Shown one piece after another: positions 1-64,000 of a stretch of 64,000 bases of DNA (position 1 is its first letter; the number at the start of each line of letters is the position of its first letter). The position numbers were made by a program, and so were the translations under genes. A model generated the notes under the pieces. The model was given only the letters and a program-made list of their open reading frames with translations, ran no database searches and was not told the origin of the DNA. The DNA is from Geodermatophilus siccatus (GTDB lineage Bacteria; Actinomycetota; Actinomycetes; Mycobacteriales; Geodermatophilaceae): the NCBI RefSeq assembly GCF_900103785.1, contig NZ_FNHE01000009.1, positions 186,001-250,000 on the forward strand, read 5' to 3'.

Positions 1-490
1 AGAGCGCGGCCGGCACCCACCGGTCGCCGCGGCCGTGCAGGATCGCGACGGTCCGCCCGCGCAGGTGCTCGACGGGCTCGCCCGGCGGCGTCCACGGCGC
101 GAGCGCGCAGACCGCCCGGACCGAGGGGTCGTCCCCGGCGCGCAGCACCGCGCGGCCGCCCATCGAGTGGCCGACCAGCACGACCGGGACGTCGTCCCCG
201 TGCCGGGCCCGCAGTTCGCCCAGCGCCCACCGGACGTCGGCGTACGCGTCGGCGGCCACCCCGTTCCAGCCGGCGACCCGGTAGCGCAGCAGGTAGGTGT
301 CCAGGCCGCGGTCGGCGGCGGAGGCGCGCACGAACTGCTCGATGGCGCGCATCCGCAGCAGCGACAGCGCCCGCTCCTTGGGCGGCTGGACGCTGGCCAC
401 GGTGCCGCCGTGGCAGAAGAGGGCGAGCGCCCGGGTCGGCCCCGCGGCCGGCTGGTGGTCCAGGCCCGGGTGCGCGCCGCTGGTGGTCAC
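1..490 (-). CDS. alpha/beta hydrolase, C-terminus beyond window
   Basis: Reading from a GTG at 490, the minus strand gives a hydrolase-fold protein that runs off the left edge. It shows an early LALFCHGG strand and oxyanion-loop region, then the nucleophile elbow GHSMGG (around residue 110), and further on ILHGRGDRWVP, the usual segment carrying the acidic triad residue. The catalytic histidine would lie outside the window. The GTG overlaps the TGA of the small membrane protein upstream (GTGA), so the two are probably co-translated. Substrate cannot be told; esterase, lipase or dienelactone-hydrolase-like enzymes all fit. Family is secure, specificity is not. Confidence 0.85.
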   Translation of the reverse strand, partial: MTTSGAHPGLDHQPAAGPTRALALFCHGGTVASVQPPKERALSLLRMRAIEQFVRASAADRGLDTYLLRYRVAGWNGVAADAYADVRWALGELRARHGDDVPVVLVGHSMGGRAVLRAGDDPSVRAVCALAPWTPPGEPVEHLRGRTVAILHGRGDRWVPAAL

Positions 491-690
491 CGGCGACGGC
501 GCCCGCCGCGGAGCGTCGCGCGGGCGCGGTCGCCGAGGTCGCCGGCCCGGTACAGCGCCCGCGTCACCGGCGTGGACCCGGTGCGCCGCTCGAGCACCTG
601 CCCGGCCCGGCGCAGCAGCCCGGTGGCGAGGGGGACGACGACGGTCAGCAGCAGCCAGGTGCGCAACCGGCTGGTGAGGAAGAGCCACAT
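487..690 (-). CDS. small membrane-anchored protein (67 aa)
   Basis: A 67-residue protein with one hydrophobic segment at about residues 10-27 (WLLLTVVVPLATGLL), followed by a basic C-terminal half ending in GGRRRR. This suggests a single-pass or membrane-associated protein with a cytoplasmic positively charged tail. No known domain is recognised. Its stop codon overlaps the GTG of the alpha/beta hydrolase downstream by 4 bp, which supports it being a real gene and implies translational coupling. Function is unknown; a role in tethering or assisting the hydrolase is only a guess. Confidence 0.6.
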   Translation of the reverse strand: MWLFLTSRLRTWLLLTVVVPLATGLLRRAGQVLERRTGSTPVTRALYRAGDLGDRARATLRGGRRRR

Positions 691-725
691 GATCGGCAGT
701 CTGCCTCGCTCGGCCGGTGGGGGCC

Positions 726-1742
726 TCAGTCGGGGTCGGGCGCCAGGCGGACGACCATCTTCCCGACGTTGCCCCCGCGGAGCAGGTCCAGGAAGGCCGG
801 CACGGCCTGCTCGATGCCCTCGTGCACGGTCTCCCGGACCACCAGGTCGCCCGAGCGCAGCCAGCCGGTCACCGTCTCGGTGAACTCCGGTCGCAGGTCG
901 GCGTGGTCGCTGACGAGGAAGCCGCGCAGGGTGAGCCGTTTACCGACCATCAGGCCCATGTTGCGCGGCCCGGGCGGCGGCTCGACGGCGTTGTAGCCGG
1001 AGATCGAGCCGCACAGCGCGGCCCGCCCGTGCACCCGGAACGCGCCGATCGCGGCCTCCAGGTGCTCGCCGCCGACGTTGTCGAAGAACAGGTCGATCCC
1101 GTCGGGCGCCGTCTCGGCCAGCCCGCGCGCGACCCCGTCGCGGTAGCTGAAGGCGGCGGTGAAGCCCAGCTCCCGCAGCCAGGCGACCTTCTCCGGCGAG
1201 CCGGCGCTCCCGACCACGCTGCCGGCCCCCCGCAGCCGCGCGAACTGGCCGACCAGGCTGCCCACCGCGCCGGCGGCCCCGGAGACGAACACGTCGTCGC
1301 CCTCGCGGAAGGCGCCGACCCGGAACAGGCCGGCGTACGCGGTCAGCCCCGGCATGCCGAGCACGCCCAGGTACCAGGACGGCGACACGTCCTCCTCGGC
1401 CGGCAGCCGCGTCACCGCGGCGGCGTCGAGGACGGCGGTCTCCCGCCAGGCGGCGTCGGTGAGGACCAGCGAGCCCTCCGGCAGCTCGGGTGCGCGCGAG
1501 TCGACCACCCGGCCGACGGCGCCGCCCTTCATCACCTCGCCGACCTCCCACGGCGGCGCGTAGGAGGGCCCCGAGCGCATCCGGCCGCGCATGTACGGGT
1601 CGACCGACATCACGACCATCCGGACGACGACCTGCCCCGCGGCCGGCTCGGGGACGGGTACCTCGACCAGCCGGAAGTCCTCGGGGGTCGGCTCGCCGTG
1701 CGGCCGGGCCGCCAGGTGCCACTCACGCGTCGTCGCAGCCAT
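726..1742 (-). CDS. NADP-dependent MDR oxidoreductase (CurA/YncB-like)
   Basis: A 338-aa medium-chain dehydrogenase/reductase of the zinc-free leukotriene B4 dehydrogenase / NADPH-dependent curcumin reductase type. The N-terminal catalytic domain has the characteristic [10 protein letters not shown] segment. The Rossmann domain contains [14 protein letters not shown] (about residues 155-168) and GSAGSPEKV for NADP binding, then FFDNVGG. The C-terminus ends in [10 protein letters not shown], typical of the family. Members reduce alkenal or alkenone double bonds, or quinones. The start MAATTREW was chosen over an ATG five codons upstream because it matches the usual family N-terminus. It stands alone and is divergent from msrA. 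Confidence 0.88.
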
Positions 1743-1809
1743 GCCCCGATCCTGCATCGGGCCTGGTCGGTCCGCCGGGTCGGTTGCGGACCCGGCCTAC
1801 GCTCGGAGC

Positions 1810-2463
1810 ATGTTCTTCTCCCGGACCAAGACCCAGCCGGTGGCAGCCGAGGAGGCGCTGCCGGGCCGCCCGACGCCCCTGCCGAACGTCCCGGAGCTGC
1901 ACGCGGTCAACGGCAACCGCATCCAGCCGCCGTTCCCCGACGGCATGCAGACCGCCGTCTTCGGGGCCGGGTGCTTCTGGGGCGTGGAGAAGGTCTTCTG
2001 GGAGCAGCCGGGCGTCTACTCGACCGCGGCCGGTTACGCCGGCGGCTACACGCCCAACCCGACCTACGAGGAGGTCTGCTCGGCGCAGACCGGCCACACC
2101 GAGGTCGTGCTGGTCGTCTTCGACCCGGCGGTGACCTCCTACGAGCAGCTGCTCAAGGTCTTCTGGGAGGACCACGACCCGACGCAGGGCATGCGCCAGG
2201 GCAACGACGTCGGCACCCAGTACCGCTCGGCCATCTACTACGCCTCACCGGAGCAGGAGGCGGCCGCCCGCGCCAGCCGCGAGGCCTTCCAGCAGCGGCT
2301 GACCGCGGCCGGCTACGGCGAGATCACCACCGAGATCGCGCCGCTCGGCGACTTCTACTACGCCGAGGACTACCACCAGCAGTACCTGTACAAGGTGCCG
2401 GGCGGCTACTGCCCGATCCACTCGACCGGCGTCTCCTGCCCGGTGGGCCTGTCGGGCGTCTGA
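1810..2463 (+). CDS. msrA: peptide-methionine (S)-S-oxide reductase
   Basis: A 217-aa MsrA that reduces methionine-S-sulfoxide in proteins or free form, repairing oxidative damage in the cytosol. The catalytic motif GCFWG is at residues 54-58 with nucleophile Cys55. Two further cysteines near the C-terminus (Cys201 in GGYCPIH and Cys210 in VSCPVG) are well placed as resolving cysteines for thioredoxin recycling. The family segments GYAGG, TGHTEVV and YRSAIYY are all present. The ATG at 1810 gives the expected N-terminal extension of about 45 residues seen in actinobacterial MsrA. No linked msrB is visible. Confidence 0.97.
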
Positions 2464-2552
2464 ACGAGGACCACCCTTCCCCCCACGCCTCGCAGGCTCG
2501 GCGCGGGCCCCTGAAGGGCGGCCGTTCCAGTACCTCGCGGGGAGGGAGTGCC

Positions 2553-3680
2553 GTGGCCGACTCCGGGCTCCTCGAGCAGTTGCGGCGGGAGCCGGACGTC
2601 GAGGCGCCGGACCTGGTCGCCGTCGACGCGACCGACCGGCTGCTGCTCGACGAGGCCGCCGACCTGCTCGCCGCGGCCGGCCCCGGTGCGGTCGCCGTCG
2701 TCGACGACTCCTACGGCGCGCTGACCCTGGGCGCGGTGGCCGCCGGCGCCCGCGACGTCCGGGTGCACCAGGACCTGCTGGTCGGCGAGCTGGCCCTGGT
2801 GCGCAACGCCGAGCGCACCGGGCTCACCGGCACGTTCCGCTCGCTGCCGCTGGGTCCCGGGCTGGCGGACGGCGTCGGGCTCGTGCTGGCCAAGGCGCCG
2901 AAGTCCCTCGATGCGTTGCGCGAGCTCACCGAGGTGGTGGCCTCCTCCGCCGCGCCCGACGTCACGCTGCTGGTCGGCGGGCGGGTCAAGCACATGACCC
3001 ACGCGATGAACGACGTCCTGGGCCTCGGCTTCACCGACGTGCACGCGACGCTGGCCCGGCAGAAGTCGCGGGTGCTGGTCGCGCGCGGGCCCCGGGAAGG
3101 GGTGGCGACGTCCTTCCCACGCCGGCAGCACCACACCGACCTGGGCCTGACCGTCTGCGCGCACGGCGCGGCCTTCGCCGGCACGAGGGTGGACGCCGGC
3201 ACGCGCGCCCTGCTCGCCGCACTGCCCCGGATGGCCCCCGACGCCCGGACGGCGCTGGACCTCGGCAGCGGCACCGGCGTGCTGGCCACCGCGCTCGCCC
3301 TCGCCCGGCCGGGGCTGACCGTGCTGGCCGGTGACCAGTCCGCGGCGGCGGTGGCCTCGGCAGAGGCAACCGCGGCGGCCAACGGGGTGGCCGAGCGGGT
3401 CCGGGTGGTCCGGGACGACGCGGCGTCCACCGTGCCGGACGCGAGCGTGGACCTCGTCGTCTGCAACCCGCCCTTCCACCTCGGCGCGGCCGTGGTGACC
3501 GGTGCGGCCGACCGGCTGTTCGCCGCGGCGGGGCGCGTGCTGCGGCCCGGCGGTGAGCTGTGGTGCGTCTACAACAACCGGCTGCCGCACCGGGCCGCGC
3601 TGCGCCGGCTGGTCGGCCCCACGCAGGTCGCTGCGTCCGACCGGCGCTTTACCGTCACCGTCTCGGTGAAGGACCCCTAG
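2553..3680 (+). CDS. class I methyltransferase, RlmG/RsmC type
   Basis: A 375-aa protein with the two-lobed layout of RsmC/RlmG 23S/16S rRNA guanine-N2 methyltransferases: a degenerate N-terminal methyltransferase-like half (residues 1-190) and a catalytic C-terminal half. The SAM-binding LDLGSGTGVLA is at about residues 235-245 and the catalytic NPPFH at 305-309. NPPF is the signature of exocyclic-amine methylation of nucleobases. The GTG start at 2553 follows the purine-rich GGGGAGGGAG. RlmG-like (23S G1835) is the best guess from the order of lobes; the exact target base cannot be told from sequence. Confidence 0.85.
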   Translation: MADSGLLEQLRREPDVEAPDLVAVDATDRLLLDEAADLLAAAGPGAVAVVDDSYGALTLGAVAAGARDVRVHQDLLVGELALVRNAERTGLTGTFRSLPLGPGLADGVGLVLAKAPKSLDALRELTEVVASSAAPDVTLLVGGRVKHMTHAMNDVLGLGFTDVHATLARQKSRVLVARGPREGVATSFPRRQHHTDLGLTVCAHGAAFAGTRVDAGTRALLAALPRMAPDARTALDLGSGTGVLATALALARPGLTVLAGDQSAAAVASAEATAAANGVAERVRVVRDDAASTVPDASVDLVVCNPPFHLGAAVVTGAADRLFAAAGRVLRPGGELWCVYNNRLPHRAALRRLVGPTQVAASDRRFTVTVSVKDP

Positions 3681-3794
3681 GAGGACCCGTCCTCCGCACC
3701 GCTGGCAGGCTCGCGGCGAGCCTCCGGACGGGCCGGCTCGCCCGGGCCGGAGGGCTCTGGCCGGGCGAGCGGTGCCGGGCCACGGTCGGGGGGC

Positions 3795-4886
3795 ATGACG
3801 ACGACCGAGACCCCACCCGTCGACGCCACCACCGCCCTGGCCGAGCGGCTCTTCGACGGGGTGATCGCCACCCTGGAGCTGGCCGCGGTCCACCTCGGCA
3901 GCGAGCTGGGCTGGTACCGCGCCCTCGCCGAGGCCCCCGCGACCGCGCCCGAGCTCGCCGAGCGCACCGGCACCGCCCCGCGGTACGCCCGCGAGTGGCT
4001 GGAGCAGCAGGCCGTGGCCGGCCTCCTCACCGTGGACGACGAGGCCGCCGCCCCCGACGAGCGGCGCTACACGCTCCCGGAGGCGCACCGCCCGGTCCTC
4101 GTCGACCGCGACGACCTCGCCTACATGCCGCCGTTCGTGCAGCAGGCACTGGTGTTCAGCGGGAACGTGCCGCGGCTGCTCGAGGTCTACCGCACCGGCG
4201 GCGGCCTGTCCTGGGCCGAGATGGGCGATGCCCGCAGCGCCCAGGCCGCCGGCAACCGCGCCTACTTCCTCGGCCCCATGGCCTCGCAGGACCTCGCCTC
4301 CGTGCCGGAGATCGACGCGGCGCTGCAGGCCGGCGGCCGGGTCGCCGACGTCGGCTGCGGCATGGGCTGGTCGGCCATCGGCATCGCCCGCGCCTACCCG
4401 CAGGCCCGGGTCGACGGGTACGACGTCGACGAGCCCTCGGTGGAGCAGGCCCGGCGCAACGCCGAGGAGGCCGGCGTCGCGGACCGGGTCCGGTTCACCA
4501 CGGTGGACGCGGCGGCCGCGGGGGAGCAGGGCAGCTACGACCTGGTCACCGCGTTCGAGTGCGTGCACGACCTGGCCGACCCGGTGGCGGTGCTCGCCGC
4601 GATGCGCCGGATGGCCCGCCCGGGCGGCACCGTGCTCGTCGTCGACGAGCGGGTGGCCGAGCGGTTCACCGCGCCCGGCGACCAGGTCGAACGGCTGATG
4701 TACGGCTTCAGCGTCACCTGCTGCCTGCCCGACGGGCTGTCCACCCGGCCCTCGGCGGGCACCGGCACGGTGATGCGCCCGGCCACGCTGGAGCGCTACG
4801 CCCGCGAGGCCGGCTTCGCCGGGGTCGACGTGCTGCCCGTCGAGCACGACATCTTCCGCTTCTACCGGCTGCGCGACCGGGCGTGA
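3795..4886 (+). CDS. SAM-dependent methyltransferase with winged-helix N-domain
   Basis: A 363-aa protein. The N-terminal part (about 20-90) is a helix-turn-helix-like dimerisation domain as in O-methyltransferases (APELAERTGTAPRYAREWLEQQ). A linker follows, then a class I methyltransferase fold with motif I VADVGCGMGW at 183-192, an acidic ribose-binding position in YDVDEPS, and the post-motif MARPGGTVLVVDE. It matches the family often annotated in actinobacteria as a transcriptional-regulator-like methyltransferase. Substrate unknown. An ATG preceded by GGTCGGGGGGC fixes the start. Not obviously in an operon. Confidence 0.82.
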   Translation: MTTTETPPVDATTALAERLFDGVIATLELAAVHLGSELGWYRALAEAPATAPELAERTGTAPRYAREWLEQQAVAGLLTVDDEAAAPDERRYTLPEAHRPVLVDRDDLAYMPPFVQQALVFSGNVPRLLEVYRTGGGLSWAEMGDARSAQAAGNRAYFLGPMASQDLASVPEIDAALQAGGRVADVGCGMGWSAIGIARAYPQARVDGYDVDEPSVEQARRNAEEAGVADRVRFTTVDAAAAGEQGSYDLVTAFECVHDLADPVAVLAAMRRMARPGGTVLVVDERVAERFTAPGDQVERLMYGFSVTCCLPDGLSTRPSAGTGTVMRPATLERYAREAGFAGVDVLPVEHDIFRFYRLRDRA

Positions 4887-5018
4887 GCGCGGCCACATTC
4901 CGGAACCAGAAAGGATCCTCGGTCGGACCCGTTGCGCTGTAGCAGCTCCAGCGACCTGCCGAACACGGGGCAACGGCGCGCACCTGGCGCGCCGATCCCT
5001 CACCGCAGGAGTGCCGGC

Positions 5019-6605
5019 ATGGCGCGCAACCTCTGGTCCGACCGTCCCCTCGGCGTGAAGCTCGGAACGCTGGTCGCTGCCGGCGCCGTCGTCCTCGCCG
5101 TCTTCGCCTGGATCGCCATCCGGGCGCTGCAGAGCACCGAGACCACCGCGGGTGAGCTGCTCGCCAGCGCCGAGGTGACCGGGGACGTGCTGACGGCCGA
5201 CATGATGCACGACGCCGTCCGCGGCGACGTGCTCCAGGCGCTGGTCAGCGGCGGCCAGGGCGACCTCTACCGAGGTGCGGTCACCGACCTGGCCGAGCAC
5301 GACCAGGCCTTCCGCGACCTCCTCGTCGAGATCTCCGGGGACGGCCTGAGCCCGGAGATCGTCGCGGCGGTCGAGGAGGTGACCCCCACCGTCGACGCGT
5401 ACCTCCTCGCCGGCCAGCAGATCGTCACCACCGCCGGGCGCGACCCGGTGGCCGCGCAGGCGGCCTATCCCGCCTTCGGTCAGGCGTTCTCGGCGCTGGA
5501 GGACGAGCTGCCGCTGCTCGAGGACGCCGTGGCGGCGTTCGCGGACGACGCGGTCGCGCACGCGGACGGTCAGCGCAGCACCGCCATCACCCTCGCCCTG
5601 GTGGTCGCGGTCGTGGGGGTGGTCGTCCTGGCCCTGCTCGGCTGGGTGGTCACCCGCTCGGTCGTGCGGCCGCTGCACCGCGTCGGCGCGGTGCTGGCCG
5701 CCATGGCCGACGGCGACCTGCGCGGCTCCACCGGCGTCACCAGCAGGGACGAGGTGGGCCGGATGGCCGCCGCGCTGGAGGCCTCGATGGGCAACGTGCG
5801 GGCCGTCCTGACCTCGATCGGGGAGACCACCGGGACGCTCGCCTCGGCCACCGAGGAGCTCTCGGCGACGGCCCAGGACATGACCCGGCTGGCCGACGAG
5901 TCCTCGGTGCAGAGCGGGGTGGTCGCCGACGCCGCCGGTCAGGTGTCGGTCAACGTGCAGACCGTGGCCGCCGGCTCGGAGGAGATGGGCGTCTCGATCC
6001 GCGAGATCGCGCAGAACGCCAGCGAGGTGGCCCGGGTCGCGGGTCAGGCCGTGCAGGTCGCCGACGCGACGAACGCGACCGTCGCCAAGCTGGGGGAGTC
6101 CTCGTTGGAGATCGCCAGCGTCGTCAAGACGATCACCGCGATCGCCGAGCAGACCAACCTGCTCGCGCTGAACGCCACCATCGAGGCCGCGCGGGCCGGC
6201 GAGGCGGGCAAGGGCTTCGCCGTCGTCGCCAACGAGGTCAAGGAACTGGCGCAGGAGACCGCCAAGGCCACGCAGGACATCACCGCGCGGGTCGAGGCGA
6301 TCCAGGGCGACACCGAGGGCGCGGTGCGGGCGATCGGGGAGATCGCGCAGATCATCGCCCTGATCAACGACTCGCAGGGCACCATCGCCGCCGCCGTCGA
6401 GGAGCAGACCGCGACCACCACGGAGATGAACCGCAACGTCGCCGAGGCCGCGCAGTCGGCCGGGCAGATCGCCGACAACATCACCGCGGTGGCCGGCGCC
6501 GCGACCGCCACGACCCGCGCGATGACCGACGCCCGGACGGCGATGGACGAGGTGGCCCGGATGGCCTCGGCGCTCAGCGCGTCGGTGCAGCGCTTCCGCT
6601 GCTAA
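5019..6605 (+). CDS. methyl-accepting chemotaxis protein
   Basis: A 528-aa transmembrane chemoreceptor. TM1 is at about 13-34, followed by an alanine-rich four-helix-type periplasmic sensor of about 150 residues and TM2 at about 188-211. A HAMP domain follows (about 212-265), then the long methyl-accepting coiled coil with the highly conserved hairpin tip ([19 protein letters not shown], around residues 375-395) that contacts CheA/CheW. The protein ends RFRC without a CheR/CheB pentapeptide. No che genes lie nearby, so it is an orphan receptor. An ATG at 5019, after GCAGGAGTGCCGGC, gives a proper short cytoplasmic N-terminus before TM1. Ligand unknown. Confidence 0.95.
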
Positions 6606-6620
6606 AGGGGAGAGGTCCGC

Positions 6621-7118
6621 TCAGGCTCCGGTCGAGCCCGCCCGGCGCCGGACGACGGGCGGCTCGCTGGACCAAGGGAAGTCGATCCAGCGGTCGGTCC
6701 GCCGCCACACGTAGTCGCAGTGCACCACCGAGTGCGGCTTCTCGTAGACCACCGCCGTCCGCACCTCGGTCACGTGCCCGGCGCAGAAGTCGCGCACCAG
6801 CTCCAGGGTCTTGCCGGTGTCGGCGACGTCGTCGGCGACCAGCACCCGCGCGCCGGTCAGGTCGACGACGTCCAGGGTCGGCGGCAGCACCACCGGCAGG
6901 TCGAGCCGCTGGTCGACGCCGGTGTAGAACTCCACGTTCATCACGAACAGGTTCTTGACGTCGAGGGCGTAGCCCAGCGCGCCGCCGAGGAAGAGCCCGC
7001 CGCGGGCGATGGAGAGGATCAGGTCCGGCTCGAAACCGTCGGCGGCGACCTGCCCGGCGAGCTCGCGCGCCGCGGTGCCGAACGCCTCGTAGGTCAGGAC
7101 CTCGTGCTCGTCGCCCAC
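6621..7118 (-). CDS. phosphoribosyltransferase family protein
   Basis: A 165-aa type I phosphoribosyltransferase. The PRPP loop VLVADDVADTGKTLELV lies at about residues 90-106, with the preceding LDVVDLTGARV strand. ILSIARGGLFLGG forms the hood/PPi loop region, and WIDFPWSSEPP near the end resembles xanthine/hypoxanthine PRT-like proteins of archaea and actinobacteria. It probably salvages a purine base, but several members act in regulation, so the base is not assigned. The GTG start at 7118 places the family core EVLTYEAFG right at the N-terminus. It is convergent with the MCP gene. Confidence 0.85.
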   Translation of the reverse strand: MGDEHEVLTYEAFGTAARELAGQVAADGFEPDLILSIARGGLFLGGALGYALDVKNLFVMNVEFYTGVDQRLDLPVVLPPTLDVVDLTGARVLVADDVADTGKTLELVRDFCAGHVTEVRTAVVYEKPHSVVHCDYVWRRTDRWIDFPWSSEPPVVRRRAGSTGA

Positions 7119-7195
7119 GCCGGTCGATGGTGCCAGTCGGGACCGCGGAGCGCTCAGGACTGGGCACCGGGCGGGACGGCGGGCAGGCTGACCGC

Positions 7196-7690
7196 ATGAC
7201 GAGCCTCCCGCCCGCCGTCCGTCGGCTGCTGCCCTGGCTGCTGGGCTGGTGGGCGGTGCAGGCGGTGCTCGCCGTGACCGGCCGCCTGGTGGCACGGCGC
7301 AAGGACGAGGGCGACGAGAGCACGGCCGGGATCCGGCGGGTCGTGGTGGTCGGCGGCGAGGAGCTGCGGCCGGTCCACCCCGAGCTGTCGCGGGTGCGGC
7401 TGGACGTGCTCATGGGCGGCGTCCGACTGGACCTGACCGCGGTGCCCAAGGTGCCCGGCGGGGTGGACCTCACCGTGCGGGCGTCGATGGGCGGCGTGGG
7501 GGTCCGGGTGCCGGCCGGCTGGCACGTGTGGTGGAGCTGCCGCGGCGTGGGCGGGGTGGGCGTGGCCGAGGGCGCTGACCTCTTCACCACCGACGACGAG
7601 CGCGGGGCCGACCTGCGGGTGCACGCCGACCTGCTCCTCGCCGGGGTCGGCCTCGAGACCGCGCCGCAGGACGACAGCTGGGGCCGCTGA
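7196..7690 (+). CDS. LiaF-like / cell-wall-stress C-terminal-domain protein
   Basis: A 164-aa protein with one N-terminal hydrophobic segment (about 10-32: LLPWLLGWWAVQAVLAVTG), then a beta-rich region. This region has the repeated signature of the LiaF/DUF2154 beta-helix fold: LDVLMGGVRLDLT, VRASMGGVGVRVPAGW and a third GVGGVGVAEG turn. Such domains sit at the membrane face in cell-envelope stress sensing. It is divergent from the phosphoribosyltransferase gene, and the start ATG lies in the 77-bp gap between them. No cognate LiaRS pair is next to it. Function in this organism is not established. Confidence 0.7.
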   Translation: MTSLPPAVRRLLPWLLGWWAVQAVLAVTGRLVARRKDEGDESTAGIRRVVVVGGEELRPVHPELSRVRLDVLMGGVRLDLTAVPKVPGGVDLTVRASMGGVGVRVPAGWHVWWSCRGVGGVGVAEGADLFTTDDERGADLRVHADLLLAGVGLETAPQDDSWGR

Positions 7691-7799
7691 CCGCTCGACG
7701 GGAGCCGGTCGCACGTGGCGGGCGAGGGGACGTGTTCGGCGCCTGCTCCACCGCTGCTCCCTCCTGTGAGCGGGGGCGGAGGTCGCGAGGAGGGACCCC

Positions 7800-7936
7800 G
7801 CCCCGGCCGGGTGACCTCGGGGCGGGAGGTGTCCCGTCCCTGGTCGGCGGACCACGGGCCGGTGGCGAAGACCAGCCGGTGCGCGCCTGCGACGGTCGCG
7901 CCCGCGCGGGTCCAGCACGTGCGTGGAGACGCTCAC
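7800..7936 (-). pseudogene. uraH: remnant of 5-hydroxyisourate hydrolase (uraH), internally deleted
   Basis: A GTG at 7936 overlaps the uraD stop (GTGA), exactly where uraH follows uraD in actinobacterial purine catabolism. The first residues VSVSTHVLD match the invariant UraH N-terminus. In another frame shortly afterwards the text AHRLVFATGPWSADQG appears, which corresponds to the conserved middle of UraH (the RLVFDTG segment and beyond). About 40-45 codons between these blocks are missing, the join is out of frame, and the C-terminal YRGS motif is absent. The simplest reading is an internal deletion plus 3' erosion, leaving a dead gene. Confidence 0.75.
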
Positions 7937-8430
7937 GAGACGAGCTCCCGCACCCGCAGCGCCGTGATCTCGGCCAGCTGACCGGTCACCTCGGCCCGCT
8001 CGGTCCCCTCGTCGTTGACCAGCCGGCGGCGCAGCTCGGCGAGCACCTCCTCCGGGGACCGGCCGGCCGCACGGATCAGGAAGACGTGGCCGAAGCGCTC
8101 CTCGTAGGCCCGGTTGCCCTCGGCCAGCGCGGTCCGCGTGGCGTCGTCCGCCGAGCCCACCGCGCTCTGCTCCCGCCGGGAGGCCTCCGCCTCGGGTGAG
8201 GAGCCCTCGGGCTGCTCGCCGATCCGCGGGTGGACGCTGATGGCCAGCTCGACCTCCTCCCACGGCAGCCCGCGGACGACCTCCTCGGTGCGGGCGACCA
8301 GCGCGTCGACGTCCGGGTAGGGCCGGCCGGCCACCACCGCTGCTGCGAACCGCGGCGCGGCGTTGCACGCCCGGAGGGCCTGGACGGCGCGGTCGGCGGG
8401 CTCGGCGTTGAAGTCGTCGAGGGCGGCCAT
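7933..8430 (-). CDS. uraD: 2-oxo-4-hydroxy-4-carboxy-5-ureidoimidazoline decarboxylase
   Basis: A 165-aa UraD (OHCU decarboxylase), the third step of urate breakdown to (S)-allantoin. Family signatures are CNAAPRFA near residue 25, SVHPRIGE at about 67-74 with the catalytic-region histidine, and the helix EEVLAELRRRLVNDE at the end. The segment EQSAVGSADD is the usual loop. The ATG at 8430 gives full family length. The partner uraH directly downstream is a decayed remnant, so the hydroxyisourate step must be spontaneous or encoded elsewhere. No uricase is in the window. Confidence 0.92.
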   Translation of the reverse strand: MAALDDFNAEPADRAVQALRACNAAPRFAAAVVAGRPYPDVDALVARTEEVVRGLPWEEVELAISVHPRIGEQPEGSSPEAEASRREQSAVGSADDATRTALAEGNRAYEERFGHVFLIRAAGRSPEEVLAELRRRLVNDEGTERAEVTGQLAEITALRVRELVS

Positions 8431-8624
8431 GCGACGAGGATGGCAGCCGGCGGTCCACGTGGCAGGGTCGACGGAGGCCGCCCCCGGAGGACGTCCGCGA
8501 CGAGGCGGGGTGCCCGCCGGCGACCGTCGTCGAGCGGGCCGTCCCGGGCCGACGCGGCGCGCGGGTCCCCCTGCCGTAACCGGCCGTGGCGGCCCCCGAC
8601 CTACCATCCCCTCGTGATGGCGGA

Positions 8625-11600
8625 GTGAACGACGAGGACGCCGACACCTCGCTGTTCGCCGGTGGGGGCGAGGTCGGCCGCGCGATGGCCGCGGTCGACT
8701 GGTCGCAGACGCCGCTCGGCCCGCCGGAGCAGTGGCCCTCCGGGCTGCGCCACACCGTCCGCATCCTGCTGACGTCGCGGTTTGCGATGTGGGCCGGCTG
8801 GGGTCCGGACCTGGCCTTCCTCTACAACGACGCGTACCGGCACGACACGCTGCAGGCCAAGCACCCGTGGGCGCTGGGCCGCCCCGCCTCCGAGGTGTGG
8901 GCCGAGATCTGGCGTGACATCGGGCCGCGCACCCGGGAGGTGCTCGACGGCGGCACCGCCACCTGGGACGAGGACCTGCTGCTCTTCCTGGAGCGCAGCG
9001 GCTACCCGGAGGAGACGTACCACACCTTCTCCTACAGCCCCCTGCCCGACGACGAGGGCGGCACCGGCGGCCTGCTGTGCGTGGTCACCGAGACCACCCA
9101 GCAGGTCGTCGGCGAGCGCCGGATGGGCACGCTGCGCGACCTCGCCGCGGCGCTCGGGGCGGCGCGCTCCGCGGAGGCCGTGCTCGCCGCCACCGCCGAC
9201 CAGCTCGCCCGCAACCCCGTCGACCTGCCGTTCAGCGCCGTGTACCTGGTGGACGACGAGGGCACTGCCCGGCTGGGCGCTGCGGTGGGCATCGAGCCCG
9301 GGTCGCCCGCCGTCCCCCGGGTCCTGACCGACGACTCCGGGACGTGGCCGCTGGCCCGGTTGCTGGCCGGCGACGACGTGCTGGTGGAGGACCTCACCGA
9401 CCTAGGCCCCGGCCTGCCGACCGGTGCCTGGGACCGCGCGCCGGTGCAGGGCGTCGCGCTGCCGATCGCCTCCTCGGCGCCGGAGCACCAGGGGGTGGCC
9501 GGCTTCCTCGTCGTCGGCCTCAACCCGCACCGCCGCTGGGACGACGCCTACCACGGCTTCCTCGGCCTCGTCGCCAACCAGGTCTCCTCCGCCCTCACCA
9601 ACGCCGGCAGCTACGAGGCCGAGCGCCGCCGGGCCGAGGCGCTGGCCGAGCTGGACCGGGCCAAGACCGACTTCTTCAGCAACGTCAGCCACGAGTTCCG
9701 CACCCCGCTGACGCTCATCGCCGGCCCGGTCGCCGAGCTGCGCGCCTCCCCGGCCGCGGCGTCCGACCCGCGGCTGCGCGAGGAGCTCGAGGTGATCGAG
9801 CGCAACGCGCAGCGGCTGGGCAAGCTGGTCAACACCCTGCTGGACTTCTCCCGCATCCAGGCCGGCCGCATCGACGCCCGCTTCGAGCCCGTCGACCTGG
9901 CCGCCACCACCGCCGAGCTGGCCAGCGTCTTCCGCTCGGCCGTCGTCCGCGCGGGGCTGGAGTTCACCGTCGACTGCGCGCCGCTGGACGCGCCGGTGCA
10001 CGTCGACCGGGACATGTGGGAGAAGGTCGTCCTCAACCTGCTCTCCAACGCGCTGAAGTTCACCTTCACCGGCGGCATCGCCGTGCGGCTGCGGCAGGAC
10101 GACGGCGGCGCGCGGCTGACGGTCAGCGACACCGGCACCGGCATCCCCGCCGACGAGCTGCCCCGCCTGTTCGAGCGCTTCCACCGGGTGGCCGACGCCC
10201 GCGGCCGGTCGGGCGAAGGCAGCGGCATCGGCCTGGCCATGGTGCGCGAGCTGGTCGCCCTGCACGGCGGCAGCATCGACGTCGAGAGCACCCCGGGCGC
10301 CGGGACGACGTTCACCGTCACCCTGCCGATGGGCACCGCCCACCTGCCCGCCGACCGGCTGGCCGACGCCGCTCCGGACACGTCCGCGGTCTCGTCCGCC
10401 GCCGTCCCCTTCGTCACCGAGGCCATGCGCTGGCTGCCCGGTGGGGACGGCGCGCCCGGCGCCGAGCTGCCACCGGTCGTCCCGCGCCCGGCCGCGGTCT
10501 CCGGGCGGGTCCTGGTCGCCGACGACAACGCCGACATGCGGGGGTACGTGCGGCGGCTGCTGGGTCCGCACTACGACGTCCGCACCGTCGCGGACGGCCG
10601 GCAGGCGCTCGAGGCGGCGCTGGCCGACCCGCCCGACCTGGTCGTCAGCGACGTGATGATGCCCGGGCTCGACGGCATGGGGCTGCTCGCGGCCCTGCGC
10701 GCCGAGCCGCGCACCGCCCGCGTCCCGGTGGTGCTGCTCTCGGCCCGGGCCGGTGAGGAGGCCGCCGTCGAGGGCCTGGCCGCCGGTGCCGACGACTACC
10801 TGGTCAAGCCGTTCTCCGCGCAGGAGCTGCTGGCCCGCGTCGGCGCGCACCTGGAGCTCGGCCGGGCCCGCCGCGCCGCGGAGGAGCAGTTCACCGCGAT
10901 GGCCGACCTGGCGCCGGCCCTCATCTGGGTGGCCGACCCCGACGGACGTCGGGTGTTCGTCAACCGCGGCTGGACCGAGTTCACCGGCCGCCCGGCCCGC
11001 GAGGAGGTCGGCGACGGCTGGGCGCAGGGCCTGCACCCCGAGGACCGCGACCGCTACGCCGAGGTCGTCGCCGCGGCGACCGCCCGCCGCGAGGGCTGGG
11101 AGGTCGACGTCCGGCTGCGCCGAGCCGACGGCACCTACCACTGGCTGCTGGAGCGGGCCGTACCGATCGGGGGGAGGCCGATCGGTGCCGGGGAGACGTT
11201 CGCCGGGTACGTCGGCAGCTGCACCGACATCAACGCCCGGACCCGCGAGACGGCGCGACAGACGCTGCTCGCCGAGGTCGGCACGGCCCTGGACCGGGAG
11301 ACCACCGTCGAGGGCCAGCTCGGCGCGCTGGCCCGGCTGCTGGTCGACCGGCGCCTCGCGGACCTCTGCACGGCCCGCGTGCTGGGGGACGACGGACGGC
11401 TGCGCTTCGCCGGGGTCGCCGGGCTCCACGGTGCGGCCGAGGCCGCCATGACCGCTCTCGACCCCGACACGGGGATCGGGGCCGAGGTGGTGACGACCGG
11501 CCGGAGCGTGCTGCGGGCGCAGCTGCCCCCGCTGGCTCCCGACCGTCCGGAGATCGCGGAGGCCCTGGCCGTCGGCTCGGGGATGGCGGTGCCGCTGTCC

Positions 11601-13751
11601 GTCCGCGGCCGGGTCCTCGCCGTCCTCGCGCTCGCCCGGCACCCGGACTCGCCGCCGTACGACGACGACGACCGGGTGCTGCTCGAGGAGGTCGCCGGGC
11701 GGGCCGCCCTGGCGGTGGACAACGCGGTGCTGCTCGCCGAGGAGAGGGCGGCGGCGCGGCGGCTGGCGCTGCTGCAGCGGGCGACCGCCGAGCTGTCCGC
11801 GGCGACCACCCCGCTGGAGGTCGCCGAGGTGGCCGGCGGGCACGTCCGCGCGCTGACCGGCCCGGACAGCCGGGTCGCGGTCTACGAGGTCGACCCCTCG
11901 CACCGGGCGCTGTTCGCGCTGGCCATCGACGGTGGCAGCCCGGCCGGCCGGGAGCTCTGGCGGACGCTGCCGATGTCGACCCCGGTGGTGGCCACCACGG
12001 CCGTCAGCGAGCGACGCCCGATCTGGGTCGAGGACTTCACTGCGCAGCCCGCGGCCGACCGCGGACTGGCTCCCGAGCTGGCCGCGTCGGAGCGCGACTT
12101 CGGGCTGGCCGCGGTGGCGGCCCTGCCGCTGACCGTGGCCGGCCGGGTGGTCGGCGTCCTGTCGGTGGCCTGGCCCGAGGTGCGGCGCTTCTCCGCCACG
12201 GACCGGGCGATGCTGCTCGCCGTCGCCGAGCAGTGCGCCCAGGCCCTCGACCGCGCCCGGCTGTACCGGGCCGAGCGGGGCATCGCCGAGACGCTGCAGC
12301 TGAGCCTGCTGCCGGCGCAGCTGCCCGCCCTGGAGCGGCTGGCGCTGGCCGCGCACTACCTGCCCGGCGCCGAGGGCAGCCAGGCCGGCGGGGACTGGTA
12401 CGACGTCGTCGAGCTGGCCGACCACCGGATCGCGATCGCCGTCGGCGACGTCGTCGGCCAGGGGCCGGCCGCCGCCGCGGTCATGGGGCAGCTGCGCAGC
12501 GCGCTCTCGACCGCCCTGCTGCAGGGCTGCGGCCCGGCGGAGGCGCTGGAGCTGCTGGACCGCTTCGCCGCCCGGCTGCCCGGCGCGCTGGCCTCCACCG
12601 CGGCCTGCCTGGTCGTCGACGGCGCGGCCGGCACGGTCTGCTGGGCCCGCGCCGGGCACCCACCGGCGCTGCTGGTGACGCCGGCCGCGGCGCAGCTGCT
12701 CGACGGCGCCGGCTCCGGGACCGTCCTCGGCGTACCCGGACGACGTCCCTACACCGAGGGCACCGCCGACATCGCTCCCGGCGCGACCCTGCTGCTCTAC
12801 ACCGACGGCCTGGTGGAGCGCCGCGGGGAGGTCCTCGACGACGGGCTCGAGCGGGTCCGGGCCGCGGCCGCCCGGCACGCCGCGGCCGACCCGGTCGCGC
12901 TGACCGGGCAGCTGCTCGCCGAGGTCCTCGCCGACGCCGCCCAGCCCGACGACGTCGCGCTGATCGCCGCCCGGCTGCTGCCGGAGCCGCTGGCCGCCCG
13001 GCTGCCCGCCGACCCGCGCCGGCTGTCCGGCGTCCGCCGGGCCGTGGCGGCGTGGACGGCGGCGGCCGGGCTGCCCGGGGACACCGCCGAGGACCTGCAG
13101 CTGGCGCTGGGCGAGGCGCTGGCCAACGCGGTCGAGCACGCCTACGGCGCGTCCCCCGACGACGGCGAGTGCAGCTACCGGCTCGCCCGCGAGGCCGACG
13201 GCAGCGTGCGGGTCGAGGTGCGCGACACCGGCCTCTGGCGGCCGCCGCCGGCCGACCGCGGCTACCGGGGGCGCGGCCTGGAGCTGATCGAGGCGCTGGG
13301 CACCGACGTCGAGGTGGTGCACGCCCCCGGGGTCGCCGGCACCACGGTCCGCTTCCGGGTGGCTCCCGCCGTCCCCGGCCCGGCGGTCCGTCTCGAGCGG
13401 GCGCCGGCAGCTCCCTCGGCTGACGGCGCGACGAGCGTGGCCGTGCACGACGAGTCCGGCGGCCCACGCCTGGAGGTGCACGGCGAGGTCGACCTGGCCA
13501 CCGCGGCGCGGATCCGCCAGCAGGTGCTCGCCCGGCTCGAGCAGCTGGCCCCGGGGGCGGTCGCGACGCTGGACCTCCGGTCGACCGGCTACCTGGCCAG
13601 CGCGGGCGTCGGACTGGTCCTGGAGGCCGTCACCCGGGCACGGCGGGCCGGCGTCGAGCTGCGGGTGCTGACCCGGCCCGGGACCCCGCCGGCGCGGATC
13701 CTCGCCCTGGCGGGGGTCGACGAGCAGGCCTGGGAGGAACTGCAGGCGTGA
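8625..13751 (+). CDS. giant hybrid kinase / PP2C phosphatase / anti-sigma kinase / STAS fusion
   Basis: About 1708 residues with, in order: a PAS-like sensor (about 10-150), GAF (170-330), HisKA with SHEFRTPL and phosphoacceptor His356, and HATPase_c (N-box and GSGIGLAMV; 450-570). Next come a receiver with Asp676 in DVMMPGLDG and Lys in VKPFS, PAS (about 750-880), and two further GAFs (about 900-1220). The C-terminal part has a SpoIIE/RsbU PP2C phosphatase with GGDWYD (metal Asp1257), an RsbW-like ATPase (ALANAVEHAYG, Asn1501) and STAS (YLASAGVG, Ser1659). It thus holds phosphorelay output and every catalytic class of a partner-switching sigma-control pathway in one chain. The start could also be GTG 8586, 13 codons upstream. 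No transmembrane segment is seen, so it is probably cytosolic. Confidence 0.9.
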   Translation: MNDEDADTSLFAGGGEVGRAMAAVDWSQTPLGPPEQWPSGLRHTVRILLTSRFAMWAGWGPDLAFLYNDAYRHDTLQAKHPWALGRPASEVWAEIWRDIGPRTREVLDGGTATWDEDLLLFLERSGYPEETYHTFSYSPLPDDEGGTGGLLCVVTETTQQVVGERRMGTLRDLAAALGAARSAEAVLAATADQLARNPVDLPFSAVYLVDDEGTARLGAAVGIEPGSPAVPRVLTDDSGTWPLARLLAGDDVLVEDLTDLGPGLPTGAWDRAPVQGVALPIASSAPEHQGVAGFLVVGLNPHRRWDDAYHGFLGLVANQVSSALTNAGSYEAERRRAEALAELDRAKTDFFSNVSHEFRTPLTLIAGPVAELRASPAAASDPRLREELEVIERNAQRLGKLVNTLLDFSRIQAGRIDARFEPVDLAATTAELASVFRSAVVRAGLEFTVDCAPLDAPVHVDRDMWEKVVLNLLSNALKFTFTGGIAVRLRQDDGGARLTVSDTGTGIPADELPRLFERFHRVADARGRSGEGSGIGLAMVRELVALHGGSIDVESTPGAGTTFTVTLPMGTAHLPADRLADAAPDTSAVSSAAVPFVTEAMRWLPGGDGAPGAELPPVVPRPAAVSGRVLVADDNADMRGYVRRLLGPHYDVRTVADGRQALEAALADPPDLVVSDVMMPGLDGMGLLAALRAEPRTARVPVVLLSARAGEEAAVEGLAAGADDYLVKPFSAQELLARVGAHLELGRARRAAEEQFTAMADLAPALIWVADPDGRRVFVNRGWTEFTGRPAREEVGDGWAQGLHPEDRDRYAEVVAAATARREGWEVDVRLRRADGTYHWLLERAVPIGGRPIGAGETFAGYVGSCTDINARTRETARQTLLAEVGTALDRETTVEGQLGALARLLVDRRLADLCTARVLGDDGRLRFAGVAGLHGAAEAAMTALDPDTGIGAEVVTTGRSVLRAQLPPLAPDRPEIAEALAVGSGMAVPLSVRGRVLAVLALARHPDSPPYDDDDRVLLEEVAGRAALAVDNAVLLAEERAAARRLALLQRATAELSAATTPLEVAEVAGGHVRALTGPDSRVAVYEVDPSHRALFALAIDGGSPAGRELWRTLPMSTPVVATTAVSERRPIWVEDFTAQPAADRGLAPELAASERDFGLAAVAALPLTVAGRVVGVLSVAWPEVRRFSATDRAMLLAVAEQCAQALDRARLYRAERGIAETLQLSLLPAQLPALERLALAAHYLPGAEGSQAGGDWYDVVELADHRIAIAVGDVVGQGPAAAAVMGQLRSALSTALLQGCGPAEALELLDRFAARLPGALASTAACLVVDGAAGTVCWARAGHPPALLVTPAAAQLLDGAGSGTVLGVPGRRPYTEGTADIAPGATLLLYTDGLVERRGEVLDDGLERVRAAAARHAAADPVALTGQLLAEVLADAAQPDDVALIAARLLPEPLAARLPADPRRLSGVRRAVAAWTAAAGLPGDTAEDLQLALGEALANAVEHAYGASPDDGECSYRLAREADGSVRVEVRDTGLWRPPPADRGYRGRGLELIEALGTDVEVVHAPGVAGTTVRFRVAPAVPGPAVRLERAPAAPSADGATSVAVHDESGGPRLEVHGEVDLATAARIRQQVLARLEQLAPGAVATLDLRSTGYLASAGVGLVLEAVTRARRAGVELRVLTRPGTPPARILALAGVDEQAWEELQA

Positions 13752-13853
13752 CGACGCGCACATTGGGCACCCCTCGGGTGATCGGGGGTGGGCGTGCACG
13801 AGGATGACGCGGCACCCGGCCCGAGCTCTCGGCCGGAGGGAGGACCGGACGAG

Positions 13854-14852
13854 GTGGACCGAGCGGTGGGCGGGGCCCGGGCGCCGCTTCCACGCCCGCG
13901 GAGCGGCGTCGGGTCCCCGGTCCTGTCGCGGCACGCCGCCGCGGTGGTGCGCGGGGACGCCGACCTGCTGGCCGTGGCCCTGCCCTTCCTCGACGCCGGG
14001 CTGCGCGCCGGGGACGTCGTCGCGCTGGCCTGCCCGCCCGACGTCGTGGCGCTGCTCTGCGGCGAGCTCGGTGAGCGCGCCGGGCAGGTCCGCGACGACC
14101 CGCGGCTGAGCCTGCTCGGTGCCCGGGCGCCCGACGCGCTGGCCCACGCCCGGCAGACCGCCGAGCAGGCGGGCAACGGACAGCTGCGCGTCCTCTCCCT
14201 CGTGGACTTCGGGCCCACCCCGGCCGGCTGGCGCGAGGGGGTGCGGTTCGAGTCGGCGACCAACCGGGTGGTGCAGGGCACGCCGGTCGACTGCCTCTGC
14301 CTCTACGACCGGCGCCGGCTGCCCGCAGCGGTCGTCGAGACCGCTGCCACCACCCACCCCTTCCTGGTCGTCGACGGTGCGTGGGCGCCGAGCCCGGTCT
14401 ACCGCGACCCGGCGGAGTACCTGCCCCGGCTGCCGTGGCCGCGGGAGCCGGTCGAGGACACCGAGCCGGTGCTCGCCCTCGACGACGTCCCCACCCTGGT
14501 GGCGCTGCGCCACGGGATCGGCCGGGTCCTCGCCGACCGGGTGCCCGACCGCGACCAGCGGGAGGACCTGCACCTGGCCGCCGCCGAGGTCGCCGCAAAC
14601 GCCTTCCGGCACGGCGTCCGGCCGGTGTCGGCGCGGATGTGGACCGACGGGGATCGGCTGGTCTGCGCCATCACCGACTCCGGGCACTCCTTCGGCGACC
14701 CGCTGGCCGGCTTCGTGCCCGCCCACGGCGCCGACCTCGGCCGTGGCGGCATGGGCCTGTGGCTGGCCCGCAAGCTCTGGGACTCCGTCGACCTGCTGCC
14801 CGGTCCCGACGGGCTCACCGTCCGGCTCAGCACCCGCCTGCGCCGCGCTTGA
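13854..14852 (+). CDS. RsbA-like anti-sigma regulator: MEDS sensor + RsbW-type ATPase
   Basis: About 332 residues. The N-terminal half (about 20-180) is a MEDS/DcmR-like sensory domain (RHAAAVVRGDADLLA, the VRFESATNRV segment, CLCLYDRR). The C-terminal half is an HATPase_c_2 kinase-like domain with N-box AAAEVAANAFRHG and GGMGLWLARKL. This architecture is that of RsbA-family anti-sigma/sensor proteins. It lies 102 bp behind the giant partner-switching protein and probably belongs to the same sigma-factor control circuit, which is inference. The GTG at 13854 was chosen because GGAGGGAGG sits about 9 nt upstream; an in-frame GTG at 13788 is the alternative. Confidence 0.8.
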   Translation: MDRAVGGARAPLPRPRSGVGSPVLSRHAAAVVRGDADLLAVALPFLDAGLRAGDVVALACPPDVVALLCGELGERAGQVRDDPRLSLLGARAPDALAHARQTAEQAGNGQLRVLSLVDFGPTPAGWREGVRFESATNRVVQGTPVDCLCLYDRRRLPAAVVETAATTHPFLVVDGAWAPSPVYRDPAEYLPRLPWPREPVEDTEPVLALDDVPTLVALRHGIGRVLADRVPDRDQREDLHLAAAEVAANAFRHGVRPVSARMWTDGDRLVCAITDSGHSFGDPLAGFVPAHGADLGRGGMGLWLARKLWDSVDLLPGPDGLTVRLSTRLRRA

Positions 14853-14859
14853 CGCCGCT

Positions 14860-14881
14860 GATACCTCACTGCTGAGGTATC
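14860..14881. promoter_or_regulatory. palindromic operator overlapping the marR promoter
   Basis: A perfect 9-bp inverted repeat, GATACCTCA-CTGC-TGAGGTATC, ends 4 bp before the GTG of the MarR-family gene. The right arm contains TGAGGT followed by 7 bp and the GTG. That is the spacing of an actinobacterial -10 hexamer to a leaderless start. Autorepression by the MarR dimer is the simple interpretation. Confidence 0.7.
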
Positions 14882-14885
14882 GGGG

Positions 14886-15380
14886 GTGGGGGACGCCGTC
14901 GACCAGATCCTGGCCCAGTGGGCCCGGGAGCGGCCCGACCTCGACTGCAGCCCGATGGGCGTCATCGGGCGCATCTCCCAGCTGCAGCGCGAGGTCCACC
15001 TCGCCCAGCGCGCCACCTTCGCCCGCCACGGTCTCGACGTCCCCTCCTTCGACGTGCTGGCCGCGCTGCGCCGAGCCGGGGCCCCGTACCAGCTGACCCC
15101 CTCCGCGCTCATGCGGACCGCCCTGGTCACCTCCGGCGCGATCACCCAGCGGCTGGACCGGCTGGAGGAGAAGGGGCTGATCACCCGTGAGCGCAGCGAG
15201 GCCGACGGGCGGGCCGTCGTCGTCACCCTGACCGAGGCCGGCCGGGCGGCGCTCGACGCCGCGCTGCCCGACCACCTGGAGACCGAGCGCCGGCTGCTGG
15301 CCGGGCTCCCCGACGACGATCTCGACGCCCTCGCCGGCCTCCTGCGCCGCCTGCTGGTCGCCCTCGGCCGCGTGCCCTGA
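14886..15380 (+). CDS. MarR-family transcriptional regulator
   Basis: A 164-aa winged-helix regulator. The recognition region LTPSALMRTALVTSGAITQR is followed by the wing LEEKGLITRERSEADGR, which is the canonical MarR signature (DRRxxxVxLT appears as DGRAVVVTLTEAG). N- and C-terminal helices for dimerisation are present. It is preceded immediately by a perfect palindrome that probably is its own operator. The next gene is convergent, so no obvious target gene is adjacent. The inducing ligand is unknown. Confidence 0.92.
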   Translation: MGDAVDQILAQWARERPDLDCSPMGVIGRISQLQREVHLAQRATFARHGLDVPSFDVLAALRRAGAPYQLTPSALMRTALVTSGAITQRLDRLEEKGLITRERSEADGRAVVVTLTEAGRAALDAALPDHLETERRLLAGLPDDDLDALAGLLRRLLVALGRVP

Positions 15381-15390
15381 CACTGTCGGC

Positions 15391-16731
15391 CTAGTAGGCC
15401 GACCATGTGAACGGCTGGCCGGTGGCCTCGAGCACCGAGAGCCACAGGTCGCCCTGGGGGTCGACCTGGTTGCGGCTGGCGGTGGCCAGCGCGATGGGCA
15501 CGTGCACGAACCGGCCGTGCCAGCGGCCGACGACGGTCGCCGTCCGGCCGGCCATGGCGGCGTGGACGGCGGCCTGCGCCAGCCGTTGGCAGTAGACGCT
15601 GTCGAAGGGGTTGGCCGGCACGCTGCGGATGGCGTAGCCCGGGTCGACGTAACGGAGGCTGATGTCGCGGCCGCCGTCCCTCGCCGCGGCGGTGATCCGG
15701 TCGCGCAGCAGCGCGCCGACGTCACCCAGCCGCAGGTTGCCCGAGGCGTCCCGGTCCTGGGGCTGTCCCGCGAAGAGCTCCTGCCCGGCGCCCTCGGCGA
15801 CGACGACCACCGCGTGCCCCTGCCGGTCGAGCACCCGGTCGAGGTGGGCCAGGAGCCCGTCGAGGTCGAGGGGCACCTCGGGCACGAGGACGACGTCGAC
15901 GTCCTCGCTGGCCAGCGACGCGTAGGCGGCGATGAAGCCCGAGTGCCTGCCCATCAGCTTGATCAGCCCGACCCCGTTCGGCGTGGACCGCGCCTCGGTG
16001 TGCGCGGCCCGGATCGACTCGGCGGCCCGGCCGAACGCGGTCTGGAAGCCGAAGCTGGCGTCGATCCACGGGATGTCGTTGTCGATCGTCTTGGGGATGC
16101 CGACGACGGCGATCGGCAGGCCGCGGCGGGTGGCCTCGTCGGCGATGTCCTGCCCACCGCGCAGGGTGCCGTCGCCGCCGATGACGAACAGGACGTCGAT
16201 GCCACGCGCGACGAGGGTGTCGACCATCTCGGCCGGGTCCTGGCCGCCGCGGGAGGTCCCCAGCACCGTGCCGCCCTGGTCGTTGAGCCCGCGGACGGCG
16301 GCCGGCGTCAGCTCGACCGCGTCGGCCGCACCCGCGCGGTTCAGACCGCGGTAGCCGTTGCGGAAGCCGGTCACCGAGGCGACGCCGTAGTGGCCGCACG
16401 CCTCCAGCACCAGGCCGCGGATGACGTTGTTCAGCCCGGGGCACAGCCCGCCGCAGGTGACGACGCCGACGCGGGTGCGGGGCGGGTCGAAGAACAGCCG
16501 GGAGCGCGGTCCGCCGGGCTCGAAGGCGGGCAGCTCGCGGGTGGGCAGCCCGCGGCGCACCGCCATGTCGAGGGTGTCGTCGAGCAGCACCCGGTCGGTC
16601 TCGGCGACGTAGTGGACGCTGTCCCGCGGGTCGAGCAGGGAGCCGTCCAGCGGGGAGGGGACGGTCGCCGGGCCCAGGGTGCGGACCGTCAGGTCGGCCG
16701 CCGTCAGGCAGAGCTGGTCTCCGGTGTGCAC
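15391..16731 (-). CDS. 6-phosphofructokinase (plant-like ATP-PFK clade)
   Basis: A 446-aa group-A phosphofructokinase with an N-terminal extension of about 85 residues before the VGVVTCGGLCPGLNNVI core. The nucleotide motif IGGDGTLRGG is at about 179-188; Gly rather than Asp at the discriminating position favours ATP over PPi. The catalytic PKTIDNDI is at about 210-217, with MGRHSGFIAA for fructose-6-phosphate and PSNPFDS-like ANPFDSVYCQ near the end. The mix of PKTIDND with GGDGT is typical of the plant/spirochete-like long clade. It would catalyse the committed step of glycolysis. It is a single-gene unit, convergent with marR. Confidence 0.88.
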   Translation of the reverse strand: MHTGDQLCLTAADLTVRTLGPATVPSPLDGSLLDPRDSVHYVAETDRVLLDDTLDMAVRRGLPTRELPAFEPGGPRSRLFFDPPRTRVGVVTCGGLCPGLNNVIRGLVLEACGHYGVASVTGFRNGYRGLNRAGAADAVELTPAAVRGLNDQGGTVLGTSRGGQDPAEMVDTLVARGIDVLFVIGGDGTLRGGQDIADEATRRGLPIAVVGIPKTIDNDIPWIDASFGFQTAFGRAAESIRAAHTEARSTPNGVGLIKLMGRHSGFIAAYASLASEDVDVVLVPEVPLDLDGLLAHLDRVLDRQGHAVVVVAEGAGQELFAGQPQDRDASGNLRLGDVGALLRDRITAAARDGGRDISLRYVDPGYAIRSVPANPFDSVYCQRLAQAAVHAAMAGRTATVVGRWHGRFVHVPIALATASRNQVDPQGDLWLSVLEATGQPFTWSAY

Positions 16732-16909
16732 CCGCCCGATCGTCCGCGCGTGGTGTTCCGTGCGGGTTTCGGGACCGGCCTGCTGTGCCGGATGACGTCG
16801 CTGCCGTCGGGGAGCGGGCCGCGGAGGGGTCCGCGACGAGGCGGCGGGCGGGCTCGACGCTCGTCGGGGACGGCTCGTGGCCGCGGTGTCGGCCGGTAGG
16901 CCGACCGTG

Positions 16910-17920
16910 TCACAGCCCCGGGACGTCGTCCGGGGCGAGGTCGGGGCGCACCCGCACGAAGCGCAGCGGGTGGCGGAAGACGCCGGCCTGCAGCGCGGCG
17001 TCCGCGCTGACCTCGACGACGACGTCCGGGCGCACGCGGGTCAGCGGCACCGACAGCCGGCCGCCGCCGAAGGCGCCGGTGCCGATCCGCTCGGGCCACG
17101 GGTGGTCCGGCCCGGCGAGGGTGAGGACGTCGGCCAGCTCGGCGGACTGCGCGGGCGAGAGCGGGCTGGTCCGGCCCACGACGACCAGCTCGCCGTCCCG
17201 GTAGCGCCCGACCACCAGCTGGCCGGGCCGCTCGAGCGACCCGATGACGCCGCCGGCCAGCACCTCGGTGGTCTCCCAGGACTTCACCTTCAGCCACTCG
17301 CGGCGACCGGGCGCGTACCGGGTGCCGGCGCCCTTGGCGACCAGCCCCTCCACCCCGGCGGGGCGGAAGTCGGCTGACCACTGCCGGGCCTCGGCGGGGT
17401 CGGTGGTGACCGGGGAGAGCTGCATCGGCGGGGCCCAGCGGGCGGCGAGCTCCTCCAGCGCCGCCCGCCGCTCCCGCAGCCGGCGGCCGCGCAGGTCGGC
17501 GCCGCCGAGCGCGAGGAGGTCGAAGGCGACGTAGGAGGCGGGGGCGGCGGCGACCAGCGCCCCGATCCGGCCGCGGGAGGCGACCATCCGCTGCTGCAGC
17601 AGCCCGAAGTCCAGCCGCGAGCCGTTCCAGACGACGACCTCGCCGTCGAGCACCGTGCCCGGCGGCACCTGGGCGACGGCCGCGGCGACGACGTCCGGGA
17701 AGCGGGAGGACAGGTCGCGGCCCTGCCGCGACCAGACCCGGGTCGTGCCGCCGGTGCGGACGACGACCAGGCGGTAGCCGTCCCACTTGGGCTCGTAGAG
17801 GACGCCGCCGGGCAGCGCGTCGGCCCGCGGGAGGTCGCGCACCGGCTTGGCCAGCTCCACCGCGACCGGTCCGGCCAGCTCGGGCGGCACGTCGGGCACA
17901 CCGGGCACGGACAGCGGCAC
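16910..17920 (-). CDS. ATP-dependent DNA ligase (LigC-like)
   Basis: About 336 residues. The adenylation domain carries the KxDG motif as EPKWDGYR, with adenylated Lys45 by the chosen start. Further nucleotidyltransferase motifs are VLDGEVVVW, YVAFDLLAL, GLVAKG and WLKVKSW, followed by a C-terminal OB fold (VGRTSPLSPAQ, VVVEVSADA). Size and lack of polymerase or nuclease modules match the actinobacterial LigC group, a stand-alone repair ligase. The start is uncertain: GTG 17920 lacks a clear ribosome site, and GTG 17908 is possible. No ku or ligD gene is nearby. Confidence 0.88.
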   Translation of the reverse strand: MPLSVPGVPDVPPELAGPVAVELAKPVRDLPRADALPGGVLYEPKWDGYRLVVVRTGGTTRVWSRQGRDLSSRFPDVVAAAVAQVPPGTVLDGEVVVWNGSRLDFGLLQQRMVASRGRIGALVAAAPASYVAFDLLALGGADLRGRRLRERRAALEELAARWAPPMQLSPVTTDPAEARQWSADFRPAGVEGLVAKGAGTRYAPGRREWLKVKSWETTEVLAGGVIGSLERPGQLVVGRYRDGELVVVGRTSPLSPAQSAELADVLTLAGPDHPWPERIGTGAFGGGRLSVPLTRVRPDVVVEVSADAALQAGVFRHPLRFVRVRPDLAPDDVPGL

Positions 17921-18082
17921 GACGGCCAGCGTGGGGCTTGCCGGCCCCGTGGGGAGGGCGCTGAGCTGCCGGTTCACCCCTCCGGGGCAGGTCGCCACGC
18001 TCCGCGAGGACGCCGGGGTCCCCGCACGAGCGACACAGGAGGTCAAGACACGATCCGGCATCGGCGGGGTACCAAGGAGGTG

Positions 18083-18577
18083 ATGACCGAGCGCAAGCCC
18101 CCGGGGATGGCCTTCGAGACCTGGATCGACCACCAGATCGCCCAGGCGCAGGAGCGGGGTGCGTTCGAGGGGCTCGGGGGCGCCGGCCGGCCGCTGCCGC
18201 GGCTGGACAAGGAGCAGACCAGCTACGAGTGGGCGCTGGAGTGGGCGCGCCGCCAGCAGGCCGACCCGCGCGACCTGCTGCCGCCGGGCATGGCGCTGCG
18301 CCGTGAGCGCGAGGACCTCGCGCTGCGGGTCCCCCGGCTGCCCAGCGAGGCCGCGGTGCGGGCGACGGTGGCCGAGTTCAACGCCCGCGTGGAGCAGCAC
18401 TGGCGGCGTCCGGCGGACGGGCCCGACGCCGTCCCCGGCCTGGCCGACGAGGACGCGCTCGTGCGGCTGTGGCACGCCACCCGGCCGCCGCCCTCGCAGC
18501 CCGAGCCGGTCGCGGCACCGCCGTCCGCCCCGGCGCGCGCCCGCTGGTGGCGGCGCCGCCGTTCGCCCCGGGCGTAG
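18083..18577 (+). CDS. DUF1992 (DnaJ-C28-like domain) protein
   Basis: A 164-aa protein whose first 75 residues match the DUF1992/DnaJ homologue subfamily C member 28 conserved domain: TWIDHQIAQAQERGAFEGL, GAGRPLP, then PPGMALRREREDL. No J domain is present. The rest is Pro/Arg-rich and probably disordered, ending RRRRSPRA. Function of the family is unknown. The start region is odd: an 11-nt perfect match to the 16S rRNA 3' end complement (AAGGAGGTGAT, 18074-18084) runs into the ATG, so the start could be GTG 18080, ATG 18083 or ATG 18107. Confidence 0.75.
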   Translation: MTERKPPGMAFETWIDHQIAQAQERGAFEGLGGAGRPLPRLDKEQTSYEWALEWARRQQADPRDLLPPGMALRREREDLALRVPRLPSEAAVRATVAEFNARVEQHWRRPADGPDAVPGLADEDALVRLWHATRPPPSQPEPVAAPPSAPARARWWRRRRSPRA

Positions 18578-18640
18578 CGCCGGGTGCATCCGCCGCGGAG
18601 CCGTCGGGTACGTGGTCGATCCCGAGATGAGGAGGTCGCC

Positions 18641-18838
18641 ATGACCGAGGTACCGGGCACCGACCGCGACGCGGCGCGTGAGCACGTCCTGCACGAGACG
18701 CCGCTGGTCCCCGAGGACGTCGACGACACCGACGACGACCCGCGCACCACCGACGAGCCGAGGAACCGCGGCGACGAGGGCGAGACCGGCGACGAGGTCA
18801 AGCCGCCGGCCGGGAGCACCGACTTCGGCACGCCCTGA
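18641..18838 (+). CDS. small acidic disordered protein (65 aa)
   Basis: A 65-residue, very acidic protein rich in Asp, Glu, Thr and Pro (VDDTDDDPRTTDEPRNRGDEG), with no hydrophobic core and hence likely disordered. The ATG has a good GAGGAGG ribosome site 6 nt upstream, and a strong hairpin terminator follows 75 bp after the stop. Both support a real gene. Similar short acidic proteins are common and uncharacterised in actinobacteria. It may share a transcript with the DUF1992 gene 63 bp upstream. Confidence 0.6.
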   Translation: MTEVPGTDRDAAREHVLHETPLVPEDVDDTDDDPRTTDEPRNRGDEGETGDEVKPPAGSTDFGTP

Positions 18839-18912
18839 GGACCCCGTCCTCCTCGCCACTCGCCGGCTCGCGGCGAGCCTCTCGACGGGGCCGCGGCGGG
18901 CCCGTGCAGGGG

Positions 18913-18950
18913 CCCACCCGCAGCGGTTCCCCCTGGCCGCTGCGGGTGGG
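18913..18950. terminator. bidirectional intrinsic terminator
   Basis: A perfect 14-bp GC-rich stem (18913-18926 with 18937-18950; arm CCCACCCGCAGCGG) with a 10-nt loop, lying between two convergent genes. It has no clear U-tract on either side, as is usual in actinobacteria. Confidence 0.75.
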
Positions 18951-18961
18951 GGTCCGGCGGG

Positions 18962-19882
18962 TCACGGCCGGGCGTCCGGGAAGGAGTCGTTCGACTCGCC
19001 CGAGGTCAGGGGGCGCGGGTCCCTGCCGGCCCGGTCGACGATCCACGCGGTGTCCCGGGCCGTGCCGTCCAGCGTCAGGCTCCAGTACAGGACCCGCCGG
19101 CCGTCCGGGGTCCACGTCGGGAACCACTCGTCGACGCCGTCCTCACCGGTCAGCTCCCGCACCTGCCCGCCGTCCGCCCGCATCGTGTAGAGGTCGCGGT
19201 CCGCTCCGCCGCGGTTGCTGCTGAACACGATCGTCCGCCCGTCCGGGGAGTACTCGGGGGTGTCGTCGAACACGCCGTCCGCCGTCCGGGTCAGCCGGCG
19301 CAGGCCCGAGCCGTCGGTGCGCATCCGGTAGACCTCGGCGTTGTCGAAGCCCGCCAGGGTCGAGCCGAACGCGATGTGCCGCCCGTCCGGGGACCACGAG
19401 GGGGAGTAGTCGGTGACGAAGGGGGTGGCGGTCAGCCGGGTCACCCCCGTGCCGTCGGCCGCCATCCGGTAGATGTCGCCCTCCGGGTCGTCCCGGTCCG
19501 ACACGAACACGAGGGCGTCGCCGTCCGGGGACCAGTCGGGCGAGTGGTCCGCGGCCGGGCTGCCCGGGCCCGCCGTGTTGTGCGTCAGCTGCCGGACGTC
19601 GGAGCCGTCGGCGTCCATCACGAAGACCTCCAGGTCGCCGTCCCGGCCGCTGACGAAGGCCAGCTCGCGGCCGTCGGGTGACCAGACGGCGTCGCCGTCG
19701 TCCACGTCGTCGTGCGTCAGCTGCACGACGCGTCCGTCCGCCCGGACCCGGTAGATCTCGGTGTCACCGTCGCGGTCGCTGGTGAACACGTACGGGAGCA
19801 CCCGCCCGCCGGCCTGCGCGGGCACGGCCAGGAGGGGCACGACGCCGAGCGTCGACACGAGGAGGACGGCGGTGCGGCGCAT
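18962..19882 (-). CDS. secreted TolB-like WD40 beta-propeller protein
   Basis: A 306-aa exported protein. The signal peptide is MRR plus a hydrophobic core, with probable cleavage after VPAQA (about residue 24). The mature part is built of PD40/TolB-type repeats: YVFTSDRDGDTEIY, AVWSPDGRELAFVS, DWSPDGDALVFVS, SWSPDGRHIAFGS, EYSPDGRTIVFSS and TWTPDGRRVLYWS, that is, six blades. No TonB/Pal partner is expected in a Gram-positive, so it is a generic extracellular or lipid-free propeller that may bind peptides or glycans. It stands alone and is divergent from the LuxR gene downstream on the plus strand. Function unknown. Confidence 0.88.
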   Translation of the reverse strand: MRRTAVLLVSTLGVVPLLAVPAQAGGRVLPYVFTSDRDGDTEIYRVRADGRVVQLTHDDVDDGDAVWSPDGRELAFVSGRDGDLEVFVMDADGSDVRQLTHNTAGPGSPAADHSPDWSPDGDALVFVSDRDDPEGDIYRMAADGTGVTRLTATPFVTDYSPSWSPDGRHIAFGSTLAGFDNAEVYRMRTDGSGLRRLTRTADGVFDDTPEYSPDGRTIVFSSNRGGADRDLYTMRADGGQVRELTGEDGVDEWFPTWTPDGRRVLYWSLTLDGTARDTAWIVDRAGRDPRPLTSGESNDSFPDARP

Positions 19883-20128
19883 CGAGGACCACCTGCTCCG
19901 ATCCGGTCGGCGTCCGCTCGGCGTCGAGGGGACGGTCCGGACGGTGCGCCGTCCGGATGGGGACGAGCGTGGCGGATCTCCGCCGCGGCCGGATCGGGGT
20001 CAGCCCTGGTCCCGCTCCGGGGTTCCCCCCGGGCCTTGTCGGGGGACCGCCGTCCTCCCCACACTGGTAGCGGGACGCACTCGGTGGCGCACCCCAGGTG
20101 ATGAGCCCTGGTGCATGGGGGGACGACG

Positions 20129-21001
20129 ATGTCGCAGCGCCTGTTCGAAGCGTCCCCGGTGTCGCGCCTGGGCCGGTGTCGTGCGTTCGTCGAGAGCCTC
20201 GACGAGGTCGAGGACCTCGCCGGTGTCCGGGACGTCCTGCTCCCGGGACTGGCCGGTCTGCTCGCCGCCCACCTGGCCGTCTACCACGAGGTCGACCGCC
20301 GGGCCGGTCGGGAGCTGGCGCTCGGCTGGCCGGCCGAGGTCTACCGCGCCGAGTTCCTGGGCGGCTACCCCTCGGTCATGGCGCAGCACCCGATCGTCGC
20401 CTACACCATGGCCCTGCCGGCCGTGGGCGAGCCGCTGCGCACCTCGGACCTGGTCAGCCGGCGGCAGTGGCAGGCCAACCCCGTCTACCGCGAGGCGTAC
20501 CACCGGCTGGAGGTGGACGACCAGATCGCCTTCGGTGCCACCGACGACGGGTCCGCGTTCACCGGGATCAGCCTCGGTCGCTCCGGTCGGGCCTTCACCG
20601 ACTGGGAGCGGGACCTCGTCGGGCTCCTGTCGCCCCAGGTCGGCCGGGCACTGCGGCGGGCCCGCCGGTCCGGGGTCGCGGTCCCGGCGCTGCAGGTCGC
20701 GCCGCTCGTCGTCCCGACGGTCATGGGCGGGGGAGGGAGGCACCGTGCGTCGCCGACCCTGGCCCTGCCGTCCCCCCGTCCCGCCACGGCGGAGGGGGAC
20801 CCGCTGACCGCGCGCGAGCGGGAGGTGCTGCGCCTCGTCGCCGAGGGCCGGTCGAACGCGCGCATCGGCCGCGAGCTGCACCTCAGCCCGAAGACCGTCG
20901 AGACCCACGTCGCCGCGGTCTTCGCGAAGCTCGGCCTGGCCCCCCACCCGGACGACAACCGCCGGGTGCTCGCGGCGCTGGCCTGGCTGCGGGCGGGCTG
21001 A
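20129..21001 (+). CDS. LuxR-family transcriptional regulator
   Basis: A 290-aa regulator. The N-terminal 180 residues resemble a GAF-like sensor of LuxR proteins (DLAVYHEVDRRAGRE, YPSVMAQHPIVAYT, and ITGISLGRSG-like FTGISLGRSGRAF before the linker). The C-terminal LuxR HTH is LTAREREVLRLVAEGRSNARIGRELHLSPKTVETHVAAVFAKLGL (about residues 225-270). The ATG was chosen because GGGGGG lies 6 nt upstream. The gene is 5 bp from the convergent hyuB end. The ligand and targets are unknown; control of the divergent or convergent neighbours is possible but not shown. Confidence 0.9.
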   Translation: MSQRLFEASPVSRLGRCRAFVESLDEVEDLAGVRDVLLPGLAGLLAAHLAVYHEVDRRAGRELALGWPAEVYRAEFLGGYPSVMAQHPIVAYTMALPAVGEPLRTSDLVSRRQWQANPVYREAYHRLEVDDQIAFGATDDGSAFTGISLGRSGRAFTDWERDLVGLLSPQVGRALRRARRSGVAVPALQVAPLVVPTVMGGGGRHRASPTLALPSPRPATAEGDPLTAREREVLRLVAEGRSNARIGRELHLSPKTVETHVAAVFAKLGLAPHPDDNRRVLAALAWLRAG

Positions 21002-21006
21002 GGCGG

Positions 21007-22869
21007 CTACAGCAGGTCGAACTCGTTGAACGCCGCCCCGCCGGACAACCGCGCGTAGCCGGGCCCGCGGTCGAAGAACGGCTCCTCGCCGGTGCGGGCG
21101 GCCCGGATCTCCGTCCGCAGGGCCGCGGTGGCCGCCTCGTCGGCGGTGCCGTCGTCCCGCACCACCACGCCGTAGTCCGCCCGCGCGCCGGCGACGCTCA
21201 CCTTGCGCCAGGCGATGTCGCGCAGCACCTCGTCGACCGGCCGGTCCAGCGGGTCGCCCCACCCACCGCCCCCCGTCGTCCGGATGCGGACGACCGTGCC
21301 GGCGGCCAGCGGCTCGGCGTCGGCCAGCGCGTCGACGTCGTGCTCGTCGGGGCCGCCCGGGTCCACGGTGATCTGGAACGGCCGCCCGGCGCGACCGCCG
21401 GCGACGCCCCAGCAGGACAGGATCGAGCGGTCGGCGATCGACATGAAGTGCGCGTCGCGCAGCACCCGGATGTGCTTCTCGTAGCCGCAGCCGCCGCGGT
21501 GGCGGCCGGGGCCGCCGGAGTCCAGGGCCAGCCCCAGCCGCTCCACCCGCAGCGGGAAGCGGCTCTCGGTGAACTCGGTCGGCAGGTTCCGCGAGTCCGG
21601 GACGACGTGGATGGTGTCCTCGCCGTCGGCGTAGTACCGCCCGCCCGAGCCGCCGCCGAGCACCTCGCGCATCAGGTAGGGCTGGCCGTCGGCGTCGGTG
21701 CCGTACACGCCGGTGTAGCGGATGGTCTCCTGGTCGGCGGGCATCCGGCCGCCGGTCGCCTTGGCCAGCACCCCGGCCAGGACGCCGAGCAGCCGCAGGA
21801 TGACGAACGTCCGCGCGTTGGTCGGCGCCGGGAACACCGGGGTGAGCAGCGTGCCCTTCTCGGGGAAGCGCATCTCGATCAGCGGGACGACGCCCTCGTT
21901 GACGTCGAGCTCGGCCATCCGCTCCGGCGTCTCGGCGAGGTTGCGCAGGATCGGCGCCAGCCACTTCTTGAGGAAGTTGCCGTCGGCGTGATCGCCGCAG
22001 TGGTTGATCGGCCCCTTGGCCTGCGGCCCGGTGCCGGTGAAGTCGATGACCAGCGGGACGTCGGCGGCACTGTCCATGGTGAGCGTGATCCGCTGCCGGT
22101 GCAGCTTGGGTGGCTCCACGCCGTCGTGCTCGGCGTAGTCCTCCCAGACGTAGGTGCCGTCGGGGATCTGCGAGAGCACCTCGCGCCGGTAGACCTCCGT
22201 CGAGTTGGCCAGGATCGCGTCGAAGCAGGCCTCGACGGCGGGCACCCCGTACCGCTCGAACAGCTCGCCCAGCCGCCGCGCGCCGGCCAGGCAGGCCGAG
22301 CACTCGGCGTCGAGGTCGGCGGCCAGCGAGTCGGGCATCCGCGAGTTGCGGGTCATGATCGTCATCGCGGCCTCGTTGCGGACGCCGCGGTCCCACAGCT
22401 TGATCGGCGGGACCATCAGCCCCTCCTCGTACACCGAGGTCGCCGCCGAGGGCATCGAGCCGGGTACGGCGCCGCCGATGTCGTCGTGGTGGCCGAACGC
22501 CTGGACGAAGGCGACGACCTGCGCCTCCGGACCCGCAGGGCCGTCCACCTCGGCGAACACCGGCACGGTGACGCACAGGTCGGGCAGGTGCCCGATCCCG
22601 CCCTCGGAGAGGTAGACGTCGTTGTGGAAGTAGACGTCGCCGACGTTCATCGTCTCGATCGGGTGGTCGCGCACCACCGGGTGCACCAGGGCGGAGTACG
22701 AGCGGCCGGTCAGCTTGCGCAGCTCCCGGTCGTGGATGCCGGCGCGGAAGTCGTGCGCGTCGCGGATCATCGGCGACCGCGACGTCCGCCCGATCGAGGT
22801 CTCCACCTCGCGCTCGATCGCGGCCAGCGTGCCCGCGACGATCTCCACGAGCACCGGGTCCGCGGTCAT
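21007..22869 (-). CDS. hyuB: hydantoinase B / oxoprolinase family protein
   Basis: A 620-aa HyuB-type subunit of the ATP-dependent N-methylhydantoinase / 5-oxoprolinase family. It begins with the typical DPVLVEIVAGTLAAIEREV and RTSRSPMIRDAHDF. The segment VYFHNDVYLSEGGIGHLPDLCVTVPVF corresponds to the conserved NDPY...HLPD block, in which the first part is normally involved in metal and substrate binding. It ends with GGGWGDPLDRPVDEVLRDI. It works with HyuA to open five-membered cyclic imides or lactams. Its ATG overlaps the hyuA stop by 4 bp, so the two are coupled. The exact substrate (5-oxoproline, hydantoin or a ketone carboxylase variant) is not determined. Confidence 0.92.
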   Translation of the reverse strand: MTADPVLVEIVAGTLAAIEREVETSIGRTSRSPMIRDAHDFRAGIHDRELRKLTGRSYSALVHPVVRDHPIETMNVGDVYFHNDVYLSEGGIGHLPDLCVTVPVFAEVDGPAGPEAQVVAFVQAFGHHDDIGGAVPGSMPSAATSVYEEGLMVPPIKLWDRGVRNEAAMTIMTRNSRMPDSLAADLDAECSACLAGARRLGELFERYGVPAVEACFDAILANSTEVYRREVLSQIPDGTYVWEDYAEHDGVEPPKLHRQRITLTMDSAADVPLVIDFTGTGPQAKGPINHCGDHADGNFLKKWLAPILRNLAETPERMAELDVNEGVVPLIEMRFPEKGTLLTPVFPAPTNARTFVILRLLGVLAGVLAKATGGRMPADQETIRYTGVYGTDADGQPYLMREVLGGGSGGRYYADGEDTIHVVPDSRNLPTEFTESRFPLRVERLGLALDSGGPGRHRGGCGYEKHIRVLRDAHFMSIADRSILSCWGVAGGRAGRPFQITVDPGGPDEHDVDALADAEPLAAGTVVRIRTTGGGGWGDPLDRPVDEVLRDIAWRKVSVAGARADYGVVVRDDGTADEAATAALRTEIRAARTGEEPFFDRGPGYARLSGGAAFNEFDLL

Positions 22870-24941
22870 CGGGCGTTCCTCTCGATCAGCAGGTTGCCGT
22901 GGGTGTCCACGGTCGCGCGGAAGCCGGGGTGCACCGGGACGGTCGAGCCGAACTCCTCGATCACCGCCGGACCGGGGACGACGTCGCCGGGGGCCAGCTC
23001 CGGCCGGTCGTACGTCGGCGTCTCCACCCAGTCGTCGTCGAAGAAGACCGGCCGGGAGCCCGTGACGGCCCGGTCCGGCCCGGACCCGTCGGCCGGTGCC
23101 AGCTCGACGAGGTCGGGACGGCGGATCGGCCCGATGCCGCTCACCCGCAGGTTCACCCACTCGACGGCCTGCCGGGGGTCCTCGGCGAAGTCGTAGCCGT
23201 AGAGCTGGCGGTGCGCGGCGTGGAAGGCCTGCGCGACGGCCTCGGCAGCCGCGGCGCCCAGCTCGCCGTCCGCCACGGGGACGCGCACCTCGAACGCCTG
23301 GCCCACGTAGCGCAGGTCGGCGCTGCGCTGGATCCGCTGCCGGTCGCGGGGGAAGCCCTCGCCGTCCAGGGCCTCCCGTGCCCGGGCCTCCAGCTCGCCG
23401 AAGACCGTGCGCACGCGGTCGAGGTCGAGGTCGGCGTGCCGGCTGATCGTCGTCTGCACGTGGTCGTTGCGGACGTCGACGGTGAGCAGGCCGAACGCGC
23501 TGAGGTTGCCGGGGTCCGGCGGCACGAGGGTGCGGGGCAGACCGAGGACGTCCATCAGCCGGCAGGCCAGCAGCGAGCCGGAGCCGCCGAAGGTGGTGAG
23601 CGTGAAGTCGCGGACGTCGAGGCCCCTGGCGACCGTGACCTGGCGCAGCGCGTTGGCCTGGTTCCACGCGGAGATCTCGAGGATGCCGGTGGCGGTGCGC
23701 TCGAGGTCCAGGCCCAGCGTGCTCCCGAGTCGCCGCAGCCCCTCGCGCGCGGCCTCGGCCGACAGCGGGATCTCCCCGCCCAGCAGGTGCGGCGGGATCC
23801 GGCCGAGCACCACGTGCGCGTCGGTGACGGTCGGCTCCGACCCGCCGTCCGGGTAGCAGATCGGTCCCGGGTCGGCGCCGGCCGAGCGGGGCCCGACCTT
23901 GAGCGTGCCCTCCGGCGACAGCCAGGCGATCGAGCCGCCGCCGGCGCCGACGGTGACGACGTCGATCATCGGGATCTTCGACGGGTAGGCGCCGACCGAG
24001 CCCTCGGTGGTCAGCGTCGGCTCGCCGCCCACCACGACCGCGACGTCGGTGGAGGTGCCGCCGCCGTCGCAGGTGAGCACCCGGTCGAAGCCGGCCGCGC
24101 CCGCGACCAGGGCCGCGCCGAGGGCGCCGGCGGCCGGCCCGGAGAGCATCGTGGTGATCGGCTGGTGCACGACCTCCTCGGCCGACAGCACGCCGCCGTT
24201 GCTCTTCATCACGTAGAACGGCACGCCCGGGGCGATGCCGTCCAGGCGCTCGCGGATCGCCGTCACGTACGCACCCACCCGCGGCTTCACCGCGGCGTCG
24301 ACCAGCGTGGTCACCGAGCGCTCGTACTCGCGGTACTCGCGCAGCACCTCGGAGCTGATGCTCACCACCGCGTCGGGGTGCTCCTCGCGGAGGACCTCCA
24401 GGACGCGGCGCTCGTGGGCGTCGTTCGCGTAGGAGTGCAGCAGGCAGACGCCGATGGTCGCCACCCCGGCGTCGCGGAGGGACCGGGCGGCGGCGCGGGC
24501 GTCGCCCTCGTCGAGGGGGCGCACCTCGTGGCCGCGGGAGTCGAGCCGGCCGCGCACGGTGCGGACCAGGTCGGCGGGGACGATCCGCGGCGGCTTCACC
24601 CAGAAGTAGCTGTTGCCGTAGCCGTCGGGCACCGACTGCCGCGCGATCTCCAGCACCGACTCGTAGCCCTCGGTGGTGATGAAGCCGATCCGGTCCAGCC
24701 TGCCCTCGAGCAGCTGGTTGGTCGCGACCGTCGTCCCGTGGCTGACCGCGGTGATCGCGCCACCGTCCAGCCCCAGCAGGTCGAGCACCTTGCGGACGCC
24801 GGTGAGGAAGCCCTCCGCCGGATCGGCCGGGGTGGACGGCGTCTTGGTGGTCGTCGTCCGGCCGGTCGCCTCGTCCACCGCGACGACGTCGGTGAAGGTC
24901 CCGCCGGTGTCGATGCCGATGCGGACGCGGCGCGGCTCCAT
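22866..24941 (-). CDS. hyuA: hydantoinase A / oxoprolinase family protein
   Basis: A 691-aa ATP-binding HyuA subunit. The N-terminal actin-like phosphate loop is IGIDTGGTFTDVVAVD (residues 8-23). The central segment has FYVMKSNGGVL and TMLSGPAAGALGAA, then CDGGGTSTDVAVV as the second phosphate motif, and GAGGGSIAW. The C-terminal domain has the family GYDFAEDPR and ends VHPGFRATVDTHGNLLIER. It forms a complex with HyuB encoded by the overlapping next gene. The ATG at 24941 lacks a ribosome site but sits 8 nt after a plausible -10 box, suggesting leaderless initiation. Confidence 0.93.
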   Translation of the reverse strand: MEPRRVRIGIDTGGTFTDVVAVDEATGRTTTTKTPSTPADPAEGFLTGVRKVLDLLGLDGGAITAVSHGTTVATNQLLEGRLDRIGFITTEGYESVLEIARQSVPDGYGNSYFWVKPPRIVPADLVRTVRGRLDSRGHEVRPLDEGDARAAARSLRDAGVATIGVCLLHSYANDAHERRVLEVLREEHPDAVVSISSEVLREYREYERSVTTLVDAAVKPRVGAYVTAIRERLDGIAPGVPFYVMKSNGGVLSAEEVVHQPITTMLSGPAAGALGAALVAGAAGFDRVLTCDGGGTSTDVAVVVGGEPTLTTEGSVGAYPSKIPMIDVVTVGAGGGSIAWLSPEGTLKVGPRSAGADPGPICYPDGGSEPTVTDAHVVLGRIPPHLLGGEIPLSAEAAREGLRRLGSTLGLDLERTATGILEISAWNQANALRQVTVARGLDVRDFTLTTFGGSGSLLACRLMDVLGLPRTLVPPDPGNLSAFGLLTVDVRNDHVQTTISRHADLDLDRVRTVFGELEARAREALDGEGFPRDRQRIQRSADLRYVGQAFEVRVPVADGELGAAAAEAVAQAFHAAHRQLYGYDFAEDPRQAVEWVNLRVSGIGPIRRPDLVELAPADGSGPDRAVTGSRPVFFDDDWVETPTYDRPELAPGDVVPGPAVIEEFGSTVPVHPGFRATVDTHGNLLIERNAR

Positions 24942-24949
24942 GCGCCGAT

Positions 24950-24971
24950 ACCTTAGGGCTGAGATACCTCG
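24950..24971 (-). promoter_or_regulatory. putative hyuA promoter with repeated AGGTATC half-sites
   Basis: On the minus strand the hexamer TAAGGT (24955-24950) lies 8 nt before the hyuA ATG, fitting an actinobacterial -10 box of a leaderless mRNA. The half-site AGGTATC occurs twice in direct orientation 16 bp apart. The same AGGTATC forms the arms of the marR operator at 14860. Whether a regulator binds here is inference. Confidence 0.4.
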
Positions 24972-25228
24972 GCGGGAAGCACCAGACGACGGCGATCGCT
25001 CGGGTTGTGCTCGACGTGGGATCTGGTCACCCCGATGACCCGCGGTGCGAACCCGTGTCTTCCGGCCTGGATCGGACGTCCTGTTGACGGCGGTGAGTTC
25101 GACGTCAGGCGCTGAACTGGGGTGGACGTGGTTCCTCAAGCTAACTCTGTGAGCTGCCGACTCAAGGAGTGTTCGAAGCGTTCGACGACTGTATTCCAGA
25201 CATCCCAGAGCATTGAGGAGGAGGCCTG

Positions 25229-25669
25229 GTGGCCAGGCTCAGCACTCGGCAATTGAAGGACTTGAACCCGGATGAGATCAGACGCTGTCGCCCCACGGGC
25301 GAGGCTGGTGTCGCCAAGCTTCCCCGCGGTCGATGGCACTGGGATGAGATTCAGCTGCCTCCACTCGTGGCCACTGCACTACCTCCGACAGTGAAACCAC
25401 AAGCCGACTTCCTGGCCAAGGCATGGAAGGCTGAATCCGAACGGGAGCGGCTGTCGCTCACCGTCGCCAGCTTTGCGGTGGCCGTCTTCGCTCTCATCGG
25501 TACGCTGCTCGGAGTGAATGGCGATGGGCAATTGCCGATATGGGCTCTTGCGGTGGCCGGATGCCTGCTTGGTGCGGTAGCCGTGATTGCCGTTGTGCTC
25601 CTCTTCTCAGTTCGTAAGGTGCGGGCCTTGAGCGAGGCCGCAGCGTACTTGGAAGCGGTCATCAAGTAA
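25229..25669 (+). CDS. hypothetical two-helix membrane protein in a lower-GC patch
   Basis: A 146-aa protein with a soluble N-terminal half (residues 1-70, RHWDEIQLPP-like) and two hydrophobic segments in the second half: about 75-95 (LTVASFAVAVFALIGTLLG) and about 102-126 (PIWALAVAGCLLGAVAVIAVVLLF). A short cytoplasmic tail with AAAYLEAVIK follows. The GTG start is backed by GAGGAGGAGG 5-14 nt upstream. Codon use is clearly more A/T-rich than in neighbours, as is the whole 25.1-26.2 kb stretch, suggesting recent acquisition. No homologous family is recognised; a membrane sensor or stress protein is only a guess. Confidence 0.65.
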   Translation: MARLSTRQLKDLNPDEIRRCRPTGEAGVAKLPRGRWHWDEIQLPPLVATALPPTVKPQADFLAKAWKAESERERLSLTVASFAVAVFALIGTLLGVNGDGQLPIWALAVAGCLLGAVAVIAVVLLFSVRKVRALSEAAAYLEAVIK

Positions 25670-26307
25670 CGCTGGCCCGTGAGATCGAACTGACACAGGC
25701 ACAGCTGCCTAAATTCGCGTTCAGGGAGACTGTGGACTGGTGATCTGCCGCGCAGAGCCGCTGGGCACTTCCCCGATGCGCGGATCGCGGATCCGATGCC
25801 TGAGCATGCTGGTCATCACAGGCGTGCCGACATCGTGCTTCCTGGCATCGGGACAGCAGTGGAGTTGACGTTGGTCGGGGAGGTGAACTGAAGGGCATCG
25901 CATGGTCGACTCGAGGAAGAGTTCATCGGCATGCCCTCGTGGCCGACTTCCACGGGCGTCGGACAGGCACCTTCACGCCATACCGCGTGGACGTCCACGT
26001 CGCTCTCTGACGTTCCGAGGGTGATACCCGACATCGATGGTCGAGTGCGCTCCCGATGCGGCCGGCGGTGAGCGCAGGGTCCTTCGACGTCACGCGGCAG
26101 AGGTCCTCCCGCCTCTGGGTGACGTCGGATACGGCTGTCTGCGACATGCCCTCGGCTCCCGCCACGCCAGGACGGTCCCCATCGCCGACCTCACGCGGGA
26201 CACCGGGTAGGGGTGCCGGGGCGCGGTCATGCGGCACCCTGCCAGTCGGGGCGGCCGGCCGACGGGCACGCGGGCCGATCGGGGAGCGTGTGGCGCCGGG
26301 GCGGCCG
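25670..26307. other. gene-poor stretch, lower GC in its first half
   Basis: Six frames show only short, overlapping open frames with no recognisable domain, ribosome site or consistent codon bias. The first ~500 bp share the lower GC of the preceding hypothetical gene; the GC returns to background near 26.2 kb. It looks like the tail of an acquired segment or decayed DNA. No terminator hairpin or tRNA was seen. Confidence 0.5.
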
Positions 26308-26505
26308 CTATCCCTCGGTCCCGCCGTCCAGGGAGCCGGTCGAGCGGCCGGCGTCCTCGACCGCGGCCCCGGCGGGGTTCGGGCGCTCGACGTCGTCCGC
26401 GCCGGGGCGCTCGGCACCGCCCGTGCCGGACTCGACGTCGCTGTCGTCGTCGAAGCCGCGCAGCGCGTCGTCGGGAGCCAGGAAGGCGTCGTCGGGACCG
26501 GTCAT
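26308..26505 (-). CDS. small acidic protein (65 aa)
   Basis: A 65-residue protein beginning MTGPDDAFLAPDDALRGFDDDSD, strongly acidic and low in hydrophobic residues, probably disordered. The ATG follows GAGGAGAGGCC, a good ribosome site, and lies 9 bp after the stop of the winged-helix gene on the same strand, so it is likely the second gene of that operon. Function unknown. Confidence 0.55.
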   Translation of the reverse strand: MTGPDDAFLAPDDALRGFDDDSDVESGTGGAERPGADDVERPNPAGAAVEDAGRSTGSLDGGTEG

Positions 26506-26514
26506 GGCCTCTCC

Positions 26515-27606
26515 TCAGTCGATGTGGACGTCCTTGAGCACTACCCCGCGGAAGGCGGCCAGCCGCTCGGCCGCCTCGGTGACCGCCTCCCGCGGCAGCG
26601 GCGCCCACAGCTCCACCGCCACGGTCAGCGTCGAGCCGGCCTTGCGCGGCCGCCAGGTGCCCGCGACCTCGCCGTCGGCCAGCACCGCGCCGGGCCGGCC
26701 GAGCACCGGCCACAGCGCCTTGGCCCGGCCCGGGTCGTCGACCAGCAGCGGCCGGTCGCGGGCCTGCAGGAACGGGTCGAACGGGCCGAGCAGCAACACG
26801 CCGGCCGCGGGCGGGACGTCGTCGACCCGGTCGGCGTCCTCGGCGAGCAGCCAGCGCCGCTCGCCGTCCACCGTCACCTCGACGGCGTCCTCCGGCCAGC
26901 GGGCCTGCACGTCCTTGACGGGTGCGTCGAGGTAGCCGGCCACGAGCTTCGGCGTCGCCGGGCCGAGCAGCCGCAGGTGGCCGCGGACCACGTCCAGGTG
27001 CGGCGGCACGGTCTCGGCGGGGGCCAGGCCCGGCACCGGACGCAGCACCGGCGGCGAGGTGCCCGGCTCCAGCTCGAGCCCGGCGCGCAGCGCGGCCAGC
27101 CGGAACGGCATCTCGTGGACGTGCACGGCACCGCACGGCCGGCAGGACCGCTGGTAGGGCTCGGGCAGCAGCTCGTTGAGCCGGCCGGACACCTCGCCCT
27201 TGACCATCGGCGCCGTGACCAGCGACCGCATGGCCGCGGCCACGGTGTCCAGCGCCTCGAGGTTGCCGATCCCCGCGGCCTCGAGCGGCCTGGCGGCGTC
27301 GAAGATGCGCTTGCCCGCGTCGGCGTCGGAGAACGGCGCGGTGGCCGCGACGACCCCGGGCAGGTCGGCCCGCCGGTAGAGGTGCGGGGCGCCGCGGATG
27401 GTCCACGCGGTGGCCAGCTCGTCGCCGTCGAGCGCCGCGGTGTCCACGCCGCGCAGCGCCAGCGCCCACAGCCCGCCGTCCGGCCCGGTGTCCTGGACGC
27501 CGAGGTCGAGGACGGCGGTGCCGGCCAGGTCGCCGGCGGCGCGGCCGATCTGCTGGGCGTGCACCCGCAGGTCGAGCACCTGCCGGCGGCTCAGCGTGCC
27601 GGCCAC
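26515..27606 (-). CDS. winged-helix DNA-binding domain protein (HTH_42, AlkZ/AlkX superfamily)
   Basis: A 363-aa protein of the HTH_42/DUF1006 superfamily, whose characterised members AlkZ and AlkX are DNA glycosylases that unhook crosslinks. Visible landmarks are [18 protein letters not shown] (about 66-83), a central [26 protein letters not shown] (about 270-285), and [17 protein letters not shown] near the end, the last two being typical of the fold. At the site of the AlkZ catalytic QxQ motif this protein reads GVQDTG, so the second Gln is absent. It is followed by the small acidic gene and preceded by the DUF1707 gene on the same strand. Glycosylase activity is possible, not shown. Confidence 0.8.
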
Positions 27607-27607
27607 G

Positions 27608-28039
27608 TCAGCGGCGCGGCCGGCCGATGCCGACGACGTAGAGGACGAGCAGGGCCGCGCCGGGGACCGACAGCCAGATCCACCACGGGTAGACGAACTG
27701 CCCGGTGGTGACCGAGACCAGCGTCCACACCGCGAGGTTCACCGCGGTGACGCTCGCCCAGATGATCGTCAGCACCCGCATCGCGGTGCCGGCGTCGTCG
27801 TCGGAGAACCGGCGGTCCAGCGGCGGCGGGGACGGCGGCTCGGGCGGCGGCTCGGGCAGGTCGCGGGTGACCCGGGACAGCTCGCCGCGGGTGCGGGCGG
27901 CCCAGACCGACTGCACGCGGGTGTCGAACTCGTGCAGGTCCAGCTGCCCGGCGGCGACGGCGCGGCGGAGCTTCTCCTGGACGGCGGCCCGCTCGGGGTC
28001 CGACACGCGCAGCTCGTCGGGGTGTACCGGCTCGATCAC
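27608..28039 (-). CDS. DUF1707 membrane protein
   Basis: A 143-aa protein. The N-terminal DUF1707 (SHOCT-like) helix pair is [32 protein letters not shown], with [16 protein letters not shown] (about residues 10-65). A Pro-rich linker follows, then two transmembrane helices (about 85-108 and 113-135). DUF1707 proteins are widespread in actinobacteria and of unknown function. Its stop lies 1 bp from the start of the winged-helix gene, so co-transcription is likely. It is divergent from the K+ channel gene. Confidence 0.88.
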
Positions 28040-28154
28040 GGGCCGATCGTGGCACCGCGGCCGCCCGCCGTGGGTGGTGCGACGCGCGGCCGGGATGTGC
28101 GTGCCGCGGGGGAGGGGCTGGCCCGCGGCGGCCGTCCGGGACGACCCTGCGGGG

Positions 28155-28490
28155 ATGGTGGGTCTCCTCCTCCAGACCTACCGGCTCGTGCGGGCGGTCG
28201 TGCTGCTCGTGCGGCGGCCGGAGGGACGTGCGTTGGCCCTGCTGGTGGTCGTCCAGCTCGTCGGCGGGACCGTCTTCTACACGCTGAACGAGGGCTGGTC
28301 CTGGCTCGACTCGCTCTACGTCAGCGTGACGACGCTGGCCACCGTCGGGCTCGGCGACCTCGCGCCGGCGACCGACGCGGGGAAGCTCTTCACGATCGTC
28401 TTCATCTTCACCGGCGTCGGCCTGCTGGCGACCTTCATCTCGATGCTGGCCCAGCAGTTGCGGCCGGCACCGGAGCGCGACCGCGGCTGA
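28155..28490 (+). CDS. two-TM potassium channel (Ion_trans_2)
   Basis: A 111-aa minimal ion channel subunit. TM1 is at about 24-43 ([20 protein letters not shown]). Next is the pore helix [23 protein letters not shown] with selectivity filter TVGLGD at 63-68 (Leu in place of the more common Tyr), and TM2 at about 76-98. No RCK domain is attached, so gating is unassigned. It would assemble as a tetramer in the plasma membrane. The stop lies 1 bp from the convergent MarR gene. Confidence 0.9.
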
Positions 28491-28491
28491 C

Positions 28492-28911
28492 TCACTCCTC
28501 GGCCAGCGTGCGCAGGATGCGGGCCAGCGTGGCGCGGTCGGCGGCGTCCAGCCGGGCGAACAGGTCGCGCGTGTCGGCGGCCCGGGCGGCGGTGATCTCG
28601 GCCTGCACCCGCCGTCCCTCCTCGGTGGGGGTGAGCACCACGGCCCGCCGGTCGGCGGGATCCGGCGTCCGCTCGACCAGCCCGCGGGCCTGCAGGGCGT
28701 CGGCGACCTCGGTGGCCGAGCGCGGCGCGATGTGCAGCGCCTCGGCGAGCTCGGAGAGGCGGACGCCGGACCGGTCGGTGACCACCCTCAGGGCGCGGAC
28801 GTGGTGGGGGGAGAGGTCCCAGGGCGCCAGCGCCTCCCGCCACCGCCGGCGCTGCCTGCGGGTGACCCGCACGAGCAGCTCGCCCAGGGTCTCGGCGTCG
28901 TCGTCGGGCAT
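28492..28911 (-). CDS. MarR-family regulator of the adjacent ABC exporter
   Basis: A 139-aa MarR protein. Dimerisation helices precede [32 protein letters not shown] as the winged-helix core, and the wing is [16 protein letters not shown] (the invariant DRR is present). It is transcribed divergently from an ABC half-transporter, with a small palindrome in the 68-bp gap, the standard layout of a multidrug efflux pump and its repressor. Start ATG 28911 has AGGA 8 nt upstream; GTG 28932 is an alternative that would overlap an AGGAGG. Confidence 0.9.
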
Positions 28912-28942
28912 GCCGGGAATCCTACCGGCCACCTCCTGGTTC

Positions 28943-28955
28943 CCTCACCATGAGG
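28943..28955. promoter_or_regulatory. palindrome in the divergent MarR/ABC promoter region
   Basis: CCTCA-CCA-TGAGG sits between the two divergent starts. Its right part continues as TGAGGTAG, which resembles the -10/half-site seen at the other MarR gene (14873). It is a probable repressor operator; short arms make it uncertain. Confidence 0.5.
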
Positions 28956-28979
28956 TAGCCTCAGCACCCGACACGGGAG

Positions 28980-30818
<1,839 letters not shown>

Positions 30819-30985
30819 GCCCACGCCTGCTGCGCGCCCCCACCCGGCACGACAGCGGCGGGGCACGTCCGGGAGCAGTGCGACGAGGTGGCCGCTGCCG
30901 GCTGGCCCGGTTCCGGGATCCGCTGACACCCTCCGGGGTGCTGGATCCCCCGGTGCACCGTCCCACCTACCCACGAGGAGCTGCG

Positions 30986-32188
30986 ATGACGCAGACGACG
31001 CAGGTGACAGAGAGCTTCAGCCAGGAGGCCGATGCGATCCTCGAGCGCTCGGTCGGGGGTGACGCGCCGGTCGCGGGCGTGGTCGCCATGGCGACCGACC
31101 GCGAGGGCAACGTCTACGAGGGGGCGGCCGGCGTCCGCCGCATCGGCGGGGACGTCCCCATGACGACCGACACGGTCTTCGCCCTGTTCTCCACCACCAA
31201 GGCCGTCACCGCCACCGCCGTCCTGCAGCTGGTGGAGGAGGGCCGGCTGGACCTCGATGCCCCCGCACGCACGTACGCACCGGCGATCGGCGAGCTCAAG
31301 GTGCTCGACGGGTTCGACGACGACGGCTCACCCCGACTGCGCGACCCGAAGCGGGAGATCACCACCAAGCACCTGCTCACCCACACCGCCGGCTTCGGCT
31401 ACGACTTCTTCAACGAGCACTACGCGCGGCTGGCCAGCGAGCACGGGCAGCCCAGCATCATCGCCGCGACCGAGGCCTGCCTGCAGACCCCGCTGCTGTT
31501 CGACCCGGGCGAGCGGTGGGAGTACGGCAGCAACATCGACTGGGCCGGCCAGGTGGTGGAGGGCGTCACCGGTGAACGGCTCGGCGACGTCTTCGCCGCG
31601 CGGATCTTCCTGCCCCTCGGGATGACCGAGACGACGTTCGAGCCGGACGACCGGCTGCAGGAACGCCGGGCGACGATGCACGCCCGGGGCGACGACGGGT
31701 CGCTGACGCCGATGGACGGCTGGGACCTGCCCCAGCCGCCGCAGGTGCACATGGGCGGGCACGGGCTCTACGGCACGGTCGGTGACTACATGCGCTTCAT
31801 CCGCATGTGGCTCGACGACGGCCGCGGGGAGGACGGCGCCGTCCTGGAGCCGGAGACCGTGCAGACGGCCGTGCAGAACCACCTCGGTGACCTCGAGGTG
31901 AGGATGCTGCCCGGGGTCATCCCCTCGCTGTCCAACGACGCGGAGTTCTTCCCCGGGCTGCCCAAGTCCTGGTCGCTGCCGTTCATGGTCAACGACGAGC
32001 CGGCGCCGACCGGCCGGCCCGCGGGCGCGCAGGGTTGGGCCGGACTGGGCAACCTCTTCTACTGGATCGACCGGGAGAACGGCTACGGCGGCTTCTGGGC
32101 GACGCAGGTCCTGCCGTTCGCGGACGCCACCTCCCTCGGCGGCTACCTGGAGTTCGAGACGGCGCTGTACGCGTCGCTGCGGCGCTGA
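30986..32188 (+). CDS. serine hydrolase, class C beta-lactamase fold
   Basis: A 400-aa beta-lactamase-related (PF00144) protein. The SxxK motif STTK is at residues 69-72, the YxN-type motif is YGSN (in [13 protein letters not shown]), and [13 protein letters not shown] is the usual conserved block. The third motif region is near [11 protein letters not shown]. There is no signal peptide, so it is more likely a cytosolic esterase (EstB/LovD-like) than a true beta-lactamase. The ATG follows CCACGAGGAGCTGCG. A strong terminator follows directly. Confidence 0.9.
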
Positions 32189-32192
32189 CCGA

Positions 32193-32236
32193 CGACAGCG
32201 GGCGGGACCGGGTCCTCCCGGTCCCGCCCGCTGTCG
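32193..32236. terminator. strong intrinsic terminator
   Basis: A perfect 20-bp stem (32193-32212 pairing with 32217-32236) closing a TCCT tetraloop, 5 bp after the serine-hydrolase stop and 40 bp before the convergent sortase stop. It probably serves both strands. Confidence 0.85.
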
Positions 32237-32277
32237 CGCGCGGTCGCCCCTCAGAGCGTGGGCGTCCAGGACTCCAG

Positions 32278-32934
32278 TCAGACCTCCTCGAGGGCCGCGG
32301 GGCCGTCGGGGACCTCGGCCTTGGGCACCGAGTCCTCGAGTTCACCGTGCACGACGAGCCGCTCGCGGGTGGAGAACTTCGGGTGGCAGGTGGTCATGGT
32401 GAGGAAGGCGCCGGTCGGCTCGCCGTTCGCCGCCCCGCCGGGCGTGGGGGCCACGACGCTGCTCTCGCTCGGGTCCACGATCGTCGTCGTCGTCACCCGG
32501 TAGACGTGCCACGCGTCCACGGTCTCCACGACGACCGGGTCACCGGGCGCGAGCAGGTCCAGGGAGAGGAACGGGCTGCCCCGGCCGACGCGGTGGCCGG
32601 CCATCGCGAAGTTCCCCCGCTCCCCGGGCAGGGCGGAGCCGACGTAGTGACCGGGCCCGTCCTCGAGCTCGTCCGGGTCGGTCCCCTCGACCACGGCGCG
32701 GGTCCAGTCCGCGCCGAAGCGCGGGACGTGCACGAAGGCGAAGGCCTGGCCGAGGTCGGGCTCGGGATCGGGCGTGCCGGTCGTCCAGTCCTCGCGGAGC
32801 TCCTCGGCGACCCGGTCCTGCGCCCGGTCGCTGGAGAGATCGGTCACCCAGACCTCGTAGACGACGAAGAGCAGCAGCACCGCGCCGGCGGTGACCGCGA
32901 GCTCGGAGAGCCCGCGGACGAGCGTGCGGATCAT
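32278..32934 (-). CDS. class E sortase
   Basis: A 218-aa sortase. An N-terminal signal-anchor helix at about 12-31 (AVTAGAVLLLFVVYEVWV) is followed by a linker and the sortase beta-barrel. The catalytic triad is visible: His114 in MAGHRVG, Cys183 in TMTTCHPKF, and Arg in STRERLVV at about 191. TTCHP and GHYVGSALPGERGN are typical of class E enzymes from high-GC Gram-positives. It cuts a C-terminal sorting motif and joins the protein to cell wall or polymerises it. The gene directly upstream encodes an LPNTG protein that is its likely substrate. Confidence 0.95.
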   Translation of the reverse strand: MIRTLVRGLSELAVTAGAVLLLFVVYEVWVTDLSSDRAQDRVAEELREDWTTGTPDPEPDLGQAFAFVHVPRFGADWTRAVVEGTDPDELEDGPGHYVGSALPGERGNFAMAGHRVGRGSPFLSLDLLAPGDPVVVETVDAWHVYRVTTTTIVDPSESSVVAPTPGGAANGEPTGAFLTMTTCHPKFSTRERLVVHGELEDSVPKAEVPDGPAALEEV

Positions 32935-32958
32935 CGGTCCCCCTGTCCGATGGCACGC

Positions 32959-32985
32959 CCCGCCCGCCGGGTGCCGGCGGGCGGG
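32959..32985 (-). terminator. hairpin between surface protein and sortase genes
   Basis: A perfect 12-bp stem (CCCGCCCGCCGG, 32959-32970 with 32974-32985) and a 3-nt loop in the 67-bp gap between the LPNTG protein stop and the sortase start. It could be a partial terminator that lowers sortase expression relative to its substrate. Confidence 0.5.
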
Positions 32986-33001
32986 ACGCGGGTGGCCACG
33001 A

Positions 33002-34165
33002 TCAGGACGCGGAGCCGGCCTTGCGCCGACGGCTCACGAGCAGCCCGGCGCCACCGCCGGCCAGGACCAGACCGCCGATCGCGGCCAGGCCCAGGACGTC
33101 GGCACCGGTGTTGGGCAGGGGGGTGCCGTACTCGGTCGGCTCCGCCGGGTCGGTCGGGCCGCCCGCGTCGGTCGCGGGGACGACGACCTCGCGGGTGGCC
33201 GTGGTGGAGGCGCCGTCGTCGTCGACGACGGTCAGCGTGACGGTGTAGGTGCCGGCGGCGGCGTACCGGTGCACGACCTCCTCGCCCTCGGCGGGGGCGG
33301 AGCCGTCACCGAAGCTCCACGTGAAACCGGCGATCTCGCCGTCGCTGTCGGTCGACCCGGCGGCGGAGAAGGTGAAGGTCGCGCCGGTGCTGGTGGCCGT
33401 GACGGCGGCGATCGGCGCCTGGTTGACCGGGTCGCCACCGGGCTCGCCACCGGGCTCGCCGCCCGGGTCGCCGCCCGGGTTCCCGCCGGGGCCACCGCCC
33501 GAGCCGGAGCTGAACCGGAACTCGTTGCACCCGAAGGTCAGACCGTGGACGACCACGTCGGCGCCCGGCTGGTCGATGAGCTGGAAGCCGAGGCTGGTCA
33601 CCGTGGCGTCGGGGTAGGCGGCGCTGATGTCGGCGAGGGTGCCCTCCTCGGGCGCCTCGGAGGCGTCCGGGTCCATCGCGGTCAGCGGGCCGAACGCGCT
33701 CTCCCAGACGTCGGTCGGCTCGCCCGCCCCGGGCGCCCAGTACACGAGGAGGTCCTCGCCTCCGGCGCCCGGCCCGTCGAGGTCGACGTAGAGCTCGTAC
33801 GTCGGGTGGTTGTCGAGGGGCTGCCCCGCAGCCGGCGTGGTGTCGAGGGCGTAGTTCGACTGCGCCGTCGCGTCGGCGAGCGCGATGTCCAGGCCGTCCA
33901 TGAACCAGGCGGCGTAGGCGGCCCCGTCCGGGTCGGCGTCGGCCGAGGGGGTCGTCATGCGCAGGCCCCCGGGGAGCACCTCGGCAGTGGCGCCGCCGCC
34001 CACCCCGCTGAGGGCGCCGGTGAAGGTGCTCTCGAGGCCTGCCGTGTCGAGCGTGGTGATCCCGCAGCCGGACGCCGAGGCGACGCCGGGCGCGGCCGTG
34101 CCGAGCAGGGCGGTGGTGCCGAGGGCGAGTGCCCCTGTGGTGACGAGACCGGTGGTGCGCTTCAC
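33002..34165 (-). CDS. LPNTG-anchored PKD-domain surface protein
   Basis: A 387-aa exported protein. The Sec signal peptide covers residues 1 to about 31 (KRTTGLV...GVASA). A unique N-terminal domain of about 190 residues is rich in Asp, Gly and Thr (FGCNEFRFSS at its end). A Gly-Pro linker with repeated GGxP units (about 238-258) and one PKD domain (about 260-340, FTWSFGDGSAPAEGEEVVHRY) come next. The C-terminus has LPNTG at 350-354, a hydrophobic helix and RRRK. It should be sorted to the wall by the sortase gene just downstream. GTG 34165 has GGGGGG upstream. The unique domain is not recognised; its role in adhesion is inference. Confidence 0.9.
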   Translation of the reverse strand: MKRTTGLVTTGALALGTTALLGTAAPGVASASGCGITTLDTAGLESTFTGALSGVGGGATAEVLPGGLRMTTPSADADPDGAAYAAWFMDGLDIALADATAQSNYALDTTPAAGQPLDNHPTYELYVDLDGPGAGGEDLLVYWAPGAGEPTDVWESAFGPLTAMDPDASEAPEEGTLADISAAYPDATVTSLGFQLIDQPGADVVVHGLTFGCNEFRFSSGSGGGPGGNPGGDPGGEPGGEPGGDPVNQAPIAAVTATSTGATFTFSAAGSTDSDGEIAGFTWSFGDGSAPAEGEEVVHRYAAAGTYTVTLTVVDDDGASTTATREVVVPATDAGGPTDPAEPTEYGTPLPNTGADVLGLAAIGGLVLAGGGAGLLVSRRRKAGSAS

Positions 34166-34415
34166 GATGACCCCCCGTGGTCGTGCACGCAGGGGCCGGC
34201 CGGCCCGTCCCCCGTCGGGCAGCAGAAGCGTCGAGGTGGGCGCGCGCCGTGGCACACCCCCGGACGCCCGCCCGGGTGACTCCCAGGCTGGGGGTCGGCC
34301 GCCGCGTCGTCACAGTGCGTGGCCAAGCGAGTGGCACCGATGAGTCGTCGGCCGGTTCGTCGTCCTACCCGCAGAGGCCGTCACCGGAGGCGGCCGGCAC
34401 CCGAGGAGGAGCGCC

Positions 34416-35054
34416 GTGCGACCGCTCGTCGTCACCGAGTTCACGACGCTGGACGGGGTCGTGCAGGCCCCCGGCGGCCCCGACGAGGACACCACCGGCG
34501 GCTTCGCGCACGGCGGCTGGCTGGTGCCGTTCTTCGACGAGACCCTGGGCGCGCAGATGGACGCCTGGTTCGCCGGCGTCGAGGACTTCCTGCTCGGGCG
34601 CGGGACCTACGAGATCTTCGCCGGGGCCTGGCCGCAGGCGCCGACGGAGGACGACCCGGTCGCCGAGGCGCTCAACACGCGCACCAAGCACGTCGCCTCG
34701 CGCACGCTGACCTCGCTCGAGTGGTCCGGCGCGCGGCTCGTGGAGGGCGACGTCGTCGAGGCGGTGCGCGCGCTCCGGGACCAGGACGGCGGCGAGCTGC
34801 AGGTGCACGGCTCGCCGGGCCTGGTGCAGACGCTGCTGCGCGCCGACCTGGTCGACGAGCTGCGCCTGGTCGTGGCGCCGGTGGTGCTGGGGGAGGGCAA
34901 GCGGCTGTTCGGCGACGGCGCGATCCCGCGGTCGTGGCGGCTGACCTCGTCGGCGGCCACGCCGACCGGGGTGCTGCTGTGCACCTACCGCCGGGGCGGC
35001 GAGGTCGAGACCGGCGCGATGGGCGCCGAGTACGGGGACGCCGTCAGCGGGTGA
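34416..35054 (+). CDS. RibD C-terminal/dihydrofolate-reductase-like protein
   Basis: A 212-aa protein of the RibD_C family: VVTEFTTLDGVVQAPGGPDEDTTGGF at the start, LLGRGTYEIFAGAWP, and ELQVHGSPGLVQTLLRADLVDELRLVVAPVVLGEGKRLF as the family core. It binds NADPH and is commonly annotated as a dihydrofolate reductase family protein, although the in vivo substrate is usually unknown. The GTG start has GAGGAG 7 nt upstream. It stands alone. Confidence 0.9.
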   Translation: MRPLVVTEFTTLDGVVQAPGGPDEDTTGGFAHGGWLVPFFDETLGAQMDAWFAGVEDFLLGRGTYEIFAGAWPQAPTEDDPVAEALNTRTKHVASRTLTSLEWSGARLVEGDVVEAVRALRDQDGGELQVHGSPGLVQTLLRADLVDELRLVVAPVVLGEGKRLFGDGAIPRSWRLTSSAATPTGVLLCTYRRGGEVETGAMGAEYGDAVSG

Positions 35055-35465
35055 GCGCCGGCAGCGTCCCCGGCGACCTCGTCTGCGCGCGGCGCCCAGC
35101 ACCATCCGCGCCGCCTGGCGGCGCGACGGCAGGGACCAGAGGAACGACGGCACCCGGCCCGTGTACGGTGCCCAGCCCCGCCTCGTGGCCCGTCCCAGCT
35201 GGGTCACGGCCCGCCCCGGCCCGAGGCTGGCGGTCGACCCCCAGGCCGGCGTAGCGGAGCGGGCGGGTTCGCCGCGCCCGCTCGGCACGCGCGATGGTGC
35301 GACCCACCCTCGTGCCGAACGCCTCCCTGGGCACGGGCTCCTCTCGTCCTCGTCGTCCGTCGGCGGGGAACGAGGGGACCTGGAAGGCGTCTCACACCGA
35401 CGGGGGAAGGTCGGCGGGACGGCGGTGGTTGCCCATGCCAACACCAGCTGAGGGGTTTGGAGCAC
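35055..35465. other. 411-bp intergenic stretch without a convincing gene
   Basis: Several overlapping open frames exist on both strands but none has a ribosome site, a domain or the third-position GC pattern expected of one clear frame. A minus-strand reading around 35.1-35.3 kb looks faintly protein-like but could not be tied to a family. The last ~100 bp should carry the promoter of the LLM oxidoreductase; no confident box was found. Confidence 0.5.
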
Positions 35466-36458
35466 ATGAGCATCCCGTTGTCCGTCCTCGACCTGGCGCC
35501 GATCTCGAAGGGTCAGACGCCGGGCGAGAGCATCGCGGCGAGCGTCGCGCTGGCCCAGCGTGCGGAGCAGGCCGGCTACCGCCGCGTCTGGTACGCCGAG
35601 CACCACAACATGCCGACCATCGCCTCCTCGGCGACCAGCGTGCTCATCGCGCACGTCGGCGCGCACACCTCGTCCATCCGGCTGGGCGCCGGCGGCGTCA
35701 TGCTGCCCAACCACTCGCCGCTGACGATCGCCGAGCAGTTCGGCACCCTCGAGGCCGTCCACCCGGGCCGCATCGACCTGGGGCTGGGCCGGGCGCCGGG
35801 CTCGGACCAGAACACGATGTACGCGCTGCGCCGCGACCCGCGCTCGGCCGACCGCTTCCCGCAGGACGTGCTCGAGCTGCAGGGCTACCTGACCGGCGAG
35901 ACCAAGGTGCCCGGCGTCGACGCCGTCCCCGGCAAGGGCTCGAACGTGCCGCTGTACATCCTGGGCTCGTCGATGTTCGGCGCCACGCTCGCCGCCGCGC
36001 TGGGCCTGCCGTACGCCTTCGCCTCGCACTTCGCGCCGGCGATGCTGAAGCCCGCGGTCGAGGCCTACCGGCGCGAGTTCACGCCGTCGGCGCAGCTCGA
36101 CCGGCCGTACGTGATCGCGGGGGTCAACGCGGTGGCGGCCGACAGCCGCGAGGCCGCGGAGTCCGCGTACGCCGCCGTCCGCCGGACGCTGGCCGTCGGC
36201 CTGTTCGGCCGGGGCAGGCAGCTGTCGGACGACGAGGCGCAGCTGCTGCTCGACGGCGGCGCCGGGCTGCACGTCGACACGATGCTGACCCACACCGCCG
36301 TCGGCACGCCGGCCGAGGTGCGCGAGTACCTGACCGGCTTCGCGCGGGAGGCCGACGCCGACGAGCTGATCGTCGCCCACCAGTTCCCCGGGGTGGAGGG
36401 CCGGCTGCGGTCGGTGCAGCTCACCGCCGAGGCGATGAAGACCGTCGCCGCCGCCTGA
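35466..36458 (+). CDS. LLM-class flavin-dependent oxidoreductase
   Basis: A 330-aa luciferase-like monooxygenase (MsnO8/YhbW-like subgroup). It opens with [19 protein letters not shown]. It also has [19 protein letters not shown], with the EHH signature, then [23 protein letters not shown] and [14 protein letters not shown], all diagnostic for the group. It forms an (alpha/beta)8 barrel using FMNH2 from a partner reductase or F420. The substrate is unknown. Start ATG 35466 has GGAG 5 nt upstream. A terminator hairpin follows. Confidence 0.93.
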
Positions 36459-36463
36459 CGAAG

Positions 36464-36500
36464 GACGAGGGCCCCTGCCGCCGCGGGAGGGGCCCTCGTC
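36464..36500. terminator. intrinsic terminator between convergent genes
   Basis: A perfect 13-bp stem (GACGAGGGCCCCT at 36464-36476 with 36488-36500), 5 bp after the LLM stop and 9 bp before the transglycosylase stop. It serves both convergent genes. Confidence 0.8.
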
Positions 36501-36509
36501 GTCGGTGCG

Positions 36510-36911
36510 TCAGTACCAGTTGTTGGCCTGGTGGAAGGCCCACGCGTTGCAGGCGGTGTCGTAGCGCTCGTCGATGTAGATGAGGCCCGCGTCGATCTGC
36601 AGGTACGGGTCCGAGGTCTTGGCGATGCCGGTGGTGGCCCAGGTCGCGTCCAGGAACTGGGCGATGCCGTACGCGGTGCTCGTCGGGTTCTGCGCGGTGG
36701 GGTTCCAGTTGCTCTCCGCCTCCCAGAGCAGGTCGAGGCAGTCGAACTGGGCAGCGCTCCTGAACTGGCTCGCCGCGTAGTCCTTGTAGGCCTGTTTCGC
36801 GGACGCCGCGTGGGCGACCGACTCGCCGGTGGCGGTCAGCGCGACCGTCATGGCGCCCGCAGCGGTGAGCAGGTGCAGGGCGCGACGGGGGGTCCGGGTG
36901 TGCGCGTGCAT
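36510..36911 (-). CDS. secreted transglycosylase-like (SLT fold) small protein
   Basis: A 133-aa secreted protein. The signal peptide (HTRTPRRALHLLTAAGAMTVALTATGE...) is probably cleaved after SVAHA, at about residue 35. The mature part has the lysozyme-like SLT pattern: FDCLDLLWEAESNWNPTAQNP with the catalytic Glu in WEAESNW, then STAYGIAQFLDATWATTG, and a terminal YIDERYDTACNAWAFHQANNWY. Such short enzymes cleave peptidoglycan and are often wall-remodelling or resuscitation-like factors. AGGAGG lies 8 nt before the ATG. It is separated from the polyketide operon by a hairpin, so it is likely an independent unit. Confidence 0.88.
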   Translation of the reverse strand: MHAHTRTPRRALHLLTAAGAMTVALTATGESVAHAASAKQAYKDYAASQFRSAAQFDCLDLLWEAESNWNPTAQNPTSTAYGIAQFLDATWATTGIAKTSDPYLQIDAGLIYIDERYDTACNAWAFHQANNWY

Positions 36912-37027
36912 CGGGCAGTCCTCCTGGGCGATCTGCGGAGGGCGCACGCCGTGGGCCGGCGCGCGCCGGTGGCGGGTCGTACGGGGTCGGGCCGGTGCTG
37001 ACCGGAGCCTGGACGGGGCAGGGGTGA

Positions 37028-37056
37028 CCGCCGGCCCGGGGGTCCCGGGCCGGCGG
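37028..37056 (-). terminator. terminator of the polyketide operon
   Basis: A perfect 13-bp stem (CCGCCGGCCCGGG at 37028-37040 with 37044-37056) and a GGT loop, 13 bp after the stop of the last operon gene (VOC protein). Confidence 0.75.
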
Positions 37057-37069
37057 CCGACCGCGACGG

Positions 37070-37501
37070 TCAGGTGGTGACCGGGGCGCAGTCGCGGTCG
37101 TCGGAGTAGTGCGGGGTGGCCGCGAGCCCCTGCAGGCCGAGCAGGTTGTCGAAGGGGTCGATCACGACCGCGGTGACGAACGGCCCGTGGGGCGTGCGCC
37201 CTTGGTACTCCTTCGCGCCCATCTCCTGCAGGCGGGCGAGCGTGGCGTCGAGGTCGTCGACCCGCCAGTGCACGATCACGCCGCCCGGCCCGGCCACGGT
37301 GCCGGGCGGGGCCTTGGTGCGGTCGGCTATGGCGAGCTCGGCCCCCGAGTCGCCGACGGCGAACTTGGCGTACTGGACGCGTCCGCCGGGCCCGGGCCGG
37401 GTGAAGAACGGGCCCGCGCCCAGGAGGTCGGTGTACCAGTCGGTGGCCGCGGCCACGTCGTCGACCAGGTAGATGAGGGTGGAGATCCCGCGCAGGGTCA
37501 T
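37070..37501 (-). CDS. VOC/glyoxalase-like protein, last gene of the PKS operon
   Basis: A 143-aa protein with two beta-alpha-beta-beta-beta units of the vicinal oxygen chelate fold: LIYLVDDVAAATDWYTDLLGAGPFF in the first half and VIVHWRVDDLDATLARLQEMGAKE, ending AVVIDPFDNLLGLQG, in the second. Typical metal-ligand spacing is present in part (His in VHW, Asp/Glu elsewhere). VOC proteins in polyketide clusters may be dioxygenases, isomerases or resistance binders; which applies is not known. It lies 15 bp behind the double TcmI cyclase gene. Confidence 0.82.
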   Translation of the reverse strand: MTLRGISTLIYLVDDVAAATDWYTDLLGAGPFFTRPGPGGRVQYAKFAVGDSGAELAIADRTKAPPGTVAGPGGVIVHWRVDDLDATLARLQEMGAKEYQGRTPHGPFVTAVVIDPFDNLLGLQGLAATPHYSDDRDCAPVTT

Positions 37502-37516
37502 CGTCGGCACCCGCCC

Positions 37517-38209
37517 TCAGCCCTCGGGCTTCCAGTCGTCGGCCTGCCAGCGGTAGAACACCGTGGCCACCGAGTCCTTCGGGCCCTGCCAGCCCTCCGG
37601 CTGGTACGGGCTCACGTAGGGGCTCAGCTCGTGCATCACCTTGGCGAACGCGGGCCGGTGCGACTCGTGGTTGGCGCGCACGGCCGCGGCCTTCTCCACG
37701 TCCTGCTCGAGCAGGTGCACGAAGACGTCGTCGATCGAGTACAGCCAGCGCCCGGTGACGCCGGTCTCGGTCGGCAGCCCCCCGGCGTCGGAGTCGGTGA
37801 ACACGCGGGCGATGTCGGGCTCGGCGCCGGGCTTCATCCGCTGCACGATCACGGTCAGCTCGCGGTCCTCGGGCACGTCGCCCTCGGGCAGCCAGCGGTA
37901 GAACTCCTTGGCCACGGAGTGCGAGGGGTTCTCCCAGTAGCTCGGGTACGGCGTGACGTACGGCGCGATGGCCTCGGCGATCGCCTGGAACGCGGGCAGC
38001 CCCCGTCGCTGCCCGGACACCGCCGGGTCCTCCTTGCGCTCGATGACGTGCAGGTAGAGGTCCTCGTGCGACAGCAGGATGCGGCCGATGACGCCGAGGT
38101 CCTGGGGGCGGGTGGCCCGGTCGTAGTGGTCGAAGACCGGGCCCACCTTGTCCTCGCTGCCGGGCACCATGTGGCACACGATCACGTTGCGGAACGGTCG
38201 GAAGGTCAT
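37517..38209 (-). CDS. tandem two-domain TcmI-type polyketide cyclase
   Basis: A 230-aa protein made of two TcmI/Cyclase_polyket (ferredoxin-like) repeats. The first is about 5-105 (VIVCHMVPGSEDKV, DLGVIGRILLSHEDLYLHVIE, ending VAKEFYRW). The second is about 115-228 (LTVIVQRMKPGAEPDI, TGVTGRWLYSIDDVFVHLLE, ending VATVFYRW). Single-domain TcmI enzymes close later rings of aromatic polyketides as dimers, so this chain looks like a covalent pseudo-dimer. The only other cyclase of this type in the operon is the single-domain protein at its 5' end. The ATG has AGAGGAGCACGTC upstream. Confidence 0.88.
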   Translation of the reverse strand: MTFRPFRNVIVCHMVPGSEDKVGPVFDHYDRATRPQDLGVIGRILLSHEDLYLHVIERKEDPAVSGQRRGLPAFQAIAEAIAPYVTPYPSYWENPSHSVAKEFYRWLPEGDVPEDRELTVIVQRMKPGAEPDIARVFTDSDAGGLPTETGVTGRWLYSIDDVFVHLLEQDVEKAAAVRANHESHRPAFAKVMHELSPYVSPYQPEGWQGPKDSVATVFYRWQADDWKPEG

Positions 38210-38237
38210 GACGTGCTCCTCTGCGGGACGGGGTTCT

Positions 38238-39503
38238 TCACGGGGTCGGGGTGAAGCGGAGCGGCAGCTCGAGCAGCCCACGGAAGGCCGAGGCGGCCGG
38301 GAGCCACTGCAGCTCCTCGACGGGGACGTCGAGGCGCAGGTCGGGCAGGCGGACGAGGATCCGCCGCAGGGCGGTCGTCGCCTCGAGCCGGGCGAGAGCG
38401 GTGCCCAGGCAGTAGTGGATGCCGTGGCCGAACGACATGTGCTGCGTCTGGCCCCGGCGCAGGTCCAGCGCGTCCGGGTCGGGGACGAGCGCGGGGTCGT
38501 GGTTGGCCGCGCTGAGCACGATCGTGACGATCGAGCCCTCGGGGATCGGCACGCCGCCGATCTCCAGGTCCTCGGTGGCGAACCGGAAGCTCGACACCGG
38601 GACCGAGCCGTCGAAGCGCAGCAGCTCCTCCACGGCGTCGGGCACCAGGTCGGGGTCGTCCAGCAGCCGCTGCATCTCCTCGGGGTGGGTCAGCAGCGCG
38701 ACCACGGCGTTGCCGAGGAAGTCCGAGGTGGTCTGGTAGCCGGCGAACAGCAGCAGGAAGCAGGTGGACACCAGCTCCGCCTCCGACAGCCGGCCGTCCC
38801 CGTCGCGGGCGGTGATCAGGGCGCTCACCAGGTCCTCGCCGGGCTCCCGGCGCTTGGCCGCCACCAGGCCGCTGAAGTAGGCGTGCAGGCGCTCCTGCGC
38901 CTGCCCGATGGCCGCGCGGTCCTCCTGGGGGCTGCGCCCGCCGGTGCCGACCGTCCGGATGACCTGGGTGCCGGCCAGGATCTCCTCGTGGTCGGCCTCG
39001 GGGATGCCGAGCAGGTGACCGATCACCGCCAGCGGCAGCCGCAGGGCGAACTCGTCGACGAACTCGGTCTGCCCGCGCGGCGCCATCCGGTCGAGCAGCC
39101 CCTCGACGATCTCCTCGACGCGCGGGCGCATCGCCTCGATCCGCCGCGGCGTGAACGCCTGCGTCACCAGGCGGCGCAGCCGGCTGTGCTCGGGCGGGTC
39201 GGAGTTGAGCATGTTGGTGTTGATCTGCCGCGCCTTCTCGCCGAACACCGCGAGGTAGGTGTCCCCGGCGCGGTACAGGTCCTTGGACAGCCGCGGGTCC
39301 GACAGCGCCGCCCGGGCATCCTCGTAGCGGGTGACCAGGAAGGAGTCGAAGCGCGGCGTCCGCACCTTGACCACCGGCCGCTCGGCGCGCAGCCGGGCGT
39401 AGACCGGGTAGGGGTCGGCACGGAACTCCGGCGTGTAGATCTCCTGACCGGGGACCACGTCGTCCGGGGGTGCGGCCGGGGCCGGCTGTGCGGTCTGGGT
39501 CAT
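38238..39503 (-). CDS. cytochrome P450
   Basis: A 421-aa soluble bacterial P450 (CYP107-like). The I-helix oxygen-activation segment is LLLFAGYQTTSD (about residue 255), where the second position of the usual AGxET/D motif reads Tyr-Gln. The ExxR is in EELLRFDG. The heme loop is FGHGIHYCLG with axial Cys365. HSRLRRLVTQAFTPRR is the usual C-helix. It probably hydroxylates or couples the polyketide product, using electrons from a ferredoxin not encoded nearby. It lies between the FAD hydroxylase and the double cyclase in the operon. Confidence 0.95.
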   Translation of the reverse strand: MTQTAQPAPAAPPDDVVPGQEIYTPEFRADPYPVYARLRAERPVVKVRTPRFDSFLVTRYEDARAALSDPRLSKDLYRAGDTYLAVFGEKARQINTNMLNSDPPEHSRLRRLVTQAFTPRRIEAMRPRVEEIVEGLLDRMAPRGQTEFVDEFALRLPLAVIGHLLGIPEADHEEILAGTQVIRTVGTGGRSPQEDRAAIGQAQERLHAYFSGLVAAKRREPGEDLVSALITARDGDGRLSEAELVSTCFLLLFAGYQTTSDFLGNAVVALLTHPEEMQRLLDDPDLVPDAVEELLRFDGSVPVSSFRFATEDLEIGGVPIPEGSIVTIVLSAANHDPALVPDPDALDLRRGQTQHMSFGHGIHYCLGTALARLEATTALRRILVRLPDLRLDVPVEELQWLPAASAFRGLLELPLRFTPTP

Positions 39504-39582
39504 GTCGTCTCCCTCGGGGATGGGGCGATCTCGGGTGCGGTCGGTCGGGGGTGCGCCGCGGCCAGGCCGGTTGCTGGGCCGG

Positions 39583-42501
39583 TCACTGCGCGAAGACCCC
39601 GGCCAGGTGGTCGAGGAGGGCGTCCTCGTCGAGCGGGCGGCAGCGGAAGCCGACGTGACCGTCGGGGCGGACCAGGTAGGCCGCCGTCCCCGCGCCCGCG
39701 GTGCCGTAGGCGGCGGCGAAGGTCCCCTCGGCGTCGCGGACGACGGGCAGGTCGACGAGCAGCGGCACCCGGGCGTCGGGCGCGGCGACGAGGTAGGCCC
39801 CCACCTCGCCGCGGGTCTGCTGCCGCACGGCGACGGCGAGCTTCTCCAGGTCCGACACCTGCTCCTCCGACGCGGTGGCGTCGGCCGACAGCAGCAGCGT
39901 GGAGCGGGTGCCGCGGGTGAGGTCGAACAGCCGCAGCGGGTGCGCGACGCCGAAGCGCCGCAGCCCGTGCACGTCCGGCGCGCGGTGCCCGGGCTCCGGC
40001 CCGGCGGGGAAGCCGCCGGGGGCCGTCTCGCCGACCAGCGGGCTGCCGGCGTAGTTCATGGTCATCTGCATCTCGAGCAGGAACTGCGCCTTCTCGTCCT
40101 CCATGTCCATCTCGTCGGTGAACGCGATGGCCACGGCCCGGTCGACGATCATCTTCCCGGCGGGACGGCGCTCGGCCTCGTAGCTGTCCAGCAGTCCGGG
40201 CGCGGCCAGCCCCCGGACGGCGAGGGCCAGCTTCCAGCCGAGGTTCCAGGCGTCCTGGATGCCGGTGTTCATCCCCTGCCCGCCGGCCGGCGGGTGCAGG
40301 TGCGCGGCGTCGCCGGCGACGAAGACCCGCCCCTCGCGGTAGCGGTCGACGATGCCGTGCTTGATCCGGAAGATCGACGACCAGCGCAGGTTGCTCGCCG
40401 TCGTCCCGGGCGGGCCCAGGTCGTCGATCGCGGCCTGCATGTCGGCCAGCGTCGGCGGCTCGTACTCCTGCCAGAACCCGGCCGGGACGACGCCGGAGCC
40501 GACCGCGTCCTGCCACCGCTGGGGGGCCAGGGTCGCGATCCGGTACCGGTTGCGGCCCTTGAGGGGGACGCAGACGAGCATCCCGGTGAAGTCGTCCTCG
40601 TTCTCGATGCGCACGAAGCGCACCAGGTGCCCGGCCGGCAGGTCCCAGTCGACGTCGACGTCCCCGAGCATGAACAGCTGCGGGAACATCGACAGCCCGC
40701 CCTCGAAGGCCAGCCCCAGACCGGACCGGACGGCGCTGTGCGCCCCGTCGCAGCCGACCAGGTACTGCGCCCGGGTGGTCTCCTCCTCGCCGTCGAGGTG
40801 CCGCAGCCGCGCGGTGACGCCCTCGTCGTCCTGGGCGAAGGCGACCAGCTCGACCCCGCGCTCGACGACCACGCCGAGGGCGGCGAGCTTGGCGCCGAGG
40901 ATGCGCTCGGTGTCGTACTGCGGCAGCCCGAGGTGGGCGTAGGGCAGCTCGTCGAGGCCGGCCCAGTCGACCTGGTGGGTCTGCTCGCCGTTGACGAACA
41001 CCGTCTGGCCGTACAGCCAGATCCCGGCGTCCATCGCCTCGGTGACGATGCCCTGGTCCTCCCAGATCTCCATCGTCCGGCAGTGGATGCCGATCGCCTT
41101 GTCCGCCTGCGTGGACGCCTGCGGGCGCTTGTCCACGACGCGGACGGCGATGCCGCGGCGGGCCAGCTCGATCGCGTGGGTCAGGCCGGCCGGGCCGGCG
41201 CCGACGACGAGCACCTCGACCGCCCGCCCGGCGGTGCGGGAGGCGTCCGCGAGGTCGGCCGGGTCCGGCAGCGGCGCCGCCGCCGCGGCGGGGGCGTGCC
41301 CGTCGTCGGGCTTCTCCACGAACTCCTGCACGCTGGCGCTGGGCACCGTGCCGGTGGGGAGCGCGGCGGCGAGGGCAGGCTCGGTGCCGGCGGTCAGCCG
41401 CACCGGCTGCCCGGCCACCACCTCCAGGTCCGGCTCCGGCGCCACGGGCACCCCCTCGGGGACGGCGGCATCGACGGCGGCCGGCTGCTGCGCGGGCGCA
41501 GGGGTCCCGCTGTCCTCGACCGACGGCGGTACGGGCCGCACGCGCAGCGCGAAGACCCTGCGGTCCTCGCCCCTCGCCAGCCACCGGCCCAGCGGCCCGG
41601 CAGCCCAGTTCGCCGGCTCCGCCGCCCAGTCGGTGAAGCGCTGCTCGGACTCCCACTCGGCGACGACGTGGTAGCGCCGCCCGTCGGGTTCGCGCAGCAG
41701 TTCCTCGCGGGCGTGGCCGGGAGCGCTGCGGGCCAGCTGCGCGGCGGCGAGGTAGGCGAGCTCGAAGGCCTCCTGCTCCCAGGGCTCGACGGCGACGGCG
41801 GTGTCGACGCGCACCCGCTCGACCTCGACGTCCCCGCCGGGCGAGAGCAGCGGCGGGAAGTCGTCGTCCGCGTCGGGCCGCTGGCGGATCTCCAGCACCT
41901 CACGCCGGAACTCCACCGAGTGCCACCGGGCCAGCGGTGCGCCGGCGTCCATGTGGGAGGGGTCCTCCACCCACTGCACGAAGTCGTCCTCGGACTCCCA
42001 CTCCGCGAAGATGTGGTAGCGCAGGCCGCTGGCGTCGCGCAGCAGCTCCTCGCGCACGTAGCCGCGGGAGTCCCCGATCCGCTGGGTGACCGTCGAGTAC
42101 GCGCGCTCGAAGGCCACCTGCTCGCCCGGCTTGACGCTGGTCGAGAAGTCGATGCGCACCGGCCGCCGGCGCTCGGCCTCCACCGTCGCCAGCACGGTGA
42201 AGGTCGACCGGGTGGCGTCCTCGCGCAGGTCGCGCAGCGCCTCGGTGAGCGTCTCCCGGGCGGCGCTGCGCCCGAAGGCGTCCACCGACGCCCGGTCGGT
42301 CCAGTCGCTGACGATGGCGAACCAGCGCGGGTCACCCTCGTCGCGCATCAGCTCCTGGCGCAGGTTGCCGGGCACCCGGCTGATCTCCGCGGCCGCCCGG
42401 TGCCAGGCGGCCTCGAACTCCGGCTCGCACCCCTCCCGCGCGCGCATCCGCAGGAGGGTCCGCACGGTCGCCCTGCCGCCGTCCTCGTGCACCGCCGTCA
42501 T
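39583..42501 (-). CDS. triple-ABM / FAD aromatic-hydroxylase fusion (972 aa)
   Basis: The N-terminal third consists of three ABM-like (SchA/CurD-like) ferredoxin-fold units: about 12-107 ([12 protein letters not shown]...), 112-210 ([22 protein letters not shown]) and 228-322 ([22 protein letters not shown]). A Pro/Ala-rich linker follows. Then comes a PheA/TfdB-type FAD monooxygenase with [21 protein letters not shown] at about 425-445, the DG-type [14 protein letters not shown], and [20 protein letters not shown] at about 725. A thioredoxin-like C-domain (about 850-972) ends it. It should oxidise the aromatic polyketide, with the ABM modules acting as extra anthrone-type oxygenase or binding units. 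ATG overlaps the upstream ABM stop. Confidence 0.88.
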
Positions 42502-42839
42502 GCCGTCCCCTGCTCGCCCGGGACGACGGCCAGCACCTCGTAGGTGTTGCGGGCCGCGTCCTCGCGCAGGTCGCGCAGCGCCTCGGTGAGCGTCTCGCGG
42601 GCGCTGCTGCGACCGAACTCGTCGACCGCGGCCCGGTCGGTCCAGTCGCTGGTGATGAGGAAGGTGCGGGGGTCGTCGGCGTCGCGGATCAGCTCCTGGC
42701 GCAGGTTGCCGGGCACCCGGCTGATCTCCGCGGCGGCCCGGCGCCAGGCGGCCTCGAACTCCGCCTCGCAGCCCTCGCGGGTGCGCATCCGGAGCATCGT
42801 GCGCACCACGGCCCGGGTCCCGGTCGTGGAGGTCGTCAC
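42498..42839 (-). CDS. small ABM monooxygenase-like protein
   Basis: A 113-aa single ABM-type domain. Over almost its whole length it closely matches the first module of the fusion protein encoded next. Shared blocks include [23 protein letters not shown] and [16 protein letters not shown], so one copied the other recently. ABM proteins such as ActVA-Orf6 oxidise anthrones to quinones without cofactor. GTGA and ATGA overlaps tie it to the KS-beta gene upstream and the fusion gene downstream. Confidence 0.88.
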
Positions 42840-44212
42840 GGCGTCTCCTCGTGGGCGCGGCGCAGCACGAGGCTGCTGTTGAAGCCCCCGAAGCCCCGGG
42901 CCAGCACGACGACGACGTCGAGGTCGGACTCCCGGTTCTGGCGCACCAGGTCCAGCCCGTACTCCTCCACCGGCTCGTCGACGTTGCCGGTGGCGGGCAC
43001 GACCCCGTCGCGCATGGCGAGCAGGGCGGTCGCCACGTTGAGCGCCGACCCGCCGGCCATGAGCCGCCCGGTCCAGCTCGACGGCGCCGTCACCGGCACG
43101 CCGCGCTCCCCGAACACCGCGGTGAGCGCCTGGGCCTCCAGCGCGTCGAGCTCGGGTACGCCCGCGCCGTCGGCGACCACCAGGTCCACGTCCTCCGGCG
43201 TCACGCCGGCGTCGGCCAGCGAGATCCGGATGGCGCGGGCGTACTGGGTGGCGTCGGGAGCCGCGTCCTCGTGGTGGTGGGCGTCGTGCGTGGCGGCGTA
43301 GCCGACCACCTCGCCCCACACGTGCCGCGCACCCCGGGCCCGTGCCGCGTCGGCCTCCTCGACCAGCAGGATGGCGCCGCCCTCGCCGATGACGTGACCG
43401 TTGGCCCGCCGGTCGAAGGGCTTGTAGGCGTCCTCCGGGCGGGCGGCGGTGGACAGCCGCCCGCTGGTCACCTGGCACAGCAGGGCGTAGGGGCAGATCC
43501 CGGCCTCGGTGCCGCCCACGAGCACCGCCGGGGTGCCGCGGCGCACCACGCGCCGCGCCCAGCCGAAGCTGTCCAGCCCGCCCGCGCCCTCGCTGACGAC
43601 GACGCCCGAGGGGCCCTTGTACCCGTCGCGGATCGAGACCTGACCGGTGCTGGCCGCGTAGAACCAGGCGATCGACTGGTAGGCCCCCACCGACCGGGGT
43701 CCCTTCGCCCACAGCCCCTGGATCTCGTGCTGGCTGAACTCGTTGCCCCCCGAGCCGGCGGCCAGGAACACCGAGGTCGCGTAGGCCTCCTCGGGCGGCA
43801 CGTAGCCGGCGTCCTCGGCGGCCAGCGTGGCCGCCGCCAGGGACATCCAGGTCCAGCGGTCGGTCTGCACCTTGAGCTGCGGGGCGACGAACCGGTCGGG
43901 GTCGAAGTCGCGCACCTGCCCGGCCAGCGAGACGCCGTACTTCGACGTGTCGAAGCCCTCGATGGGGCCCACCCGGAGCTCCCCGCGGAGGAGGGACTGC
44001 CAGTGCTCCTCGACGCCGACGCCGCTGGGGGCGACGACGCCGAGGCCGGTGACCAGCAGGCGGGTCGTCCGGCCGCGCCGGTCCGGGATGATGGCCCGTC
44101 CCGTCGGGGCGGTCTCGCGGGCGGGGCCGGTCACCTCGGTGACGACCCCCTCCTCGCTGATCACGGTCGGCTCGGTCACGAGGTCGCTGCGCGACCTCGC
44201 CAGCTCGGTCAC
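42836..44212 (-). CDS. KS-beta / chain length factor of type II PKS
   Basis: A 458-aa thiolase-fold partner of KS-alpha. A 60-residue N-terminal extension precedes [20 protein letters not shown]. The active-site Cys of ketosynthases is replaced as in CLFs, but where most CLFs have Gln (EQAGG) this one reads [11 protein letters not shown], with Gly209. Other landmarks are [23 protein letters not shown] and a C-terminal [15 protein letters not shown]. It forms a heterodimer with KS-alpha and sets polyketide length. GTG start overlaps the KS-alpha stop. Confidence 0.93.
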
Positions 44213-45504
44213 GATGCCCTCCGGTCGGGCTTGGCGAGCACGATGGCCGACTGGAAGCCGCCGAACCCGCTGCCCACGGAGACGGCGACGTCGACCTTGT
44301 GCTCGCGGGCGGTCTTGGGCACGTAGTCCAGGTCGCACTCGGGGTCGGGCACCTCGTAGTTGGCCGTCGGCGGGACGACCTGGCGCTGCACGGCCAGGGC
44401 GGTGGCGGCGATCTCGATGGAGCCGATCGCGCCGAGGGAGTGCCCGACCATCGACTTCAGTGAGCTCATCGGGACCTTGTAGGCGGCCTGGCCGAGGCTC
44501 AGCTTGACCGCGGCGGTCTCGTGACGGTCGTTCTGCTTGGTCCCCGAGCCGTGCGCGTTGACGTAGCCGACCTCGTCGCCGTCGATCCGGCCCTGGGCCA
44601 GCGCCTGGTCGAGGGCCTCGGCCATCTCCACGCCGTCGGGCCGCAGGCCGGTCATGTGGAAGGCGTTGCAGCGGTTGGCGTAGCCGGTGACCTCGCAGTA
44701 GATCTCCGCACCGCGCCGCTGGGCGTGCTCCAGCTCCTCGAGCACCATCACCGCGGCACCCTCGCCCATCACGAAGCCGTTGCGGCGCGCGTCGAAGGGC
44801 TTGGAGGCGTGCTCGGGGTCGGCGTTGTTGTCCGTCGTCGCCCGGATGGTGTCGAAGCAGGCCATCGAGATCGGCGAGATGGGTGCGTCGCTGGCGCCGG
44901 CGATCACGACGTCGGCGTCGCCGTCCTCGATCAGCTGGCTGCCGTACCCGACCGCGTCGATGCCCGACGTGCAGCCGGTGGAGACCACCGTCGCCGGGCC
45001 CTGCGCGCGGAAGCGCACCGCCAGCTCGGTGGCCCCGCAGCTCGGCACGAGGGCCTGGTGCAGGAACCGCGAGCCGTAGCGCGGGTCGACCAGCCAGTGC
45101 CGGCCCGCGTCGCTGACGTTGACGTACTCGTCCTCCAGCCGCATGGTCGCGCCGACGGCGCTGCCGAGGGTGACCCCGACCCGCTCGGGCTCCGGCGCGT
45201 CCGGTGCGTCGCCGACGCCCAGGCGCAGGCCGCTGTCGGCGACCGCCTCGTCGGCGGCGACCATCGCGAACTGCACGAAGCGGTCGTTGCGGTGGACCTC
45301 CTGGGCGCTCAGCCCGAGCTGGCGGGGGTGGAAGTCGACCTCGGCGGCGACCTGCGACCGGAAGCGGCTGGGGTCGAAGAACGTGATCCGCCGGGTCGCC
45401 GTCCGGCCCGCTGTGATCATGTCCCAGAACGCCTCGCGCCCGACCGACCCGGGCGCGACCACCCCGATCCCCGTGACGACGACCCGTCGTCGGTCGGTGC
45501 TCAC
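44209..45504 (-). CDS. KS-alpha ketosynthase of type II PKS
   Basis: A 431-aa condensing enzyme: nucleophile Cys178 in STGCTSGID, catalytic histidines in [11 protein letters not shown] and [12 protein letters not shown], and the usual C-terminal [12 protein letters not shown]. It performs repeated decarboxylative Claisen condensations on ACP-bound malonyl units. Overall text resembles spore-pigment (WhiE-like) KS-alpha, in keeping with the cupin and the AGHTDN-type aromatase nearby. The GTG start overlaps the cupin stop (GTGA), and the gene overlaps KS-beta the same way, giving equal stoichiometry. Confidence 0.96.
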
Positions 45505-45926
45505 CGCACGCCCGGGGGCAGCTCGGTGTCGACGTGCCCGAGCTCCGGCCGCGGGGCCAGCGGGCCGCAGAGGAACACGAAGGTCGCCGTCGTCGACGAG
45601 TCGTTGACGATGCGGTGTCGCACGCCGATCGGGATGTGGACGGCGGACTCGCCGACCAGCCGCCGCTCCTCGCCGTCCAGGGTGACCAGGACGTCGCCCT
45701 CCTGGCAGTAGAGGAACTCCTCCGAGTAGGGGTGCCAGTGCTCGGTGACGACCTCGCCGGGCTCCAGGGTGAGCGTGCCCATGAAGCCGGCCGTCGAGCC
45801 GACGCTGGCCGGGGAGAGCAGCACCCGGATGTCCCCGCCGCGGCGGCGGTTGGGCGGGGTGTCGGCGCGGTGGACGGTGGGGCCGCAGCGCGTCGGCGTG
45901 GCCGGCGCGTGCTGGATGGTGGTCAT
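45501..45926 (-). CDS. cupin-domain protein (WhiE-II/TcmJ-like)
   Basis: A 141-aa single cupin. The first motif is [19 protein letters not shown] with two His and a Glu as metal ligands, and the second motif is [17 protein letters not shown]. Cupins of this kind stand just before KS-alpha in spore-pigment and tetracenomycin clusters and assist cyclisation or quinone formation. GAGGAGAG precedes the ATG, which overlaps the upstream acyltransferase-like stop (ATGA). Confidence 0.93.
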
Positions 45927-46885
45927 GTCTCTCCTCGGGTCGGGACGGGCACCGCGGGGGCGGGCTCCGGCGGGGTGGTGGGGAGCGGCGTGCCGGGTCC
46001 GGCGGCCAGGTGCACCGGGAGGTCGGGGGCGACCTGGCGGACCAGCGGTCCCAGGACGGGGACGGCGGCGACCTCGACGACCGCGGTGACGCCGGCCTCG
46101 ACCAGCGCGTGCGAGGTCGCCTCCCACTGGATGGGCGAGGTCAGGTGGGCGCGCAGGCAGCGGGCCAGCTGCGCGGGGTCCGTCGTCGGCCGGCCGTCGG
46201 CGTTGGGGACGACGGGCACCTCGGGTGTGGACCACTCGAGGTCGGCCAGGGCGGCGGTGAGGTGCCGGGCGACCGGTGCGACCAGGGGGCCGTGGCAGGC
46301 GTTGCGCCCCGGCAGCCGGACGAGGTCCAGTCCGGCGGCCACCACGGCCTCCCGCGCCCGTTCCAGGGCCTCGCAGCCGCCCGCGAGCAGGACCTGCGCC
46401 GGCCCGTCGGCCGACGCCACGGACAGCGGCCCGGTGCGGCCCACCTCGGCGACGACCGTGCGGGCGACCTCGCCGGCGCCGGGCCCGACGACGGCCGCCA
46501 TGCCCGCGCAGGACGGGCGCGGCGACAGCGACAGCAGCTCGGCACGCCAGTGGACCAGCTCGACGACCTGGTCCAGGGGGAGGGCGCCGGCGGCCACCAG
46601 GGCGGCGTACTCGCCCACGCCGTGCCCGGCGACCAGCACCGGTCGCAGCCCGCGGGCCGTGAGGCTCCGGTAGCCGGCGACCCCGCTGACCACGACCTCG
46701 ACGTGCGCGGCCGTGGTGTCGCAACACAGGTTGAGCGGGTCGCGCCACCACGTGGCCACGTCGCGCCCCACCACCGCGGAGGCCTCGTCGACCACCGCGC
46801 GGGCCGCCGCGTCGCCGAGCCAGGCGTCGATCGCGCCGGCCCGGACGCCGGCCTCCCCGGCGAGGACGACGGCGGCGCCCGTCAC
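45923..46885 (-). CDS. FabD-like acyltransferase homologue lacking the catalytic serine
   Basis: A 320-aa protein with the malonyl-CoA:ACP transacylase fold. The region equivalent to GHSLGEY reads [12 protein letters not shown], so the nucleophilic Ser is Gly89 (codon GGC at 46621-46619). The partner His is kept (His198 in ACHGPLV), as are [13 protein letters not shown] and the C-terminal [16 protein letters not shown]. It cannot use the normal acyl-enzyme route. Type II PKSs usually borrow FabD from fatty-acid synthesis; a dedicated but apparently dead AT could be an ACP-binding scaffold or editing factor, which is speculation. Both ends overlap neighbours by 4 bp. Confidence 0.88.
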
Positions 46886-47382
46886 CTCTCCGGCTCCCCG
46901 GACCGGGCGGCGGCCGCCTCCACCTTCTCCTTGATGATCGACATCTGGACCTTGCTGTTCGCGTCGATCCGCTGCGTCATGCCCTCGGTGTCGATCGGGG
47001 CCTCGGGACGCATCCGGAAGTCCTGCACCCACCGCATCCGCGTGCCGGAGCCCTCCGGCGCGTAGTACCAGCGGATGTCCATGAACTCGAAGGGCCCCGG
47101 CTCGACGCGGCGGGCGCGCACCTCACGGGCGGCCTCGTCGAGCTCGCGCTCGGAGACCCAGCTCCAGACCCGACCGCTCTCGTCCGGGTGCATCTTGAGG
47201 CGGAACCGGAACCAGGTGTCGGTCTCGGCGAGGATCTCCACCTCGCTGTACTCGGTGAACAGGTCCGGCCACGACCGCAGGTCGTTGGTCATCGCCCAGA
47301 CGTGGTCGATGGGGGCGTCGATGAGGATCGAGTTGTCGGTGTGCCCGGCGGTGCGGGTGCCCGGCTCGACGGTGCTGCTCAC
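46882..47382 (-). CDS. aromatase/cyclase (WhiE-VI/TcmN-N-like SRPBCC)
   Basis: A 166-aa single-domain START/SRPBCC aromatase. The opening TAGHTDNSILIDAPIDHVWAMTND and the MHPDESGRVWSWVSERELD block are diagnostic for spore-pigment-type ARO/CYC. It binds the nascent poly-beta-ketone in a helix-grip cavity and guides the first ring closure and aromatisation. GTG 47382 has CAGGAG 8 nt upstream; its stop overlaps the AT-like gene by 4 bp. Confidence 0.95.
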   Translation of the reverse strand: MSSTVEPGTRTAGHTDNSILIDAPIDHVWAMTNDLRSWPDLFTEYSEVEILAETDTWFRFRLKMHPDESGRVWSWVSERELDEAAREVRARRVEPGPFEFMDIRWYYAPEGSGTRMRWVQDFRMRPEAPIDTEGMTQRIDANSKVQMSIIKEKVEAAAARSGEPER

Positions 47383-47510
47383 AGGTTCACTCCTGGGGGT
47401 GTAGGCGAGGGTGTGGACGGGTGGCCTCCCTGCAGGGCCCGCCGTTGGCCCCGTCCCGGGTCCCGCCCCGAGCGTGTGAGGGGTGGGGAGGACGGGGTCC
47501 TCTTTCTGCT

Positions 47511-47771
47511 TCAGGCCATCCCGGCCGAGCGCTGGGCGGCGTCGACACGCTCGACGATCTGGCCGAGCGTGTAGTTGTCCGGGCTGTCGTCGGGCATCTC
47601 GGTGCCGTAGCGGTCCTGCAGCTCGGTCTGCATGGACAGGAAGGCCAGCGAGTCCAGGCCGATGTCGGCGAAGTGGGCGTCCGGGTCGGTCGTGTGCGAC
47701 GACGCGGGCAGCCCCGCCTTCTCGGTGAGCAGGTTCATGAGGTCGCTGAGAGTGAAGGTCGTGTCGGGCAC
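47511..47771 (-). CDS. acyl carrier protein of the type II PKS
   Basis: An 86-aa ACP. The phosphopantetheine site is IGLDSLAFLSMQTEL with Ser41; TLSDLMNLLTEKAGL is helix 1 and ERVDAAQRSAGM ends it. It carries the growing chain between KS/CLF and cyclases. The GTG start has AAGGA 8 nt upstream and lies inside the 3' end of the biotin carboxylase gene (37-nt overlap). It is followed by a 128-bp gap before the aromatase, the largest within the core operon. Confidence 0.94.
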   Translation of the reverse strand: MPDTTFTLSDLMNLLTEKAGLPASSHTTDPDAHFADIGLDSLAFLSMQTELQDRYGTEMPDDSPDNYTLGQIVERVDAAQRSAGMA

Positions 47772-49255
47772 GGTGTCGTTCCTTCCGGTGGGGTGGCGGG
47801 ATCCGGCTGGGCGTCTGCGGCCGGGGGCTGGACGAGGGAGAGGGAGCCGCGGGAGGCGGGCAGCCCGGGTGTCGGTGCGTCGGCGAGGGCCGCGGCCCGG
47901 GCGAGCACCTCGGGCAGCTGCCGGTCCAGGAACTGCACGTCGTGGCGATCGGCGGTGACGTCGGGGTCGCGCAGCAGGGCCCGGTGCAGGGCGATGGTGG
48001 TGTGCACGCCGGGGCCCTCGACCCGCAGCTCGGCCAGGGCGCGGTCCATCCGGCGGATGGCCTGCTCCCGGTCGGGGGCCCAGACGACGAGCTTGCCCAG
48101 CAGCGAGTCGTAGTCCGGGCTCACCACGTCGCCCTGCCGGTAGCCGGTGTCGAACCGGGTCCACGGCCCGTCGGGCACCTGCAGGACGTCGAGCCGGCCG
48201 GGTGCGGGGGCGAAACCGCGGGCCGGGTCCTCGGCGTTGATGCGGCACTCGATGGCCGCACCCCGGGGGACGATGTCGGACTGGCGCAGTTGCAGCCGCC
48301 GGCCGGCCGAGACCAGGATCTGCTCGCGGACGAGGTCCACGCCCGTGAGCAGTTCGGTGACCGGGTGCTCGACCTGGATCCGGGCGTTCATCTCCATGAA
48401 GTACGCCGACCCGGACCCGTCGACGAGGAACTCCATGGTCCCGGCGCCGGTGTAGCCGACCGAGAGGGCGCCGTGAACCGCCAGCCGTCCGAGCTCGGCG
48501 CGCTGCTCGGGGGTGAGGTGGCCGGCCGGCCCCTCCTCGAGCAGCTTCTGGTGGCGCCGCTGCAGCGAGCAGTCCCGCTCGCCGAGGGAGACGCCGTTGC
48601 CGTGGGTGTCGCAGAGGATCTGCACCTCCACGTGCCGTGCGCCGCCCAGGTGGCGCTCGAGGTAGACGGCGGGGTCGCGGAACACCGCGCGGGCGGTGGC
48701 CCGGGTGGCGGTGAAGGCGTCGGCCAGGTCGTCGGCCTCGCGGACGACGGTCATGCCCCGCCCGCCACCGCCCGCGGCCGCCTTGATGATCAGCGGGTAG
48801 CCGATCTGCGCGGCGATCTCCCGGGCCTCGTCGACGCTGCCGACGGGCTCCACGACGCCCGGGAGCAGCGGCAGGCCGGCCTCGGCCATGAGCCGGCGGG
48901 CGGTGGCCTTGTTGCCCATCTGCTGCATGACCGCGGGGGGCGGGCCGACGAAGGTCAGCCCCTCCGCCGCGCAGATCTCGGCGAAGTCCGGGTCCTCGGA
49001 GAGGAAGCCGTACCCGGGGTGGATGGCGTCGGCGCCGGTGCGCAGGGCCGCCTCCACGATGTTGGCCACGTTGAGGTAGCTGCGCCGGGCCGGGGCCGGC
49101 CCGATGTGCACGGCCTCGTCGGCCAGGTCCACGACGGCGGAGTTGCGGTCGGAGGTCGAGTAGACGGCGACGACCTCGATGCCCAGCTCGCGGCAGGCCC
49201 GGGCGACCCGGACGGCGATCTCGCCGCGGTTGGCGACGAGCATGCGGCCGATCAC
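47735..49255 (-). CDS. accC: biotin carboxylase subunit of acetyl-CoA carboxylase
   Basis: A 506-aa AccC: ATP-grasp enzyme with MLVANRGEIAVRVARACRELG, the glycine-rich KAAAGGGGRGMT ATP loop, HVEVQILCD, RDCSLQRRHQKLLEE, and MEMNARIQVEHPVTE with catalytic Glu/Asn/Arg. It carboxylates biotin on the carrier protein with bicarbonate and ATP. The last ~50 residues are low-complexity and read into the ACP gene. GTG start overlaps the accB stop. Its place inside a polyketide operon marks it as a dedicated malonyl-CoA supply unit. Confidence 0.96.
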   Translation of the reverse strand: MIGRMLVANRGEIAVRVARACRELGIEVVAVYSTSDRNSAVVDLADEAVHIGPAPARRSYLNVANIVEAALRTGADAIHPGYGFLSEDPDFAEICAAEGLTFVGPPPAVMQQMGNKATARRLMAEAGLPLLPGVVEPVGSVDEAREIAAQIGYPLIIKAAAGGGGRGMTVVREADDLADAFTATRATARAVFRDPAVYLERHLGGARHVEVQILCDTHGNGVSLGERDCSLQRRHQKLLEEGPAGHLTPEQRAELGRLAVHGALSVGYTGAGTMEFLVDGSGSAYFMEMNARIQVEHPVTELLTGVDLVREQILVSAGRRLQLRQSDIVPRGAAIECRINAEDPARGFAPAPGRLDVLQVPDGPWTRFDTGYRQGDVVSPDYDSLLGKLVVWAPDREQAIRRMDRALAELRVEGPGVHTTIALHRALLRDPDVTADRHDVQFLDRQLPEVLARAAALADAPTPGLPASRGSLSLVQPPAADAQPDPATPPEGTTPCPTRPSLSATS

Positions 49256-49794
49256 CGGGACCGTCCCGGAGGCCGCAGCCGCATGATCACCTGGTCGTAC
49301 TCGACCGACTCGGCGTCACCCACGAGGACCTCGGCCACCACGCCCGCCTCGTCGGCGACGATCGGGTTCATCAGCTTCATCGCCTCGACGATCCCGACGG
49401 TCTGACCCTGCTCGATCTCGTCGCCGACCCGGACGAACGGGTCGGCCCCGGGTGACGGCGCCGCGTAGAAGGTGCCGACGAGCGGGGAGCGGACGGTCGC
49501 CGCCACCTCCTGCGCGGGCTCGGGGGGTGCGGTCGGCTGGGCGTCGCGGCCGCCAGGGGTCCCCTGCGCCGGGGGCGCGGGCGGTGCGACCACCCCGGCC
49601 GGCAGGGCCTCGGGGGCCCACTCGACCTCGATGGCGCGGTCGCCGTTGCGGACGGTGAGCTTGCGCAGCTCGCCGGGCAGGCTGCGCGCCAGCGCCAGGA
49701 CCTCGTCGCGCAGGTCCGGGGCCTCGTCGTCCGGCCCGGTCGCGGGCGTCGCCGCGATCGTCCGCGGGGGGAACTCACTCGCTGACACGGTCAT
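49252..49794 (-). CDS. accB: biotin carboxyl carrier protein
   Basis: A 180-aa AccB. An N-terminal helical part (DLRDEVLALARSLPGELRKL) and a Pro/Ala-rich mobile linker (about 70-100) come first. The biotinyl domain with VRSPLVGTFYAAPSPGADPFV and IVEAMKLMNPI follows, where Lys140 takes the biotin. It shuttles carboxybiotin between AccC and the carboxyltransferase. It overlaps both neighbours by 4 bp. Confidence 0.96.
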   Translation of the reverse strand: MTVSASEFPPRTIAATPATGPDDEAPDLRDEVLALARSLPGELRKLTVRNGDRAIEVEWAPEALPAGVVAPPAPPAQGTPGGRDAQPTAPPEPAQEVAATVRSPLVGTFYAAPSPGADPFVRVGDEIEQGQTVGIVEAMKLMNPIVADEAGVVAEVLVGDAESVEYDQVIMRLRPPGRSR

Positions 49795-51500
49795 CCCTCC
49801 ACGGGCTGCAGGGGGCGGTCGTCCCCGCCGATGCGCTCGAGCCGCCGGGACCGGGTGTCCAGCAGCGTGGCCACGTCGAGGCGGCAGACGTCGTCCAGCT
49901 CGCGGACGAGTGCGCGGCGCAGCAGGCGGGCTGCCTCGGCGGGGTCGGTGTGGGCGCCACCGGGGGGCTCGGCCACCACCGAGGTGGCGATCCCGGACGC
50001 CCGCAGGTGCGCGGCGCCCAGGCGCATGGCGCGGGCGGCGGTCGGTGCGGCCACCGCCGTCCGCCAGAGGATGGCGGCGCAGCCCTCGGGGCTGATCACC
50101 GACAGGTAGGCGTTCTGCAGGACCAGCAGCCGGTCGGAGGTGCACAGCGCGAGCGCGCCGCCGCTGCCGCCCTCCCCGGTGACCACCGACACGACGGGCA
50201 CCCGGAGCCGGCTGCTGCGCATGATGATCTCGGCGATCGCGTGCGACTGGCCGCGCTCCTCGGCCTCCGGTCCGGGGTGGGCACCGGGGGTGTCGACGAG
50301 GGTGACGACCGGGAGCCCGAAGGCCTCGGCGTGGTCGAGCAGCCGCTGCGCCTTGCGGTAGCCCTCCGGGTGCGGCATCCCGAAGTTGCGGGCGATCCGC
50401 TCGCGGACCGTGTGGCCCTTCTCCTGGCCGATGGCGACGACCGTGCGGCCGCCGATCGAGGCGATCCCGCCGACCACGGCGGGATCGTCGGCGAAGGCCC
50501 GGTCGCCGTGCAGCTCGACGAAGTCGTCGAACGCGGTGTGCAGGTAGTCCAGGGTGGTGGGCCGCTCGACGACCCGCGCCCGCTGGACGACGTCCCACGG
50601 GTCGTCGTCGACCGCGACGTCGACCGGGCTCCCGTCGTCCTCGGCGTCGTGGGTCTCCCCGGGCGGGACGCCGGGCCCGTGCAGGGCCAGCAGGCGGGCG
50701 AGCAGCGGCCGCAGGTCGGCCCGGTTCTCCACGCGGTCGACCAGGCCGTGCGCGAGGAGGAACTCGGCGGTCTGGAAGTCGGCGGGCAGCTCGGCGCGGA
50801 TGGTCTCCTGCACCACGCGCGGCCCGGCGAAACCGACGTGCGCGCCGCGCTCGCCGACCAGGACGGACGCGAGGGTCGCGAAGGAGGCCGACACCCCGCC
50901 GTAGGTGGGGTCGGTCAGCACGCACACCGAGAACAGCCCGGCCTCGCGGTGCCGGCCGAACGCCTCGCTGGCGCGGGCCATCTGGAAGAGCGAGAAGACG
51001 CCCTCCTGCATCCGGGCGCCGCCGCTGGCGCACACGGTGACCAGGGGCAGGCCGCGCTCGAGGGCCAGCTCGGCGGCGCCGCTCACCCGTCGGCCGACCT
51101 CGACGCCCATGCTGCCGCCGAGGAAGGCGAAGTCCATGACCGCGACGACCGTCTCGCACCCGCCGATGCGGGCCACGCCGACCACGACGGCCTCCGACTC
51201 ACCGGAGCGGCGCGCGGCGTCGGCCAGCCGGTCGGGGTAGTCGCGCAGGTCGGTGAAGGACAGCGGGTCGGGCGCGCCCGGTTGGAACGCCACCTCCGTG
51301 AAGCTGCCCGGGTCGGTGAGCAGGACGATCCGGGCCCGCGCGCTGAGCCGGAGGTGGTGGTCGCACTCCGGGCAGACGTGCAGGTTGCGGTCGAGCCGTT
51401 TGCGGTAGAGCAGCCACCCGCAGTCGGGGCAGCTGACCCACCCCACGTGGTCGGGCGCCCCCGCGGCGGACGCGGTGGTGGTCGGCGCGGAACGTGTCAT
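49791..51500 (-). CDS. fused acetyl-CoA carboxylase carboxyltransferase (AccD-AccA)
   Basis: A 569-aa single chain. The AccD-like half (1 to about 280) has a zinc ribbon with Cys24, Cys27, Cys43 and Cys46, and ASGGARMQEG. The AccA-like half (about 300-569) has TTLDYLHTAFDDFVELHGDRAFADD, VIGQEKG, VTGEGGSGGALAL and NAYLSVISPEGCAAILW. It transfers carboxyl from biotin to acetyl-CoA, giving malonyl-CoA. Fused beta-alpha chains occur in actinobacterial secondary-metabolite loci, unlike the acyl-CoA carboxylases used for primary lipids there. It is second in the operon, 28 bp behind the first cyclase. Confidence 0.95.
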   Translation of the reverse strand: MTRSAPTTTASAAGAPDHVGWVSCPDCGWLLYRKRLDRNLHVCPECDHHLRLSARARIVLLTDPGSFTEVAFQPGAPDPLSFTDLRDYPDRLADAARRSGESEAVVVGVARIGGCETVVAVMDFAFLGGSMGVEVGRRVSGAAELALERGLPLVTVCASGGARMQEGVFSLFQMARASEAFGRHREAGLFSVCVLTDPTYGGVSASFATLASVLVGERGAHVGFAGPRVVQETIRAELPADFQTAEFLLAHGLVDRVENRADLRPLLARLLALHGPGVPPGETHDAEDDGSPVDVAVDDDPWDVVQRARVVERPTTLDYLHTAFDDFVELHGDRAFADDPAVVGGIASIGGRTVVAIGQEKGHTVRERIARNFGMPHPEGYRKAQRLLDHAEAFGLPVVTLVDTPGAHPGPEAEERGQSHAIAEIIMRSSRLRVPVVSVVTGEGGSGGALALCTSDRLLVLQNAYLSVISPEGCAAILWRTAVAAPTAARAMRLGAAHLRASGIATSVVAEPPGGAHTDPAEAARLLRRALVRELDDVCRLDVATLLDTRSRRLERIGGDDRPLQPVEG

Positions 51501-51528
51501 GACGTCCTCCCAGTCGCCCGGAGCCGTG

Positions 51529-51852
51529 TCACTCGGAGGACGACCAGTGGTAGAAGCGCCGGGCCATCGCGTCCTGCGGTGAGCGCCAGCCGGGGTCGTA
51601 GGCCTGGATGAACGGCCGGAGGTCCTCGCTCACGGCACGGAAGTCCGGCAGCGACTGGGCGATGCGCATCGCCTCCGACGCCGGCCGGTCGAAGTCGATG
51701 AGGTGCACGTAGATGTCGTGGAACTGGTACAGGGACCGGTTCCGCACACCGATCTCGTGCGGCATCGAGGTGGCGTCGTAGCGGCCGAAGATCTCGGCCA
51801 CCTTGTCGGCGTCGGCCGGCGCCATCCTCGCGATGATCATGGTCTGGTGCAC
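51529..51852 (-). CDS. TcmI-type polyketide cyclase, first gene of the PKS operon
   Basis: A 107-aa TcmI/Cyclase_polyket protein: MIIARMAPADADKVAEIFGRYD, PHEIGVRNRSLYQFHDIYVHLIDF and the terminal MARRFYHW. It catalyses late ring closure of the aromatic polyketide. GTG 51852 has GGGAG 5 nt upstream. The 384-bp divergent region ahead should hold the main operon promoter. Confidence 0.93.
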   Translation of the reverse strand: MHQTMIIARMAPADADKVAEIFGRYDATSMPHEIGVRNRSLYQFHDIYVHLIDFDRPASEAMRIAQSLPDFRAVSEDLRPFIQAYDPGWRSPQDAMARRFYHWSSSE

Positions 51853-52236
51853 GGTGTCTCCCAGCGTCGCTGCGGCCCGGGGAGGGGCTCGGGATACGAC
51901 GACGCTAGGAAGCCGGCGAAGCCGGCACATCGGCCACAGGTGCAGTTCAGGAGCACACCCCGGGGAGGGTGGGGGGTGTGCGACCGCCCCGCCCCAGGGC
52001 GCAGCAACGCCGTCCGGACGTCGGGGTCGAGTCATCCGGGGGGAGGACTCCCGGCCGCCACCAGGGCGTACGACCCCCACCTGGAGGGGCGGAGGCCCCT
52101 ACCCGGGTATGAACTCGCCGACGGCTCGTGATCGGCTCGCCCGGATCTGTGGCGACCGGCACCATGGCGGGCCTAACTTCCGGAACCGACCTGACGCTGC
52201 CCCTCACGGGGCCGGACAGGAGTGGAGCTGACACGC
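51853..52236. promoter_or_regulatory. divergent promoter region of the PKS operon and regulator
   Basis: 384 bp without a gene between the minus-strand operon start and the plus-strand regulator. It contains a 9-bp inverted repeat GCACACCCC...GGGGTGTGC (51953-51961 and 51973-51981, 11-bp spacer) about 100 bp upstream of the operon start, and GCCGGC-GAA-GCCGGC at 51912-51926. These are candidate binding sites for pathway regulators. No clear -35/-10 pair could be assigned. Confidence 0.5.
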
Positions 52237-52941
52237 ATGGCCGAACCCGACGACGCCGTGTCCGCTTCAGGGGTGTCCGACGCCGATCCTCCGGTACGGG
52301 TGCTGATCTGCGACGACCACGAGGTCTTCCGGCACGGCTTGCGCGCTGTGCTCCGCCGGATCCCCGGTGTCCGCGTCGTGGCGGAGGCGGCCTGCGTCGG
52401 CGAGGCGCTGCCGCTGGCCTCCACGGCCCGACCCGACGTCACCCTGATGGGCGTCGACGGGCAGGGGCCCGTCCTGCCGGACCTGGTGCGCGAGATGACC
52501 GGCACGGGCACCCGCGTCCTGCTGCTCGGTGAGGCGGGCGCCGCCAGTGACCTGCTCGAGGTCCTGCGGGCCGGGGCGCGTGGCTACGTGCACGCGGCCG
52601 TCAGCTCGCAGCGGCTGATCGAGTGCGTCCGCGCGGTGGCCCGTGGGGAGACCGTCCTGGACGCCAACGTCACCGGCGAGCTGCTGCACCGCCTGGACGA
52701 CGTGGCGCGGTCGGGGGACGACGGGCAGCCCCGGGTGCACGGCCCGCTGACCGCCCGGCAGCAGGCGGTCGCCGAGCTCGTGGCCGAGGGCCTGACCAAC
52801 GCGGAGATCGCCGAGCGGCTGGAGCTGAGCCGGGCCACCGTGAAGGGCCACATCACGGTGGCGCTGCGCCGGCTGGGCCTGCGGGACCGCACCCAGCTGG
52901 CCATCCACGTGCACCGCAGCACCCGCCCCGATCCCGGCTGA
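52237..52941 (+). CDS. NarL/FixJ-type regulator with a pseudo-receiver (1)
   Basis: A 234-aa protein. The receiver-like domain (about 25-145) keeps the acidic pair in CDDHEVFRHGL, but the phosphoacceptor position reads TLMGVDG with Gly72 for Asp, and the Lys strand lacks Lys. The LuxR HTH is LTARQQAVAELVAEGLTNAEIAERLELSRATVKGHI at about 170-205. It therefore cannot be switched by ordinary phosphorylation. Position next to the PKS operon suggests pathway control. ATG 52237 has GGAG 9 nt upstream; an in-frame GTG 52222 is the alternative. Confidence 0.9.
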   Translation: MAEPDDAVSASGVSDADPPVRVLICDDHEVFRHGLRAVLRRIPGVRVVAEAACVGEALPLASTARPDVTLMGVDGQGPVLPDLVREMTGTGTRVLLLGEAGAASDLLEVLRAGARGYVHAAVSSQRLIECVRAVARGETVLDANVTGELLHRLDDVARSGDDGQPRVHGPLTARQQAVAELVAEGLTNAEIAERLELSRATVKGHITVALRRLGLRDRTQLAIHVHRSTRPDPG

Positions 52942-52994
52942 GGAGCGCCTCCCGCCGGTTGCTGAGCGGGATGGGACCAGCCTCGCGCGACGTC

Positions 52995-53048
52995 CTGTGA
53001 AATACCTGTGAAGTATCTCGACAGAACCTGCCACAACGAGGTTAGAGT
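52995..53048 (+). promoter_or_regulatory. phased direct repeat and promoter of second regulator
   Basis: Two adjacent copies, CTGTGAAATAC (52995-53005) and CTGTGAAGTAT (53006-53016), repeat exactly every 11 bp, one helical turn. TCGACA (53018-53023) and TAGAGT (53043-53048) follow as possible -35 and -10 with a 19-bp spacer. The layout resembles activator sites such as those of SARP or NarL proteins. Confidence 0.55.
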
Positions 53049-53136
53049 CACTCCAGTCCGGAGGAGACGGACGCGTGTCGGAACTGCCGGTCCGTCGGGC
53101 GGGAGCATCTACGGGTCGGACACAGGGGGGAACGAC

Positions 53137-53925
53137 ATGGACCAATCCGTGGTTGCTGGGGGAACGGGCCTGGTAGGGGACCTGCGACAGCGGGCGGAGG
53201 GCCCCGTGCCCGCGCCCCGGTCCGGCGGGCCCGTGCCCGTCCGACCGCATGCCGTCCGCCCGCCGACGAGTCTGGTCTGCGTGCTCCTCTGCGAGGACCG
53301 CGAGGTGTTCCGCACCGGGCTGCGGGTGGTCCTGGAGGCCGAACCGGACATGGCGGTCGTCGCCGAGACCGCCCACCTCCCCGAGGCCCTCGAGGCGGCC
53401 GAGGGCGAGGGCGCCGTCGTCGTCGTCGTCCGGCAGGGTCTGGTCGCCGGCGACGCCCTCCCGCTGCTGCGCACCCTCTGCCGGCAGAACACCGCCGTCC
53501 TCGTGCTCGCCGAGCCGGAGACGGACTCCGAGCACGAGCTGGTCGAGATCCTGCGTGCCGGCGTCCGCGGCTACCTGCCCCGGCGCTCGGGGGCGCAGCG
53601 GCTCGTCGACGGCGTGCGGGCGCTGGCCCGTGACGAGGCCGCGCTCGACTCCGCGGCCACCAGCCACCTGGTGCGCCACCTGACGACCGGGTCGCAACCG
53701 CGGTCGGCTCCCGAACTGCGGCCCCTCGACCGGCTGACCGACCGGCAGCGCGAGGTCGCCGAGCTGGTGGCCCAGGGGCTGAGCAACGAGGAGATCGCCG
53801 GGCGGCTGTTCCTCAGCCTGGCGACGGTGAAGAGCCACCTGACGACGTCGATGCGCCGCCTCTCCGTCCGCTCGCGGACCGAGCTGGCCATCCTGGTCAC
53901 GCGGGGGAACTCCCCGGCCGCATGA
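53137..53925 (+). CDS. NarL/FixJ-type regulator with a pseudo-receiver (2)
   Basis: A 262-aa paralogue of the preceding regulator with a 45-residue Gly/Pro-rich N-terminal tail. The receiver-like part begins VCVLLCEDREVFRTGLRVVLE. At the phosphoacceptor site it reads VVVVVRQGLVAG, with Arg99 for Asp. The HTH is LTDRQREVAELVAQGLSNEEIAGRLFLSLATVKSHL. AGGGGGG 5 nt before ATG supports the start. It is probably controlled by the phased repeat upstream. With its neighbour it forms a tandem of non-phosphorylatable regulators, as known for RedZ/JadR1-type antibiotic regulators. Confidence 0.9.
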   Translation: MDQSVVAGGTGLVGDLRQRAEGPVPAPRSGGPVPVRPHAVRPPTSLVCVLLCEDREVFRTGLRVVLEAEPDMAVVAETAHLPEALEAAEGEGAVVVVVRQGLVAGDALPLLRTLCRQNTAVLVLAEPETDSEHELVEILRAGVRGYLPRRSGAQRLVDGVRALARDEAALDSAATSHLVRHLTTGSQPRSAPELRPLDRLTDRQREVAELVAQGLSNEEIAGRLFLSLATVKSHLTTSMRRLSVRSRTELAILVTRGNSPAA

Positions 53926-53926
53926 C

Positions 53927-53944
53927 GGGGGGCGCCGTCCCCCC
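53927..53944 (+). terminator. short GC hairpin after the second regulator
   Basis: A 6-bp G6/C6 stem with loop CGCCGT (53927-53932 with 53939-53944) starts 2 bp after the stop. Weak but well placed. Confidence 0.4.
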
Positions 53945-54179
53945 GCAGGTTCGGGACGGGGCCGCGGACGCCGCGGGCCGGCTCCACTCCCGCGCTGTTC
54001 CCGGCACCTCCGCGCTGCTGCAACGGCGCGGGAGCGGGTGGAACAGCGGGGCAGCCCGGAGCCCGGTGAGGAACAGGCCCGTCGATCCCGAGGAGGGCGG
54101 GTCGCAGCCGGACGTCACTGTGAGCGGCGCGACGGTTGCATCGCGGAATGGACGACCCCGTCGCGGCGATGGACTACCC

Positions 54180-55265
54180 GTGGACCTGTTCTCTCCTGTG
54201 GACCTGGGCGACATCGAGCTCGCCAACCGCGTCGTCATGGCTCCGCTGACCCGCATGCGCTCCGGCGCCTCCGGCGTCCCCGGGGACCTCGTCGTCGAGC
54301 ACTACCGGCAGCGCGCCGGCGTCGGGTTGATCATCACCGAGGGCACCTACCCGAACCACGAGGGCCAGGCCTTCGTCGGCCAGCCGGGCATCGTCACCGA
54401 CGAGCAGGTCGAGGGCTGGCGCCGCGTGGCCGAGGCCGTGCACGCACGGGGCGGCAAGATCGTGATGCAGGTGATGCACGGCGGCCGGGTGACCCACCCC
54501 GACGTCAACGGCGGCCGCCGCGTCGTGGCCCCGAGCGCGATCGCGATCGACGGCGAGGGCCACACCGAGAAGGGCAAGCAGCCCTACCCGGTGCCGCACG
54601 CGCTCACCGTCGACGAGGCGCGGCAGACCCTGCAGGACTTCGTCTCCGCCGCCAAGCGGGCCATCGAGGCCGGCCTGGACGGCGTGGAGATCCACGGGGC
54701 CAACGGCTACCTGCTGCACGAGTTCCTCTCGCCGGCGTCCAACCAGCGCACCGACGAGTACGGCGGCACCCCGGAGAACCGGGCGCGATTCGTCGTCCAG
54801 GTGGTGACGGCGGTGGCCGCGGCGGTCGGCGCCGGCAAGGTGGGCCTGCGGATCTCGCCCGAGCACAACATCCAGGACGCCTACGAGACCGACCGGGACG
54901 ACGTCCGCGCCACCTACGGTGCGCTGCTCGACCAGCTGCGCCCGCTGGGCCTGGCCTACCTGTCGGTGCTGCACTCCGACCCGGCCGGTGAGCTGGTGCA
55001 GGAGCTGCGCGAGCGTTTCGCCGGGCCGCTGGTCGCCAACAGCGGCTTCGGCTCGGTCACCACGCGCGAGGAGGCGGTGCGCCTGATCGAGGCCGCGCAC
55101 GCCGACGCCGTGGCCGTGGGTCGAGCCGTCATCGCCAACCCCGACCTGGTCGAGCGCTGGAGGGGCGAGCACCCGGAGAACGAGCCGAAGGCGCACCTCT
55201 TCTACGCGCCCGGCGCCGAGGGCTACACCGACTACCCGACCCTCGAGGCGCTGCGCGCCGGCTGA
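54180..55265 (+). CDS. ene-reductase of the old yellow enzyme family
   Basis: A 361-aa FMN-dependent alkene reductase (OYE/NemA-like). It opens LFSPVDLGDIELANRVVMAPLTRMRS. Other landmarks are VMQVMHGGRV, the EIHGANGYLLHEFLSPASNQRTD block with the His/Asn pair that binds the carbonyl of the substrate, EHNIQDAYETD, and VANSGFGSVTTREEAV plus VAVGRAVIANPDLVERW for FMN phosphate. It reduces activated C=C bonds with NADPH. A GTG at 54180 begins the family core; no strong ribosome site is seen. A role in tailoring the neighbouring polyketide is possible but it is outside the operon. Confidence 0.94.
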   Translation: MDLFSPVDLGDIELANRVVMAPLTRMRSGASGVPGDLVVEHYRQRAGVGLIITEGTYPNHEGQAFVGQPGIVTDEQVEGWRRVAEAVHARGGKIVMQVMHGGRVTHPDVNGGRRVVAPSAIAIDGEGHTEKGKQPYPVPHALTVDEARQTLQDFVSAAKRAIEAGLDGVEIHGANGYLLHEFLSPASNQRTDEYGGTPENRARFVVQVVTAVAAAVGAGKVGLRISPEHNIQDAYETDRDDVRATYGALLDQLRPLGLAYLSVLHSDPAGELVQELRERFAGPLVANSGFGSVTTREEAVRLIEAAHADAVAVGRAVIANPDLVERWRGEHPENEPKAHLFYAPGAEGYTDYPTLEALRAG

Positions 55266-55281
55266 ACGAGGACCCACTGCA

Positions 55282-55321
55282 CAGCAGGGCCCGGCGGCGC
55301 CGTTGCCGCCGGGCCCTGCTG
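55282..55321. terminator. strong intrinsic terminator after the ene-reductase
   Basis: A perfect 17-bp stem (CAGCAGGGCCCGGCGGC at 55282-55298 with 55305-55321) and a 6-nt loop, 17 bp after the stop. Confidence 0.85.
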
Positions 55322-55329
55322 CGTCCTCA

Positions 55330-55601
55330 GGCGGTGCGGCTCGGGGGCCGGCGCGGTGCCCGCCTCGACGAGGGCGTCGACCGGGGCGGGGCGGCCGAAG
55401 AGCCAGCCCTGGCCGCCGTCCACGCCCAGGGACTGCAGGACGGCGTGCGCGGCCGCCGTCTCCACGCCCTCGGCGACGATGCATCGTCCGGGTGGTCCCG
55501 TCGACGCGGCTGAGGAACGCCACGCTGAGGCCGAGCGTGCGGCGCGCCGTCCGCAGCAGCTGGGCGATCTGCGCCTCCGCGGCCGAACGATCCCGTTGCA
55601 C
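55330..55601 (-). pseudogene. GAF-EAL protein remnant with internal deletion
   Basis: From a GTG at 55601 the minus strand gives VQRDRSAAEAQIAQLLRT then LGLSVAFLSRVDGTT, a typical start of GAF-sensor diguanylate-signalling proteins. About 40 residues in, the frame breaks, and in another frame the text jumps to IVAEGVETAAAHAVLQSLG and GGQGWLFGRPAPV, the C-terminal end of an EAL (c-di-GMP phosphodiesterase) domain. The several hundred residues between, including the catalytic EAL motif, are gone. So this is a scar of a large in-gene deletion, non-functional, near 55480-55490. Confidence 0.75.
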
Positions 55602-55825
55602 GTGCCCCCCAGTGGACGTCCCTGTCCACGTGATCGGCACCCTGGGCCCCCGGCGGTACGGGATCGGCCGGATCGGGGTGCGTCGCACCCGCAGGGGTCG
55701 GGGCGGCCGGCCGTCCGGCGCCCGCCTCGGGCGGACGCCGACTCGCCGCGCCGAGTGTCGGGCCGGGCGATCCGGCGGGACAGTCAGGAGGGTCCCCACT
55801 CGCTCGTCGACCCCCGGAGGTCGAG

Positions 55826-57166
55826 ATGTCGAAGGCCAGGTCGTTCCCCCAGCTCACCGCACGGGTCGGTGTCGCCGCCGCCGTCGCGTTGTCCTCCTCG
55901 GCGCTGTGGGCGGTGTCGTCGACCGAGTCGGAGGCCGCCGTGGGCGCGGACGCCCCGGACTGCTACGCCGAGGACGCGGTGCTCACGGTGGAGGAGCAGC
56001 GCATCGGCCAGCCCCTGGTCGAGGGCGGGGAGTCGGCCGCGGCCCAGTTCCTCCGGGCCGCCGGCTTCGAGGAGGCGGTGGCGCAGTTCGCCACGGACCT
56101 GTGCGCGGCGCCGGACCTGGTCGCGGCCGAGGAGCTCGCCGTCCGGCACGGCGAGGCGCTGTGGGAGCTGGCCCTGGCGCGCGCCCAGGGGGAGCGGGAC
56201 ATCGGCACGATCGACCGGTACGACGACCGGCCGCTGTACTGGGCCCGCCTGCACATGACGCGCGCGGTGCGCCAGTGGGAGGCGCCCGTCGAGGTGAGCG
56301 TCGTCCAGCGCAACGCCCTGGTGCACCTGCTCGACCACGCGTCCCGGGGGCTCACCACCATCGACTGGCCGGAGGCGCCCGCCGACGCCAGACGCGTGAT
56401 GATCAGCGGCTTCGACACCTACAGCCTCGACCAGAGCCTGCGGAACTCCAACCCCTCCGGGGCCACCGCACTGCAGCTGGACGGCCGGACGCTCGAGACC
56501 GACGCCGGCCCGGTCGTCGTCCAGTCGGTCGTGCTCCCGGTGAACTGGACCGACTTCGACGAGGGCATCGTCGAGGACGCGTTCGGCCAGGTCCTGACGA
56601 CCGGGGAGGACCGCGCCGACCTGATCATGACCATCAGCCAGACCAGCCGCGGGCGGATGGACATCGAGCAGTGGGCCGCCAACGCCCGCGGCGGCTTCCC
56701 GGACAACAACCGCAACATGCTGTTCGGGCCGATCTCCCGGCCGTCGCACTGGCCGCAGCCGTTCGACTCACCGGAGTGGATCGAGACGACCCTGCCCTAC
56801 GAGGCGATGATCGCCGCCGGCACCGGCCCCTGGCCGGTCGTGCTCAACGACGGGATCTGCGAGTGGCCGGCGGGGACCTTCCCGGCCCCGTCGGCGGTGC
56901 GCTGCCAGGACGACCCGTCGGAGGGCTCCCGGGCGGCGTCCGGCCCGGGCGGCAACTACCTCTCCAACGAGAGCATGTACCGCTCGAACCGGCTGCGGAT
57001 CGGCATGCAGGCGTGGGACGTCCCCGGCGGGCACCTGCACATCTCGGCGCTGGTGTACCCGGAGGACCCCGCGGTGCTGACCGGTCCCGAGTTCGAGGCC
57101 GACCGGAGGGCCGTCGTCGACCAGACGATCGCCCTCGTCACCGCGGCCGGTGCCGCCGCGCCCTGA
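55826..57166 (+). CDS. secreted pyroglutamyl-peptidase-like protein with Ser for Cys
   Basis: A 446-aa protein with a signal peptide (residues 1 to about 37) and a helical N-terminal part (45-185). The rest resembles peptidase family C15: RRVMISGFDTYSLDQ and NSNPSG as in the N-terminal GFDPF...NPSG, ISQTSRGRMDIEQWAAN with Glu281 in the place of the catalytic Glu, GGNYLSNESMYR where GxYVCNxxxY is expected (Ser380 for Cys), and GGHLHIS with His405 for the catalytic His. It is longer than C15 enzymes (about 215 aa). GGAGG precedes the ATG. It may be a serine-based or inactive relative. Confidence 0.7.
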   Translation: MSKARSFPQLTARVGVAAAVALSSSALWAVSSTESEAAVGADAPDCYAEDAVLTVEEQRIGQPLVEGGESAAAQFLRAAGFEEAVAQFATDLCAAPDLVAAEELAVRHGEALWELALARAQGERDIGTIDRYDDRPLYWARLHMTRAVRQWEAPVEVSVVQRNALVHLLDHASRGLTTIDWPEAPADARRVMISGFDTYSLDQSLRNSNPSGATALQLDGRTLETDAGPVVVQSVVLPVNWTDFDEGIVEDAFGQVLTTGEDRADLIMTISQTSRGRMDIEQWAANARGGFPDNNRNMLFGPISRPSHWPQPFDSPEWIETTLPYEAMIAAGTGPWPVVLNDGICEWPAGTFPAPSAVRCQDDPSEGSRAASGPGGNYLSNESMYRSNRLRIGMQAWDVPGGHLHISALVYPEDPAVLTGPEFEADRRAVVDQTIALVTAAGAAAP

Positions 57167-57227
57167 GCGGGCCGTGGTGTGATCGTCGCGGCGCGACACC
57201 GGGGTCGCGCCGCGACGAGGAGGCTCG

Positions 57228-58349
57228 ATGGCCGAGGTGCACGGCAGCTGCGACGACCGCTTCTCCGGCGTGCGCGAGGCGTTCGAGCGCGGTCTGGACG
57301 CCGGGGAGCTGGGCGCGTCGCTCGCCGTCGACCTGGACGGGGAGACCGTCGCCGACCTGTGGGGTGGCCACCGCGACCTCGACCGGACCACCCCGTGGAC
57401 CGAGGACACGATCGTCAACGGCTGGTCGACGACGAAGACCGTCCTGGCGCTCGCCGCGCTGCTCCTGGTCGAGCGCGGCGAGCTGGACGTGTACGCGCCG
57501 GTCGCCGACTACTGGCCGGAGTTCGCGGCCAAGGGGAAGAAGGACGTCGAGGTGCGGCACCTGCTGTCGCACACCTCGGGCGTCTCCGGCTGGGAGCGTC
57601 CGTTCTCCATCCGGGACATGTACGACTGGCCGTCGGCGACCGAGCGGCTGGCCGCGCAGGCGCCGTGGTGGGAGCCGGGGACGGCGTCGGGCTACCACGC
57701 GAACAACCAGGGACACCTCGTCGGTGAGGTGATCCGGCGGATCACCGGGCACACCTTCAGGCAGTTCGTGGTCGACCAGATCGCCCGGCCGCTGGGCGCG
57801 GACTTCCAGATCGGCGCGCGGGAGTCCGACTGGGACCGCATCGCGCCCGTCGTCCCGCCGCCGCGACCGGAGGAGGACCCGCGGGAGCTGGACCCGGAGT
57901 CGGTGGCGGTCAGGACCTTCACCGCACCGGTCGCCTCGGCGACGGCGGCGAACTCGCCGGAGTGGCGCCGCGCGGACCTGGGCGCGCTCAACGGCCACAC
58001 GAACGCCCGCGGGTTGATGCAGGTCATGCGGGTGCTGTCGCTCGGCGGTGAGGGTCTGCTGTCGCCGGGGACGATCGACCTCGTCTTCGACCAGCAGTCC
58101 GACGGCGTGGACCTGGTGCTGGAGGCGCCGTTCCGCTTCGGGATCGGCTTCTGCCTGGGCTCGCCGCTGGTCCCGTACGTGCCCGAGGGGCGGACCTTCT
58201 TCTGGGGCGGCTGGGGCGGGTCGATGATCGTCATGGACCTCGACCGCCGGCTGACCATCAGCTACCTGATGAACCGGATGGCGCCGGGGATCCTGGGCTC
58301 GGACCGCAGCGAGGCCTACGTCCGGGCGGTGTACGCGGCACTCGGCTGA
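57228..58349 (+). CDS. serine hydrolase, class C beta-lactamase-like (EstB type)
   Basis: A 373-aa PF00144 protein: nucleophile Ser67 in STTK (67-70), HLLSHTSGVSGWE, and Tyr motif region TASGYHANNQGHLVGEV. FFWGGWGGSMIVMD near the end matches the WGG-type third motif of EstB-like esterases. There is no signal peptide. Likely an intracellular esterase or acyltransferase, not an antibiotic-resistance enzyme. It begins 61 bp after the secreted peptidase-like gene; an operon is possible. Confidence 0.92.
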   Translation: MAEVHGSCDDRFSGVREAFERGLDAGELGASLAVDLDGETVADLWGGHRDLDRTTPWTEDTIVNGWSTTKTVLALAALLLVERGELDVYAPVADYWPEFAAKGKKDVEVRHLLSHTSGVSGWERPFSIRDMYDWPSATERLAAQAPWWEPGTASGYHANNQGHLVGEVIRRITGHTFRQFVVDQIARPLGADFQIGARESDWDRIAPVVPPPRPEEDPRELDPESVAVRTFTAPVASATAANSPEWRRADLGALNGHTNARGLMQVMRVLSLGGEGLLSPGTIDLVFDQQSDGVDLVLEAPFRFGIGFCLGSPLVPYVPEGRTFFWGGWGGSMIVMDLDRRLTISYLMNRMAPGILGSDRSEAYVRAVYAALG

Positions 58350-58375
58350 GGCCTGGGGTTCGGGGGAGGTGCGGC

Positions 58376-58933
58376 ATGGACCTGGACGACGTGGTGCCCG
58401 AGGCCGATCACGTCACCCGGCAGGCGCGGGTGATCGACGCGCCGGCGTCCGTCGTGTGGGAGGAGCTGCACCGGCTGAAGCTCTCGTCGCTGCCGGTGTC
58501 CCTGCTGCTGAGCGCCGTGCGCGCCCTACCGGTGCTGCTGGCGGGCCGGGGTCGTCGGCGCGGCGGGCTCGACCGGACCTTCCTCGACGTGGTGCCGATC
58601 CCGGAGCTGGCCTCCGACCCGCCGTCGCACGTGCTGTTCGCAGGCGTGCTGCAGCCCTGGAAGCTGACCGGTGGGAAGCGACCGCCCGTGCTGGACGCGG
58701 CGGGGGTCCGGGAGTGGTCCGAGCCCGGCTGGGTGAAGGTCGGCATGGAGTTCCGGCTGACGCCGGCCCTCGGCGGCACGCGGCTGAGCTGCGAGACGCG
58801 GATCGCCGCCACCGATCCGGAGACGCGGCGGCGCTTCGGCCTCTACTGGCTCGCCGTCCAGCCGGGCAGCTCGGCCATCCGGTGGGAGCTGCTCACCGCC
58901 GTCGCCATGCGGGCGGAGGCGCGCGCCGGGTAG
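58376..58933 (+). CDS. SRPBCC-fold hypothetical protein
   Basis: A 185-aa protein: a short N-terminal region then VIDAPASVVWEELHRLKL, typical strand-helix start of SRPBCC ligand-binding folds, and FRLTPALGGTRLSCETRIAATDPETRRRFGLYWLAVQPGSSAIR, the usual C-terminal half with the long helix. It probably binds a hydrophobic ligand. It follows the esterase gene by 26 bp and precedes the SDR by 9 bp, so the three probably form an operon. Function unknown. Confidence 0.8.
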   Translation: MDLDDVVPEADHVTRQARVIDAPASVVWEELHRLKLSSLPVSLLLSAVRALPVLLAGRGRRRGGLDRTFLDVVPIPELASDPPSHVLFAGVLQPWKLTGGKRPPVLDAAGVREWSEPGWVKVGMEFRLTPALGGTRLSCETRIAATDPETRRRFGLYWLAVQPGSSAIRWELLTAVAMRAEARAG

Positions 58934-58942
58934 GACTCCGGC

Positions 58943-59875
58943 ATGGCCTGGACCGAGCGCGACATCCCCGACCTGAGCGGCCGGACGGCGGTGGTGACCG
59001 GCGCGAACGGTGGTCTCGGCCTGCAGACGGCGCTGGCGCTGGCCGGCGCGGGTGCGCACGTGGTTCTCGCTGCGCGTGACGCTGCCAAGACCGAGGCTGC
59101 GGAGGCGCGGATCCGGGTGAGCCACCCCTCTGCGTCGCTGGAGGTGGTGCCGTTGGACCTCGGTGACCTGTCCTCGGTGGCGGCCGTGGCGCGTTCGGTG
59201 CTGGCTCGGCACGAGCGGGTGGACCTGCTGGTGAACAACGCCGGGGTGATGGCGATGCCGAAGCGGACGACGGCCGACGGGTTCGAGATGCAGTTCGGCG
59301 TGAACCACCTGGGGCACTGGGCGCTGACCGCGCGGCTGCTGCCGGCGCTGCTGCGTTCACCGGCCGCTCGGGTGGTGACAGTGACGAGCACGGCGCGGCA
59401 CCGGGCCGGGCGGCTGGACCCGGCGGACGTCCATCCCGAGCGGGGCTACGGGGCGTGGTCGGCCTACGCGCGGTCGAAGATGGCCAACCTGCACTTCGGG
59501 CTGGGGTTGCAGCAGCGGTTCGCGGCTGCTGGCGTCTCCGCCATCAGCCTGGTGGCACATCCGGGCCTGACGAACACCGACCTGCAGGCGCGTGCGGTAC
59601 GCGAGGGCGGCGCCGGCCGGCTGGGGGCCTTCTTCGAGGTGATGACGGCGCGGTCGGGGATGTCGCCGTTCGAGGGCGCCCGGCCGCAGCTGCGGGCCGC
59701 GACCGACCCTAGGGCTCGCGGTGGGGAGCTGTACGCGCCGCGGTATGGGTCATGGGGTCCGGCGGTGCGGCGGCCGATCCTGCGCCGACGCGGCCTGCAG
59801 GAGCAGATCGACGTCCTGTGGCAGGTCTCCGAGCGCGAGACCGGCATCCCACTGGATGTCGTAGCAGTACTGTGA
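58943..59875 (+). CDS. short-chain dehydrogenase/reductase
   Basis: A 310-aa SDR (retinol-dehydrogenase-like clade): cofactor motif VVTGANGGLGLQTALALA, AARD for NADP choice, DLGDLSSV, LVNNAGVMAMP, VVTVTSTAR with Ser, and YARSKMANLHFGL with catalytic Tyr/Lys. HPGLTNTDLQ follows. The C-terminus (ETGIPLDVVAVL) ends right where the GC content falls, so the last residues may have been altered by an insertion. Substrate unknown. Confidence 0.93.
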   Translation: MAWTERDIPDLSGRTAVVTGANGGLGLQTALALAGAGAHVVLAARDAAKTEAAEARIRVSHPSASLEVVPLDLGDLSSVAAVARSVLARHERVDLLVNNAGVMAMPKRTTADGFEMQFGVNHLGHWALTARLLPALLRSPAARVVTVTSTARHRAGRLDPADVHPERGYGAWSAYARSKMANLHFGLGLQQRFAAAGVSAISLVAHPGLTNTDLQARAVREGGAGRLGAFFEVMTARSGMSPFEGARPQLRAATDPRARGGELYAPRYGSWGPAVRRPILRRRGLQEQIDVLWQVSERETGIPLDVVAVL

Positions 59876-60156
59876 ATCAGTGGCATAACCTGGCACGCCA
59901 GGGTCACTCGAGCATTGCTCACAGGATCGCCTGAGTAAGCCATGATTGGTCACGGGATGACATGAACGCCATTCCCGTTGACGGGGGTGCGACCAGTCGG
60001 GTCAGAATCTATGGCGTGACGGTCGAGCCGACTAGATAGTGCGCTCCTCTACCAATGACTGTGCTCATTCGGAATTCACGCCCGCCGATAGCGACATACG
60101 CACACGGTTGTTAGGTACGCCTGGCGGTGGTGTCGGCGCGGCGTCGTGCGAGCTGC
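59876..60156. other. lower-GC intergenic segment
   Basis: 281 bp with clearly higher A/T than surrounding genes and no credible gene. It contains a short palindrome CCTGG-CACG-CCAGG near 59891. It marks the left edge of an apparently acquired segment ending near 61.2 kb. No tRNA, att repeat or integrase was recognised. Confidence 0.5.
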
Positions 60157-61081
60157 TCACAAGACTAGGTAATGGGCTCGCAGTAGGGCGTACAAGCCGG
60201 TGGTGTCTAGAGGGGTCGGCATGCCAGCCCTTTGGCACATGTAGATGACTCTACGACTTCGGCGCTGAGGATCTGCGGCAAGCGTCGTGCGCGGGTGCGC
60301 TTCACCCCAGCGTTCGATGAAGGCATGTTCTGCGGCCAATACGGTCGACAGGTCGGCGTCGAAAGTTGTAACAATGTTGAGGAGTAGTGCACATAGAGCC
60401 TGTACATGAATCAAAGTGAGCGCAAGTGGAACACCGGGCTGAGGTGCGGGAAGTTGTAGAAGTGACCCGTTACGGCCCAGCCCATGAGCGACTGGACTCG
60501 CCATCGCGTATGCATCGAGAGCAAGCTGGGTGGGAATGCGACCTGCATGAACACATGAATTACGGAGTTCTTTGAAGCATCTGCACAAGAGCATCATGTC
60601 ATCGATTCGAGACCCAAAGTATCGAGCGTTGGATCTGAGGGTTCGGCCCGAAGGCAGCCTCGAGGGCGGGAGAAAGTCGACTCCTATAGCGATTGATGAC
60701 ATCCGCGGCCCCGAACTTTCCTCGGATGGCCTGAGAAGGAAACTGCAAATTATCGCGCTCGGTATCAGTGCCTAGCTCAAGTGCTTGGAGCCACCCCTCA
60801 AAGAGCCCTATCGCGCCGGTGAGCCCGAGGACGCTTGACTCATTAACTTGCTGTTCCCAAGGTCTCTCTATGCAATGGCGTCGCAGGTTTGCGCTTCCAA
60901 TGCCGCTGCCTGCGACGAACCGGCCGTGCAGTTCCTCGATGGTCACGGCTGGCTGTTCCTCGACGTATCCCTTCACCTGCCAGCGGAGATTCCACATTGC
61001 AGCGGCTGTTGGATTGATGAAGTCGTAGAAACTGGTTAGTTCTTGCGTAAACGCCCGAGAACTCTCGAGGAAAGGCTGCAC
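60157..61081 (-). pseudogene. frameshifted HEPN-like hypothetical gene
   Basis: Two minus-strand frames make one protein if joined. The upstream frame (GTG 61081 to stop at 60599) has helical text (SFYDFINPTAAAMWNLRWQ, LFEGWLQALELG). The downstream frame continues with RYFGSRIDDMMLLCRCFKE and LRNSCVHAG, ending at 60157. The switch falls around 60625-60640 and needs skipping of one base. RxxxxxH-like text in FKELRNSCVHAG recalls HEPN RNases of the MAE_28990/RiboL type, a weak link. Codon use is A/T-richer than the chromosome. It may be a pseudogene, a sequencing error or, less likely, a programmed shift. Confidence 0.55.
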
Positions 61082-61218
61082 GACGGGGCATTATGCATCA
61101 ACCCATGAGGCCGTGGGCTTACGTTGGCGGAGTGTCGGCCTCGGGCTTCGCGCTGTTGAAGAAGGGCTGGGGTTGGCCTGAGTCCATGGGCATGTGCTAC
61201 GTGCGAGAAGTGAAAGTC

Positions 61219-61878
61219 TTATCTGGTCGAGTGTCGGCCGAGACGGTAGCCGACCAGCACCCCGATCAAGGTGAGCAAGCTGCCGCCGACGGCGCCGAGG
61301 GCGAGCGTCCGGAGGTCGGACGTCTCCGCGGGAACGCCGGCGCGCCCGGTGAAGACCTGCGGCTGGGCAGCAGCAGGAGCCTCGGTGGCCTGTGCGGGCA
61401 CCGCCGCTGGTGCCTGGGGCGTCTCCGCGGGAACGCCCGCACCTGCCAGCTCGGCGTCCACTGCGGTGAAGAACTGCGCGGCCATCCGCTTGGCGACCCC
61501 GGTGATCATCCGCTGACCCACACCGGCCACCGGCCCGCCCACCACCGCGTCCGCCGAGTAGGTCAGCACGGTGGAGGAGTCGCCGTCCGGCGCCAGCTCG
61601 ATCGTCACCGTCGCCCGCACCTGCCCCGGTGCGCCCGCCCCGGACGCGTGCATCACGTACGAGGTCGGCCGCTGCTGGTCGGTCAGGTGCACCTCGCCCG
61701 CGTATGTCCCCTTCACCGCACCCACGCCCACCGAGACGTCCATCCGGTACGAGTCCTCGCCGACCCGCTCCAGCGCCAGGCACCCGGGGATGGTCCGCGC
61801 GAGCACCGCCGGGTCGGTCAGCGCCCGCCACACGTCCTCCGGGGACCCGTGCAGCACCGCCGAGCCGTCGAGGTTCAC
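61219..61878 (-). CDS. CoxG-like SRPBCC membrane-anchored protein
   Basis: A 219-aa protein: an SRPBCC/CoxG domain (NLDGSAVLHGSPEDVWRALTDPAVLARTIPGC, then VGAVKGTYAGEVHLTD), an Ala/Pro linker holding two copies of GVPAET, and a C-terminal transmembrane helix (LGAVGGSLLTLIGVLVGYRLG). CoxG recruits CO dehydrogenase to the membrane and, in mycobacteria, passes electrons through menaquinone. Its GTG overlaps the stop of the CoxL-like gene (GTGA), so they are coupled. The tail anchor supports a recruiting role. Confidence 0.93.
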   Translation of the reverse strand: MNLDGSAVLHGSPEDVWRALTDPAVLARTIPGCLALERVGEDSYRMDVSVGVGAVKGTYAGEVHLTDQQRPTSYVMHASGAGAPGQVRATVTIELAPDGDSSTVLTYSADAVVGGPVAGVGQRMITGVAKRMAAQFFTAVDAELAGAGVPAETPQAPAAVPAQATEAPAAAQPQVFTGRAGVPAETSDLRTLALGAVGGSLLTLIGVLVGYRLGRHSTR

Positions 61879-64000
61879 GCACCCACTCCCGTCCTGCGGC
61901 CCGATGCCGCGGTCCGCTCGGCCGTCTCCGAACGCATCAGGTCGTACAGCTCGGTGGGGGAGATGGGCATCGAGGTGATCCGCCGTCCCACCGCGTCCTC
62001 GATCGCCGACGCCAGCGCCGCCGACCCCGGGATCACCCCGGCCTCGCCGGCGCCCTTGATACCCAGCGGGTTCAGCGGCGAGGGCGTCTGCTGGTGGTCG
62101 ATCACCACGTCGGGCACCTCGGAGGCGTACGGCATCAGGAAGTCCATGAACGACGCGTTCTGCAGCTGCCCGTCGGCGTCGTAGGCCATCCGCTCGTACA
62201 GCGCCCCGCCCACGCCCTGTGCGACCCCGCCCAGCACCTGGCCCTCGACGATCATCGGGTTCACCACGTTGCCGCAGTCGTGCACCACCGCGTAGTTCAC
62301 GACGTCGATCTCCCACGTCGCCGGGTCGATCTCCACGACCGCCGCGTGCGCGCCCGACGCGAACGTCGACCGGATCGGCGAGTAGTAGTCGCGGTGCTCC
62401 AGCCCCGGAGCGTCCCCCGGGGTCACCGGCGGCCTGTCGTTCGAGGCCTGGACGGCGAACTGCGTCGCCTGCTTGGCCGCCTCGTCGAACGCGTACCGCA
62501 GCGGGTTGGACAGCACCGCCACCGTCCGCAGGGGGATCGAGGCCCCCGGCGTCCCCCGCACCTGGACGACGCCGTCGGCGATCTCCAGGTCGCCGGGGTC
62601 GGCCTCCAGCACGTCCGCGGCGATCCGCAGCGCCTTGTCCCGCACCCCGCGCGCGGCCAGCGCGATCGCGTTGCCGCTCATCACCGCCGCCCGCGAGGCG
62701 AACGTGCCGACCGCGTACGGGAAGCGCCGGGTGTCGCCGGTGGTCACCTCGACGTCCTCGATCGGCACCCCGAGCTCGGAGGCGACGATCTGCGCGAACG
62801 ACGTCTCGTGCCCCTGGCCCTGCGTGGTCAGCCCGGTCGACACCAGCACCTTGCCGCTGCCCAGCACCTGCACGTGCCCGCCCTCGTACGGGCCGGGCCC
62901 GGTGCCCTCCACGTACAGCGCCATCCCGACGCCCAGCAGCCTGCCGCGCGCCTCGGCGTCGTCCCGCAGCGCGTCGATCCCGTCCCACCCGACCAGCACC
63001 TTCAGCTTCTCGAGCAGCGCCGGGTAGTCGCCGGAGTCGTAGACGACCGGCCGGCCGTCCTGGAACGTCAGGTGGTGGTCGTAGGGGAACTGCGAGGGCT
63101 GGATGAGGTTGCGCTCGCGGACGACGGCCCGGTCCAGGCCGAGGACGTCGGCGATGCGGTCCATCGTCCGCTCCATCGCGAAGCAGCCCTGCGGCCGCCC
63201 GGCACCCCGGTACGGCGTCACGATGACCGTGTTCGTGTAGACGCTCTCCACGACCACCCGGTACACGGGGATCACGTACGGGCCGACCAATTGGGTCGCG
63301 GTGATGATCGGCACGATGATCCCGTAGGGCGTGTAGGCGCCGTGGTCGTGCCAGACGTGGACGTCGAGCGCGGTGATCCGGCCGTCGTCGTCGAACCCGA
63401 CGTTGATCTCCTGCCGCTGCTGCCGCTCGTGGGCGCTGGAGACGAAGTGCTCGCGGCGGTCCTCGGTCCACTTCACCTCGCGGCCGAGCGCGATGGCGGC
63501 CATCGGCACCAGCAGCTCCTCGGGCCACGGGTGCACGATCTTCACGCCGAAGCCGCCGCCGACGTCCGGGGCGACGACCTCCACCTGGTCGAGCGGGAGT
63601 TGCAGCTTGGCGGCGATGGCGGCGCGCACCGACGTCGAGGCCTGGGTGCTGGTGTGCACCCGCAGCGAGCGGTCGTCGGCGTCCCACCGCGCGTGCACGC
63701 CCTTGCCCTCCAGCGGCATGCCGGCGCTGCGCTCGACGTACTGGGTGAACGAGAGGGTGTGCGGCGACGCGGCCAGCGCCGGCTCGACGTCACCGGTCTC
63801 CTGGTGGTGCCGCGCCGCGACGTTGTCCGGGATCTCCTCGTGGACGCACGCGCGCGCCTCGCGGGCCGCGTCCACCCCGACGACGGCGGGCAGCTCCTCG
63901 TAGGTGACGGCGATCCGCTCGGCGGCGTCCTCGGCGACGTACCGGTCGGTCGCCACCACCATCACGACCGGCTCGCCGACGTGGTTGACCTCGCCGTTGG
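61875..64000 (-). CDS. xanthine-dehydrogenase-family molybdopterin subunit (form II CoxL-like), 5' end beyond window
   Basis: At least 708 residues are visible, open at the right edge where it begins with NGEVNHVGEPVVMVVATDRY. Conserved are VVAPDVGGGFGVK, the active-site loop PYRGAGRPQG (form II pattern; true form I CO dehydrogenase has AYRCSFR), GLTTQGQGHET and the C-terminal GIKGAGEAGVIPGSAALASAIEDA with the catalytic-region Glu. It therefore belongs to the aldehyde/other-substrate CoxL-like group, using molybdopterin cytosine dinucleotide. Partner FAD and FeS subunits are not in view and may lie beyond the edge. It is followed by coxG-like. Confidence 0.93.
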   Translation of the reverse strand, partial: NGEVNHVGEPVVMVVATDRYVAEDAAERIAVTYEELPAVVGVDAAREARACVHEEIPDNVAARHHQETGDVEPALAASPHTLSFTQYVERSAGMPLEGKGVHARWDADDRSLRVHTSTQASTSVRAAIAAKLQLPLDQVEVVAPDVGGGFGVKIVHPWPEELLVPMAAIALGREVKWTEDRREHFVSSAHERQQRQEINVGFDDDGRITALDVHVWHDHGAYTPYGIIVPIITATQLVGPYVIPVYRVVVESVYTNTVIVTPYRGAGRPQGCFAMERTMDRIADVLGLDRAVVRERNLIQPSQFPYDHHLTFQDGRPVVYDSGDYPALLEKLKVLVGWDGIDALRDDAEARGRLLGVGMALYVEGTGPGPYEGGHVQVLGSGKVLVSTGLTTQGQGHETSFAQIVASELGVPIEDVEVTTGDTRRFPYAVGTFASRAAVMSGNAIALAARGVRDKALRIAADVLEADPGDLEIADGVVQVRGTPGASIPLRTVAVLSNPLRYAFDEAAKQATQFAVQASNDRPPVTPGDAPGLEHRDYYSPIRSTFASGAHAAVVEIDPATWEIDVVNYAVVHDCGNVVNPMIVEGQVLGGVAQGVGGALYERMAYDADGQLQNASFMDFLMPYASEVPDVVIDHQQTPSPLNPLGIKGAGEAGVIPGSAALASAIEDAVGRRITSMPISPTELYDLMRSETAERTAASGRRTGVGA

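Follow-up and report, generated by a model that had tools for sequence, protein, structure and literature searches.

The closest solved relative of the locus reported here is Rv1364c, for which PAS, PP2C, GHKL and STAS domains are described in one chain. Ser600 of its own STAS domain is reported to be phosphorylated and dephosphorylated by its own kinase and phosphatase domains (PMC10950880, PMC7693655, PMC9138534). SigF binding in vitro has also been reported for this protein (PMC10950880, PMC7693655). The RsfB serine (residue 61 or 63 by species) is described as phosphorylated, and one mycobacterial (M. smegmatis) RsbW homologue as phosphorylating RsfB while being unable to bind SigF directly (PMC10950880). 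Histidine kinases are reported to control the receiver-PP2C phosphatases of partner switches in RsfSR and RsbKY, with opposite signs: phosphorylation raises RsbY activity and lowers RsfR activity. The receiver of RsbK has been proposed as inhibitory (PMC4574943), and sensory domains, receivers included, have been proposed to drive such phosphatases via coiled-coil linkers (PMC12143880). In SiaABCD, SiaC is described as a regulator of the SiaD diguanylate cyclase (PMC9239204).

How does the new locus compare? The window analysed is a stretch of 64,000 nucleotides from Geodermatophilus siccatus (contig NZ_FNHE01000009.1), in which a reading frame on the forward strand is open from a GTG at 8586 to 13751. 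The in-frame GTG at 8625 is a plausible start and gives a chain of 1708 aa. An earlier note, made from the letters alone, had proposed a single chain of the order PAS-GAF-HisKA-HATPase-REC-PAS-GAF-GAF-PP2C-RsbW-STAS, and the open frame and Pfam matches bear this out. The features, with window positions and domains called by Pfam, are:

4932-6605, forward: chemoreceptor, upstream flank
7933-8607, reverse: OHCU decarboxylase gene, divergent, just upstream of the fused chain
8625-13751, forward: fused chain
8805-9107, forward: N-terminal PAS, residues 61-161 (PAS_4, E 8e-7, over cut-off, on the isolated segment)
9165-9596, forward: GAF 1, residues 181-324 (GAF_2, E 9e-6, 26.4 bits, below the cut-off of 28.6, on the isolated segment)
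9660-9866, forward: HisKA, residues 346-414, His356 codon at 9690-9692
10005-10331, forward: HATPase_c of the histidine kinase, residues 461-569, N and G boxes conserved
10509-10841, forward: receiver (REC), residues 629-739, Asp676 codon at 10650-10652
10953-11177, forward: second PAS, residues 777-851 (PAS_3)
11379-11723, forward: GAF 2, residues 919-1033 (GAF_3)
11817-12251, forward: GAF 3, residues 1065-1209 (GAF_2)
12420-12977, forward: SpoIIE-type PP2C phosphatase, residues 1266-1451
13002-13358, forward: RsbW-like GHKL kinase domain, residues 1460-1578 (HATPase_c_2)
13470-13721, forward: STAS, residues 1616-1699 (STAS_2), Ser1659 codon at 13599-13601, Ala before Ser
13788-14852, forward: RsbA-like gene, MEDS plus HATPase_c_2, 354 aa, starting 36 bases past the fused chain's stop
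14886-15380, forward: MarR regulator, downstream flank
15391-16731, reverse: phosphofructokinase, downstream flank

We read the chain as an Rv1364c-type one-chain partner-switch module whose sensory front is a complete hybrid histidine kinase, and give this reading, with the signal flow proposed below, a probability of about 60%. The PP2C-RsbW part of Rv1364c (3KE6) is the closest solved match to the C-terminal part (E 5e-36). An AF2 model of PP2C-RsbW-STAS, computed from 43 rows (the window's chain and those of all 43 STAS-bearing loci except L027), has a mean pLDDT of 89.6 and a pTM of 0.85. This confident model fits a packed PP2C-RsbW-STAS unit in which the STAS docking site is not given. 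Comparison with 3ke6 yields a Z of 30.2 over 340 residues at an rmsd of 7.7, a large value which suggests that the two domains of the model are oriented differently from those of the crystal. SiaA is a further match to the PP2C of the model (Z 25.3 over 223 residues, rmsd 2.5). Tethering of kinase to antagonist, which the earlier note had set against the usual separate proteins, has a precedent: Rv1364c is a one-chain PP2C-GHKL-STAS protein that acts on its own STAS serine, and tethered kinase and antagonist were therefore already known. The key residues present in the window's chain are His356, Asp676, Lys728, the PP2C aspartates, Glu1497, Asn1501 and Asp1534 of the RsbW-like domain and Ser1659 of STAS; we take their catalytic roles from their families. 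When the 30 full chains were aligned with the window's chain (31 rows), Asp1257, Asp1275, Asp1394, Asp1442 and Asp1443 of PP2C, all three RsbW residues and Ser1659 were found in every row.

Could so long a chain be an artefact? It runs without internal stops in all 13 Geodermatophilus genomes searched, the window's among them. In 12 the alignment reaches at least residue 1696, and in G012 it ends at residue 1454. Public genomes were scanned for relatives with the C-terminal 446 residues as query, and 80 loci were kept of at least 144 confirmed relatives; counts over the 80 describe nearest relatives, not actinobacteria at large. To call modules in these loci, we derived domain models from the domains of the window's chain and the matches to them. 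How frequent is the domain order, as the earlier note had wondered? A PAS-GAF-HisKA-HATPase-REC front at one end and PP2C-RsbW-STAS at the other were found in 30 of the 80 kept nearest relatives, and the exact eleven-module order of the window in 17. The front and PP2C-RsbW occur with no in-chain STAS in a further 14, and three other kinase-fronted chains (L038, L045, L061) are cut by contig ends. Since one open frame recurs in 13 of 13 genus genomes and in 30 of the 80 kept nearest public loci, two sets that probably share species, we rule out a sequencing or assembly error. An order-wide draw of 16 genomes, again including its own, gave a whole-chain alignment only in the window's own genome, while in five others only the front aligned, within frames of 1312-1856 aa (front half compared). 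A literature search covering few subscription-journal papers found no published description of this architecture.

The earlier note had also raised the possibility that the chain is split by a sequencing error in relatives. A split does exist: Streptomyces, Amycolatopsis and Mycobacterium relatives encode STAS in a gene of its own. It is not an error, because it recurs across many species and, without the divergent rows, its carriers group together with support. Among the 80 kept nearest relatives, 15 kinase-fronted chains lack an in-chain STAS, the 5'-truncated L061 counted. A STAS gene lies directly downstream of 13 of these, its frame ending 299-338 bases past the chain's stop; the exceptions are L033, with STAS in a larger frame starting 574 bases on, and L073, where none was found. 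Such a same-strand STAS frame also follows 10 of the 21 STAS-lacking chains without a kinase front. It was found within 800 bases downstream of none of the 43 loci with an in-chain STAS, though one of the STAS models used was built from Streptomyces free STAS, so that weak STAS frames could be missed. In the annotated Streptomyces plasmid pair, whose split architecture is confirmed by Pfam, the chain and STAS genes overlap by one base.

Trees were built for the front (49 rows) and the core (81 rows), and on a reduced set of 41 kinase-fronted rows; the six rows dropped (L040, L033, L024, L054, L073, L027) are long or divergent, with one duplicate. On the 41 rows, front and core trees each part STAS-bearing from STAS-lacking chains by one supported branch, and AU tests do not reject a grouping of Geodermatophilus/Blastococcus with the STAS-lacking chains (p 0.64 and 0.56). 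When every row is kept, each tree takes 3 changes to account for the STAS-lacking chains with a kinase front, and the core tree over all rows requires at least 6 changes for the front and at least 3 for STAS. Repeated fusion of front and core had been suggested by an apparent conflict between the 49- and 81-row trees, a conflict that is gone on 41 rows with one split per tree; the two parts may have been joined once or several times. The main value of the finding is this natural split/fused series. Split versions in Streptomyces and Amycolatopsis and fused versions in Geodermatophilus, Actinomycetospora and Pseudonocardia make the effect of tethering directly testable in soil bacteria.

The two forms differ at the residue before the phospho-serine. 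Asp holds this position in 23 of 24 free STAS adjoining STAS-lacking chains. Of the 24, 14 adjoin chains with a kinase front, among them the annotated Streptomyces pair, and 10 adjoin chains without one; the distance or strand filter removed L033, which has Asp, and L072, which has Ala and lies on the opposite strand. Not one of the 44 fused STAS (the window and 43 loci, 31 of these with the kinase domain) has Asp, the residue being Ala in 25, Ser in 14, Pro in 4 and Thr in 1, and the phospho-serine position itself is Ser in all 44. The earlier statement that all key residues are intact is thus right for the residues listed above and incomplete at this position, where the Asp usual in free STAS relatives is Ala in the window's chain.

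Does Asp before Ser mark free STAS in general? Such a rule is ruled out by the window's own genome, where 15 of 18 STAS_2 matches were read and the five in short frames show Asp (3), Gly (1) and Asn (1), and by solved RsfB, which has Gly before its residue 63. The in-chain STAS of a 616-aa chain in the same genome shows Ser, and in the remaining nine the motif pattern picked up no site of this kind. Judged on these alignments, the contrast holds between fused chains and STAS genes adjoining split ones; the STAS rows share ancestry and are not independent, so it may represent one event. A tentative account, to which we give well under even odds, is that fusion of STAS to the kinase created a self-contained phospho-switch. 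RsbW would now be a dedicated kinase, and a second anti-sigma protein (in Geodermatophilus/Blastococcus, the RsbA-like neighbour) would have become the output. As cis binding would no longer need Asp before the phospho-serine, this residue would have drifted to Ala, Ser or Pro.

Which protein might receive the signal? That an RsbA-like protein directly follows the chain, as first noted from the open reading frames, is confirmed by the 36-base spacing and by a match over the cut-off of the curated NCBIfam model NF041045 (222.8 bits vs 210). All 10 Geodermatophilus/Blastococcus full-chain loci (L009-L018) have this gene next after the chain, and the conserved adjacency suggests a joint function. 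It is not downstream in the other 20 of the 30 full-chain loci, and so cannot be a universal target. A weaker RsbA-like relative lies just upstream in L020, L025 and L027, and 17 of the 30 have no RsbA-like gene within the fetched flank; none was found at L052 either (record titled Geodermatophilaceae bacterium, chain without the kinase front).

Sigma factor genes were sought by profile search for SigB/F/G types. One match in the genome exceeds the SigBFG cut-off (C19:338923-339594, on another contig than the chain), and eight further matches lie below it, the best four at 90-144 bits. No SigB/F/G-type match was found on the window's contig, C7; the sigma gene that stands beside its regulators in classical sigB/sigF operons is missing from the window locus. 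Only one of the 80 kept related loci, L054, has a SigF-type gene nearby, contig ends shortening some of the fetched flanks. Of the genome's 34 HATPase_c_2 matches, 23 are over the cut-off, a set that probably takes in ordinary histidine kinases; for STAS_2 the figure is 15 of 18. With so many matches for a single SigB/F/G factor, sequence alone does not justify pairing the in-chain RsbW with a sigma factor. The SigF-type locus itself (G000:C19:338923-344133; L089, L003, L108) consists of the sigma gene, a HATPase_c_2 gene that is UsfX-like by position, and the divergent 616-aa chain, with a nearby STAS that has Gly before Ser, as in RsfB. The 616-aa chain is a second, shorter PP2C-RsbW-STAS chain, which makes the window's chain the second one-chain switch of this genome.

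These searches bear on the intramolecular competition envisaged by the earlier note, in which the in-chain RsbW holds a sigma factor and the dephosphorylated, tethered STAS displaces it. RsbW, STAS and the short linker are indeed conserved together, with 25-52 residues between the domain envelopes in the 30 full chains, and SigF binding in vitro is reported for Rv1364c. We nevertheless consider such competition unlikely. A tethered antagonist at high local concentration would presumably keep sigma off unless phosphorylated; neither the window's contig nor the fetched flanks of 79 of the 80 kept related loci supply a SigB/F/G-type match; the sole locus with a nearby SigF-type gene, L054, carries no in-chain STAS; and the one factor over the cut-off stands against many RsbW-like domains in the genome.

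The front half combines a HisKA with its His, a HATPase_c and a receiver with its Asp in one chain, as hybrid histidine kinases do. It had been called a full phosphorelay. The His-to-Asp step is encoded, but no Hpt and only one receiver stretch were detected within the chain (Pfam, E <= 0.01), and the front is therefore a hybrid histidine kinase rather than a full phosphorelay. Might it be mainly a structural or sensory scaffold, with PAS/GAF signals setting the phosphatase and the His-Asp step mattering little? Three Pseudonocardia chains (L040, L043, L049) have lost the phospho-His, and their receivers have changed acidic-pocket or Lys positions with Asp676 retained; L036, a related Pseudonocardia chain, has no recognisable HisKA/HATPase. 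All four keep the switch core: here the kinase step has been lost in nature, and some members thus do without the His step. As a general account, a scaffold nonetheless seems doubtful to us: His356 is kept in 28 of 31 aligned chains and Asp676 in 31 of 31, and all four losses fall within one Pseudonocardia group.

Related fronts occur elsewhere. At G000:C12:159440-162184 (L002:937-3729, reverse strand) lies a 930-aa paralogue with 51% identity to the front half, in which an RsbW-like domain directly follows the hybrid histidine kinase and both PP2C and STAS are absent. A front-only second match was seen in 12 of the 13 genus genomes, its C-terminal part being known from the window's genome alone. 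A plasmid of the alphaproteobacterium Azospirillum brasilense (L103:3495-7799) encodes a PAS-GAF-HisKA-HATPase-REC-PAS front that shares 54% identity with residues 2-872, in a chain that also carries a second HisKA and two further receivers. The front looks like an exchangeable cassette. A stretch of a Sinorhizobium plasmid (L102:3001-6684) is 42% identical to residues 1-1215; the PLSDB table has no gene there, a table that is incomplete, and the original record may still list one.

An output other than a sigma factor, with STAS regulating another protein as SiaC does the SiaD diguanylate cyclase, would accord with the single SigB/F/G factor set against numerous STAS and HATPase_c_2 matches, with the reported SiaABCD precedent (PMC9239204) and with the SiaA match of PP2C. 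It is improbable given that Geodermatophilus/Blastococcus chains have kept a gene of the RsbA family, anti-sigma in type, as their neighbour and that the nearest solved relative, Rv1364c, is reported to bind SigF.

How, then, might a one-chain partner switch with a hybrid-kinase front work? PAS/GAF signals would set autophosphorylation of His356 and transfer to Asp676, and the receiver, second PAS and two GAFs may set PP2C activity through helical linkers. PP2C would strip phosphate from Ser1659 of STAS and the RsbW-like domain would restore it, the predicted output being dephosphorylated STAS that binds a GHKL anti-sigma protein. This target most likely acts in trans, the candidates being the RsbA-like neighbour and the HATPase_c_2 protein beside the single SigF-type gene. 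By analogy with the division of labour described for the M. smegmatis RsbW homologue, the in-chain RsbW may be mainly a dedicated kinase. We counted in favour of this explanation the domain order and key residues, the Rv1364c match and the action of that protein on its own STAS serine, RsfSR/RsbKY control, the coiled-coil linker proposal, the RsbA-like adjacency, the SigF-type locus and the confident AF2 model. Counted against it were the lack of a SigB/F/G match on the contig and near all but one of the 80 kept related loci, the loci with no RsbA-like neighbour, the Pseudonocardia His losses and the kinase activity of Rv1364c, which is reportedly disputed, a 2008 title reading 'Loss of kinase activity'.

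Several known systems share part of this design. In RsbK/RsbY of Bacillus cereus and RsfS/RsfR of Mycobacterium smegmatis, a histidine kinase and a receiver likewise govern an antagonist-resetting PP2C. Those are separate proteins, a hybrid kinase and a receiver-PP2C protein in the RsbK/RsbY type, whereas the window has one chain with PAS-GAF-GAF between receiver and PP2C. OsaC of Streptomyces coelicolor is described as a general-stress phosphatase with GAF and PAS in front, and is set apart by that description, which includes no hybrid kinase front (PMC12143880). The Streptomyces fungicidicus 'SpoIIE family protein phosphatase' WP_121549475.1 has the hybrid-kinase front, PP2C and RsbW in one chain; its STAS, in contrast, is the next gene (WP_040905273.1, 'STAS domain-containing protein', 1-base overlap) and has Asp before Ser. 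Rv1364c remains the best match in sequence and structure, with PP2C, RsbW-like and STAS domains in the same order in one chain and a phosphorylatable serine in the STAS. It differs in having a single PAS in front and 653 aa, against a hybrid histidine kinase plus PAS-GAF-GAF and 1708 aa here. What is new beyond Rv1364c is the hybrid-kinase front, the split/fused series and the Asp contrast before the phospho-serine. Within one conserved molecule, His-Asp phosphorylation is linked to Ser phosphorylation, these being the main signalling currencies of bacteria. The chain is a new combination of known modules that extends the mycobacterial one-chain switch, not a new kind of system.
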